DNA of 64,000 nucleotides, from contig OZ038527.1 in NCBI GenBank assembly GCA_964036665.1, positions 26,515,901-26,579,900 of the forward strand, read 5' to 3'. A program made the translations under genes and the position numbers. Of the stretch, positions 1 through 64,000 are shown in pieces. The stretch's first letter is position 1. The number at the start of each line of letters is the position of its first letter. The stretch comes from Gordius sp. MW1 (lineage: Eukaryota; Nematomorpha; Gordioida; Gordea; Gordiidae). The notes below the pieces were generated by a model that was given only the letters and a program-made list of their open reading frames with translations, made no database searches and was not told the origin of the DNA.

Positions 1-242
1 AGTATAATAAAGATCATGACAAATGTGAAGATTTCGTATAAATTGCCCCATTTTAAGATAATAGCGTGCGGTCTAACAAAACAAGTCTGTGAGCACTTAC
101 CACATCTTCCGCTATGTTTGTTCGTATTTGTTGTATCCAGAATGGATCGGTAAAGTGGGATAATTTTAAGTTAGTTTATTGATATATATCTAAATATAAT
201 ATTAAATGGTACAATTTTATAATAATGATTTTTAAAAAAACA

Positions 243-539
243 TTATATGAGTAATATGTCTTCATCTTCCTCTTTTAGAAGAGACCAGGAATCCAAAAAA
301 GATTTGAAATTAAATTTTGCAATTAAGATAGCTATCGATTGTTTCAATAAAAATGCGGGGGAATATTTAGAGGGAGGGGATCGCCTGCCTATTTCTTTGA
401 ATAAAGCCAACGCCATGTTTCCATAGGATCCTAAACCACTTCGGCCAAAAGAATAATGTCCAAAATTCTTAAAACCTATCAAAACACTTAATAAATTTGC
501 GCCTGTACGACATAACATATAAACTTCGGGGTTAATCAT
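243..539 (-). pseudogene. Relic of a repeated coding element (copy 1)
   Basis: A 98-codon frame whose translation (SYGNMALALFKEIGRR ... SIAILIAKFN) can be aligned with the frame at 33165-32932 ([15 protein letters not shown] ... [10 protein letters not shown]). Two diverged copies in one window suggest a protein once carried by a mobile element. The family is not identified. Confidence 0.4.
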
Positions 540-639
540 ATTATTGCTCGAATTATAAATTTTAATATTTCGTTTTCAATTAAGACCAACAATCAATTTA
601 CCGTTTATTTCAAATTTTACTAATTCACTTTTCAATTTG

Positions 640-1445
640 TCAATTGTGCAATCTCCTCTTGTTGGAACATTTATTCTGATTATGCCTGGTACCCCTCAAG
701 CTAGGCAGACAGCTTGTCCAAGTATATTTATTGTTTATTATATTTTTAGCATCATCTGTATATGTCGTTAGAGCAGCAATACAAAATGTGCAATGTTCTC
801 GAATTCTGCCTGGAAACCTTCTAAGCTAGGCAGACAGTTTGCCCAAGTATATTCATAGTTCATTTTTTATTATATTTATGCCATCATCTGTAAATGTTAT
901 TGGAGCAGCAATTCAAAGTGAGCAATGTCTTCGAATTCTGCCTAGAACCTTCCAAGCTAAGCAGTCAGCTTGCCCAAGTAAATTCATAGTTCATTATTTA
1001 TAATATTATGGCATCATCTGTAAATGTTGTTGGAGCAGCAATACAAAATGTTCAATGTTCTCGCTGCCTAAAACCTTCCAAGCTAGGCAGACAGCTTGCC
1101 CAAGTAAATTCATAGTTCATTGTTTATAATATTTTAGCATCATCTGTAAATGTTGTTGGAGCAGCAATTCAAAGTGTGCAATGTCTTAGAATTCTGCCTA
1201 CCTTCCAAGCTAGGCAGTCAGCTTGCAATAAATTCATTGTTTATAATATTATAGCATCATCTGTATATGTCATTGGTATAGCAATACAAAATGGGCAATC
1301 TTCACAAATTCTGCCTAGAACCCCCCAAGCTAAGCAGACAGCTTGTCCAAGTAAATTTATAGTTCATTGTATATAATATTATAGCATCATCTGTATGTCG
1401 TTGGTAAAGCAATACAAAATGTGCAATCTCCACAAATTCTGCCTA
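640..1445. repeat. Tandem array, unit about 125 bp, about six units
   Basis: Each unit contains a CAAGCT-AGGCAGAC-AGCTTG block, an inverted hexamer around an 8-base loop. Blocks lie near 697, 821, 950, 1078, 1205 and 1325. The rest of the unit reads roughly as 'cccaagtaaattcatag', 'agcatcatctgtaaatg', then 'gagcagcaatacaaaatg'. Units differ by about 10-15 percent. The frame at 1176-1376 is a by-product. Confidence 0.85.
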
Positions 1446-1879
1446 GTGAATCTGAGGAATAAATCATAAACACAAATACTTATGAATAATTTTTTAAATC
1501 TATTTCTTACATATTTTGTAGAATAGTGAATCCAAATTATGTAATTATTTACGTGCTAGGTTATTATCAGGTCAAGCTTAATTTTACCAAAAAAATAGCT
1601 TAGACTTGTTAATAACTTTAAAAGGACTCTATAAAATTTAAATCTAAAAGTGCTTATATGATTTTAAATTATAATACTGTGGGGTTTCTCACACCCCCTA
1701 AATACTTTTAAAGGTTAATAAATACAATTATTCTCCTTTATAATTTTTGATTTTTATCATGCCACTTATCTTTTATTTAGAATAATTTTTGTGGACCCAT
1801 ATATTGTTTTGTATTAAACGCCACTCTTTAGTTCTGTAATTCATTATTTATTTTTATTACCCACTAAAAGGTTAAAAAA

Positions 1880-2400
1880 CGATATAGCATTACAATTTAT
1901 TATATGTTTCCACAAACTTACGTTTATGCACTTAATATAGGTATTAATATGGCAATAGACGTTATGTTAAATTGGAAAACTATATATTGTTACAATTTAT
2001 TATATGCTTGCATATATTTTAACTAATCACAAAGTCACCTTTATTCACTTATAATAGAGGTATTAGTACGGCTATAGACGTTATGTTAAATTAGAAAATT
2101 ATATATTGTTACAATTTATTATATGCTTTCATATATATATTAACTGATCACAAAGTTAACCTTATTCCTATATAATATAGGTATTAGTATGACTAAAGAC
2201 GTTATGTTAATTTAGAAAACTATATATTGTTCGATTTATTATATGCTTGCATAGATTCATTAACTAATCACAAAGTTACGTTTATCCATTTATAATATAG
2301 GTTTTATTTTGGCTATAGAAGTTTTTATGTTAGCGCATTTATTAGAAAACTATATGGTATTACAATATATGTTATCTTATACATATTATGTAACATACTT
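1880..2400. repeat. Second tandem array, unit about 120 bp, four to five units
   Basis: The motif ttacaatttattatatgc recurs near 1890, 1990, 2110 and (altered) 2230, each time followed by aactaatcacaaagt, then a 'tataggtattagtatggct' element and 'agacgttatgttaaatta'. Very AT-rich and more diverged than the first array. Confidence 0.75.
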
Positions 2401-3514
2401 TTGTGTATTTATTAATTTAAACATATTTTAATATATATAATTATTTTAATTTATATTTTCCATTATTTTATTTATTTACGATTTTATCTAGTTTGTAAAT
2501 GTGTTAGTTATTATGTACATTATTGCTTATGAGTCCGAATCCAGCGAGGGCCATGGGGTCATAATTAAGATAAGAGGGGGCAAATAGGTCTATGCATGTA
2601 AAATCTCACTTTAGGCCATATAAAGCTGCTAGGAGAGACGTGGCTAATGTATAATTACAAATGGTGGGAAGAACAATTAAAACCAAGAACAAAGATTGAC
2701 CTGGTGAGAAATGAAAAACAAAGGGTTTTTAGAAGCTAAGACACCCACCGAAAAGTGAAAGACTAAGAGAAGATGAATAAACAAATAGACGCATGAAGAT
2801 ACTTCACTCGATTTAATTGATCACTTACACCAAAAATTTTATATTGAAGCAATGGAATAACCCGATACATATTCGGACATAGTCAGTACTTCTTGTTATC
2901 TCTCACCTCTCGTTTAAACGGTCTTCTGTGTTGCATAGCGTGATGTCAATTTTTTAACTAGCTGGTCGATTAATCATGGCTATAAGGCAAATAAATAGAA
3001 CCTTCGTTTATTGTTAGTCAAATTGCTTCTAAAGCCAGACGATATTAGCTATCAATTGAAAGTCACAATTTTTGATAATTATTAACAAAACGTCTGTACT
3101 TCACGATCTAACTAAAAATATTATAAGTGAAGATGTATTGGTTGAATTATCTTTTACGCAGCTCAATCAATTGAGGTGCGCTCGTTTTTGAATTAGTGAT
3201 ATTATGATTTAAAATATATGTACGGAGCCTAAAATTACTTAATTTTGATTTTTTTAAATTGATTTAATCATTTTTATGAATCTTTCATCATTTTTAACAA
3301 ATTATAATCAATATAGCAAACGAATTAATTTATGCGCTATTGGTAAAGTAAGCTGATAATTTTCATATTATCGGCATCATTAAATTATTAAGTTCGGTTT
3401 AATTCGCATCATATTTGATGCAATTCTTTTTTTTAAGATGAATTTAGCTCCTTCAATTAAAACCTTTCAATGTTGTTTATGTATATCATGAGTTATAAAG
3501 AAGTATAAGTTCTA

Positions 3515-6500
3515 ATGGAACGTTTGAAAACTAACATTGCAAACAAAGAATATGGTAAGGGCTTAAACACATTCGAAATGTAATTATTTTAGATTATTAT
3601 AAAAATTTATCTGATGGGTATCATGATTCTTCTCCACCATTATTTGCAAGCCATCTCACATACACTGATCCATCTCATAAAGATCGTGAAATTAAGTGGG
3701 ATTATCCTGTAATATATGAAACATCCTACATTTTATTTTTAGAAAATCTAATAATTTTAAAGATTTTTTATTTGGATACTTTATTTAGAGGCATATCTAT
3801 ATAACATATGTGTGTCTTGAAATACATTATTGTATTGCTATTAAATAGCTTAATATATATATCTGTCCACTGTATATGTCTACTTTAACATGTTTTATTT
3901 TAGGCTCAAATTGTTGGTCAAAAGATCTCTTCACTCAATATCCATCTATGCTTAGAATGTCAAAACCCCATACTCACCTATGGAAGATTGGTAAGCTGTT
4001 GTTAATTTTATTTAACTACACTGCAATGATATCTAAAATGCTCAAATCATTTATATCTCTAGATGCCTTGTCGACATGTGCTTTGCTTTGATTGTGTGAA
4101 CAAGTTAATTAAGCACTCATGCACACGGTAATATAAAAATGCTTACCTATAAAAAATCCAAACCTTTAAACTTAAAACTAACTTAAATTTTTATTGCATA
4201 GATGTAAAGAAAAGGTACAAAGGATTGAAAAGATTTACTTCAACCAAATGCATTTGTGTATTCAAAATGTGACCCCAAAACCTGGTCAAACCCCTGATTT
4301 ATGTTTTAAAGGCTATCTAACCCTCGAAGATCTCAAAGCGCATATACAGTTCAGGCACCAACAACCTGCTAGCCTTAATAAGCCATTGTTGAGGGACCTT
4401 AAAGTCAATACAACCCTTCACGTAAGTGCCATGTCATCAGTATCACCTACTTCCCAACAGAACCCAACGCTCAACAATACATCTACACACATCTCTGCAT
4501 CTGCAGCTTCTTACCAATCTTGGAAGAAAGCTACTCTATCTACGATTGGTAGTGAATTGCCGAGACCTCAAACTAAAAGATCTGTTAATATGCAATATGT
4601 TCACAGGCAAAATTTCAGTAATGCCACACTTCAACAATCATCTGTAACAACAACTAATAGTAGTATACCAGCCTTATTGTCACTAACGTTTACCCCTCCG
4701 CATGAATACCAACAACAGGCCTCTTCGTCCCACAATTACCCGTACAATCAAATGCCCTCAACTTTACATTCTACTATAGAAGAGCCTTCCGGAGTTAGTA
4801 AACGCAAGAGAAAATCCCCCACACCCACAAATAACTCTGATGAATTGAACAGTAGCAATAAGTTTCATAAGAGAGCCAGCCTACATGCCAGTCTTACTTT
4901 AGCTTCCCCCAGTGCTTCTCCCAAGACCATCCACTCTGCAGTATCCCAAAGGCCTCTACCAACTAACAATTTCACATTATTAAATAAGGTGGTAGAAGGA
5001 CTACCTTATAAGGCTTTTAGTAATAAGAAAGTATCCGGGACAGATGCTATGTCTTCAGCAAATAATCCCTCACTTGTCAGCACTACCGAAGTTTCAGGGT
5101 CTCGGAAAGTTGCCAGAGTTAAATCTTGTTCAACTCTCCCTAGCCCCACACCATCAATCATCAAGGCTCAAGACCAGCCTAAAATGACTAACTATCGAAG
5201 AGAAACGCTCCCACAAATTAAAATATCTAAGACTTCTGTTACTAGCAATAGTAATTCATCTAATCGACCTTCGGCCACGTTGATATCGTCGTCCGCTTAC
5301 ATAGCGTTACTAGAGCCACCCCCGCCTCCACCCATATTGCCCACTACTCAGTGCGAGATTAACCTTCATAAAACACACATCCCACCACCACCTCCGGTGG
5401 ATAAGTCCAACCTCCATCAAAATATGGCGACGGCGCCTAGCCAAGCACCTATATCAGATCTCGTGTCAAGTCCTGAGCAACAGTCCGACCTTAAGAACGG
5501 TTCAAATTTCACCTCTGTGGCCATGAAGCAACTTATATCTTGCCTACCACCTCCCCCTCCCCCACCCATCATAAATTATGTGGGTGAAAATGAGGTAAAA
5601 AATCAAATAGCGTTGGAAGAATCGCTCGTCAACGCAGGCACTTCATACTACAAAGATGTCGATCCTGCTGCCCTATTGCTTTTGAATCTCTCGGCGGCAG
5701 CTTGTGGACCCATAACATTGGATGAGAAGGATAAGGAAATGCAATCTTATTCAGTGGCCCTCACGAACACGGAATGTATAGTCAGTATTCCCGTTATTAT
5801 CAATTCGCCGTTTACCGTACCTCCCCTCACTGCCATCATTGATAACGGTTGTAACGCTGACTCGGCGGCAACGCCTCTAGATGATGATAATAGTAAGGAA
5901 GAAATTTTGGAAATTGTCAACAATGACTCCCCTCAAGCACCTTACGTCACGACCTTGGTGAGGGAAATTTCTGAAAAGTCTGAACAAAACACCCCCTACT
6001 TCCCAATCAGCGTCGTGTCAGTTACGAGCAGTAGTAGTGAGATTCCAAGAGGCCCTAGTCACCATCTCGCTACGGTAGAATCTGTGGAAGCTGTGAGCGT
6101 CGCTCCTGATATTGAGTCGTTAAGGAAAGGTGACGTTCACTTTAATCAGCAAACCAGCACCCATCATCAAGGTATAATGAGTAACGGCGCCTACCCAATT
6201 GATAAGGGTGCTCCGCTATCTCTAGACTCTCAGCATCCCGCTTATCCTCCTCCCACCTTCGATAAATATCACGCGGCGGCCCTGGCTTACTCTCCCTTTC
6301 AAATGTACCCACCATATCATTCACCCTATCAAGCCGCCGCCTACTCGCAATATTTGCTATCCAAAAAAGCGTTTGATTATAGCAATAACGGCCTTGCGCC
6401 TCCTCTATATTATCAGCCCGCTGGCGGTTTGGCCCCTCACAACGGGTGCAACCGTAAAACACCACCAGACCTCCCCTTCTGCACTGTAGAAAATTTTGGA

Positions 6501-7058
6501 AGAACGGCGATTACACATAACAGCAACGTGCCACACTTTAGTGAAGGACAGGGGTACCAACCTCTCGATTTTCGCGAGACCATGGGCGACTCCAGCCATT
6601 CAACCTCTAATGACGAAATCCAAAGCTCCATGGATACCTTAGTTTACAATCCTCCGAGATTTCTGCCCTCGTTCCCACCCAACTTACCACAACTTCACCC
6701 CCATCACAACAAATATTCCCCCTACTCGTCGCTATTGCAGCAGCAACACCACCACCAAGGCTCTCCTTTCGCCATACCTCAATACCTATTCGACAAGTAT
6801 ATGGCTTCTCACGGAGCCGCACCACCACATCCGTTATCCGCTTCTCCACTCCCTACTTCTGAACCTCTTGCCTACCAGCACCACCTCCCACCTCATCTCT
6901 ACCCTGGGTTCCCTCACGCAGCGGCCTATTATAGATTTCCTCACATGACACCACCCTCTCACGTCATGGGGCTGGGCGAGTTGCCGCCTCCGTCATACGC
7001 CGAGCAACTTAACATGATGGCTTTAGCCAACCAACCAAATAGACATCCTCCACCCTAA
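3515..7058 (+). CDS. CBLL1: Hakai/CBLL1-like RING E3 ubiquitin ligase, 5 exons
   Basis: Exons 3515-3554, 3593-3708, 3904-3990, 4063-4127 and 4202-7058 join in phase to a 1054-residue protein. The RING finger is spread over exons 3 to 5 and has all eight zinc ligands (C68, C71, C84, H86, C89, C92, C101, C104). It is followed by the atypical zinc finger of the Hakai HYB domain (C122, C137, H150, H155; LKAHIQFRH). Family knowledge: Hakai binds phosphotyrosine through HYB, ubiquitinates targets such as E-cadherin, and is a subunit of the m6A writer-associated complex. The ATG at 3515 follows an in-frame TAA at 3506, so the start is well supported. About 900 C-terminal residues are low complexity, rich in Ser, Pro, His and Tyr, with proline runs, as in other Hakai tails but longer than in vertebrates. 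Intron 1 is only 38 bp. The HYB cysteine pair is separated by an insertion relative to vertebrates. Confidence 0.9.
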
Positions 7059-7592
7059 CAAATTTTATGTTGGTTTTTGTAAAATCACGATGACTACGTT
7101 ACTTGCTTAAGACGGTTTTTGCCAAGAATGCTTAAAATTTTGGCCTCTTGCTATTTAGACCTCTCATATCGTTCTCAAGAGTTTGTGATGTGTTTCCCGC
7201 CCTAATTATATTGCACACACACACATTCATATAAAGTATAATTTAATTCATAGATGGAAAAATTGACCATTGTAGATTTTTATATTACAGTATTGTGAAA
7301 GTATATTGACGAAAAAACCTATATATTTTGCCTGTTGTCCAAAGTTTTACCATAAGAGTATTTTTTGTTTATTAAATTTTAAATTTGCCTCATTTAGTAT
7401 ATTAATTACACTAGTGATTATGCTTTTAATTTTAATATGTCATGCTTTCAAAATAATTGGGTTCAAAGTTGCAAAAATAGACGTTTTTGCTCCTTTTTCA
7501 AAGATGTCGACTACGATGGCAAATCGATCAAACACAGATTAAATCTTAAAAGCAACTCAAAAAATATGCTTAGTCTATTTTATTGTCGTGCT
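7059..7592. other. Hakai 3' region
   Basis: Presumed 3' UTR and flank of the Hakai gene. It is AT-rich with a CA microsatellite at about 7213. No gene seen; the frame at 7306-7542 has no features. Confidence 0.5.
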
Positions 7593-7811
7593 CAGAGCTG
7601 TTAATCGCACTTAAAAAAACCGGTGCGGCACTCGCACCCGCACCAATTTTAACAGAGGTGCGCGCACTCGCACCCATAATTTTTTACACTATCTAAATTT
7701 TAAATATATTAAAATGTTCAATTAAAAACTTTTATTATGCCGATTTATTATAATTATGAAAATAATAAAGATACAGAAAAAACAATTAAAATAGCATTTT
7801 ATTGACATTCA

Positions 7812-7930
7812 TCATTAAAAGCATTTCGAGGTGACTATCTGTCAGGCTACCTCGTCTGTCGCTTAAAATCGCCTTAGCTTTGCTGAAGAGGCGTTCCACG
7901 GGGGCACTCGAAGGAATCGGAGTATTATAC
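7812..7930 (-). pseudogene. hAT transposase C-terminal dimerisation domain fragment
   Basis: Reading leftward gives YNTPIPSSAPVERLFSKAK continuing with AILSDRRGSLTDSHLEMLL. This is the conserved C-terminal signature of ZBED-type hAT transposases (SAPVER.FS......RR..L......LL). The frame does not extend into a full transposase, so the element is non-autonomous. Confidence 0.88.
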
Positions 7931-8209
7931 CTTATATATAATTTTTTAACGAAGAAAATTGTTTAAAAAATATGCTTAGTAACAAGACAAATTATAATAA
8001 TTTATTTATAATATTTGATGTACAATTCAATTATAAAGCAAAGTATTTTAGCATGAAAGAGCAACCATAAAAATTAATATTTAAAAATATATTTTGTAAC
8101 AAAATTATTATGTGATTAAACTTACGATAGCAATGAGAAGTTTAAAAGTGTTGGAAATGAAATATCAAGATAGTAACGGCGTGAATTTTCTTTCTGATCT
8201 CAGTATAAC

Positions 8210-8324
8210 AAAGAAAGAAAATTCATCGAAAGCGTTCTAATCGACCGCCTCAAGCCCCAAATCAATGATCAACCAGGACAATTCAGAAATTACAAACACA
8301 TACACCCACACCTTCCTCTATAAC
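8210..8324 (+). pseudogene. Possible tail of a Penelope-like or other retroelement
   Basis: The frame reads KERKFIESVLIDRLKPQIND then QPGQFRNYK before a stop. An E..LI..LKP.IN motif is typical of the C-terminal GIY-YIG endonuclease of Penelope-like elements. Downstream is pyrimidine-rich sequence including a T run at about 8700. It sits inside the hAT element, so it is probably nested. The family call is tentative. Confidence 0.4.
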
Positions 8325-9306
8325 TACCTGTTATCACTATACACACCCTATTACCCTTTTGTCTTTCCCCTATTGTTTCGTAACCGCCTTATTTTGTAAT
8401 TGCCATCCTTTACACTATTCTTATAGTTGCTATTGCTTCATTTTTATAATCCCCTTTTGTATTTTACCTTATCCTTTATCTTAAAGTTGTTTACCCCATC
8501 TTTATCTTAAATTTGTTTATCCCACTATTTCAATAAGTGTTAACTCTCTTGTTCCAACCGGTGTTCGCTATTATTCACCCTCCTATTTCAACTAGTTTTC
8601 ATTATTTTTGTTTATAAATTAAAACTTGTCGACACCTTCTCGTTCATTGGTAATTCACATCACTTGTAAGTTACCTTTTTTTTCTCTCTTTTTTTCCCTT
8701 TTTTTTTTTTTTTTTTTTTTATTGATAATGGTCGCTGGACGACCGAAATATCTAAACCCATTTCCACCCTCGCATTTTATCAATCCTAAACTACCATTAT
8801 TGGAAACTAACTTTATAAAAGAAATATTACAATATTGGTAATTATTTATCCTAATTACCTGTCTGTTTTTGTTTTTCTAAATATACTTCAACTTCTATTG
8901 CAATATTAATTATGATACACCAAAACGTTTTAAGCAATAATTGATAAAGTAAATAGGCGAATAATATAAAATATGGCGGATATAATAATTAATTATATTG
9001 TCTATCGATATTAATTAAATTTCCCGCCTTGTTATCTCCTCCACCAGGAACATAAATGTATGTATCTTTGATGTTGTTTCACTACAATGTTAATTTGTGA
9101 GATATGCTATGCGCGATATATAAGATAATGTCAAATATATTAATTGTAAAATTCATAATGTGCGCAAAATAAGAGCGCAAATTCGCACGCGCAACGAGTG
9201 AATAAGGTGCGCGCACCCGCACTCGCTCTTGGTTTTAAAAAAGTGCGCACACTAGCACGTCGCACCGCAAACCCGGTGTGCGTGTGCGCGCTCCTTAACA
9301 GCTCTG

Positions 9307-10528
9307 GTCGTGCTAGCCTTCCTCATACATTGGCTGATATTCTTATAAATTATTAATACTTTTTAATTTTATATAAAGGTGGTGAAAAGGAAAAAATCGA
9401 CCAACTTAGTGTCTTTTTCCCTCATTCCTAAGCACCTATCAATAATTAAGCAAAAATAGCCTTGCGCAGTATGAATAAAAGAAGGGTAGAATGGAGAGTG
9501 AGAGAAGTTTAGATAGAGATGGTGAAACATAAATCATATTAGCTTGAAAACACATCCACCTTATATATTTATTTACCATAGATTTGAAAGCTAATTATGG
9601 TACATGTTTTCTTAAATGCTTTATGTCCGAATTTGTTCAATTTTTCAGTATATATCTATAATAAGCAGCAAGATAAATTATTACATATCACTGAACCCAT
9701 TTATTTTAAATAGTTCATGTATAGAATAAGAATTTATGTGGTCAGCCTTAGGAACTTCCGTTAAACGTTTTTTTAAATATTTTTTTAATAGACCTAAAAT
9801 ATCCTAGCGAAAGATTGATACCAAAGGCTATGGTTTTAAAATGGAGTTTACAACCGCATCTATGCATAAGATTTGTTCCTAACATCGATTTTTACGCATT
9901 ATTATATTACGGTCGACAAACGAATTGTACAATTTTTATTTAATTCCGCGACATAGACTCTTTAAAGTGTGATTATTACTAATGAAACTGGTGAAAATAG
10001 CATGTGTCATCTTAGTATTAATTCACTTGGCTCTCATTTCTTATAATATCTTCAGTTTACATATTAAGAGCATCTATTGGTTTAAGCCCATAATTTTTGT
10101 GAATCCCTTTTATTAGTGTTGGATAAATTCGTAATTAATCAATATTGCTTTTTATTCTATTCTTTATTTTGTGGGAATTATTCATATCTGTTAGGTTAAA
10201 ATGAATGTTTAGGCAATTATAAATTGTACCATTGGTCATAACCAAAGCATTTGAGAACTTTATCCCACTTGTGCTAGTATTGCTAGCAATACCATAATCA
10301 TAAGAACACAAAATAATTGTAAATCGACAAAAGGAGAAGTAGTAAGTGTTGTAAATCAAACGCTGGTCTCATATTTATCAATACTAGTGAAAAATTTTGT
10401 TATATTAGTCATTGATTTAATTTATCATTAGATAACCTTTTATTGATAATCCTTAATTAGGTATAAGCGAATAGAAATAAAAGATCTGCATGTAAAATTG
10501 TAGGCAATTGTGCGTTTTAAAGGCACAG
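9307..10528. other. Intergenic, Hakai to CCZ1
   Basis: AT-rich sequence with no recognisable element or gene. The frame 10135-10359 on the minus strand shows no domain or splice context. Confidence 0.5.
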
Positions 10529-13500
10529 ATGATTTTAGGAGAGGCAATAAATTTAGCAATATTTTCGACAGAATTGGGGAATAGAGAGGGACTGGTAATC
10601 TAGTAATGTAGTGATTAATATTTTGAAAGGAAAGTGAAAAAGTTGTTTATTTTTACCCACAATCACTCGATATAAAAGAGCAAATAAAAATTATTGGATT
10701 AGCTGATGCTTTTGTTAAATTTATATGCTCTTTTGGAAGAGAACAAGATTGTAAATTTATCACAACCCCTAATATTTGCCAAATTCTGTACAAAGCTGAG
10801 GAGGAATATTGGATATTTTTAGTAAAATAATCTAATATTATAATTATTTGTTAGAAAATAGTTTTTGAATTTGGCAAAATATCAAAAATTAGAGATAACT
10901 TGAGAGCAGTATTGAAAAAATCTTGTTGTACATTTAAAGTATTTTTAGTCATAATAATATTTTTGCATAATATTTATATAATTGAAGATCTTTCAAAAAT
11001 TTTTAGCCTGTTATTTGCATATTTTTAATTAGCTACTCCATGGAAACTTTAGTATTAAAGATGATGACAAGCATCCAATCTTTAATAAACATATATACCC
11101 ATTTTTTAATCAGGTAATTATATTAATTGCCTTAGTTAATAATATATTAACCCAACTAGTTTGTGCAAAGCTTTACCACATTTAATTTTAAACCCCGTGC
11201 CTTATTAGTCGAAGGCTTAAAATATAGAGATTATGAGTCTCTTCTGCCATGCAGAGAGCCCTTGGAAAGACTATCATTTTTGGAACTTCAGACAGACCTT
11301 GCAACTTTAGAAGCCATATATAGTGGTCAAGGCTTAATTCATTCGTTGCTGACCTGCAGAGATAAATCTATCATATGGAGTAGTATAGATGAGTCTACAC
11401 AGACTGCAATTTCCGATGTGACTACTTTGGTTGATTGTTTAATTAAGGCTTCTAATACCATAGTGCCCACCATTTCACCCCCAAAAACACCTCATTCAAA
11501 AGGAGTACACAATCCTGAGTATTTTGGAAGGTTAAACAATTTATATGTGTTTAGACACTAAGAATCTTGACTTTAACAATGATAATATACTAATAATTTA
11601 TTATTTTTAAAAAATACATTTTTTGAAGGTGAATAAAAAAGTTAAGAATTATAAATACTTGGAAAACATTCCAATATTGCTCACTAACTATTAAGTAATC
11701 CAATTATATTGTTTGACTACATTTCCTTTTGTGGGGTGGCAAAATGATAATTAATTATTTGAGGAGACAAAATGATTTAGAAGATACATAGGCGTAGCCA
11801 GGGGGGGGGGGGGTAGGGAGGGGTGGCTTACCCCCTCTAAATCCAAAAAATTGTTGAAAGTTATTAGAATTAATTTCAAAAATGATCACTTTGCCCCCCT
11901 TCAAATTCCAATGCTGGCTACCCTATGTACGAACGCTATATAGATGAAATATTTTATTGAATTAAAATGAATTTTTTATCAATTGATATAGATTTGGGTA
12001 TAATAAAACTAATTTAAACAACTCGTAAACCGCTAATGTTTTTTAAGGTTTTTGCCATTAAGGTTAACTTTTGACCTAATAAATCAAAACAAATCAGCTG
12101 ATGGCCGAACGCTAGAAATTCACCTATCGACCTTACGGCATCCAACTGTGCTCTTGGCATATCAAATATTTTCCCATTGCCTGGGCCTCATCTTCGATAA
12201 ACACCGTTTAGACAGGGTGTTGGCTTTGGAAGGAGAGGACTTTTTTGCATCACTTGGCGTCAGATTGGAAGAGAGATTGGGTAAAGAGTATTTGCAGCAG
12301 AAACGAAATTCTCTCTATCATCCCGCACCTTCACCAGGGTAAGCTCCTCCTTTAAAAATCGTTTATTTTTATACGATTCTCAGTTAAATGTTCGATTTCA
12401 AGAATTTTTGCACCAAAAATAACATCAAAAATATCATGCATTTTTTAGGTTGGATGGTGGAAGCAAAGGCTCTATGCATTGTTTGATTGTTAACGAAAGT
12501 CATGACACCTATAGACTTTCGTCTTCCTCCTCCACCCCGACCGATAAAAACAATCATTTCGATCATCAGCTGATCCTTTCGCGACTCGATCGCGACATAC
12601 AAAGGTAACAGCTAGAGAAAGTTAATACAACAAGTTTGTACTATCGATTTTGATTTTAGATTCATGCATTAATCTCTTATAATTAGAGCCCTGCAAAATT
12701 GAATTTTATCGGCCCGAGCCCGAAACCTTTTTTTATTTTTTGCCCGAGCCCGATTTGTTTTTTTCACTCAGGCCCGACCCGAGCCCGGCCCGACTTTTGT
12801 AAAAATGTAAATTTGTACCAATTTTATTTCAAAAATTTATTTATAAATATATTACGTATCGCGAATATTATGTGATTTAAAATATGAATAATTATGGTAA
12901 ATAATACTAACTCTATTGTTCAAAATAGCTACTATTATTTTTGCTTTTAAACTTAATCTACACACTGTTGTTTTAAATATTTCATCATCCCTCATAGTCA
13001 AAGTCATACATAGCATAGATAGACCCACACGGCTAACCAAGAAATTAATATGAGGTGTTAGTAAAATTCTAAATATTTATTTGTAGGGGGATTATCTTGT
13101 ATTGTAATTATATTTTGGATTAATATTTATTCAAATTTTTTTTCGGGCTCGGGCCTCGGGTCGGGCTGGCCCATCAGGCCCGACCCAAGCCCGTAGCCCG
13201 ATCAATGTTTTAAAATTTGCCCGAGCCCGGCCCGAAAGCCCGTCGGGCTGGGCCGGGCCTCGGACGGCCCGTGCAGGGCTCTACTTATAATGTAATGATA
13301 TAGGCAATATTATTGGTAATTCGTTTTTTTTAATTTTAATGTCAAATAATAAATTGACGAAATAGAGATGGGTTTAGTCAGAAATAACTGTACTAATAAT
13401 TTGAAAATATAGTCGGAACATTTTTTTGTCCCATTTACACCTCTAACAACTTTTGGCCTTCAAGCCTTAACTATTTTTTAATTAACAGGGGAAAAAATTT

Positions 13501-14085
13501 CTTTGCTAACTCTTGATAATCCCGAATCATTTTTGATAGGACAGAATATCGCCATTACTATCTGTTAGTGTTGTATAAATGATTGGGTTTTGTGGTCGAT
13601 CTTAGGTTAAATTAACACTAACGGTCGACCCTGGTCTATTTTTCAAATTTCGACTAAGCCTAGTAGTCGACTAAGAAAAATAGGCCAAAGTCTGTTTATG
13701 CTTAGTCGACTAAAACCAAAGGCCGACCCAACGAAACTCAGCCAGTTTTACAACACTACTATTTGTAGATTTAATTCACTTGCAATATCTCTAAATGTTT
13801 TCCAAATAAAAAAATGTGTAACTTATTCATTCGTTTTTAATAAACGAGTGTAATAAAATCTTGCCTGTACATTAATACTACAGGTTGCCCCCAGGCTCGG
13901 ATATAACAATAAAATTCAATAGAGGCAAAACCAAAACTGAACCTCATTATTGGTTCCTAGCTCGTTCGGCCTGGCCCATCCGCTCTTCGATCGTGATTAG
14001 CAAGCGATGCAATGAAGTGGGGCAAAACGTGGCTTCGGCAGACGTTATCAGGCGAGAAGCCTTCCAACACCTCGCTCAATTATAA
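10529..14085 (+). CDS. CCZ1: CCZ1 vacuolar fusion protein, 8 exons
   Basis: Exons 10529-10594, 10630-10821, 10855-10938, 11033-11113, 11160-11530, 12048-12338, 12449-12604 and 13884-14085 are phase-consistent and give 480 residues, close to the usual CCZ1 length of about 480. Recognisable blocks are KVVYFYPQSLDIKEQIKIIG near the N terminus, an EEYWIFLV strand, a SIIWSS block in the second longin domain, EYFGRFLPL, and a C-terminal HYWFLARSAW strand. Family knowledge: CCZ1 forms a heterodimer with MON1 that is the guanine-nucleotide exchange factor for Rab7, driving endosome-to-lysosome maturation on membranes. The ATG at 10529 is the first after an upstream in-frame stop. Introns 1 and 2 are 35 and 33 bp. 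Intron 7 carries a 600 bp hAT element and a family A MITE. The stop is followed 18 bp later by another MITE, then a possible AATAAA at 14482. Confidence 0.93.
11787..11927. mobile_element. Family B MITE (CATGGGCGTAGCC ends), copy 1
   Basis: Left end cataggcgtagccagg with a G run, right end atgctggctaccctatg. In CCZ1 intron 5. Confidence 0.8.
12684..13283. mobile_element. Family C hAT element, 600 bp, in CCZ1 intron 7
   Basis: Terminal repeats TAGAGCCCTGCA and TGCAGGGCTCTA, flanked by the exact 8-bp duplication CTTATAAT (12676-12683 and 13284-13291). Both ends have repeated GCCCGAGCCCG motifs and the centre is AT-rich. No coding capacity remains. Confidence 0.93.
13566..13758. mobile_element. 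Family A hAT MITE, copy 1
   Basis: TAGTGTTGTATAAATG to TTTTACAACACTA, flanked by CTATCTGT and CTATTTGT (7 of 8 match). In CCZ1 intron 7. Confidence 0.9.
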
Positions 14086-14103
14086 AAACGTTTTTGTGGG
14101 CAG

Positions 14104-14290
14104 TAATGTTGTAAAAAGGGCTGCGTTTCGTTTGGTCGACCTTTGATTTTAGTCGACTAAACATAGGCAGACCAACGGCTTTTTGCTCTATATATGCGAC
14201 AAACAGACGAAATAATCTTTGGTTTGTTAATGTTTAGTCGACTAAAACCAAAGTTCGACCAAACAAAACCCAGCCGTTTTTACAACACTA
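14104..14290. mobile_element. Family A hAT MITE, copy 2, in the CCZ1 3' UTR
   Basis: Perfect 8-bp duplication GTGGGCAG (14096-14103 and 14291-14298). It starts 18 bp after the CCZ1 stop and before a possible AATAAA at 14482. Confidence 0.93.
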
Positions 14291-14481
14291 GTGGGCAGAG
14301 GCATATTATTTTCTTCATTCAATGCCGAAAAACCGCTCGACTGCCGTTTTAAGCTCAATTTTTAACTTGTTGTGTCATATACGTATTTATGTTCTCTCAT
14401 CTATATCGCATCGATTTAACTACGGCTACAAAATTTTTAGTTTTTCTTTCGCTCTTATATATATTTGAACATCCGTGTTAA

Positions 14482-14487
14482 AATAAA
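14482..14487 (+). terminator. Possible CCZ1 poly(A) signal
   Basis: AATAAA 397 bp after the CCZ1 stop; the nearest canonical hexamer I noticed. Not verified by transcripts. Confidence 0.35.
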
Positions 14488-14979
14488 GCCCTCTCAGGCA
14501 ACTCCAAATCTTGATTACATAATTTTGTGAAATCGATGATAAAATTTTTGGTATTTTAGTTGTCGCCCTTTACAGCTACACCAAAAAAATCTCTAGCCCT
14601 CCACTTTCAAAATTGAGGGAGGTCCTTTGTTATAAATGCATATGGGGAATGTGATTGTGTGTGTATGCGACTTAATTGTTTTTTTATAAATACGATGATG
14701 GGTAATATACATATGTATTACAGTTTAAAATACAAGAAATTCGGATAAAATTTGAGATGTTAAAATTGACGAAAAACGTGGTCGATTAATGAAACATACA
14801 TGCGTAAATGATAGAATAATTGTATCATATTACAATTAGAGATTCTCCTTTGGCTACAACAATATATTTGATTAGTGATAAATCTATACATTTGAGCAAT
14901 GATGTCGCGATTATAAATTAAGTGTAAATAAGAAGCCCCCCCCTCGCCCAGAGATTCCTTTGGTTTACCATTGATCCAG

Positions 14980-17900
14980 TCAAAATTCTTTCTTCAGGGG
15001 GGAGGCATAACATGCTACTTTCTTGAGGATAAGCATCGCGACAACGTTGACGACCATTAATTTGTGACTCAAAAAGTCGAGGCTATCCCAGCAGGCCAAG
15101 GTATGCTTGAGCCCACCGCCTTGGATGTCTGGGCCGTTGTGGGCTAAGCCAAACGGTACCCCTAAGTAAGTGAGATGGAAGATTGCCAAGGCGGAAAAGG
15201 CGTAATTTATTGCCTTCACTATCCACGATGTATCCTAAAATAATAAATTTGCAGTTAAATTGACAAATAATGAAGTCAATCCCATTTGATAATGAGAGGC
15301 GAAATTCGGAGAAAATTTATATCAAAGTAATATATAAGCTTGTGTTGGAGAGAGGTAATTTTTTTACCTGTTTCGATCTTGGATCTCTTTGATGTAAAAG
15401 TATCTACCAGATGGGCATAAACCCGTATTTTTTAAAGAATTTTTTTGGATTAGGGATGGGGGAGGGGCAAACAATTTGAAGTATAATACTAATTTCACTG
15501 GCCAACAAATAATGGACTTAAAGAAAATTTGCAAAATGTTGGCAGGTTCTGGTAGAGTTTTTTTTTGGCGAACACAAATACATTTTTAATTTTTTCCTTC
15601 TAAGTCAAGTTTTCGAAATATTTGCTGTCAAAGTTGCTAAAAACATTGATTCTAGCGTTTTTTAAACGTCAATCACTTTCAAATTTGTATAATTTTAGTT
15701 TAAGGGACTCGGTCCAGGCTTAGATATACGGAAGGCAAGCTAAAGGTACGTTACAAAATCAATTAGATTTTTATTTGTGTTTAAAAAAGTATAAACTAGG
15801 TGATTTATAATGTTCCAATTTATAATTACATTTAATGTTTATTAATTAACAAAGATTTAATGGATTCCCTCTTCTCAATAAATTAAATTTAATAAAAACT
15901 AAAAATTTACCGATTAATTTGCAAGTTATTGACGTTTAAAAAAGTCGCAGTTTTTAGCAACTTTGACGGCAATTATTTCGAAAACTTGACGTATAGGAGG
16001 AAAAAATTAAAAATATATTCGCGCTTACCATTGAACCGTAATAAAAAATAGTCAAAACTAAGGTTGGTAAAATTTTGTCAAGATCTGCATTACCTTGTAT
16101 TTGTGTTGGCAGCAATCTTTGCAAGGTTTAGCCCCTACGCAAGCGTTGAGACATTGACACAAGGCCTTTCGCGTTTCGAATTCCACATAAGTGTAGAGAC
16201 CCAACGAGAGCAATATTGCGGATATACGAAAATTAAGGCCCTGCAAAAAGGCAAACAGCATTTAAAATCCAATTTTATAAATCCAATTTTTGGGCTTCTT
16301 TTCAAGTGACTTACATGAAGGAGTGAACTGACCAAATAGGTTAGCAAGATTCCGGTGAAGGTGCCAACGTAGAGACGAGATTTTTCGAACACGCCTAAAA
16401 ATATAAGTGTTTTAGTCGACTTAACATGAACATACCAAAGATTTTTTGGTCTGTTTTTCTTAGTCGAACTCTACGCTTAGACGAAATTTGAAAAACAGCC
16501 AAAGATTGACTTTGAATCAAAGATCGACTACAAAACCCAAACCTTTTTACAACACTAGACAAAATATAAAAAAGAACGGTTTTATTTAGACATATATCAT
16601 AATTTATACACCAAAATAATTAGCTTTTCAATCAAAACAGAGATGAAATCCCACATTTGTTTAAGCCAAAACATGGTTAAAAAGGAATAGGCAAGGGGCC
16701 TAAAGTTTCAAAACGAAAATTAAGTTTAAAAAAAGTTACGAGACATATTAAGTTTGTTACGAAATAGCTAAAATTGTGTGGGAATTTAGTTGAAACATGG
16801 GTCGTCGTAAATAGTGTTGTAATAACGTTTCTTAGTAGACACCAACTTAACATAAAGAGACTAGACTAAAATCAAAGGTCGACCAAACAAAAAACGCGGC
16901 CGTTCTTACAACACAACTCATAAAAACGATATATGGGTGTTTTTACAAGATTTTAGCCAGGCACTCATGGGTATGTTCCAGTAGTAGCAAACGTCTACGA
17001 GAGAACGAGGAAATTCAATTTTCCTAAATTGGGTAACCGTGCAAGGCTGAGTCACTCTAAAATATTAAGAAGAGGAATTAAGGTTGAAAAAAACTGGATA
17101 TTTTTCTATGGCCTTAGTCTTTCACTAGCATGGGCGTAGCCAAGGGGGGGGCCCTCTTAATCCAAAAAATTGTTAAAATTTAATAAAATTATGGCTAAAA
17201 TTTAAAAAAATGATCAATTTGCCCCCCCCCCCAACATTATTGTCCCCCCCCTCTAATTCCAATGCTGGCTACGCCCATGTGTACTGCTACCTTTTGGTCA
17301 GGCTCATATAAAACTAAATAGACTGCTCATGTGTGTTATCATTTTCGAGTCACATGCTAAAGGGATAGGGATAATTTGGTCAGACTAGTCTCTAATTTAA
17401 TAATTGTGTCCTGGAAGAAGGGATGTTAATTAGAGTTATTTTTATTATTTGATTCACGGTTACCACCCGTCTTAAATTGGGCCATCTTTACATAAACCCC
17501 AACCGGAATCGTATATGAATCCTTATTTCAACATTATATTAAAACGTTAGTTGAGATTACAGTTTTTCTTCCAATTTTAAATGGGCAGAAATAAGTAAAG
17601 GCTATATAGATTTATTATTTTGGTTAATTAAAATGTTTTTGAAACGTAATGAACAATATATTGAACTAATTAGACGTTAACAGTATTTAAAAATCTATTT
17701 GATTCACACAATTCATAAAAATAATTAATACTGCTATGATTTGATGTTAAAGCAACTTACCGGCATTTTGAATTTATTAACTAGTTATTTACCAACATTC
17801 ATTCTCATTTATTAATCAATGAGGAAGGTAATTTCACTTTTTCTGTTTGAACAATGGGTGACATTACACAAAGACATGGGACATTGACAAATTCTAAATG

Positions 17901-20900
17901 GAGGATTTAATAATACACATTTGACCATATGAAACGTATGACATGAGCAGTCTGTGTAGTCTATGGACATAACTTGCCAAGTTAGATGATTATAATTTTG
18001 GTAGAAAATAAATTCATTTGCGAAATCAAGTTTAATTGCTTAGCACCAGTTAATTTACCGACAAAAACCTCCTAGTGTTTAAAAAACTTAAAATTGCGTT
18101 TAAAATAAGGATATATGCCATTGTAAAAGGCTTTTACAACTTAAAATTAGCGAAATAAAAATAAAAAACTATTATTGACACCTGGTTTTGGCCTCCAAAA
18201 TAATTTGCGAATATTTATTTAAGAAAAGATATAGCTTAAAGAATGGTTAGAAACTCTTACTCAGGCACGGGGGGCATTATGAGTTTGATGTTGACGAGAA
18301 CTTGAGAGAAGTGGCATATAAAATAATGTCCAGCCCTAAAGGAAAAGGCCTGAAGGTAAGCGCTCGTCCACCTACATAAATTGGTGTGACACTCTCAAAG
18401 ATGATACAAAACCAAACTTGAGCTGGTTAAATTAATGTAACTTTTTGAAAAAATATCGACTAGTGTTGCAAAAACGGCTGCGTTTTGTTTGGCGTACTTT
18501 TGGTTTTAGTCGACTAAATTTAAGCGGAGCAAAGGCTTTTTGGCCTCCTTTTTTTTAATCGACCTCAGGGCTTAGCCAAAATTTGAAAAACAAAACAAAA
18601 CTCAGCCGTTTTTACACAACGGCTCTCTATTCGGTTTCTCGAGCTTTTTTGGGGGATTTAAGACCTTATTATTATGATTACAACGCCCATGATGATTTTG
18701 ATAGTGATACTTGTCTCTCATTTTCAAAACCACTTTTTAGAATAGAATATAAAGTGATTTCCTATTAAATTGGGAAATTTGACTATAATATAAGAGGGAA
18801 TACATAAAACATCAATGGTCCAATCAAAGCATGTGTTATAATAAATCTATTATTGATATTTTAAAACAAAGGATATACTCCATTTGCAAATGGGAATGTA
18901 TATTTATATACTATGTAAGGAACTATAAAATAAATTTCCCCAGTTGCTATAGCTACGCTCAAGATAACAATTATGTAATCTATGCTTTAGTGTTGTAAAA
19001 ATGGCTGGATTTTGTTTGGTCAACCATTTAGTCAACTCTTGGTCTGCATATTGGTTTAAAACCAAGATCTATACATCATTGTCGTCTATAATAGGTTAAG
19101 AGTCGGCAAAGGATTTAACGTTGTATCGTTCAATAATAATCCCAAGTCGTGGCCCGAGTAAAAAAGGAGTGAAAAATTTTAGATTTTGGAGAATGTTTTC
19201 CAATTTCTTTAAAAAATATATGGCCTGTTTTCTGGAGGAGCCAGAGCACGTGGAACAACGGCTATAAAAATATTGGATGCCAAAAGGGCAGAATGACTTT
19301 TACGGATTTTTTCGAACCCTCTACCTTAAATATCAAAAAGAATTATTTTTCGATCTCAAAACTTTTCAGATTTTTTCCATCCAACACACCCCGTGAACGT
19401 TTTCGATTTTAGAGGTGAATTTCATGACAAAAATTTAATTGTCAGAGTAAAAACAAAATTTCAGAAAATTTTGACCCATAAATAGAATATTTTTTATGCA
19501 TTTATCCTTATTTGAACCCATAAAAAAATCAAAACTGTATGTAATGTGTTGCATAATGGAGTTATTTTCGCAATCAGAACTTCCGACCAGACCTCTTTTT
19601 AAATTTTTGTTTTGTGTGACCTTAATTAGGCTGTAGCGAGACAGTTATGGATTTTTACTTTTTATGCAGGAAAGGGAGGTCTAAAGTGTGTAAAACTATC
19701 ATTTCCAAACAACTTGAGCACGAGAAAAAGAGTAAGGCCAATAGGAGCGGCTCGAGAAATAAGTTAAAAACCGCTTTCACACGAAGCTGCCCGATATCAC
19801 ATTTTCTATGATGATCCTTGGTAAAAAATGTAAAAAAAATAAAATCTTAATTCATTTATATATATATAATATAGATTCCTGAAAAAGGCAAACTATTTTT
19901 ATGTGACCAAAAGGTTATATACAAGATTTTGATAGTGATAAAAACCACTTATTAGTAATAGAATATAGAGTTTTTTCAGACTAAATTGGGAAATATGACA
20001 ATAATATAAGAAAATAGAGAGTTTTATACTAAATCTATTATTGATATTTGAAAAAAAAGAATATATACTCCATTTGCAAATGGGAATGTAAATTTATTAT
20101 ATACTACATAAGGAACTATAAATTTCCCCAGTTGCTATAGCTACGCTTAAGATAACAATTATGTAATCTATGCTCTAGTTGTAAAAATGGCTGGATTTTG
20201 TTTGGTCAACCATTTAGTAAACTCTTGGTCTGTTTTTTAGTGTGCCTCTAAGCTTAGTTGGAATTTGAAAAACAGATTAGAGTCAACCGTTAATCTTAAT
20301 ACCCTACCACATATTTAATAGACAAATATTCATGTATATTTCTGAATTGCCAAATTAAAAATGTAGTATATTAACTTAAACTAAAAAACTCACCCCTTTC
20401 TTATATAAGTTTTTTCTATCTTTTACAAAACCTTGTTTATAATCCATGTATGACTGCCATGGACCAAATATTATAGTTGAGGGATCTAATAAATAGCTTA
20501 ATATTTTGCAGGTGGTATCAGAATCTTTAACTTTTTCATTTTCTTCTATTTTTTGGGGGTCTGAATCATGATCAATAATTTTTTGGCTTTTAACATTAAA
20601 TGCCAAAAATATAGATTTCATAATAATAATCATAAAAGTTCCTAAATATATAATTGATTTTTTAACAAATTATAAAATACCTCTAAATTTATCCCATGAT
20701 TCTGTAGTAAATATTGCAAACTGCCTATATTTAAAACATTAATAAAAAATAGTAATAATTAATATTCATATATTTGTGATAAAAGTTAATAAGTTTACCC
20801 CCATAAGATATATAGTAATGAAATATAACATAAAGGTTTCCAATTGCATGAAAATCTCTTGGTTATTAAGACTGAGACAATAAGTGTGTATGCAAGGATG

Positions 20901-21255
20901 TATAAAAGTTCAGAGGCAAAATATATATACAAGAGATAGAGGCCAAACATAGCTGAAAGTTGATAAACATATTTTTGTCTAACTAAAATCAGATATACAT
21001 CATAATAATTCTCATCACTTTTACAAGAAAGGGCTGCTAAAATTAAACAAAAAGTTATTTGTAGACATAAATTCCAGTATGTTTGAAATAAAGAATTTAA
21101 TATGCAGCTATAGATAATTTGTATAATTTTTAGCATAGATTTATTTTCTAAAAACAAATTATAAAGCATTTTTTAAGCATACCATCGAAATAATAACCAA
21201 CATCATGCTTAATATGATCGAAAGCATCTAGGTAATATTCAAAATCGTCATTCAT
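14980..21255 (-). CDS. PORCN: Porcupine, Wnt O-acyltransferase (MBOAT), 10 exons
   Basis: Minus-strand exons 21255-21183, 21147-20799, 20724-20681, 20641-20394, 19786-19659, 18371-18261, 17056-16947, 16394-16315, 16240-16094 and 15234-14980 splice in phase to 514 residues. The protein is a polytopic membrane protein with the MBOAT landmarks IIFGPWQSYMDY, FPRSLVDVCYYWNIPMSAWL (conserved Asn345) and VSSLLH (catalytic His381), then LNFRISAILLSLGLYTYVE and a Cys-rich loop CVGAKPCKDCC. Family knowledge: Porcupine is an ER enzyme that transfers palmitoleate to a conserved serine of Wnt proteins, which is needed for Wnt secretion and receptor binding. Length sits in the usual 460-525 range. Exons 3 and 5 are small (44 and 128 nt) and were placed by homology and phase. 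The ATG at 21255 is the best start: the N terminus is acidic and aromatic, as I recall for other invertebrate Porcupines. Introns hold MITEs and a long palindromic element. Confidence 0.93.
15567..16030. mobile_element. Palindromic element with arms of about 115 bp, PORCN intron 9
   Basis: The left arm (about 15567-15690) and right arm (about 15905-16028) are inverted copies sharing gtcaagttttcgaaat, gtcaaagttgctaaaaac and tttaaacgtcaat. The loop is about 215 bp and AT-rich. Looks like a long-TIR MITE; no clear target duplication found. Confidence 0.75.
16405..16557. mobile_element. Family A MITE, truncated, PORCN intron 7
   Basis: Has the internal ttagtcgactta and ttgaaaaacagcc motifs and an intact right end TTTTTACAACACTA. 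The left end is degraded to agtgttttag, about 11 bp from the 3' splice site of the exon ending at 16394. Confidence 0.8.
16812..16912. mobile_element. Family A MITE, short copy
   Basis: TAGTGTTGTAATAACG to TTCTTACAACACA; internal part deleted. Flanks match at 6 of 8 bases. In PORCN intron 7. Confidence 0.75.
17129..17279. mobile_element. Family B MITE, PORCN intron 6
   Basis: CATGGGCGTAGCCAAGG at the left, GGCTACGCCCATG at the right, with internal G and C runs. Confidence 0.88.
17314..17963. mobile_element. Family D inverted-repeat element, copy 1
   Basis: Left end tagactgctcatgtg and right end catgagcagtctgtgtagt are inverted. The internal aatgaggaaggtaatttcac and atgggtgacattacac are shared with the copies at 35503 and 51187. 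Confidence 0.75.
18461..18618. mobile_element. Family A MITE, PORCN intron 5
   Basis: TAGTGTTGCAAAAACGGCTG at the left; cagccgtttttacacaac at the right. Confidence 0.8.
18700..19075. repeat. Duplicated segment, copy 1 (partner 19938-20300)
   Basis: Shared tracts include ccatttgcaaatgggaatgt, then ccccagttgctatagctacg and the start of a family A MITE (18988) with the same gtttggtcaaccatttagt variant. The two copies lie in the introns on either side of PORCN exon 5. Confidence 0.85.
19938..20300. repeat. Duplicated segment, copy 2
   Basis: Counterpart of 18700-19075, again ending in a family A MITE fragment (20176-20300). Confidence 0.85.
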
Positions 21256-21357
21256 AATTTGAAAAAATTCAAGAAATTTAAATATTTTTAAGATGTCTAT
21301 TGATGACAGAGGTACTACTTGATATGAATAAATGTCGGCATTTGAGCAAGTGAACTG

Positions 21358-21492
21358 CGTCCCCCCCCCTGAATGACAAAAAAAAATTCTATGCAAAACT
21401 CTAAAAAATTAAAAAAATTTATCCCACCCCCCTTATTGAACTTAAAGATATTTCGCCTCCTTCCTGTAATCCAAAACCTGGCTACTCCCATG
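21358..21492. mobile_element. Family B MITE variant, left end lost
   Basis: A C run, then ctgaatgacaaaaaaaaatt, ending CCTGGCTACTCCCATG. Lies about 100 bp upstream of the PORCN start codon, so in its promoter or 5' UTR. Confidence 0.75.
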
Positions 21493-21603
21493 ACTGCATT
21501 TATCATGTCTTAATTTCACAGCTGAGGTGAGTAACGGCATATTCTTATTTTAGCCATAACTTCACAACTTATCCTATCCCTTTACGGTTTCTTTAATAAC
21601 ATT

Positions 21604-21773
21604 CATGGGGGTAGCCAGGGGGGCGGGGGGGGGGGACCGCTCCCCGCCCTGAATGACAAAAAAAATTTCAATGCAAAAACACTTAAAAATTAAAAAAATT
21701 TAAGCTTTGCTCCTCCCTAATTAAACTTTTAAACGTTTTGCCCCCTCTAATCGAAAACCTGGCTACGCCTATG
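21604..21773. mobile_element. Family B MITE variant
   Basis: CATGGGGGTAGCCAGG ... CCTGGCTACGCCTATG with the same ctgaatgacaaaa interior as 21358-21492. Confidence 0.85.
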
Positions 21774-23534
21774 ATAGCATTATTTTTTTAACCTTCAAAT
21801 TCTAAGTTGACATACTGATCTTTCAAAATTTCGCTTCCTTTAACATCATAACACATGAACTTTGTTTTCTATGAATTTATTTTTGTTGTCTAATGGCAAC
21901 AGTTATTTTAACTTATTTGCTTTAGTCTTTTACTTTAAATGTGGGTTAATTATTGTCATGTTGAATGGCTTAGCCTAAAAGTTTACCCGTTCATTATTTC
22001 TTTGTTAATTTGTATAACTTCCCTAAGCCATTGAAGTCTACATCAATAATTAGGTTTTCTACCTGTATTTTTTGTAACTCATTTTCTGAGTTTTAGTTCA
22101 ATCAACCTGATATTTTGTAGCCAAGCGATGTCTACCTAAATTCATGTTAACACTTGCCCCACCAAACTTTCCATCAGCTTAGATTCCACCAAGCTATTAG
22201 CCTTCAAACACTTAAATATTCCTATTTGAAATGAGTGGGCGATAAGCTTGGTTCATTTTCTGCATTGCACGGCTGGAAGATGCATTGCCCTTCGTTTGAG
22301 GAGGACCATTTAACTTTCTACTTGAGATTTTTGAGATTTATTTTATTGAAGTGGGTTCATACAACCAATTTCCAACCTGACCCAACCTTCCACTTTTTTA
22401 CGCATATACTTGGGACCGTAGTTAAACCTGAGGGGGAAAACTACATATTAATTATGATTTGTCCGTAGCCTTTATAGTAAATTGATTTATTTTCATAATT
22501 AGGTGATTAATATAAATTATTAAGCTGCTATTGTATTGAGGCTTTGACCAATATTGCGCGAGTAAAGGTAAAACTCCTCAATAAATATTATTTCTTTCAG
22601 TCAAAATTAACAAATACCTACAATTTTATCTTTCCTATTCCATGGAATTTGTAATAGTAATACTATTTTTAAATTAGGTATGGCGATTGATTATGCTTAA
22701 CTATCAGATGTACCCATTAATTTGCTATCTTCTAAGGAGCAACTATATACTATATCAAATTTATGCAAACATTTATTTGGGTCTAAAAGATTTAAAGCAT
22801 GTTAAGCTTAAGTTGATAATTAATTAATATTATTATATTATAGGCTTGAGATACCCAAATAAAAATTTAAATTAGGTAAAGATACTTCTCTTGTTGAGGG
22901 GGGAAAGGGCAGGTCTTAGGAGAACAAAGGAGGCAAATGGGGTCTGCCTTTTTAAGGCCTCCCCTTAATTAGGCCAATAAGTCATAAATGAGATTATAAA
23001 GATGAATCATAAGAGTTATATTGTAAAGAACTTAAAATTTACTCATGTTAAAAACGAATAATGCTAAATAAAAAAGGTAATTTTAATGACGTTGCACTAT
23101 GCGATAGTGAAATTTATGTCGATTTTCAAGTATATCTTGTATTAGGTAAACTAATACCTGAGCCTCCAAATCGACTAGTTATGTATAATTAAAAGCCACT
23201 TTTAAGGCCTTTGCTCCAATATTCGGCTACTTGTATTGTCAAAGTATTTAAGAAAATCATATAGATTTCTAGATTGAGGCAAAAGTTTAATAATGTATGG
23301 GTAATTGTACTTTTCTATCAAGGCGCAAATTACTACTTTTCATTTAACTAAAAAATATATTTAAGGTGTATTTTTATGACATTTATAATTTCATCCATAT
23401 AAAGCAAAATACTTTTGGCCGATTTCTAAATTATCATAGCATCAAAATATTTTAACATTGCTATGCGAAAAGCATTTTCCTATGAAAACCGATATTTTGC
23501 AATTTATAAGTTTTATCATTTTTGTTCCTGTTAA

Positions 23535-26500
23535 ATGTGTAAGATGTTGGGTTTTTCTTCTTTATATATAATTTTGATCTCAATGAGTTCGAATCTTGTG
23601 TCACTTGAGAATCTGAACTTTGCCATAATTCTCAATGACAATCCTCAGAGCCTCGTGTATCGAGGTAAACTGGAGCCGGCTATTGATATTGGAATTAAAT
23701 ATTTTAATTATCTAAATGGCCCTAGGGGCTATAACCTATTAAAACACGTGATTGTTTATCCGGAAAGACGTGACTCCCATACAAAGTCTAAATTTTATCC
23801 AGAGTTAGGAAACACCAAAGGAATTAAAGGCAATAAGTCTGAAAAAAACACTCTTCTCCCTTTTCAAATGGAAGCTTTGGTGAAAGAGAAACAATCGGTT
23901 GTACAACCCTACAATGCTACTGTTGTCACGAATAGCGGCTTCGACTATAATGATGGTTATGAGAAGCAAGATAATTCTATAACCAACCTAAGAATCAGTT
24001 TAAAGAGCAAAGAGCAACCGCGATTCTTTCAAGGTTGGAATGGACATAGTCAAGATTTGCAAATCACCTATGTATGTGATCCATCATATGCGGTGGGTCG
24101 TTTTGCTGATCTACGGCATCGCGTAGACTTATCCTTCATTCTTGGTCCACCATGTAGTCATGATATGAGAGTAATAGCTCCAGTGGCAGCTTATTACGGA
24201 TTACCAATTTGCACGGGTTATTCGGATTTCGATGAAATCGACTTAGGCAAACATCCAACAATGACTCGCCTCTCCTTTTCCATCAAAGGTCACGTCTTAG
24301 TGGTTCACAAATTACTCAAGGCTTATGATCATCGGGAGGCCCTCGTGATTTGCGATGTGAGATGGGACAGAGCTAAGGAGCTGTCTATACACCTGAATGA
24401 ACGCTTCAAAACTGATCATTACTTTGCCGAATTCCGGACCCTCTATTTTGACGGAGCAGAAGATTCTTCCTTTAAGCCCGAAGTCTATCTCAACAAGGCC
24501 AAGAGTTCTACGAAAGGTATTGACATTTAGAGTGATACACAGTTTAATATTTATCAATGGTAATGAGTATATAAATTGGGTTATCTATTTAGTGCGCTGC
24601 AATGCTGCATAGGAGATTATTTGTAGACAGACTGCATCATAACCTAATACTTTACTGTTAACTTAGTGGTTGCTAGAAAGGTTTGCTATATTTGGCAAAG
24701 TTGCACTGAGCTTCGAATAATATGCTTAACGTGGCCATGATAGATAACTACGCAAAGTTATTGCCCTTGCACCCAAAAATTATTTAAGAGTGTACTCCTT
24801 TACAAATCATACATTAATATATTTATTTATGTGGATAGCAATTATAATAATGTCGGATGCGATCAGGATGAGATCTTTGCTCATCACTGCAGACAGAATG
24901 GGATTGGGCAATGGTCACTTCCTTTTTATAGCCATCGAACTCTACCCTGGCTACCCCTTGCCAGAAACACCATGGGCTCATGGTAGCATTATATAATTTA
25001 ATAATTGCAGGCTTTTTTTTAAAGAATCTGGTAGAAGCCTTTTTGCTTTTGTATTTGCATATCGTTGTTCCTTTCACTTGTACATTAATCTAATTAGTGA
25101 ATTTTAAATATTACACAAGTATTCCAATAACTTAACTAAAACTTATTTCCTATATTTAATTCTAATTTCTCTAAAGATATACTAATTTTTTATTGGAATA
25201 ATGAATAAATCGAAGTCTATGACTTCCACAATATTCGTTTTTTAGCATATGAAAACTGGTAAAATTTTAAGTGTGCTTTTGCTGCCAGGTGATAAATTAG
25301 ATAGCGTAGCCAAGAGGGCCTATAACACCTTGGTGATAATTGGACTTAAACAACCAACGGGTGATAGATGGAATCAATTCAGTCGGGAAGTTAAAAAATT
25401 AGCACTTGCCAACTACGACTTCCTTTACAGCGGACCCGTAAGCAATAACCTAAAACGACCTTTGTGGTATATAATATGGGCGTAGCCAAAATTAGATTTT
25501 GTGAAAGGGGGAGGCGATAATGATTTAGGGAGGGGCAAAATGATAATTTTTTTAGTTTTAGCCATTATTATATCAAATTTTGACAAAATTTTGATTAAGA
25601 GGGGGGCAACCGCCCCCCTACCACCCCCTGCCTACGCCCATGGTATATAAACTTAGTTATAGGCGTCGCCAGAGGGAAAAAAGAAATGTGGCCCCTCTTT
25701 TACATAAATATCTAATCTAACTATAATTTATACGTTCACAAATTATGACTTCTACTCTCTTTGTAGCTGGCATTGGAATTAGAAGGGGGCAATAATGATT
25801 TAGGGAGGGGCAAAATGAACATTTTTTGAAATTTTAGCCATACTTTTAAAAAATTTATACAAATTTATAGATTTAGAGGGTGGCAGCCGCCTCTCCCTGC
25901 CCCCCTTGCCTACGCCTAGAACCCTGCAAAATGAAATTTCTTCGGCCCGAGCCCGACGTCTCAATTTTTATTTTGCCCGAGCCCGACCCGAGCCCGAAAG
26001 ACCTTTTAATTCTTGGCCCGACTTGAGCCCGACCCGATTTTTTAAATGAAACTGTTGATAATTTTTATTTTTGAAAATTATTTTACCATTTAAATATAAA
26101 TAATTAATTTGTTATTACTCTCTTTACAACTAGGATAAGTTTGAAATTAAAATCCAATTTTATTTCTTACAATTTACTAAGCTAATAATTTAAAACTAAA
26201 AATCTAACGTTATAAAATATATTTTAACAGTTCAAAATAAAAATTTGAAATAATTATCTATTTTTTTAAGTTTTAGCAGTTCTATTATATTTTAATAAGA
26301 ATAAGATTTGCAATTCAGGTCAAAATATTTAAATAGACGGGGAAAAAGCTAAAGTTTGGAAGCTATATTATGCGCGCTGTTGGAAGATAATTATTTGCTA
26401 TCATCTTAAGTTTATTTAAACCTATTTTATAAATAATAAGTTCGCTATAATTAAATTCGGACGGGGTTCGGGCCTCGGATTGGGCCGCCTCATCAGGCCC

Positions 26501-29500
26501 GACACGAGTCGGGGCCCGATTCTTTAAAAATTCTTCCCGAGCCCGGCCCGAAACCCGATCAAGCCGGGTCGGGCTCGGGTCAGGCTTGAGGCGGCCCGTG
26601 CAGGACTCTAGCTACGCCCATGCCCTCACATTGCTAAACTTTTTGCTCCCTTCCTTCTATATCAATGAAACAAAATTTTTATCTTATTTTCTCCTTATTT
26701 AACTGCAAGGACACTAAAGCTAAAATATATGAGTTAAGGTTGGGTGCCGTAATTAAGTCATCTCAAAATTGTGTATATTTATTTTAAAACTCAACAATTT
26801 ACATTCTAAATGGGAAAGAATTTAATTATTAAACGATCTTTGACAATTAGCTTAATTATCCATTTTAAATCAAACTATTTTTATATGGCGTGGGACTAGA
26901 ATAGTTTTGACTGATTTTTTATATTCTGTTTCTATGAATCGTGCAAATTATGTTGTTTAATATTTAACTTGCTTATATACTGTACTGTATAATACTTAAT
27001 CAAAAAAATAATTATAATAAGTATTACATTTCCTAGATTGAGCATTTAATAAAACCCTAGCATCAATTAGTACCTTATTCAGTCTATGGTTACAATGACG
27101 ATTGCTATAATAATTAGCTAAAGGCTACTAATTACAATTAAAAAACAAAGATATAGCTTAAAAGAAGAAAGGGTTGGACAGCTGGCATTCATCTTCCCAA
27201 AAAATTTAATTAAATTTTAGTTAAAATTCAAATTTCTTTTTAAATTTCCAACCTATTTTCTCCTGCCCTCAACAAATTTTGGCTACATCTATGGATTTCA
27301 AATGTGTTTAAAAAACGGCTGGGTTTTCTTTTGTCGACTCATGGTTTTAGTCCACTAAACATAAACAAACTGGTCTGTTTATGAGACTAAGAAAAATAGA
27401 CCACAAAACTTTTGGTCTGTTTATGTTTAGTCGACTGAAACCAATGGTCGACCAAAGAAAACCAGCCGTTTTTACAACATTAGACTTTCGGCTGGTTAAG
27501 CCATTTTCTAAATCACTTTTTAATATTTCAAAAATCTACTGTGCTTAATTAAAGGTGAATTACTTTATCGGAGCCTTTTACGATTGTGTCATAATGTACG
27601 CCAAGGCGTTCAATCAGTTTAATTCCACCAACAATGTAACACACGATCGTCACGTCGTACAGATTTCACCTGACAAGTTCTGGAACTCTAGTTTTGTGGG
27701 TAAAATCAAATATGATAAAGCTTTTACATGTAACCGAAAACTAATAAAATGCCTTATATTAATATTTATATGTAATAAAGATTCAAATTTTATATAAGAA
27801 TTGTAACTATCGTTTATGTTTTCGCTAGCCTTGAGGCTAGTTTAATGTATTATTTTTAAATTTTTAGTAAGAGTGTTTCATTTATACGTTAATAGTGTAT
27901 TACTACACCTTTATAACAGTTAATAATTTTTACTTTTGTAAAATACCATACTTTAAATCTATCTAGCTATTTTAACCTGTGGGCAAGTTGTGTCTATAAT
28001 GATATAAACAGTTGAGATTATTATAGAGGCAAATATCATTATATTACAAGTCTTCATAAATTCTAAGTTTAAAAAACGCTATCAATTTTCAAAATTTCAC
28101 CAAAAAATATAGCAAATTATGTTACAAAGTTATGCAGAATACATTACAAATATCTGATTGAATAATTGGTTTTAGGAGTTACGGGTACAGTTAGATTGGA
28201 TGAATTTGGTGACCGTTTAGCCGATCTCGCTATCTATGGTATGATCAATAGGTACAGCGGTATTTTCGATATCATAGCAACCTTTAAAGGCCACGCGCAT
28301 ATGATTCAATTTGAGAAAAGCATCGATTGGATCATGGGCGCTCCTCCGACCCCACATTTGATTTGCACAACCTTTAAACGCGACTCTAACGTTACATATT
28401 ACAGAAGTTGTCATCACAAGGGCGATCCCATCCCTTTTAGACGTTCCCATAATTTCAAGATACTCATGGCTATTTTAGCCTTCGTTCTTACAGCTTGCAT
28501 AGCCATCCTTTCTATCTACATCTATCGCAAGTGCGTCCATATTGTATTGGATAATTTCCATATGCATACATAAGCATGGGCGTAGCCAGCATTGGAATTA
28601 GAGGGGGGGGGGTAATAATGATGTAGGGGGGGGGGGCAAAATGATCATTTTTTGAAAATTTAGCCATAATTTTAATAAATATCAACAAATTTTTGGATTT
28701 AGAGGGGGACAATTGCCCCTCCCTGCCCCCCTGGCTACGCCCATGTGCATAAAATTAATGTAGGGAGGGTTACCATAGTTGATTATTATAAGTTAGCTGG
28801 TTTACCTGCAGAATCTTATGCTTTGAGTGATTCCTTGGAAGTTTGGCTATAGGTTTTAAAAGTTAAAGGCGTAGTAAAAAGTTTAGTAAGGGGTTTATAG
28901 TGTTTTCCTTATAGTTTAAATAAGAATATTAAAAAATTCAGTATTGAGAGAGGGGGGAGGGCGAGAGCCCTATAATAGTGTGTTTTTAATATAGGCGGCA
29001 TTTAATGGTATAATGAAAAGTTTTTTTAATAAAGTTCTTAATTTATTAAGGCATATTTAAGGTATTTATACATGGGCGTAGCCAAGGGGGGGGGGGGCAG
29101 GGAGGGGCGGCTGCCCCCCTCTAAATCTAAAAAATTGTTGAAATTCATTAAAATTATAGCTAAAATTTCAAAAAATGTTTATTTTGCCCCTCCCTAAGTA
29201 TTCTTAAATCATTATTGCCCCCCCCCCTTTAATTCCAAAGCTGGCTACGCCCATGTACATAGAATTATACCTTATTTCAACATGTTTTATAAACTTATCT
29301 AGGAAACAGGACAGAGAAAGGTATATGAGATTACAAATGTGGAAGATAGATATAAAAGATCTCTTTTCTGGATCTCATTTACGTTCATCTTCATCAATGG
29401 TAAAATTATACTAATTTTTTAAAATCAAAGTTTGCGTATAATTAAGATAACAAACATTTTCGAACATTTTTTGTTGTGCATTTTGAGAATTATATAAAGC

Positions 29501-32500
29501 ACTTTTAATTACTTTATTTATAATTAAAAAAATTGTTAATCATTTTAAACAAACCTTTATTTTATTTTTCATCCTCTAGACATTTAACTCGCAAAACGTT
29601 TCTAGAAAGTATGGCGTCCACAAAAATGTCTTTGTCCACCTGAAGTATATATCCAAACCTCAATTGGACGTTCTGTCAGGGAAGTTAATGAACGAAATTA
29701 GTCAAATCCATAAAATAAATCACGAAAATTTGGGCCAATTCGTAGGCTTATGTCAAACGAAGCATGACATTATCATAGTGTCCGAATTAGTGTCTAAAAT
29801 GAGTTTGTTAGATTTACTGGCCAAAGAAAAACTAGAGATTGATCAAGTTTTGCAATTCTCCATTATAAACGACATCTTGAAGGTAAAATATTTAAGACAT
29901 CAACATTCATGGGCTTAGCCAGGGGGGGGGGGGGGGGCGGGGAAGGGCGGCTGCCTTCCTACTAAATCCAAACGCTTGTTTAAATTTACTAAAATTATGG
30001 CTAAAATTTCAAAAAAATGATCATTTTGCCTCTTTCTACATCATTATTGCCCCTTTAATTCCGATTCTGGCTACGCCCATGTCAACAATATTGTATTACA
30101 TAGAAATAACGTAAATAAAGACGAGCAAAGGGAAATGACATTAATCCATACAATAAGTTAAAAAAATACTTTATAGTCTTTTCACTTGTCTCCTATTTTG
30201 TTGAGACATACATGTTTTAAATGATATCGCAGTAAAGGGAGCTATATATTAATTAAAGAGAAGCAATAATGTTTTAGTGAGAAGCAAAATACAGATTCTT
30301 AGGTAGCCATCCTTTTATTTGAGAATTTTTTGGACTTAAAAGGGACATTTTCCCTCGCCTACGTTCAAGAATTCAAATAGTTATAACTACAATTTACACT
30401 TATTAGAAGTCCTAATTTGATGTATCAACATTTCACAGCCTATTGATAAAAGACTATTACTAACAATAAACTTATATAATTTATGATACTATAGGGTAGT
30501 ATCCAATATATCAAGTAGTGGTATAATAACGGCTGCGTTTTGTCGACCTTTGGTTTTAGGCGACTAGACATAAACAGACAACGGTTTGACCAAGAAATTT
30601 TTGGTATATTTATGCGACTAAGAAAAATAGACCAAAAAACGTTTGGGTTCGCGTATGTTTAGTCGACTAAAACCAAATGTCGACGACCAAACAAAACGCA
30701 CCCTACCACCCATCAAATAAATTAATGAGAAATTATGATATTGTAAAGAGCGAAAGCCTTAATTTTGTTTCCTTTTTTATTTTAATGGCTTTAGGGTATG
30801 ATATACCTACACGATAGTAAAATCAAATTTCACGGAAGGCTTCGATCGTCGCACGTACTGATAGACAATCGTTTCTCAGCTAAAATCACGTCTTTCGGTC
30901 TCACGACTTTATACGAACAAGCTATAAGGAATGATTACATCAGGGATCTCGAATATAAACTAACTTTACCTTGGATTGCACCGGAATGCTTAAGGCAAGA
31001 GCAACCCGTTATAGTAACTAGTCAATGTGCTGATGTTTACAGTTTCGCAATTCTACTCACAGAGCTAGTTACCAAGAAACCACCATACTACTACAATTAC
31101 TTGGATTACCTAAATTCCGAATCCATAGGTTCAGTTGGTAATGATAAAGTTGGACCGGATGAATCACCTTTCAAAATTTTCATGCGTAAGCAGGCGGGCA
31201 TTAACAGTTCTTACTTGCATTTCGTGGTGCGAGCCATGCGCAAAGTTAAGGATGCCCAGCGACCGGCTTACAGACCGCTACTAGGCCCGAGTCAAACGCT
31301 CAAAAAGTTTTACAATCAAGCACCCGACCTGCCCGCCCATCATAAATCGGAAGATAAGAACGGTAGTTTAGATATGGGTAAGAAAAGTGCTGGTAGCAAT
31401 AATAGTAACGGGGCGAACAAAAAGTTGAAAGTGCTGATAGAGATGTGCTGGGATGAAGATCCTGTGACTAGAGCTACCTTTACTCACGTTTACGACGTGT
31501 TCCGAGGCTTGTCGAAAAATATTAACTTTGGTAACATGATCGAAATCTTATTGGAACGGATGGAAGATTACACAAAGGCCTTGGAGGGTATGGTATGGCA
31601 AAAAACGAAAGATTTGGTACAAGAAAAGGAACGCGTTGATCAATTTCTCTTTCAAATTTTACCCAGGTTTAAATTGATGTATGTTATAAACCAAAGTTTT
31701 CTACACAGATATAGATAGGCCGTAGTTTTTAAAACATAATCCATGTCTTTGTACAATTTATTAAAAGTGTTTTGTTTAATATCAATTTAAAGTCGCGAAA
31801 TTAGCTTATCACAGCTCTTACCTATATTTTATTTTAATATGAGTTAGTCACATGCCCTATCTTATTCTGAAAACAATTTTTTAAGATAATTAAATATTCT
31901 ATATTTCAATTAACAATTAACAGAGATACTTATAAGAAGCTCTATAGCATGTCAAAAATTTTAAATAATATAATGATAGAAAACTAATATTATTATTAAA
32001 AAAGGGGACACAACCTTACAAAATTTGGATAATTTATGCGGCATATTATATATATATAATTGTAAAATTTACAAAATTATATGAAGTAAGTTAATAAAGT
32101 GTAAGCATATCACATTGAATTTGGTTAAATATAACTGAAGCCATATTTTAACAAAGCCACCTTAATTAGTTTTAAGTTTAAAAAAATTTCTAATAGCTGA
32201 TTGTCACACGAAGGTGGTCAGCTTCTTTAGATTTAAGGGTGATGCTCGGATATCTCTGACAGCCGTGTTGACGATATGACATGAGCTTAGATAGGTTTTG
32301 GATTAGGGGGGGGGGCAAAAAACGTTTAAAAGTTCAATTAGAGGGGGCAAAACATAAATTATTTTTAATTTTCAAAGATTTTGCATTGAAAATTTTTTTT
32401 TTCCGTAAATTTGGGAGGGACAGCCCCCCCCTGGCTACGCCCATGCGATATAATATAAAGTGGATCTTTTTTGAAAAAATGCTGAAAGCGGGATTTGAAC

Positions 32501-35500
32501 CCGCGAGCTCTTGTTCATAAACTAGCATATACCTACTACGCCCCCATTCATATAATAATTATAATCATTTATCTTCGAAATTATTCATATTATTATATAT
32601 TAAATCACTTATATTTAAATGAATGATTGGCATCTATTATAGGACCAACATCTCATACTTTTTATTTCTTATAGACCTGTGGCTGAGGATCTGAAGGCAG
32701 GAGTAAAAGTTGAGCCAGAGGAGTTTAGGAATGTCACAATATACATGAGTGACATCGTGAAATTTACCGTCATTTCATCAACTAGTACTGCCTTGGAAAT
32801 CGTGGATTTCCTCAACGACGTTTATTGCTGTTTCGATAGTCTAGTCGAAAAACTAGATGCTTATAAAGTATATACATATTTTGTAATTTTTAATGAATAA
32901 ATTATATGTGTGCACTTTTTATTTGTAAAACTTAAATAGATGCATAATATAATAATTTATAGAAAAAATTACATTCACGACTAAAAAAAACGGATGGCAT
33001 TGATCCGTGTATGGAAATCGTGTTGGATTTAACGATTTCCATTGTGATCTTTTGCCTGATAAAAAAGTACTCTTTCAAATCTAAAGAGACGTTGGAGATC
33101 GCTTTTCCAATTTGTTTCAGGAGAGCGAGAGCTTCGGCGCCTAAATTTCCAATTGTGGTTGCCACTACGGGAATGAATATTTAATATTTACACACCCGAT
33201 TACATAACACTTTTTTGATTGGCAACTTTTTATATCAAACGGTTTAGTGGACGAAAACCGAAGGTCGATTAACAAAACCCGTGCAGTTTTTACTACACTA
33301 ATTGGAGGGATCGTATTGATGTTAATTTAAAGGGTGCTCAATAAACAGTTTAAAAATGCTGCAAAATAATTGCTTATTTATGTTGATTTGCTATTGCTTG
33401 AAGGGGTCAAAATGACAATTTTCAGAATCTTTAACTAAGGTTTCTTAATAAAATAAAGAAAAAGTTGACACCACGGGTTGGACAGCTTACTTCAACATCA
33501 TTTAATACTTATAATTAAAGTAAATTTAAAATTATTATAGTATTTAACAAATGCATAAATCAAAATTGATTTTCACATACATCTGTCCGGTTAGCAAACA
33601 ATGTTGGTTGGCTTTTATATGATTCACTTTATAACATCTCTCAAGTTTCAAACAATGTCCAAATTTTCAACTATACCCTACCGAATTCATATGAGGCGGG
33701 AGTAGTGTTGTAAAAACGGCTGGGTTTTGTTTGGTCGACCTTTTTAGTCGACTAATAAAACCATAGACTGTCGAACAGCTGATTTTTACTATTAAAATCA
33801 TTCAGACACCATTATTGCTGCCATCTTGAAGGAGAAACTCAACCACAGGTATATTTATACTTCTCCACCATATAATATTTAAGAAAATAAATGCTTAATT
33901 TATAAATTAAAAAAAAATAAGTAAAATAAAACAAAAAACTATGTTAACTTCTATTGTTTGGCTACAATTTCCCACGAAATGGCGGTTTCTATACTTGCTG
34001 AAAAATTATCAGCTGTTCGGCAGTCTATGGTTTTGTGCGACTAAGAAAAAAAGACAGAAAGAGCTGTGGTCTGGTTATGTTTAGTCGACTAAAACCAATG
34101 GTCGGCTAATCAGCCGTTTTTACCAGACTAGGGCGGGGTAGTTGAAAAAACCGAATTTATGTTTAAATATGACACACTATAAAATTAAAAGGTTGAGACG
34201 ATTGGGGACGCTTACATGGTGGTTTCGGGGTTACCTAAAAGAAATGGGAACAAGCATTTCAGAGAAATTGCTAGGTTTGCCTTGAGTGCTGTTAAGAGTG
34301 TTTCTCAATTCAAAATACGTCACAAACCAGATGAAAAACTAAAAATTCGTATCGGCGTACATACAGGTTTAACATTGATCAAAATCGATATTCAATCAAT
34401 ATTATGTTTGATTGAATTTTTTTTATAAAAAAAACTACTTTTATTGACTTTTGAATGTTTTTGATTTATATTTTGCCTCAATCTTTTTATCTGTCAGGAA
34501 AAATAGGATTTAAATATTAATATTTTTAAATTTTGGGCTTATGAACTAGTGTTGTAAAAAGGGCTGGGTTTTGTTTAGTCGCTCTTTGGTTTAAGAAAAG
34601 GTTTTTGGTTTGTTTTACTTAATCGACCTAGAGGTCGATCGAAATTTAAAAAACAGACCAAAATAAACCCTTAGTTTTGGTTAAGGTAAAGGTCGACCAA
34701 ACAAAACCAGTTGTTTTTACAACGCTAATTTGCAATAACTAGTTGTTAGGATCTGAGCGAGAATTTGAATTATTTTTTTATCAACAGATACCTATAAAAA
34801 CTACTGGCAAAAATCTAAAAAGTCATTATGAAAGTATTACATAACCATAAATAATTGTTATAATAGTAAAAACTAAAATATTTTGCCTAAATTTATAATA
34901 AATCATGGTAAATATAAAATTTGATTTTTTGAAAAAATGGTATATTTGACAAAAAATTAAATTTTAAAGTAAAATATAGACAAAAAATAAAATTTTTATT
35001 CGTGTATTATATAAAAGGATCATGTGCAGCAGGTATAGTTGGTGTCAAAATGCCAAGATATTGCCTTTTCGGAGCAACCGTCAATACAGCATCTAAAATG
35101 GAATCTAGTGGGGAAGGTAACTTTTATTTTTCCTGATAATATACTAAACTTTTTATGAATAACTATAACTTTTTAGATTAAATTAATTTTTTTTTAATTT
35201 TAAAATAATTATTAAAATTAAAAAAATGTAAGCGAGTTAGGTTTAACGTTCGGAAATAATATTGCCAAATATTCCCTAACAAAACACAAAATAGAAACGT
35301 GGTAATTTTTGTCCTTTTTACATTTAATATTAAATAATAAATCTAAAAAATTAATTGTAAAATATCGATTTTTCAAATGAAATATTTTAAACAGATTTAT
35401 CTTGTCTTAAAAACCTCATTTCTAACTTTAAATTACTAAAATTTTAGTAATTTGCATAAAATAGTCTCAGGTTACAACCATGGACCAGATAGACGGTTAC

Positions 35501-36373
35501 AACCATAGACCAGATAGACTGCGCATCAACTTTTAACAAGTGTACCGTTTTTCCGCCATTTTAAAATGTGTACAAATAAGGGAGGGGCATATAGAACATT
35601 GTAATATTGGTTAATTAAATTTTACGTAATGAAAAAAACTAAACTAATTAAACTATAAAAACATAATTTTAAAATATATGTCGTTACAAGATTCATAAAA
35701 ATAATGTAATACTGAAGCAATTTAGTGCCTTCAACATTTTATTGAATAATCATTTATTAGCATTCTTGTTTACTTATTAACTAATAAGGAAGGTAAATTC
35801 ACGTATTCTATTTTAACTATGGGTGACACTGCAGAAAGAGATGAGATAGTTAAATTCAAAATGGTGCATTTAATGGTAGACATTTGGTATAAGAAACATA
35901 TAACATGAGCAGTCTATGTAGTCTCAGGGTTACAACCTACCCCGGAGGTTGAAATTTCCAAATTTTCCTTATAAATATAATCTATAATTTTTCCATCTAT
36001 TTAAGCTATGCGAATACACATAAGCGAAACGACAAAGGCCGGTTTAGATGATTTTCCGGAATTTAAGACAGAAGAAAGGGGTACCATAGAGATTGAGGTA
36101 TATTTATTTGTTAATGTTGCAATTTGAAAACTAGAGACCTGCATGGGTCACCAGACCTCGGGTCGGGTTCGGGTTGAAGCATTTTAAAATGCTTTCGGGT
36201 AGGGTTCGGCTTGAAAAAATTGACTCTGTAGGTCTCTAGTGAAAACTATTTAAACTTTATTTTTACTCGTTATTACTTAATAATTTTACTATTAAAATTT
36301 TAAAAAATTTATATTCTAGGGCAAAGGTACTTTAAAGACATATTGGCTAGTGGAAAATATGAATCCAAAATAA
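23535..36373 (+). CDS. Receptor-type (membrane) guanylate cyclase, 13 exons
   Basis: Exons 23535-24516, 24839-24982, 25289-25437, 27555-27699, 28176-28530, 29303-29399, 29580-29882, 30795-31666, 32675-32867, 34192-34366, 35018-35116, 36006-36097 and 36320-36373 join in phase to 1219 residues. Domain order: signal peptide (1 to about 24); extracellular ANF-receptor-like ligand domain with [12 protein letters not shown] and [16 protein letters not shown]; one transmembrane helix (about 568-589); kinase-homology domain with [12 protein letters not shown] and SFGL in place of DFG, so a pseudokinase; dimerisation coil; cyclase domain from about 1016. Metal-binding aspartates ([19 protein letters not shown]) and the guanine-selecting Glu (KVETIG) and Cys (RYCLFG) are kept. 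The catalytic helix reads [12 protein letters not shown] instead of the usual GDTVNTASRMES. The kinase domain has an Asn/Ser-rich insertion, and the ectodomain a Lys-rich insert. The ligand cannot be told. A possible AATAAA lies at 36452. The larger introns carry family A and B MITEs. Confidence 0.95.
25475..25642. mobile_element. Family B MITE with perfect 8-bp duplication
   Basis: TATGGGCGTAGCC to CCTACGCCCATG, flanked on both sides by GTATATAA (25467-25474 and 25643-25650). Begins about 37 bp after the donor of cyclase exon 3. Confidence 0.92.
25762..26622. mobile_element. Family B MITE interrupted by a hAT element
   Basis: The MITE (25762-25916 plus 26611-26622) is split just before its terminal GCTACGCCCATG by the family C element at 25917-26610. 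Confidence 0.85.
25917..26610. mobile_element. Family C hAT element, 694 bp, nested
   Basis: Ends TAGAACCCTGCA and TGCAGGACTCTA. Target duplication CCTACGCC / GCTACGCC (7 of 8) is made from the host MITE end. GC-rich subterminal repeats with an AT-rich centre. Confidence 0.9.
27304..27482. mobile_element. Family A MITE, cyclase intron 3
   Basis: gtttaaaaaacggctggg at the left; cagccgtttttacaacatta at the right. Confidence 0.8.
28575..28745. mobile_element. Family B MITE, cyclase intron 5
   Basis: CATGGGCGTAGCCAGC to CTGGCTACGCCCATG; flanks TACATAAG and TGCATAAA match at 6 of 8. Confidence 0.88.
29071..29255. mobile_element. Family B MITE, cyclase intron 5, second copy
   Basis: CATGGGCGTAGCCAAGG with a long G run, ending GCTGGCTACGCCCATG. 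Confidence 0.88.
29908..30081. mobile_element. Family B MITE, cyclase intron 7
   Basis: Flanked by TCAACATT and TCAACAAT (7 of 8). Starts 25 bp after the donor of the exon ending at 29882. Confidence 0.9.
30515..30700. mobile_element. Family A MITE, cyclase intron 7
   Basis: ggtataataacggctgcg at the left, aaatgtcgacgaccaaacaa at the right; the right end is degraded. Confidence 0.75.
32280..32445. mobile_element. Family B MITE, cyclase intron 8
   Basis: Left end decayed (catgagcttagatagg); right end CTGGCTACGCCCATG. Flanks CGATATGA and CGATATAA match at 7 of 8. Confidence 0.82.
32478..32545 (-). tRNA. tRNA-like fragment (pseudo-tRNA or SINE head)
   Basis: On the minus strand there is a perfect T arm (GCGGG-TTCAAAT-CCCGC) with a full B box, and a near-consensus A box (GGGCGTAGTAGG). 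The 3' strand TTTCAGCA does not pair with the 5' sequence, so an acceptor stem cannot form. More likely a tRNA-derived repeat than a working tRNA. Confidence 0.3.
32932..33165 (-). pseudogene. Relic of a repeated coding element (copy 2)
   Basis: 77-codon frame related to 243-539 ([33 protein letters not shown]). Lies in cyclase intron 9 on the opposite strand. Confidence 0.42.
33238..33300. mobile_element. Family A MITE, right half only
   Basis: cgaaaaccgaaggtcgat ... cagtttttactacacta; the left half is missing. Confidence 0.65.
33713..34130. mobile_element. Family A MITE carrying an inner inverted-repeat insert
   Basis: Outer ends TAGTGTTGTAAAAACGGCTG and cagccgtttttaccagacta. About 33757-34033 is an AT-rich insert whose ends aaaaccatagactgtcgaac and its inverted partner (gttcggcagtctatggtttt) form a terminal repeat of about 27 bp. 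Confidence 0.78.
34547..34727. mobile_element. Family A MITE, cyclase intron 10
   Basis: TAGTGTTGTAAAAAGGGCTG to TTGTTTTTACAACGCTA. Confidence 0.88.
35503..35925. mobile_element. Family D inverted-repeat element, copy 2
   Basis: Ends atagaccagatagactgcgc and gagcagtctatgtagtctc. The internal aataaggaaggtaaattcac and atgggtgacactgcagaaag match the other copies. ggttacaacc flanks both sides. In cyclase intron 11. Confidence 0.78.
36132..36238. mobile_element. Short family C-like hAT MITE, 107 bp
   Basis: TAGAGACCTGCA to GTAGGTCTCTA with 7 of 8 matching flanks (TTGAAAAC / GTGAAAAC). In cyclase intron 12. Confidence 0.85.
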
Positions 36374-36451
36374 AAACCTTGCTAATCACTGTCATCGCGA
36401 AAAAATGTTCGTTAAAATAGGCAGAAACGTATTTCATTTATATAATAACCA

Positions 36452-36457
36452 AATAAA
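36452..36457 (+). terminator. Possible guanylate cyclase poly(A) signal
   Basis: AATAAA 79 bp after the stop codon at 36371-36373. Confidence 0.5.
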
Positions 36458-36807
36458 TGTGTATAATCTAATATAATTATTCTATTTATTTATGAAAAAC
36501 AATTTGTTATCATATTGATGACTTATAGAATCATATTATCCTTCAATTTTTGGCAAAGGGTTAGTTTGATTTAGATATATTTTAATTTCGAAAACTAAAA
36601 TGTAGAAAGTTTTAAAACTATAATTTTTTAGAGACACAAATATTTCATTAGTATAGTGAATTTAAAATAGACTTAAGATTAAAAACAAGTTTCTGAAGTA
36701 TTTGTTAGCTATTCATTAAAATTTGTTGAAATTTATATAAATACAGAGAAGATACAATTGAGTATATTTAAAAACTAATGGTCCAAATAATTTGTTTATA
36801 CCTAAAG

Positions 36808-36957
36808 GAGTGTTGTAAAAACGGCTGGATTATGCTTGGTCGACCTTAGATTTCGACTAAGCCTAGAGACCGATTATGAAAAACAGACCAAAAAACCGTT
36901 GGCCTATTTATGTTTAGTTGAATAAAACCAACAAAACCCAGCCTTTTTACAACAATA
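36808..36957. mobile_element. Family A MITE between cyclase and TPX2 genes
   Basis: gagtgttgtaaaaacggctg at the left; cagcctttttacaacaata at the right. Confidence 0.82.
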
Positions 36958-36970
36958 ACAAAAAGGAACA

Positions 36971-37524
36971 ATATTTGTAAATTTTTCTTCCCGAACTCGC
37001 TCGGGTCCAAGTAACACCTAGACTGCCCACCCACACCCTTCAAAGTGCCCGCCCGGCCATGCCCGAATTATTAATGCTGCCCGGCCGAAATGCTGTTTTT
37101 TAAAATTTATAGCAGTATAACATTGTTACATTTCCAAAATTGGTAGATTTAATATCCGTTTTTTTTGTCTGATTGACAAATATTATAAAATCAAATAAAA
37201 AGGTGAATGATAAATTTTTTACAAAATTTCATTGAGCTAGTGTTGTAAAAACGGCTGGGTTTTGTTTGGTCGACCTTGTGTTTTAGTCGACTAAGCACAA
37301 ACAAAGGTTTTTAATTTGTTTTTCATAGTCGACCTCTAAGCTTAGTCGAAATTTGAAAAACAGACCGGAGTTGACCGTTAGTATTAGTTATACCAAAGTC
37401 GACCAAACAAAACCCAACCGTTTTTACGACACTACATTGAGCCCCAATCTTGTTATGGTGACCGCTTAAAAATCTAAATTTACGACAGATGAGGGCAGCG
37501 GGTAGGCTTGGTCTCTGATTTCAA
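36971..37524. mobile_element. Family F GC-rich-ended element, split by a family A MITE
   Basis: Left part has cgaactcgctcgggtccaag and gcccgcccggcc; right part ccccaatcttgttatggtg and gggcagcgggtaggc. The same order of motifs recurs at 61060-61402. A complete family A copy (37238-37434) sits inside. Confidence 0.65.
37238..37434. mobile_element. Family A hAT MITE, best-preserved reference copy
   Basis: TAGTGTTGTAAAAACGGCTG to ACGACACTA with the exact 8-bp duplication CATTGAGC (37230-37237, 37435-37442). Terminal repeats extend at least 35 bp. Confidence 0.95.
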
Positions 37525-37856
37525 TATTATACAATAAATAAAACACTTTTAAAAATATACAAAGATAATATTGCTTTTATTTCCTTGAATAACTAATATA
37601 TACATACATGAATGAAACAGTATCACAAAAGTGTCTCAAAATAATCATAAATATTAAATTTCTATAGATTTTTCACCCACATCTATGTCTTCACACTTAC
37701 AGACTCTTTCATTAAAAAACCCAATCTTTTAAGAATTGTTTTGATAAAATATATGGCATTTCTAAGCTAGACGTAATAATGCACTACGATATAAAATAAA
37801 TGCTAGGGGATAAAAATTAATATATATAACATCATCGAGGCATTTCCATATTAAAT

Positions 37857-40800
37857 TCATTTTTTCTCCTTTTCTAGATCATTTTCTTTCCTCTTTTGGG
37901 CCCTTCGATCGGTTGCAAATGTAAATTCTTTGCATTTGGTCACTATAAATACAAAATATACAATAAGTCTCAAGAATGTTAAAAATGATTTTCAAATATA
38001 TAATGTATAATTTTTAGTACCTGTAAACGTTTTCTTCAATGCTTTCTCAGGCTTAGCTGGTGATTTTTTGTTGGATGTAGAGGGAACGCTAGTCTAAACA
38101 AGATAAAAACTTTCAAAAAACCAATATAAATTGATCGTATATTTGTTGATAAATTCCTAATTGTTAAAACAATCGATAGTGCCAATAATAAAATAACAAC
38201 AAAACTAATTAAACAAAAATTAATATTTACCATCTATATCTTTTTAACCCCACAATAAAGCTTTTTTGTGAAACTAAGCAAGTATTTATAGGGAGGACCG
38301 CAGTTCCATCTAACAAAAACAGTTAAAATACCCCAAATAAATCTCAAAATTTAATATAATGTCCGATCTTAATTATTATAATAAAAAACAAAAACTTTTT
38401 ATTACACTTTGAAATGTAGTATAGAAAAAAGGAACTATTTAAATGCTCAGTTAGAAATTAAAAATGCGCAGTATGTTATTAATGTGCCCAGTAAAAAATT
38501 CAAAATTGCTCATTAAATTAGTTTAAAACGTTTAGCTTTAATTTTATAATTTGCGATATTAATATATTTTGCGCTTATATTTCATAAATACCATTTTAAT
38601 TGCTATTAAATTATTTATTTGTTAATACATCAACAAAACTAAATAGTACTATGAGTACCAGTGGCGTAGCTAGCCTTTTTGCCTTGGGGCGGGGCTGAGC
38701 TGGTCAAGCCATGGGGGGGGGGGGACAAAAAAGTTTAACTACAAAAACCCTAAAAAATAAAAAAAAATATGTTTTGCCACCCCCCCCCCCCTAATCCAAC
38801 TGGATACGACCATGGTTCAAACGCAAATGAATATTTTTCCCTCATAAACGTTGGACAAACTTGAAATTTCGCTACTAATTTGTGTATTTTTTCTAATAAG
38901 GTCACACTGGTCTGTCTTAGACCCGCAAACAATGAGAGCATTTAAAAGCCTTTTTTCGTACTAGCATAAAATATAATAAAAATTAATTATGAATAAAATT
39001 CGGTCGAGAATAAGTAATTAGAAGTTATTCCCCTGATGATATTATAGAATATATTTGCAGAACACCCCCCCCCCCTTTACACCACCTAAAAATTAAAATG
39101 AACTAATAAATTGAACGGCTAGATGAACCTTAAAAATTTCTGTCAAAATTAAATGAATCAAAATTATACTTAATAATTTTAGATGAAATTAGAGGTGTGA
39201 GATGCACAGAACAACTTAGCGTTTGTGTACATTTTGTTAAATCCAATGGCACACCAAAAGGAATTTTTTGGTGATGATTTTTATCCCTTGAAAGTTTTGA
39301 TGCGTTAAGAATTATCTATAAAATTTTGGTTATTAATATTAATTTATCAAACTTTTGATGGGATATCACTAATAAAGGGGAAAAAAGTGTACAAACTATT
39401 TTATGGAAAACTATTGGTTTTATATGTGCATGTGGTACATAAAAATATGCAAGATATGTTAAACAATAAGCATGTGAGATGGACAATTAAATTGAATCCA
39501 GGATGGAATTTTCGTGAATTTAATAATATTTTAATATTATTTGAAAGTGTTAAAAAGTTTAAAAACAAGTTTAAAAGCTTAGATAATTTTTCATTAAATC
39601 TAAAAATTAGTCTTTTAATAGTAATTCATTACGCCTTTTACTCGATGTTACAAACGAATTCATAATATCATCCGGGGGAATAACATTTATAAAGTCATGT
39701 TCTAAGCTCAATAAAGCTAAGGAAGATAACCTATCTTGTCCAATGGTGGAACGAAGACAGTTTTAGCAATGAGAAAGATCCTTCGCATCAACATGAAGTT
39801 ATTGGGATAGTTAAAATTATTTTAATCAAAATAATAAAATTTGGAAACACTATTGAGGGCAAAATTTTAAGAAGTGAAAAAATATTATTGCATTTTATTT
39901 TATTCGAAGTAAAGAATTATATTATATAACATACTTTTTTGCCATTATTATTTCGGCATCTTGCAGTTTTAATTCATAAGGGTTAATTACTTATGATAAA
40001 AGAGATTTATGGCATAAATTAATTTTGAAATCAATTAATGAATTGGTAGATTCAAAAGAGTAAAAAGTGTCATACTTTTTTTGGTTTTTTAACACGCTTA
40101 GAAGGTACTAAATCAAAAATTGAAGCAAATATTTAAGCTTTATATTATAATTAAAAGTTATATTAAAAAACAAATAATTATGATATTTTTTCTTAATTAA
40201 GATAAAATAAAAAAATAGCTGGGCCCAGTTTTTGCTCTTAAAGGGGGGGGGGGCCGGGCCCCCTGGCCCCCCCCCCTTGCTACGCCACTGATGAGTACAT
40301 GATTAACACTAATATTGTCAAAAAGCTAATGTTTTTCTTGGTCAACGTTTGGGCTTAGTCGAAATTTGAAAAACAGAAATAGACCAAAGGTTATGAACTG
40401 AACAAATGAATTAATTACTGAGCAAATAAATAAAATACTGAACATATTATTCTACTGAGCATTTACTGAACGAAAATCGAATTAAATACGGAGCACAATA
40501 ATTTATTCTCTAAAAGAATGACCTGATTTAGTGTGCTATTTTTCTTTTCGAGTCGTTCATCTACGTGGGATTTGAAAGGCTTGGCCCTAATAGGTGCTTT
40601 AATGGGGCGTTCTTTGCCTTCATAAATTTTCTTCAAAGCGTTAGGAATGGGTTTAGCTTTAAAATTACGAGCCTAAGCAACAAATGAATGTTCAAAATTA
40701 AAGTGGTTGATACGAATAAAAATATGAATTGAATTATCAAGTAGCCATAGGGACAAAGGCCACCCCTCTTATTAATTCTAAAATTTCTTAAATATTTAAT

Positions 40801-42150
40801 ATAAATATGTTCTGAATTTCAAAAAATACATTTACCCCTTAGTAATTTGTACCATATCCATGTTATTAACACCAGTTTTTAGTTCTTAGAATATAATAAA
40901 TAATTCTTAATTTGTATATGATAATTAGTATGGTGAGAGGGTCTTGATAAGTTTTTTACTCTACTTAAATACAAATAACAGCAATTAAGGCTAAAGTTTT
41001 TGGTTAGACACAGTTTTTGACTGATGAATTGTTAATTCAAAACTTTTCAGCTTTATTAAAGAAGTCATTAATGCAGCTCTAAATATGTAATAACCCACTA
41101 TACTCTTACATATATACAATAAAAAACTAAACGAGTAAAACAAACTTTGAATAGTGGTTATATTGGAAACTCAAGCCCTATAAATCATTTTGGAGTTTTG
41201 ATATATGCATTAGATATAGCTCAGAACATACTTGAATACTTTAGAAGATTTTTACCCTTATAATCAATATTCTTCATAGATTTATTATAGGGAATGTTTC
41301 CCAATAATAAATTATGAAGAATACTTGAATAAAATGATATTTAAGTAAATACATATTGGCTTAAGCTTAATCAGTGTAAAATCAAATTGTGTTAATAATA
41401 GTGATTACCAATTTTTCTTGCTCAAACTTATCTTTGATTGCCTTTTCTTTTTTCTCTTTTATTAGTTTATCTTTTGTCTCAAAACTAAAAGGCAAAGTAG
41501 TAGTTATTTTTTGTTTTTTTTTATAAGTGCTTGTATTATTTTTCTTTGCACCCATATTGTTTGCCATTGTTGTCTAAAGATATAAGATTAATATATTTAA
41601 GTCAAAAATTTAATGTATAAATGAATTACATTTGTAACATTTTTTAATGATTCCACATTGCGAATTCTTGTGGTAGTGTGAAGTTTAGGACTTTTAGGTT
41701 GAGTACAGGATTTTAAAATTGCTATCTTTTTTTGTAACCTTAAAGAATTTCTTTTAGGTGGCTTAGAAACAATGGTGTCATTATTTCTATTATATAAATA
41801 AATTGTTGTAATGTGAATATATTCTTTAAGCTTTAGAGGTTTAATAATAGTTAACATGTTAATTATTCTTATACTTGGAGGCTTTAGATATAGTACTGTG
41901 CCTTTTAATAGATCTTCTTTGGCTATTTTTATTTTCTTTATCAAGTGATTGTGCTATAAGGAAAATTTGTATATAATAATGATAGGCTTACTGTCGATTA
42001 TGGGGTTTTTGCTTGTCTCAGCTTTTTTATCTATAATAATAATTTAAAAATTCATTATATACAATCTTTACCAAACCATTCATCTCCTGAGCCTTCATTA
42101 GGTTTGTTAAAATCATAAAATTGGGGTGCATCAAAGTCCCAGTTTGACAT
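37857..42150 (-). CDS. TPX2: TPX2-like spindle assembly factor, short form, 8 exons
   Basis: Minus-strand exons 42150-42072, 42030-41992, 41953-41875, 41786-41630, 41573-41409, 40672-40523, 38093-38021 and 37942-37857 are in phase and give 275 residues. The N terminus MSNWDFDAPQFYDF followed by DEWF resembles the Aurora-A-binding N terminus of TPX2. Then come a basic CTQPKSPKLHTTTRIR motif, PFSFETKDKLIKEKKEKAIK, FKAKPIPNALKK and a final FTFATDRRAQKRKEN, all typical TPX2-repeat motifs. Family knowledge: TPX2 activates Aurora A and nucleates microtubules at the spindle. At 275 residues it is far shorter than vertebrate TPX2 (about 750), so it may be a compact orthologue like those of some invertebrates. 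The exon 4 donor is ambiguous between two in-phase GT sites (41639 or 41630). Intron 6 (2.4 kb) hosts a complete 1.63 kb hAT element; introns 1 and 2 are 41 and 38 bp. Confidence 0.78.
38710..38814. mobile_element. Family B-like MITE nested in the hAT element
   Basis: CATGGGGGGGG at the left, a C run and ctggatacgaccatg at the right; the left terminal bases are lost. Confidence 0.65.
39182..39274 (+). pseudogene. hAT transposase fragment (DUF4371-like)
   Basis: Translates as DEIRGVRCTEQLSVCVHFVK plus ten more codons to a stop. This resembles the DETTD....EQLSICIRYV block of ZMYM/TTF-type hAT transposases. The first acidic residue is kept, but the frame is broken soon after. Confidence 0.65.
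40315..40390. mobile_element. Family A MITE fragment
   Basis: Internal motifs only: cttggtcaacgtttgggctt and agtcgaaatttgaaaaacag. Confidence 0.5.
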
Positions 42151-43277
42151 AATATCTGGATAATATTTTTGAATTTACCACCAAATAACGGCCGATAGAA
42201 GCGGTGGGGCAAAATCTAAACTCGTACACGATCTTGCGCACGAAACACACATGTTTATATACAAAAAGATTGAATTATTGCATTCAGAAGTTATAACAGC
42301 ATTAACCAACATAATAATAGACAATTACTGCAATTTTAAAGCGTGGTAAAATGATTGGGTTATATTAATACACATCAGATCTATTTATTAATAAATCTAT
42401 TTTCAAATATCTCTTTTTTGTATTAAATGCGAAAAGAAAATTAGGAATTTTAGCTAACACATATACTCACTATATATCGATGACGAGGGAGGATGATATA
42501 GGCAGCTGCAACACCGGATAAAATCTCTAAATGCTAGAGCCTATTTAATTTTAGCAAGGCTGATCAATAAATTGCGATAACCGAATAACAACCTCCCTTA
42601 TTATTAATTACCGAGATTTAAAATACTCAAATTATATTATTAAGTTATAGTTAAACAAGAGTGCAACCAATTATTAAGCAATAGTTAAACACAAATACAC
42701 ACTTTATTATATTTAACAAAAATGGAGGAAAAAGTTTTGGTAGTCACAATAATTTTATAATATATGAATTCAAATTCTCTTTAATATACAGATATTCGCG
42801 GGGTGAAAGGGGCCTAACGGTAATAATATTTCCCTTTCATCACACCGCCACGCACTAATATTGCAATTCTGCGCTATTGTGTGTAATACAGGGAAGAAAA
42901 AAAAGACACTAAAATTCACAATAAACTTAGAGCGATAAAAGATAGAAAATGAAAGACGCAAAGACATAAGAAATAGAGAAATAGTTGGCTCAATGCCAGC
43001 AACATAAAGGCGACCAGCTGCTGGAGTGAAACTACGACACTAATAAAAAAAACAACAATTGAATTTATTTAAAAAACAAATTTTACTTGTACTTAAAAGC
43101 GGCAATATTTTTCTTGGTATTTGTAACACGCGTAATATATACTAACACATCTCTCTTTCTCCCTTCAACGACTCGGAGTGGAGGAAGGAGAAAGGGGAGA
43201 GAGATGTGTTAGTAAACATCGCGTGTGTAGGATGTACTCTAAACTCCGCTGAATTTTGATAAGGGGGAGGGGTTTAC
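42151..43277. other. Upstream region of the TPX2-like gene
   Basis: AT-rich with no gene recognised. Contains a perfect-looking hairpin at 43138-43216. Confidence 0.5.
43138..43216. repeat. Long hairpin (inverted repeat) about 79 bp
   Basis: tactaacacatctctcttt at the left pairs with gagagagatgtgttagta at the right; the stem extends into pyrimidine and purine tracts, and the loop is about 20 bases. Confidence 0.8.
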
Positions 43278-44655
43278 TTAACCCTTCGTAGGTTGGGTCA
43301 AAAATGCTAACACGGATGGTATTTAGGGTTATAATTACCCCAAACTTTAATAGCTATAACTTAGATGTTTTATAATATAAATTTGTCAAAATTTGCAAGA
43401 ATAATATTTCAACTCTTAGACATTCATTAATAAATCAATTTGGCTATTTGATCAAGTGGTTTAAATTTTATACCTATAATTAGAGCAACCCCCATAATAT
43501 TCCCTTAATGACCATTTTGGCTCATACCAAAAAAAAATATTTTATTTTATGGTTTAATCAATAAGATGAAACTATAAATGTGGAAAATTTGGTATAAAAT
43601 AACCTAAAAACAAAAAAATAGACAATTAAACTTAGGCAATTTTTGGCCTTTTATTTTTTAAGTCAAAAAAAGTTACTATTGGTCTTAACTCAAATTGTTT
43701 TAAATTTAAATGCTATTTTAGAAATTTATTATACATATACATAATAAAAGTTAAGTGGAAAATATTTCATTGAAAAATTTCATATAAGAAATTTTATGAG
43801 GCAATAAAAATAGTTACATATACATTTTATATATATATTTATATAGTCACAAATTTGCTAAATCTCACTCTTAACTATTTCATCTGTAATAAGTTATTTA
43901 AAACAATCAAAAGAAGTTTTGGCTGCCCATCCATTACAAATTCTATTTTCATGTTCTAACATTTTTATTATGACATTTTTTGTGGCACTTAGTACTGTCT
44001 TTTTCTTTAAAATATATCATATAAAAAAGCTTCTAAGTTATTCCTATAAAAGTAACTATTTTTGTTAGACATATCAATTAACTCTTCTTTTTCTTAATCT
44101 AGTGTTAACTTACTCTCAGATTAATGTAAATGTAATCATCAGAATCATCAAGAATTACTTGATAAAATGTTATAACTGTTATTGTATACCATCTTCAGAC
44201 GAAGAACTATCAAAAATACAGCACTTTTTAAGATTAGTCATATTAAATGATCAAAAAATGCGGGAAAAAGCACACAAATAAGCACTTTAAATTACCAGGA
44301 GGAAAAAGTAACACGTTAAAATCAGAGTATAAAATTTGAATATCTGAAATAAAAAGAAATATACACAAAAATTTCTTCACAAATGTGTTTACAATAATGG
44401 GTTTTAATAATATATTTTAAAAAAAAATATTGAAATTTTTTTTATTTTATGGAAGATGGAATCGTGGAAGACCCCGGGCATCTAAAACACTCTATATTAA
44501 TTTTTTAAAAACTATTGGATAAAAACTAGCCTAATTTTGAAGAGATATTCTAAGTTTTTGTTAAGCTATTGAAAAAGAAATTGATTCACTAATTTATTTT
44601 GAACAGCATTTTTTGGCTTGGGGTCATTAGCCCCACCCGAACTACGAAGTGTTAA
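43278..44655. mobile_element. piggyBac-like element, 1.38 kb, non-coding
   Basis: TTAA at both ends (43278-43281 and 44652-44655). Inside these are inverted CCCTTCGTAGGTTGGGTC and (right end, inverted) CACTTCGTAGTTCGGGTG. TTAA plus such ends is typical of piggyBac elements. No transposase frame is visible in the AT-rich interior. Confidence 0.75.
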
Positions 44656-45205
44656 ACGCTAAAGAAGTGAAGCAAAAAAAAATTATAGACCTATAGATGA
44701 CACTTTAATCTACAAGAAAACATAAATATTTATCGGTATAAATTAAAAATGCCGTGGCCATATAGCCTCAAAAAAGGTAAAAATGAATTTTGCACCTTCA
44801 ACCTTGTTTATCTAAAAAACTGTAGGTTTTGGAAAAACAAATAAAAACAGATTATTATTCAGCGCAAAATTCTCTATCAGAATTATATCTCCGATTGCAG
44901 GATAGTTTTTTTGTAGACCTGTGTTATTTGTTAGTGAAAAATACTAATGAATTTATTTATTTATGAACAACCGAGAAATAATAATTATATTATAAACGCG
45001 CGTAGGTATCGCGCAACAAAAAAAACAAAAAACTATAAACTACATTTTTCAGGAACTGAACATTTTTTTATATAATATTCGTATAACTGCTTCTAAATTA
45101 ATAACATAGGTAAAAATCAAATTCTTCATGAATTTACCGCATATATCACTTTTCACACTAAACTATCGCGAAGTGTTTAAGGAGTCATAATCTATTAATA
45201 AAACA
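44656..45205. other. Intergenic, TPX2-like to NBAS
   Basis: AT-rich sequence; nothing recognised. Confidence 0.4.
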
Positions 45206-45343
45206 TGTCCTTTAATTCAAATATAAACCCCTACACCTGTCAAAACATATTAACAGCGGAACAATATGTCTTAAGTTGGCTTAAAGAGCACTTAAATAAT
45301 ATGACCATGTTGTACAACACTAAGACACGAACTTAAGTTTTTA

Positions 45344-45529
45344 ATGAACCCCATTGTCTATACAAGCAAACCAAGGCATAAACATCAAATATATAGCAAA
45401 AATCACCATTATTTAACGCCTTTACCAACACTATTAGCAGGTAATTTAATTTGTTTATTGATCATAATCAACGTAATTACATATAAAATCCCCCAAAAAA
45501 ATATCCACAAGAAGCGCATCAAAGACTAA
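45344..45529 (+). CDS. Possible 61-codon small membrane protein
   Basis: ATG-initiated frame with a basic N terminus, one hydrophobic stretch (LLAGNLICLLIIINVITYKI) and a basic C terminus. It is preceded by another short ATG frame (45206-45337, starting MSFNSNINPYTCQNIL). Both lie just past the 3' end of NBAS on the opposite strand. No homologue is recognised; AT-rich sequence readily produces such frames. Confidence 0.15.
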   Translation: MNPIVYTSKPRHKHQIYSKNHHYLTPLPTLLAGNLICLLIIINVITYKIPQKNIHKKRIKD

Positions 45530-45553
45530 ATAATACAATTAATAATATATGAT

Positions 45554-48500
45554 CTAAATCTGCTTGTTTTCGGTGACATCTTTAAATAGCTTGGAGGAAC
45601 GATTTGCTAAGGAGAGTAAAGTGTTAGAAGCTGACTTAGCCATAGATTTAGCCGCTTTTTCTGTATGAGCAAGTCCAGTGGCGTAAAGCCTACTCGATAT
45701 AAGTTCCTTGTTTTCGGCCGAGTTTTGCGGTGTCAAGCAATTCTTCAAGTAAGTTGCTCTTTCGTTAAGCCCGGCTGCCCTGAGCTGATTTACCACGGAT
45801 TGAATGGACGTTTCTCTGTGATATGTCGAGCCTTTGTTGTGAGTAGAGGCTGTGATATAAAATTTGTTATGTTCAAACAACTTTTTCCGTTCAAACAATA
45901 CATAAATGTTATGATTCATCTTTCAATAGACTTTAACGGCGTTTGCCATGATTTATATTATAAAAAGGAGGGGGGGGGGGGAACTTCTAGTTTATAAAAA
46001 ATTGAATTTGGAAGGAGGGAAAGGTGGCCCCTCCTTAAGTCTTCCTGGATATGCCCATATTTGGGTAAATTTATTTAACGACTTCTTCCATTTAAAGACT
46101 TCATAATTTCAATGGGCTCGATGGGTGCTTTGAAAGAAATGTCCGGCCTGGCACGATACCGGCGGACACGCTGATAAGATTCGGGCAATTCGGGCATAAT
46201 TAAATTATAATCATAGTTTATTTTCTTGTTACTTTTTTATTAGATTGTTTATGGCGAATGATGCCACCCCCAAGTTAAATCTTTGCCCGACTCCATTTCT
46301 TAGCTACGTTTATGGGAAGGATTGAAATATTTATATTTATGTAGCCCTTTCATTGTTCGCAATACGCATGTGTGCCGTCGAGACTTAAAACAAAGGCGTC
46401 ATGCCATTTTCACACAATGCATGCACATATAGGTGTTTAATTCTAATTCATTTAATTTTTTAACAAATAAAATTTGGTTCAATTTGTCTTATTAATTACC
46501 TAATCTACGCTTACTTATTTCTAATTTCTATAATCATTAATTTCCATATCATTCTTTTTTGACCCATTTCATTTGCCCTTTATATTCCCTTATCTACGCT
46601 ATTACTTATTTTTATAATACATAATTTATTCACAACCATTCTTTTTTTGCTTCATATAAAATCTTCTCCATTATATTCTATAACAAAGTAAGTATTACTA
46701 ATCGAAATAATTTTTATTAACCTAAATGCATTAGCAATTAATATTTTAAAATTGTGTGACAATTTTTTAATAGTGGTTGAAAGATTTTAGGATTGCATAA
46801 ATTCGGGTCTAACGGGCAAATTTAATTGATCGGGCCGGGCAGCTCGGTTTGGGCATGGCCGAGCGGACACTTAGAAGGCGTCAGGCGGACAATTTAGTTC
46901 AAACTTTGGACCGGGCCGGGTTCGGGCAATAAATTCAAAACAAATCTGACCTCTGGTGCTTTTGGCACTGCCGGAGAAATTTATGATACCGACATCTGAT
47001 AAAGTTAACAAATTATACGTCGGATACAGGCGCGCAGGATTTTCTCAGGGGGAATTTATTCATAATGTAACAAAAATAAACTTCGCGTACATAATATGCG
47101 AAACATCAAGGCGCCATATAACCAGCTTTGGAAAAATCTCTTCTCTTTATTCATCAGAGCATTTACCATCGCTTTTATACCTTAAAAAGGGACATGGACC
47201 TTATGCAAGTTATTCAACTGGCAGAAAATATTATCATTTAGGTAAAATTAAATAATGGCGGAAACAAAAGCAAAATTATATGAGTTTGATCTGAAAAAAT
47301 TCTCTAGTTGCTAATAAGCAAAATTATTCAGTCACTCAATGTTTACTTGACATTAGTACAGCTAAACGAATGGTGTTTAGAAAAAAAACAAGTTTTTCAT
47401 AATTTACAATCAATGGTGGACAATTATAATGGTGGGGTGCAAGCTTTTAGTCGAAAATTAAATTCGAAAAATTGAATGTATACATTATGTTTCCAGGCTT
47501 TTATAAGTGTCTCAAAATCTTTTATGCAACTAAACTATAATGTTTTAGCCCATTTAATCTAATTATTAATCAAAGAAATTTCCAAATTTTGGTCAAGGGG
47601 GTAGAAAAGTCCCGCTTCCTCTTGGCTACACGCCTGGTGAGATATAATATAATATAGACAATCTCACCTAATAAAACCAATACTTAAACGTGAACAATTA
47701 GTATAAATTAATAATGCAGTATACTAGTAAACAGCTAGTGATAATTAAGTAAGGGCGCAGGCCGACATCTTTGAGGAGATACACAAATAAAAGGCGTTTT
47801 ATCTTGTTACATTTCTTACATTCAATTGCAAAAATCTATTTAAGTTAATATCACATAACAAAAACCCATCTCATGTTGGGTAAAGATAATGCAACACTAC
47901 ATTGTAATTTGTTGAAATATTTTTTTTGTTATTGCTAAAAACTAATATTGCCGTATCTATATTTGATAATTTATTTAAATGTACAAGAACTATCACCAAA
48001 AATGGCGTGCTAAGTTACTTATAAAGTTTTAATAATTTTATACAATTTATGGGCTCGTTATTGGTTGTCCGTCCTGTCCTGTCCAACTTGTAATGTTTTA
48101 ATAATTGCTGTGTAAACGCATAAGGGTTTTTTATGGCTGTGGACTTATGCTTCTGGAAAAGTCTTTTACTTTGCTTTCACATATAAACTAGCTAATGACC
48201 GCTGGTTGGCCTTACCTTTATAACGGATAATTATTATACTTATCGTATTTTAGCATTCCTTTTCCGCGACTCTGGCATGTAATATTAGTGATAAATTTTA
48301 CCCCGAGATAATGTTGTTAATGCAAAATTACTTGAATCATCATCGAGATCGAGACGGGGGTTAGATAGGTAATCTAAAAGCACTTCGAAATCCTGGTGAG
48401 AGCATATTCTAGCGAAGGCAGGCACCAAGTTTTTGTCGATAATTAGTTGGGCAATGTCGAAATTTAGGAAGCGGACCTCGTTGGTAGGCCCTCGTCTATC

Positions 48501-51500
48501 ATAGTATATCTTTCTCATGATAGCATTGACCCCTGAAGCTGCCAAATAGCAAATACTAGTGTTGTATAAACGACTGGTTTTCGTTTGGTCGATCTTTGGT
48601 TTTAGTCGACTAAACATGAACAGGCCAGGGTTTTTGGTCTGTTTTTCTTAGTCGAACTCTAGGCTTAGTCGAAATGTGAAAAACAGACCAAAAGCGATCG
48701 TTAATCTTAGTAAAACTAAAGGTCGACCAAACAAAACACAGCCGTTTTTACAACACTACAAAATACATTACCTGCAAATCTTATATAGCTTTTTTACTCA
48801 GTTATTAAACAAAAATTTTTAAACATTTCTCCTATCAAATTAATTGAGATAAGAGGGGGGGGGGGAGCACAATGATAATACTTGAATTGTATTGTAAACA
48901 TATAAAAAAGGTGGAAAAATTAAATATCTAAATTTCCAACACTCAATTTACGATGCCTTCCATAAGATGCGAGATCGTAACCAGAATTTAGATAAGGGGG
49001 GGGGGGGGGGTGGAGCTGGAGATATAACTATAATATTTGCGATACTAAAATTGTATAGTATATAAAAAAAGGTTTTGAAAGAAATAAACACCTCCATAAG
49101 AAGCAATTTCTGCATTAGAGGCTGCTTCGTTTTTTCCTCGATTTTGCAGTATTTCCAAGGCGTAAGCGTGGAGGTCTGGTGCTGGGGTGCTCAAACCCAG
49201 CCAAATGGCCAACCTGGGGTTCGGACCCCGGGCTGTGGTCGTTCTGAGGCAAAAGACTTGAAGATCTTTAACGAGGAAAGCATCTATGGCACCTAGGTCG
49301 TACATCTGACCCACTAAACGCACCAAACTTTGCTGATTTTTAGTGCAAACCTCTTGGGGACACTGGCCCGAGCAAGTTGCCTCCACGCACATTTTGATCA
49401 AATTTACCAAAGCTTTACCATATTCGACAGTCCTGCAAAAATGATATAAAAGATGTGAAAGTTCACAATATTCCGCTGAAGGTTTCTTTTCAAAATTTAC
49501 TTTATTACAAGTAGAGAACTGCAAAGTTACTTCTTTCAACCCGAACCCGACCCAAAAGCATTTCAAAATTTTAAACCCGAACCCGACCCAATGTCGGGTC
49601 GGGCAGGTCACCCGCGCAAGTCTCTAATTTCTGGGGTAATAATTATTTTATGGGAGACTTTTGCTCTCCCCCCCCCCCCCCCCCCCCTAATGCTGAGTTT
49701 TAATTTTCCTCAATAGATTCAGGTGCAATGGGTAATGTAAAATTGCTTTTAGATGCTTGATGACAGAAATAACTTGAAGAACTTCAAAAATAATATTAGC
49801 TATTTTAGACAATTAACATAGGTTTCACTTTTTATGAACAATTCAATATCAACATGGACGTAGCCAGGGGAAGAGCAGGGAGGGGCGCCTGCCTCCCTCT
49901 AAATCCCAAAATTTGGTGAAATTTATTAAAATTATGGCTAAAATTTTGAAAAATGATCATTTTGCCCCTATATAAATTATTATTGCCTCCCCCTAATTCT
50001 AATGCTGGCTACGCCCATGAATATCAATTTTAAATATCCCAATATCAAAACATCTAGCCATAACTATACAATAACTAAGGTCCTGAGCGTAGCCATAAGC
50101 CCAAAATTTCTGTTATAATATGAAATCCAAAAATTTCCCGCATTTACTCCCACGAAAGCAACCTTAACGTGCGATGATATTGTAGAGCGCCCCAATGAGT
50201 GCTATAAAAACGACTGAGTTTTGTTTGGTCGACTGTCTGTTTTTCAAATTTCGACTAAGCCTAGTGGTCGACTAAGAAAAGTAGACCAAAAAAGCGTTGG
50301 TCCGTTTATGTTTACTCGACTAAAACCAAAGGCCGACCAAACAAAACCCAGCCATGCCAAAATAATCGGCCAAAATTATTCAAAAATAACACTGACTGCC
50401 TCAGAATACTAATAAAAAAATCAGATCAGACTAAAACTACTTATCGTAGAGTACCCATAAATGTTTATCCATTCCAATGCTAAGTTGGCGAAAGAATAAA
50501 ACGTGGCGAAAGCTTTTCCATCTCCGATCATTTTGCAAACTTCGCTCGATTCAGACAAGGATTGCACCAGGAATTGCAATAAATCTTTTCTAATCTCGGG
50601 ATCCATTATGGTTTGGGATGAAACGTTAAATTTGTGATCGGGCGAAAAAGTAATACAAATTTGAGCACAGTGAGCATTGACCCTTTCCACAGTTGTATGC
50701 GCGATGCCCAACAAAATTTGTTGAAGTTTAAGGGCTGTGAGGTAAAATGATAGTACTAAAGCATCCCCTTCTTCGGCACCAACATCCAATAAACGCTAAA
50801 ATTTATATAAAAAAAATTAAATATTATTAAAATAATAATAAAAAATTTAATTTTATATCGTAAATTTAATAAAACTAACTTGACGCATAATTTCTAGCCC
50901 TCTTATCCTCACACTCAAATCTATCTTCTCGCTTAATGCAAATTTTGTGAGGAAAAGAAAATTAAAATCTTCGCTAGATGGCGCAAATTCAAGAGTATTT
51001 GCCAAGGATGTTTCCCAATCTACTCGATATTTCTTCAAGTACGTTTTTTGATGCCTATACAGCATTATCATATCAACAATTAAGCATGGCGAAAATTATG
51101 ATAAATTAATTACAAATCATATAATAAGGCCATAAACTAGCAAAACCCAAATTTTTTAGAAAAAATTATTAAGATTTATTAAAAATCATAGACTACATAG
51201 ACTGCTTATGTCATAGGTTTCATGTGGCAATATGTGTACCATTAAATGGTGCCCTATCAACTCGCCGAAAACAATCTTGCTGAATTCACTCTGGAACATT
51301 AACAACCATCTCCCCATTATCATAAAAAAGGCCCTAACTTGAGTATCTTTTAACATAATTATCATTTTTATTATTAAAAATACCTAAACTATAACTTTAA
51401 TCCGAAATTGAAAAATTAATATGCTTTTTTGTTGGGGGACATTTTTTAATTGGGGGACATTTTTTAACTTTGGGACATTCAATTCGGCAAGATGGTTTTC

Positions 51501-54500
51501 GGCAAGTTGACGAGCCACCCTAATAAATCCATCATTCTTTTTCAACTATTTCCCATGTCTTTCTGCAGTGTACCCCATTGTTAAAATACAAAAAGTCAAT
51601 TTACCTTCCTCATTAGTCAATAAATAAAAAAGAAGGTTAACAAATGATTATTTTATAAAATGCAGATGGCACTTTAACATCACATGATCACAGTATTTTT
51701 GTTTTTTATTATCATAAGTAAATGATATACATTCTAAAATGTTGTTTTAATGTTTAACTAGTTCAATATTTTTTATTTAGTTTTAAAAACACTTACCAAA
51801 ATTACTATAATGTATATGTCCTTCCCTTTTTTGTGCACATTTCAAAATGGCGGAAAAAAGCTACACTTGTTTATAGTTAATGAGCAGTCTATCTAGTCTA
51901 CTCAAAATCTAACAAATATGCATATATATACCTTAAAGAATCGATAATTTCTTCCATAATTTTGGTGCATATATCTTCGAAGATGAAAGGTTCTGTACTA
52001 TCGACCCAAGGGGATCGCGCATCTATATCACCGCGTATTTCTAGCATTTGTTCATTCGCGAATTCCAAAAAGGCATTAAACAATGTTTCTTCAACTCCGT
52101 TGACAATCATATCAGCTAATATGTTACCGACCTAACTCCAAAAAACAATTTTTATTTAAATTCGTTTAAAAAATTATTTGTAGGGAGACAACTAAAAAAA
52201 AGATCTAAATCGTTATCATTCAAAAGGGGCCAAGAGTCTGCAAAAGTCTTAAAGTTATATATCGGATTATGAAAATCCCAAGTTGTTGTCTGATTAAAGG
52301 ATGAGTAGAGTATCTAGATTTCGGGGAAGGTTTTGCTATTTATGTTAATAAAAATTATGGCTTGTTAACCGAAAGTAATAGAGTATGGTAATAACGGGAA
52401 TAAAAATATCTCAACACTAAAAATTTGATCAGATTCATATTATTAAGACAGTTATAAATATAATTACATCCTCAATTTTCATCTACTAACTATTGGAATG
52501 ATGTTAGACAATATTGAAACATTTTAATTTTTGATTTAAAATCTATTTGTCTTAGGCTTGTCTTCATATCGGATTTTGCTGCGCAGCGAAAATCGTCGTA
52601 CGGATTATATTACCCGTGTCTTAATTTCGAATTCACAGCAGCAGATTTGCATTTCAGACGCCTAACATAACAGCGATTTTGTAAGATGCAAAATTTTTCC
52701 TAAGTTTAAATGTTTTATGTTTTTTAAATTTTTAGGTATCAGCAAAGTTTAGATTTAGTCTCAAGAGTTGAAATAAACAAAAAAAAACGCTTTTAACTAT
52801 CAAAAAATAAAATATTAAAAATTATAATCGAGTTTGACCCATGAATTGAATTGGATATTTAGACAAAGACAAATTCGCGCGATTTGAATCTGATTCCGGT
52901 AGTAAGACAAGTCCCTATTCTAAAATGCTATTGAGATATTTACAGGTTCGTAAAGACCTCGGGAAAGATCGTAAAGTGTTTCGTAAGCTGGTATGCCCTT
53001 AACTAGAGAAGTTTTTAAACACATTAATATGTTGGCATCTAAGGACTCCAGGTGGCGTTTCAATTTATCCATACTCTGTATAATGGCGTCGTAAGTATGA
53101 TCTTCAGGTCCCCTGTCGTCATATATGTACATTTTATTTAATAACATTTAATCTAAATATAATTATTAAATTTGATAAAGAGCGTTTATTAAATTTCACA
53201 CCTTTAGGATATAACAGATTGAAAATGTTGTCTTAAAGTATATATTAGTTCTTTCGAGTAATACATATAACTTTTTGACCTAAGTTATCAGTAAAATGTT
53301 TAAATTTCACTTCTGGTTGTCGATTTTATAAGAATTAAAGTTAAAAGCCATAAGATAAATAAAGTGTCTAAAATATTGCAAGATGTACTTCATGTTATTT
53401 GTAGCGTCAAATTGACAAATATATAAAAAGAAACTCGGGCCTTCGGCCCTCGTGGGAAGGGGGAGAAGGGAAGGGAAGAGGGGAAGGGAAGGGGGGACGA
53501 CTCATCTGTACTTCGTATAAATGTATCATATTTGCTATGCAATTTATGGGCGAGAAAGGTGGGAAGGGGCGAGAATGCCTATGGGGGTATTAAATGCCTA
53601 ATGATTAATTAATTATTTATACAAATTTTCCATTATAGGCAAAATGATATAGGCAAAATGTAATATAGGCAAGGGTTAGGGTTAGATTTAGTGTTTGCAT
53701 CTAGTTGTGTATTACATTAGTTTTTATTGATTATGGGTCTAACAAACATTATATTATAAAACAACACAATGTTAAGAATTTGCAGAATTGTTGGGAGAAA
53801 TGTTTAATTTGAACAATTTTTAATTAAAAAAATTAAAAATTTGGCCAATGGTCACTTTTTCTCTATTGGTCAGTACCAACAGATACTCTATAAGTCAATG
53901 ATAGCCAAAAAATGGAAAAAAAACTTTTGATGCTCACTTTGGCCAATGGTCATTTTTTTCCATTGGTCAGCAGCCAGGACACGGTAAAAGTGGATATAAA
54001 TTCATAAGAGTAAAAAAAAACGAAAAAAAAATTTCCAAATCACATTTTGGCCAATGGTCCTTTTTTTCCATTGGCTAGCAGCCAGGACACGGTAAAAGTG
54101 GATATAAATTCATAATAGTCAAAAAAAACGAAAAAAAAGTTTTCGAATCACATTTTGGCCAATGGTCATTTTATTCCATTGGTCAGCAGCCAGCGGACGG
54201 CCAAAAAGTGATAATAGCAATGGTAGGAACAGGAACAATCATAATAGTCAAAAAAAAAACGAAAAAAATATTTTCGATTCACATTTTGGCCAATGGTCAT
54301 TTTTCCATCGGTCAGGAGCCAGCGGACGGCCAAAAAGTCATAATAGCAATGGTAGTAACAGGAACAATCATAATAGTCAAAAAAAAACGAAAAAATAAAC
54401 TCGGATTCACATTTTGGCCAATGGTCATTTTAAAGTCTTATTATCAATGATAGTAACAAGAACAATCATAAAAAACCCGGGATTCTAACCCAAAAACTAG

Positions 54501-57500
54501 TTAAATTGCATAGCAATTAAAAGTAAACAACTTTTATTTATGTTTATTATATAACGGCCAAAAAGTCATAATAGCAATGGTAGAAACAGGAACAATCATA
54601 ATTGTCAAAAAAAACGAAAAAAATAATTTCGATTCACATTTTGGCCAATGGTCATTTTTTTCATTGGTCAGCAGCCAGCGGACGGCCAAAAATTCTTATT
54701 ATCAATGATAGTAACAAGAGCAATCATAAGAGTCAAAAAAACTCGGGATTCTAACCCCAAAACTAGTTAAATTGCATAGCAATTAAAAAGTAAACAACTT
54801 TTATTTATGTTTATTATATAACTAGTTAAATTGCATAGCATTAAAAGTAAACAACTTTTATCTATGTTTATTATATAATAGATAATTTAACAAATCTTAT
54901 ATATAACACACCGAGGGAGATAGAGATGAGGGGTGGGGCACCTCTTTCTCATGCATTAATTTAAAAAAGCGATAACCTAATATACCCAATGCAAATAGAT
55001 AGGGAGGGTAACGGACAACGGACGGACGGACACCAAAAAACGAGCCCATAAATTGCATAGCAATTAATAATTATTATCTAGCATAATTGTGAGGATAATT
55101 CCTTAACCCCCATAAGAATGGGTTTAATCTAATTTGGCCTTATTTATACCCTCGCTTATGTGACCTGAAAATTAACTATGACATACTGATGAGCTCCAAT
55201 AAGAACGAAAATGTTATATGCCTGTTATCATTTTCCACATGCTAAAAAAGATAGGGATATATATAGTCAAATTAGTCTCTAACCAAAATTGCCTCTAGAT
55301 GGGGCTTAACATTTAAGTTAATTGAGGCACTTATGAATGGGGTTATTATTATCTTCTTCAAAATAGTTCTATTTTTAATTGCTATGCAACTTATGGGCTC
55401 GTTTTTTGGTTGTCCGTTGTCCGTCCGTTGTCTACCCTCCCTATCTATTTGCATTGGGTATATTAGGTTATCGATTTTTTAAATTAATGTATGAGAAAGA
55501 GGTGCCCCACCCCTCATCTCTATCTCCCTCGCTGTGTTATTTTTTAAATTAATGCATAAGAGGTGCCCCACCCCTCATCTCTATCTCCCTCGCTTTCGGG
55601 CGGGGTCGGGTTTTAATTGCTACGCAATTAATTAATGCATAAGTATATCTATTCGTTTTTGAATTGGGTAACATTGATATTAATTGCTATAATTACTCTA
55701 TGCCCTCCACTACAAGGGTTTGGGTTAGAATCTCGGAGTTTTTTTAGACTCTTATGATTGTTCTTGTTACTACCATTGATAATAAGACTTTTTGGCCGTC
55801 TGCTGGCTGCTGACCAATGAAAAAAATGACCATTGGCCAAAATGTGAATCCGAGTTTATTTTTTCGTTTTTTTTGACTATTATGATTGTTCCTGTTACTA
55901 CCATTGCTATTATGACTTTTTGGCCGTCTGCTGGCTGCTGACCAATGAAAAAAATGACCATTGGCCAAAATGTGAATCCAAGTTTATTTTTTCGTTTTTT
56001 TTGACTATTATGATTGTTCCTGTTACTACCATTGCTATTATGACTTTTTGGCCGTCTGCTGACCAATGAAAAAAATGACCATTGGCCAAAATGTGAATCG
56101 AAGTTTATTTTTTCGTTTTTTTTTTGATTATTATGATTGTTCCTGTTACTACCATTGCTATTATGACTTTTTGGCCGTCCGCTGGCTGCTGACCGATGGA
56201 AAAAATGACCATTGGCCAAAATGTGATTCCAAGTTTTTTTTTCGTTTTAGTTTTGACTATTACGATTGTTCTTGTTACTATCATTGATAATAAGACTTTT
56301 TGGCCGTCCACTGGCTGCTGACCATTGAAAAAAATGATTGGCCAAAATGTGAATCCGAGTTTATTTTTTCGTTTTTTTTTTTGACTATTATGATTATTCC
56401 TGTTACTACCATTGCTATTATGACTTTTTGGCCGTCCGCTGGCTCCTGACCGATGGAAAAAATGACCATTGGCCAAAATGTGAATCGAAATTATTTTTTT
56501 CTTTTTTTTTTACTATTATGATTGTTCCTGTTCCTACCATTGCTATTATGACTTTTTGGCCGTCCGCTGGCTGCTGACCAATGGAATAAAATGACCATTG
56601 GCCAAAATGTGATTCGAAAATTTTTTTTTCGTTTTTTTTTGACTATTATGAATTTATATCTACTTTTACCGTGTCCTGGCTGCTGACCAATGGAATAAAA
56701 TGACCATTGGCCAAAATGTGATTTGAAAATTTTTTTTTCGTTTTTTTTACTCTTATGAATTTATATCCATTTTTACCGTGTGCTGGCTGCTGACCGATGG
56801 AAAAAAATGACCATTGGCCAAAGTGAGCATCAAATTTTTTTCCCCGTTTTTTTGGCTATCATTGACTTATAGAGTATCTGTTGGTACTGACCAATGGAGA
56901 AAAAATGACCATTCGCCAAATTTTTGATTTTTTTAATTAAAAATTGTTCAAATTCAACAAAAAATTTCTCCCAACAATTCTGCAAATTCTTAACATTGTG
57001 ATGTTTTATAATAAAATGTTTGTTAGACCCATAATCACCAAAGGCCGTAAAAACTAATGTAATACGCAACTAGATGCAAACACTAAATCTAACCCTAACC
57101 CTTGCCTATATTACATTTTGCCTATATTACATTTTGCCTATAAATGGAAAATTTGTATAAATAATTAATTAATCATTAGGCATTTAATACCCCCCTATAG
57201 GCATTCTCGCCCCTTCCCACCTTTCTCGCCCATAAATTGCATAGCAAATATGATACATTTATACGAAGTAAAGATGAGTCGTCCCCCCTTCCCTTCTCCC
57301 CTCCCCCTTCCCACGAGGGCCGAAGGCCCGAGTTTTTTATTATACTATCGATATAAATGAATAATACACGTTAAAACGTACTGTCCGAATCCCGAGATGA
57401 AATCTTTCAGGGTTTGGCAACAGACTAGACGCGCCTCTAAACTCATGACAAGCGGAGTTTGGGGGTTAAACAAGATGCTTTCTTCTAAGAATCTCTTTAG

Positions 57501-60500
57501 CTCAGCCGGCTCGAGCTGGGGTAGGTAGATAAAGCATGGTTTAAGGCACAACAATGCACTTTCAGGGTCTAGCAATCCGCTTTTATTAGGGGGAGTGTCC
57601 ATTTCTTTCCCCACTTCGGCCCAAAACAATTGCTCAGCTCGGGCTAGGTAGAGCAAACTAGGCCCAATTTTCAGATTTTTAGGACCGCTCAGTACTTCCT
57701 TCAAGTAAGACTCTTCAGAACTAACTTGCTCCACGATTTGTGATTCCAGTAGTTTCGCAATCCGTTCAATGTCTTTGTCATTACGTTTAGCGATAACAGA
57801 TTTCAGGTTGGTTATCGCGGCCCTATAACAAAGATCATCGCCGCTACTAGTGGACGAGGGTTCGACGTTTAGAAAGAGAGAGCCATAATCTAGGCCCGGA
57901 CAAAGCTCACTAATAAAACCCAGCCGAGCAATGTGTTTATTCAATAGATTAATCAGGTTTGGACATCTTTGAGAAATTATAAATTTTAACGCCGTCATGA
58001 GGGTACCGAGGCGTTTGTAATCGTCACCGGCTATTAGAGGTAAGGTATTTCGAACTATTCTATTGGCCATATCTATTATATCACCCCCTCGGTCACCACA
58101 CATTTCCAGCATGGGAGGTATCAAGTCGATTCGAATTCTTCTCAAATTATCCTCCACGTTACTCGACCTGTTATAATACGCACGGCGTTTAAATTAATTC
58201 TTATGGCATCATTGAATAAAAGATGAAAAATAACAAAAAAATTTGTTCAAAACTTAATAATGAATAAAAATTTAAAATATTTCAAATAATATATATATAA
58301 ATTACTCGTTATCCGTTAGCAGAAACTCCAAATGGTTTATGTAAATTTCCAATGGTTTTACATCGAATTGCTGAGCAATCTTTAAAGTATCGACAAACAC
58401 TTCGGGCTTTGAGGTCAAAGCCAGCCCGTTTAACGTATCAGCTCTATACTCTCCGGACGTTATGAATTGATCTACGTTTATGTCTAATAAATTTTTAAAA
58501 TTAATAAAATATTTAATATCAGCTAATATTTAACTTTAAATCTAGATGCTTTTTACAATATAAGAAAGACTTGGCATTCTTATTATCAAATACAACTTTG
58601 AATGAATTCTTGGTGACTTTAGGATGGCGATTATTTTGTATTTTAGTTTTCGCAAATAAAGTTTTTATGCATATTTTTATTATGGATATCAATAATAATA
58701 ATTCAATTTGCTTTTTAAATATAATTACATCGTTATTTATAACAGATAATACTACAAATATTATAATAAAATTTATCACTTTCATCTTCGCAAAATTATT
58801 ATTTATTTAGAAATAATAAATGAATTTCAATATTACTAAAAATAAAAATGTTTTGCCTTTATTCATCGATGAAATAGCCAAGGCATTTCTGTAATGGATT
58901 AAGCGATCGTAGCATTTGGAAAGGAGCTCAAACAATACTTTCAAACGATTTTTGTTTTCCTCGGGGATATTTTTGGCGTAAGCAAACGATAATTCACAAT
59001 TTTCCAATACAGAACGGGCCAATATCATTTGTTCGAATGGAGTATGATGTGTTTTGTAGATTTTAACCGTTATATTGATGCTGAGGGAATAAACTAAAGT
59101 TTCAACGATTAACGATTTCAATATATTCCTAGAAGATGGATCGAAATTGGAGGTGGCCGCTGTCATAACATCACTCAAATCCAATTCTTTCAAAGATTCA
59201 GCCTAAAAAATATTTTTAGAGGTTGTTATAGACATGAGAGCAGCCAGGGGGGGGGGCAGAGAGGGGCGGCTGCCCCCTCTATATATATCCAAAAAATTTG
59301 TTAAAATTCATTTAAATTATGGCTAAAATTTTAAAAAATAATCATTTTGCCACTCCTTAAATCATTATTGCCCCCCTCTAATTCCAAAGCTGATTACGCC
59401 CATGCTACACAAGTTTACATTTCATATTTATAATTTGTTATTAAAATAAAAAGACTTTTGGGATAGATGAATTACCGTAAATATGTGTTGGAGGAGATGG
59501 AGAAGCAATAAATTCAAGTGAGCTATTTTATTGCCATAACACGAGTCGTAAGATCTCGAAAGGAGCAAAATTACGATTTTTTCATTGATCGTCCTTTGCA
59601 AAGTTCCGTCTTGAACAACGCTAGCACACGATGACAATTTGGATAAGGCCGCTAATAATTCTGTAAAGAGTCTTGAACACGGACCAGGATTTAAACGTTC
59701 TTGAGCATAGCTTTCGTAGAAACCACATTTAATGGGCAATAATATCCCATCTCCACCATTTACGACGAGTTGTCTGTATTCATTATTCATGATGGTAACC
59801 AAGGTAGCCAGGTTTTGCTACAACATTTACCGGTGAAACGCCAAGAAAAAATCAATTAAAAAATTGTATTAATTTCAAGACACGTTAAAAAACTAAGTCT
59901 GGCTTAGACGAGATATTTCTTATTAGTATATTATTATTATTATTATTTTAAGTATTTAAATATGAAAAACACCTGATACAACTTTTATTTTCAAATAATG
60001 CCATTTCGCTATTATAAAATAATGAGAAAAAGGCCAACGATTTTAACAAATTTTGCAATTATTTATAATAATTTGTTTTACTATCAAAATATAATTAAAT
60101 TTATATATAGTAATAGATAACAAACACTTAAATTACCTTTATATCAGTACTTGAAGATTTGCCATCTTTAATGTTACCAACCATTTCAGCTACATACAAT
60201 AAAAAAAATTTTAAGCGTTTTAAAAATAATTATTTATAGAATTGCTTAAATAGCGAGCGGAATACATAAAGTTTATATAATAACCCTTTAACTCTTTCCC
60301 AAAGGCTTTCGTAAAAACACTTTAAAAACAGTGATACTGATCAATTTTTAATTTATTACTGAGCAATTAAAAACATCCTTTAAAAAGCAAGGAAACAAAT
60401 CAAATGTCATACCTTCGAGCCTAGTTTTTTCGTTCAAGACCATTGCGATACGGTCGGGTGGACATGTGGCCAAGGCGAATGCGATGAAGCGGTCAAAATA

Positions 60501-63500
60501 GTGGTCCTCGTCCGTCTTGTCCACACCTATGCTTTGGCACAATTCTAAAGCGGTAGACCAAAAATCGAAAGCGGAACTTGAAGCAACATCGCCATTGTCG
60601 TGAAGATGATCTGAGGAGTCGTATAACTTCAGCATTTGCGAGCCGTACTTGAGGGCAAGCCTGTGGTCGTGCGAGGATAAGGCTTTGGAGCATAGGTAAT
60701 TATACAGCCGACACTTGGAGCGTGATTTAGAGGAAGTTGCTCCTTGATGTGGTGAGTAACGGGGTTCCAGCAAGCTAAACAATTTCTCCAGCGGGCCAAC
60801 CGATTTGTAGAGATGCGGCGAGGGAAGGATCAAAAAGGTATTCACCATTTCTAAACGTGCATAAAGTGCGTACTAGTGTTGTAAAAAAGGTGGGGGGGGG
60901 GGTTTGTTTGGTCGACCTTCGGTTTAACTAAGACTAATTGATCGACTCAGGTCTGTCTTTGTCAAATTTGGACTAAGCCTAGAGGTCGACTAAGAAAAAT
61001 AGACCAAAAACCTAGCCAAAAGTTGATTAAACAAAACCCAAGCTTCTGACCAAAATGGCTGGAAGGTGGTCACATTTTTCTGCCCGAAACCGTTCGGGTC
61101 CGAATTTTTAGCTAGCCCGGCCAAGCCGAAATCATTAGAGCTGACCAGCCCGAAATGATGATTTTATCTTTTTACCACTAATTTTGCTATAAACACGTAA
61201 ATAATTGTTAAATCAATATCTCAATTTTTTCGTTTAGATGAGAACTAAAGTTAATAAATAATATACAATCAAATCAAAAAAGTGCCAAAGTAATATACGA
61301 AAACAAAATAATACACTATATAAAAAAATCTTAAGGCGCCCTAATTGCCCGAATCTTGTTGTGGTGCCTACCCGGGCCCCACCCGCTAGTCTGATGCCCT
61401 ATCAAAAAAAGAGGTTTTTTATGGAATTCACCTCTAAAATCAAAAACCTTCATGAGGGACGCAACGATAAAACTTTATTTTCTCTCAAATTGAGAGTTCT
61501 CGATGCTTACAAACTCTTATCAGAATTTAAACGAGGATAAGAGGCTTCGCAAATTTATTGACTTTTATATATTTTTCAAAGTCCTGCACCGGGCAGCTTT
61601 AATAATTCGCGAAAGGCGGGGCGGTGCTTAGAGCTTGTTTCACTAAAACTAAACACACGCCTAGGACAGGCCGAACTTTTCAAGTCTGTGATAGTTAATA
61701 AAAATAGTTTCATCTAACCGATGAAATCTTTTTCACAAGCTAGTCGCAATTGAAGTGGTACACAATCCTTCCTCATCTCCTGTATTATGGCCAAAGCTTC
61801 TAAAAAATCCACCTCGGCCTCGAAATTATCATCAAGTTCTGGAGCATCATCCACAACGACTATTGGCTTGAACAATTGCACGCACAACCTAAGAAGGCAT
61901 AGCCATAGCATATGAAATAATGATTACAAATCAAATATTTAGCCAGTTTCGCAATTGACCATTATAAAGCCATAACCTAGACAAATTGCCAAAAGGAGTT
62001 TATATATAAACGTAATCAGTCGGGCCCATAAACAATCTTCAAATTTAGGCTCGGGCGAGGTCGAAAAAAGTAAAGCCAACCAGCGGTCATTAGCTAGTTT
62101 GCGAAAGCAAAATAAAAATCTTTTACAGGAGCATAAGTCCACAGCCTTAAAAACCCGTATAAGTTTCCCCAGATTGAAAGATTACGAGTTGGACAGGATG
62201 AAAAACCAAAACGAGTCCATAAATTGCGTATGAATTAATAAGTTTACGTTTTGTCGGAAATAAATATTCAATCCTCCCCTCTCTCTCTCTTATATTTACG
62301 CGTAACGATTGGTGTTTTACAAAGGGCTGGGTTCTGTTGAGTCGACCTCAAGGCCTAGTCGAAATTTGAAAGACATACCAGAGTCGACCGTTTCTTAGTT
62401 GAAGGTTGGCCAAACAAAACCCAGCCGTTTTTACGACACTAGAAAATAAAAAATCATGGTTTTTGTAAAACCTTACACATTATTATTTTGTTTACGCATT
62501 TTTCCTTTTATATATATATTAAAGTAAAGGAAGGAAAGTATTGTTTAATTTTATATACTTCGCGTATTGGATATAGAGAGAGGCAACTAAGAGAATTTAT
62601 AGTCGTTTCAGCCGTAATTATAATAAATTTTGAAGAATTTTCATAGTTAGAAAGGGGCAGCCGCCCTTCCCTGCCCCCCCCCCTGGCTACGCCCATGAAT
62701 TACCGAGCCCAATAGAGTTGAACATCGAGGGTATCGACGGCAGAATTAACGTATTCCCCAATAACGTCAACCAAAACAGATCGCAAATCCCTTTTCAGAG
62801 TGCTGCTGGAATCATCGTCGTGGAAATCTTTCAAGTGCCATTTTAAAAGAGCTAGGCCGTGTTGGATCAAAATTTGGTCTGAAGAGGCGAGCATGTATCT
62901 CAACAGAGATTCCAAACAAGGTGGCAAAGAATGACTAGCTGCACTATGCCCGAAAGATAGCTTTTGTAAATCCAACACATCTAAAGGTCAAATAATGTAT
63001 GGCAAAATTTGAGGTTAGTGGTCGATCGAAAAAGGTAAATTAATGATTCAACATGTTTTATATATCATTTGGGTGTTTTTTGGGAACGCACTTATGATAG
63101 CCTAGGGTTGTAAAAACGGATGGGTTTTGTTTGGTCGACCTTCGGTTTAACTTGTCGACTAAGAAAAACAGACCAAAAACTTTTGGTTTCTTTATGTTAA
63201 GTCGACTAAAACTAAAGGCCGACATTACAAAACCCAGCCGTTTTTAACATAACTAGGTATGGTGAAAAACTTGATATGTTTAAGTGTCTAAAGTTATTAT
63301 ACCGTTATAAATGATTTGCCAATGGTTTAGGGAATGGGCTAGGGGGAAAGAACGCGCTCTATGCGACACTTTACATATGATTTCTCTCAATTCTTGCGGA
63401 TTTTCATTCAATTCTCTAAGCTTGGCAACCGTTACATCTAGTCCATACTTATGTAGTATCTCTATCGACCTTTCATGAATAACAAAATTCATTATCAAAT

Positions 63501-63895
63501 ATATAGATACTAATGGCATACTTCATATGATCGCGGATGGTTCTTATCATTCGTCGCAACTCGTTAATGTGGGAAGTAGTAGGGAAGTGTTTGTAAGACA
63601 AAGTGCGGGTCGCGAGACTGCTAGAAATTTTGTCCCCTTTAAGCATTTCATCGGATGTGGCACCATGGCTTTCGCGGTCCAAATACTTTTCCAACAATTT
63701 TAGGGAACTTTCAATTTTTTTGGACGTATCTTGACGACAACACAGCGTTAGGGCGATCAATAAATTGCTAGCGAAATCGTAAAAAAGTTGATTTTCAGGC
63801 TCAGTAGTATCCTGAGAAATGGGTTTAATTCCGTTAATAGAGGTAGGGGCAAAAACGCGTTCTTCCAGCAATAGAGCTCCATCCTTCAGTAATTC
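45554..63895 (-). CDS. NBAS: NBAS (neuroblastoma-amplified sequence) C-terminal part, 17 exons, 5' partial
   Basis: Minus-strand exons, 5' to 3': 63895-63522, 63469-63303, 62980-62704, 61888-61719, 60850-60413, 60189-60137, 59817-59476, 59202-58857, 58483-58306, 58167-57382, 53112-52944, 52131-51932, 51054-50880, 50795-50455, 49432-49092, 48538-48302, 45849-45554. All phases match, giving 1629 codons plus stop; earlier exons lie beyond the window. Diagnostic blocks include FIAFALATCPPDRIAMVL, INHLEFLLTDNE, ETLYDLSRG and VVNQLRAAGLNERA, which follow human NBAS in order. Family knowledge: NBAS is the Sec39-type subunit of the NRZ complex that tethers Golgi-derived vesicles at the ER, and it also acts in nonsense-mediated decay. 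The protein is helical throughout, with no membrane segment. The intron after exon 8 appears to be GC-AG. The intron between exons 10 and 11 is filled by a 3.9 kb foldback element, and several MITEs sit beside splice sites. Confidence 0.92.
45962..46061. mobile_element. Family B MITE fragment, last NBAS intron
   Basis: A G run, ttataaaaaattgaatttgg and ggatatgcccata; left end missing. Confidence 0.5.
46090..46950. mobile_element. Possible family C/F element with GC-rich subterminal blocks
   Basis: GC-rich blocks at 46140-46200 (tccggcctggcacgatacc, cgggcaattcgggc) and 46800-46930 (gatcgggccgggcagctc, accgggccgggttcgggc) face each other around AT-rich sequence, as in the other hAT copies. Ends not resolved. 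Confidence 0.45.
46956..47255 (+). CDS. Unrecognised 99-codon open frame inside the last NBAS intron
   Basis: An open frame antisense to NBAS with a protein-like composition (KLYVGYRRAGFSQGEF, INFAYIICETSRRHITSFGK). It begins with a non-ATG codon and ends with TAA. I do not recognise the family. It directly follows GC-rich hAT-like subterminal sequence (46790-46950), so it may be a piece of a mobile element rather than a host exon. Chance cannot be excluded. Confidence 0.22.
   Translation: MLLALPEKFMIPTSDKVNKLYVGYRRAGFSQGEFIHNVTKINFAYIICETSRRHITSFGKISSLYSSEHLPSLLYLKKGHGPYASYSTGRKYYHLGKIK
48043..48225. repeat. Family E repeat, copy 1
   Basis: atttatgggctcgttattgg, tgtcctgtccaacttgtaat, ggctgtggacttatgcttct and ctaatgaccgctggttggcc follow in this order, and recur inverted at 62040-62236. 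The first block is also found in the core of the foldback element. Confidence 0.75.
48557..48758. mobile_element. Family A MITE beside the 3' splice site of NBAS exon 16
   Basis: TAGTGTTGTATAAACGACTG to TTTTTACAACACTA; flanks GCAAATAC and CAAAATAC match at 6 of 8. It ends 18 bp upstream (in transcript sense) of the exon beginning at 48538. Confidence 0.9.
49512..49626. mobile_element. Short family C-like hAT MITE, NBAS intron 14
   Basis: TAGAGAACTGCA to GCGCAAGTCTCTA with internal cccgaacccgaccc blocks. Target duplication not clear. Confidence 0.7.
49853..50019. mobile_element. Family B MITE with perfect 8-bp duplication, NBAS intron 14
   Basis: CATGGACGTAGCCAGG to CTGGCTACGCCCATG, flanked by AATATCAA on both sides (49845-49852, 50020-50027). 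Confidence 0.93.
50199..50356. mobile_element. Family A MITE, degraded ends, NBAS intron 14
   Basis: gtgctataaaaacgactgag at the left, aaaggccgaccaaacaaaac at the right. Confidence 0.75.
51187..51903. mobile_element. Family D inverted-repeat element, copy 3, NBAS intron 12
   Basis: tagactacatagactgctta at the left, aatgagcagtctatctagtc at the right. The interior matches the other copies in inverse orientation (cctcattagtcaataaata, gtctttctgcagtgtacccc). Confidence 0.78.
51262..51522. mobile_element. Inverted-repeat element nested in the family D copy
   Basis: Ends of about 39 bp: ggtgccctatcaactcgccg at the left and gcaagttgacgagccacc at the right. Inner parts aacaatcttgctgaatt and aattcggcaagatggtt also pair. 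Confidence 0.75.
53843..54700 (+). repeat. Tandem array in the left arm of the foldback element
   Basis: Units start near 53843, 53940, 54047, 54156, 54286, 54414 and 54642 at ggccaatggtc. The outermost units differ from the inner ones in having 'cagccaggacacggtaaa' in place of the gcggacggccaaaa block. Confidence 0.85.
55790..56930 (-). repeat. Tandem array in the right arm of the foldback element
   Basis: Inverted counterpart of the left array with about ten units, each recognisable by gaccattggcca. Open frames here (GRPKSHNSNGSNRNNHNSQK) merely reflect the repeat. Confidence 0.85.
59233..59404. mobile_element. Family B MITE, NBAS intron 7
   Basis: catgagagcagccagg with a G run at the left; gctgattacgcccatg at the right. 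Confidence 0.82.
60874..61047. mobile_element. Family A MITE, NBAS intron 4, 23 bp from the 3' splice site
   Basis: TAGTGTTGTAAAAAAGG at the left, followed by a G run and the usual ttggtcgaccttcggttt; the right end is degraded (acaaaacccaagcttc). Confidence 0.8.
61060..61402. mobile_element. Family F element, second copy, NBAS intron 4
   Basis: cccgaaaccgttcgggtccg at the left; cccgaatcttgttgtggtgc and gggccccacccgc at the right. It abuts the family A copy. Confidence 0.6.
62040..62236. repeat. Family E repeat, copy 2 (inverted)
   Basis: Inverse of 48043-48225: gccaaccagcggtcattagc, agcataagtccacagcctta, attacgagttggacaggatg, aacgagtccataaattgcg. In NBAS intron 3. Confidence 0.75.
62309..62441. 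mobile_element. Family A MITE, short copy, NBAS intron 3
   Basis: ggtgttttacaaagggctgg at the left; cagccgtttttacgacacta at the right. Confidence 0.83.
62605..62697. mobile_element. Family B MITE fragment touching an NBAS donor site
   Basis: Right end CCCTGGCTACGCCCATG is intact; the left is truncated. Its last base lies six bases inside the intron that starts after exon 62980-62704. Confidence 0.78.
63113..63254. mobile_element. Family A MITE, NBAS intron 2
   Basis: TAGGGTTGTAAAAACGG to cagccgtttttaacataact. Confidence 0.85.
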
Positions 63896-63968
63896 CTCAG
63901 AAAACTAATATTTCAAATTTAAAAACAATTTAGACCTTTTTAATGTAGCGAGAGATGAACATGATTAT

Positions 63969-64000
63969 CATGGACGTAGCCAAGGAGGGGGGGGGGCCCT
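63969..64000. mobile_element. Family B MITE, cut by the window edge
   Basis: CATGGACGTAGCCAAGG followed by a G run at the last bases of the window, in the NBAS intron upstream of exon 63895-63522. Confidence 0.75.

What the first reader, a model, noticed from the sequence alone, without database searches (positions are those of the whole stretch)
53431..57335. 3.9 kb foldback element with tandem-repeat arms fills an NBAS intron
Seen: inverted arms, each built of a unique outer part and an array of units of about 120 bp, around a core that is itself an inverted pair. The arrays differ in copy number (about 7 versus 10), so arms expand or contract independently. The element makes up over 90 percent of intron 10, and the splice phase across it is intact, so it must be spliced out. 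Inference: the pre-mRNA would fold into a hairpin of more than 1 kb, a possible ADAR or small-RNA substrate. It resembles the architecture of Foldback elements, but I recognise no known family.
Basis: partly seen in the sequence, partly recalled or inferred. Interest (0 to 1): 0.8.

Follow-up and report, generated by a model that had tools for sequence, protein, structure and literature searches.

The report
Two opposed HINEs around a retrozyme
The apparent hairpin transposon inside this gene's intron is really two separate copies of a very common rolling-circle-type mobile element lying in opposite directions on either side of a small ribozyme-carrying repeat, so it is a new family of a known kind, though this family also lands inside its own copies.

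Summary
The inverted arms are real, and they with their centre fill 91% of the intron (53113-57381, GT..AG, frame open). It is not a foldback transposon. Each arm is a whole ~1.8 kb repeat; 15 of 20 fetched relatives are intact single units. Subterminal inverted repeats, a GTCC-type microsatellite, 107-129 bp central repeats, a 3' palindrome, T-rich flanks and one precise nested insertion without target-site duplication are hallmarks of HINEs (non-autonomous Helentron relatives). The exact 3' end occurs 3,673 times in the 212 Mb genome. The left copy is nearer to 25 of 31 other 3' ends (98-99.6%) than to its partner (97.4%); its junction with the centre was not seen in 39 other scored loci. 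The centre (55067-55357) is a diverged hammerhead-ribozyme repeat, retrozyme-like. No autonomous partner was found at 9 inspected Rep loci. Twist: inverted 5'-5' pairs exceed uniform scatter (small sample), and 37 places carry the junction of a HINE inserted, inverted, at one internal site of its own family (6,611 empty sites). So foldbacks do arise here, by self-insertion, not as a mobile unit. A long intronic double strand is predicted; its effects are untested.

The parts
53434..55066 (-). Left HINE copy, whole; 5' end at 55066 (TAATTGC on the minus strand), 3' end at 53434 (..GGCCCGAG)
55376..57332 (+). Right HINE copy, whole; 5' end at 55376, 3' end at 57332; of five loci compared by BLAST nearest to L017's second copy and L040
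55067..55357 (+). Single diverged copy of a ~310-bp hammerhead-bearing repeat (retrozyme-like); the family has 74 exact 36-base ribozyme cores in the genome
55176..55236 (+). Decayed hammerhead ribozyme (RF02275, 18.9 bits, below gathering score 52)
53532..53554 (-). 3' subterminal inverted repeat of the left copy, 98 nt from its 3' end; inverted copy of the 5' end
53437..53449 (-). 3' terminal palindrome (GGGCCGAAGGCCC) of the left copy
57317..57329 (+). 3' terminal palindrome of the right copy
53938..54432 (-). Central tandem repeats (108/129 bp) of the left copy
55739..56822 (+). Central tandem repeats (128/107 bp) of the right copy
53113..57381 (-). Host intron (GT..AG, frame open across the splice)

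Best explanation
Two copies of one abundant HINE-type element (non-autonomous, presumably copied by a Helentron-type Rep/helicase by rolling-circle replication and inserted without target-site duplication into T-rich DNA) inserted independently, in opposite directions, at the two A/T-rich edges of an older hammerhead retrozyme-like copy in this intron. The pair is a local arrangement, not a transposing unit. Such arrangements seem favoured because the family tends to insert beside and inside its own copies. Shown: element ends, anatomy, copy number, one nested insertion without duplication, a junction not found at 39 other scored loci, 37 self-insertion junctions. Inferred: rolling-circle mechanism, the helper, independence and order of the two insertions.
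For: Single ~1.8 kb unit: 15 of 20 fetched copies have both ends 1640-1872 bases apart. 3,673 exact 3' ends, reversed control 0. Element|centre junction: apart from the window, none of 39 scored loci (of 1677 candidates) matches beyond base 88 of the 111-base probe, in which the element ends at base 67. Left copy against 31 other 3' ends (480 bases, gaps left out): 25 at 98.2-99.6%, 2 at 97.0-97.2%, 4 at 62-86%; against its partner 97.4% (the 20 fetched loci were chosen as best matches to the left arm, which favours it). Right copy by BLAST: 89.5-93.6% to five loci, 87.2% to the left copy. Precise nested insertion in L036: target CTATGTTT^ATTATATAATAG, flanks 57/57 and 60/60 identical to the uninterrupted copy L033, nothing duplicated or lost. 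First base past the 3' end is T in 26 of 26 rows; flanks 77% A+T against 67% in the window. Tandem 3'-to-5' abutting: 134 places. HINE features as described in PMC4067079 and PMC7492417 (passages).
Against: No autonomous partner with the same ends at 9 inspected Helitron-Rep loci (L037-L039, L041-L046) of 150 scored; the two whose own 3' end could be read (L038, L044) are canonical CTAG-type Helitrons. The 3' subterminal repeat lies 98 nt from the 3' end in 25 of 31 ends (66-113 in the other six, 85 in the right copy), further than the 38-60 bp given for mite HINEs. Inverted 5'-5' pairs are commoner than uniform scatter (3 seen, 0.29 expected; 2 of 15 intact 5' ends in the fetched loci against 0.05-0.2 expected), so pure chance is not the whole story. 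Over 480 bases the right copy is no nearer to others (96-98% apart from the 4 distant ends) than to the left copy (97.4%). No outside relative was compared.
Confidence: 0.87

Rival explanations
1. A true foldback (FB/Galileo/Mutator-like) transposon moving as one 3.9 kb unit with internally repetitive terminal inverted repeats.
For: Long inverted arms with tandem units that differ in number, as in Galileo F copies and Tetris (PMC3573991, PMC4079207, passages); inverted pairs recur in the genome. Galileo also has chimeric copies with unlike arms and no duplication, so unlike arms alone do not exclude it.
Against: 15 of 20 fetched copies are single units with a distinct 5' end; no 7-10 bp duplication at 53431/57335 by eye (flanks also) and none in the nested insertion; the junction with the centre was not found at 39 other scored loci; the spacers of the four 5'-5' pairs inspected all differ.
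Confidence: 0.04
2. One inverted duplication event: a single HINE was copied and turned round at this site (for example by template switching), so the arms are sisters.
For: L017 shows a pair broken at mirror-image points around a 1.67 kb centre, a junction found at one locus in the genome.
Against: In the window both copies keep intact 5' and 3' ends; the left copy is nearer to 25 of 31 other ends than to its partner, and the right copy is nearer by BLAST to each of five loci than to the left copy.
Confidence: 0.04
3. Assembly artefact at a palindrome.
For: Palindromes are hard to assemble; no reads were available.
Against: The aligned arms are 87.2% identical with indels, not mirror copies; both outer junctions look like ordinary insertions in T-rich DNA; the intron's splice frame is intact.
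Confidence: 0.04

Closest known systems
HINE / DINE-1-like elements (Helentron-associated; mite HINE-Mo, oyster Cg_HINE)
   Same: Subterminal inverted repeats (palindromic, as in the mite families), 3' palindrome, T-rich insertion without duplication, GTCC-type microsatellite, central tandem repeats, high copy number, tandem neighbours
   Different: 3' subterminal repeat mostly 98 nt from the end (38-60 in the mite families); autonomous partner not found; a favoured self-insertion site inside the element
Animal non-LTR retrozymes with type I hammerhead ribozymes (PMC7229834, passages)
   Same: The core family: ~310-bp repeat, hammerhead core, some copies in tandem 363-369 bp apart
   Different: The window copy is single and its ribozyme stem II has a mismatch; activity and circular RNA untested
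Foldback transposons (FB, Galileo, Tetris)
   Same: Outward look: inverted arms with tandem repeats
   Different: No target-site duplication, no shared block found, arms are whole elements of another type
Canonical Helitrons of the same genome (L038)
   Same: Presumed rolling-circle mechanism
   Different: Ends are ..CTAGT with another hairpin (read by eye); no BLAST match between L038 and the HINE copy L033

Membership tests
HINE (Helentron-associated) | Subterminal inverted repeats, one by the 5' end and one inside the 3' end | tested here: met
   An inverted copy of the 5' end follows 31 of 31 3' ends found; at 98 nt in 25, at 66-113 nt in six
HINE (Helentron-associated) | Short palindrome near the 3' end | tested here: met
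   GGGCCGAAGGCCC next to the terminus; the 19-base end has 3,673 exact places
HINE (Helentron-associated) | Insertion in T-rich/TT without target-site duplication | tested here: met
   L036 nested insertion, no duplication (one site read at both sides); 26 of 26 3' flanks begin with T
HINE (Helentron-associated) | Microsatellite and/or central tandem repeats (common, not obligatory) | tested here: met
   GGAC/GTCC array of varying length, by eye; 107-129 bp repeats
HINE (Helentron-associated) | Autonomous Helentron partner with the same ends | tested here: inconclusive
   None at 9 Rep loci inspected of 150 scored; six of the nine were read only over 2.8 kb downstream
Foldback transposon | Long TIRs bounding one mobile unit | tested here: not met
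   Arms are complete single elements; junction with the centre not found at 39 other scored loci
Foldback transposon | Target-site duplication of 7-10 bp | tested here: not met
   None at 53431/57335 by eye
Non-LTR retrozyme (core 55067-55357) | Hammerhead ribozyme | tested here: inconclusive
   RF02275 hits of 23.8-28.7 bits, all below the gathering score of 52, in 7 of 8 core-family loci and 18.9 bits in the window stretch alone; the motif CTGATGAG..CGAAA was searched for and found in all 8 loci, 9 copies
Non-LTR retrozyme (core 55067-55357) | Tandem monomers of 150-450 bp | tested here: met
   Family only: two pairs of exact cores 363 and 369 bp apart and two copies in L015; the window copy is single
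Non-LTR retrozyme (core 55067-55357) | Self-cleavage and circular RNA | not testable with these tools
   needs RNA

The most novel reading that the evidence does not exclude
This HINE family takes its own sequence as target. It inserts, inverted, at one internal site (TATYTATGTTT^ATTATATAA) and also abuts its own 5' ends in tandem, so that a rolling-circle element repeatedly builds foldback hairpins and arrays. 37 inverted self-insertion junctions against 6,611 empty sites is about ten times the 3.5 expected even if all 3,673 copies had gone only into TTT^A sites, whose number is extrapolated from the window. Insertion at this site in the direct sense was not searched. The intronic hairpin would then belong to a recurrent product of self-targeting and be a standing source of double-stranded RNA.
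Probability: 0.3. Interest if true: 0.5.

Novelty: new member of a known kind. Interest (0 to 1): 0.3.

Why it matters
It removes a false foldback family and replaces it with a well-delimited, abundant HINE-type family, many of whose copies are nearly identical, in a chromosome-scale genome. Its self-insertion site gives natural empty/filled pairs by which Helentron target choice could be worked out. The long inverted pair in an intron remains a fair candidate for double-stranded RNA effects.

Tried and rejected
Foldback unit: rejected (see rivals). Canonical Helitron: the open 1441-aa Rep/helicase frame in L038 has other ends. L037 looked like an autonomous partner because a HINE end lies 4.5 kb from a Rep domain; by eye the HINE there sits in the 3' part of a Helitron frame and reads as an insertion. 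L041 has two short weak HINE matches (43 and 28 bases) and no end. Pure chance for the inverted pair: the 100 listed 3' ends agree with chance (outward-facing within 5.5 kb 3 seen, 2.75 expected; at 2.6-5.5 kb 3 seen, 1.43 expected, P 0.17), but the 100 listed internal sites (43 clusters) do not (3 seen, 0.29 expected, P 0.004). That sample is small, the test was chosen after seeing the data, and one of the 3 is a nested insertion that also gives the single opposite-type pair seen (1 against 0.27). So I do not claim pure chance. L040 (an outward-facing pair): interior unrelated to the window's, second copy without a recognisable 5' end. In one search the L026 plus-strand row takes an internal subterminal repeat for a 5' end; 25 of 26 rows stand for the 5' side.
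Full report
What is there. The window lies in a 212 Mb genome held as 12 contigs, unnamed. The centre is not an inverted pair.

What the arms are. A search with the first 400 bases of the left arm gave 496 candidates, of which 40 were scored, the window itself and 39 others at 97-98%. Twenty of these were fetched with about 8-9 kb on the element side (L017-L036). The shared sequence is a single unit of about 1.8 kb, not a hairpin. Read in its proper sense it starts TAATTGCTATGCAATTTATGGGCTCG, has a GTCC-like microsatellite, then short repeats, then central repeats of 107-129 bp, then an inverted copy of its own 5' end mostly 98 nt from the 3' end (25 of 31 ends), and finishes ..GGGCCGAAGGCCCGAG|T. 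15 of the 20 fetched copies have both ends intact 1640-1872 bases apart; the other five are broken or interrupted (L017, L023, L028, L030, L036). The last 19 bases occur 3,673 times exactly, with 0 for the reversed control. In the pair the only stop-to-stop frame of 150 codons or more has 158, inside the repeats.

How it inserts. In L036 one copy sits inside another. The two flanks (57 and 60 bases) match the uninterrupted copy L033 without a gap, a duplication or a loss: CTATGTTT^ATTATATAATAG. The first base after the 3' end is T in 26 of 26 rows. No duplication flanks the 3.9 kb pair, by eye. These traits, the subterminal repeats, the 3' palindrome and the central repeats are those given for HINEs in PMC4067079 and PMC7492417 (passages read). 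The genome is rich in Helitron Rep domains (150 scored of 714 candidates). At nine inspected neighbourhoods no Rep gene has this element's ends as its own: L037 has a HINE sitting in the 3' part of a Helitron frame, by eye; L038 and L044 have CTAG-type 3' ends; L039 is a relative of L038 whose end was not reached; L041-L043, L045 and L046 show no such end in the 2.8 kb read. The helper is therefore unknown.

Why the pair is not a unit. Over the 3' 480 bases, gaps left out, 33 ends were aligned. Against the 31 outside the window the left copy is 98.2-99.6% identical to 25, 97.0-97.2% to two (L017_5536m, L036_6856m) and 62-86% to four (L020_1917p, L022_6869m, L023_7330m, L026_3108m); to its partner it is 97.4%. 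The fetched loci were chosen as best matches to the left arm, so this comparison leans that way. On this stretch the right copy is no nearer to others (96.1-98.2%, the four distant ends aside) than to the left copy. Over longer BLAST alignments it is nearer to each of five loci compared (L017's second copy 93.6%, L040 92.2%, L018, L033 and L036 89.5-90.5%) than to the left copy (87.2%). A 111-base probe over the left copy's 5' end and the centre scored 40 of 1677 candidates: the window, and 39 other loci, none of which matches beyond base 88; the element ends at base 67.

The centre. 55067-55357 belongs to a family (2554 candidates, 40 scored; matches of about 300 bases at 79-83%). Seven fetched members align throughout. 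Rfam gives the hammerhead model HH9 in 7 of 8 loci, all below its gathering score, and weakly in the window copy when searched alone (18.9 bits); at the gathering threshold the whole window gives nothing. The motif CTGATGAG..CGAAA, searched for as such, is in all 8 loci (9 copies), and stem II has a mismatch in the window copy. An exact 36-base ribozyme core occurs 74 times, two pairs lying 363 and 369 bp apart. This fits the animal retrozymes of PMC7229834 (passages), but no activity was tested.

Are inverted pairs special? By exact 3' ends (first 100 of 3,673, C1:0.14-4.84 Mb), outward-facing pairs within 5.5 kb are as chance gives (3 seen, 2.75 expected), while same-direction pairs within 2.6 kb are 7 against 2.67. 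By an internal marker (first 100 of 6,611 places, 43 clusters), 5'-5' facing clusters within 1.5 kb are 3 against 0.29. Of 15 fetched copies with an intact 5' end, two (L020, L035) face another 5' end within 350 bp, against 0.05-0.2 expected under uniform scatter. The four pairs inspected (window, L035, L020, L036) have different spacers of 309, about 160, about 200 and about 57 bp, and the window's centre was not found in the others. One route to inverted pairs is visible: L036 and L047 share the same nested 5' junction, and 37 places in the genome carry it with a true 5' end (37 with another form of the pattern, 35 of them the same) against 6,611 empty sites. If every one of the 3,673 copies had gone into a TTT^A site, about 3.5 would be expected there (arithmetic, which extrapolates the window's TTTA frequency), so the site is favoured about tenfold. 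Seven of the 37 lie in three clusters 2.0-2.6 kb apart and may not be independent. Only L036 was read at both junctions, and the direct-sense junction was not searched. The window pair did not arise this way, since both its 5' ends are intact.

Consequence for the intron. The unspliced intron is predicted to fold into a long hairpin (-2500 kcal/mol, 1028 pairs over more than 1.5 kb).

Verdict. A new family of a known kind, with an ordinary explanation for the striking structure and a modestly interesting self-targeting habit. Whether this family is already in a repeat library was not checked by sequence.

Noticed in passing
L017:2584-4265 (C8:9864131-9865812): Two HINE arms broken at mirror-image points around a 1.67 kb centre that begins GGCCGGTGTAAT and ends ATTACACCGGCC; this junction is found at one locus only. 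Origin unknown.
   Followed up: partly
genome, e.g. C1:6396069 and 6397772; C4:22286975 and 22288960: Neighbouring tandem HINE junctions with the same spacer, as expected of rolling-circle read-through or of unequal exchange.
   Followed up: no
window 697-1445 and 1911-2323: Further tandem arrays of 121-126 bp units (one row also as 247), with no BLAST match to the HINE copy L033; carrier not examined.
   Followed up: no
window 48027-48084 and 62191-62241: Short fragments of the HINE 5' end (85% and 81%).
   Followed up: no
L038:935-5257: Open 1441-aa Helitron Rep/PIF1 helicase frame with tandem repeats upstream.
   Followed up: partly
window 53673-53685: A short TTAGGG-like stretch (GGGTTAGGGTTAG) in both HINE copies of the window and in L033; meaning unknown.
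   Followed up: no
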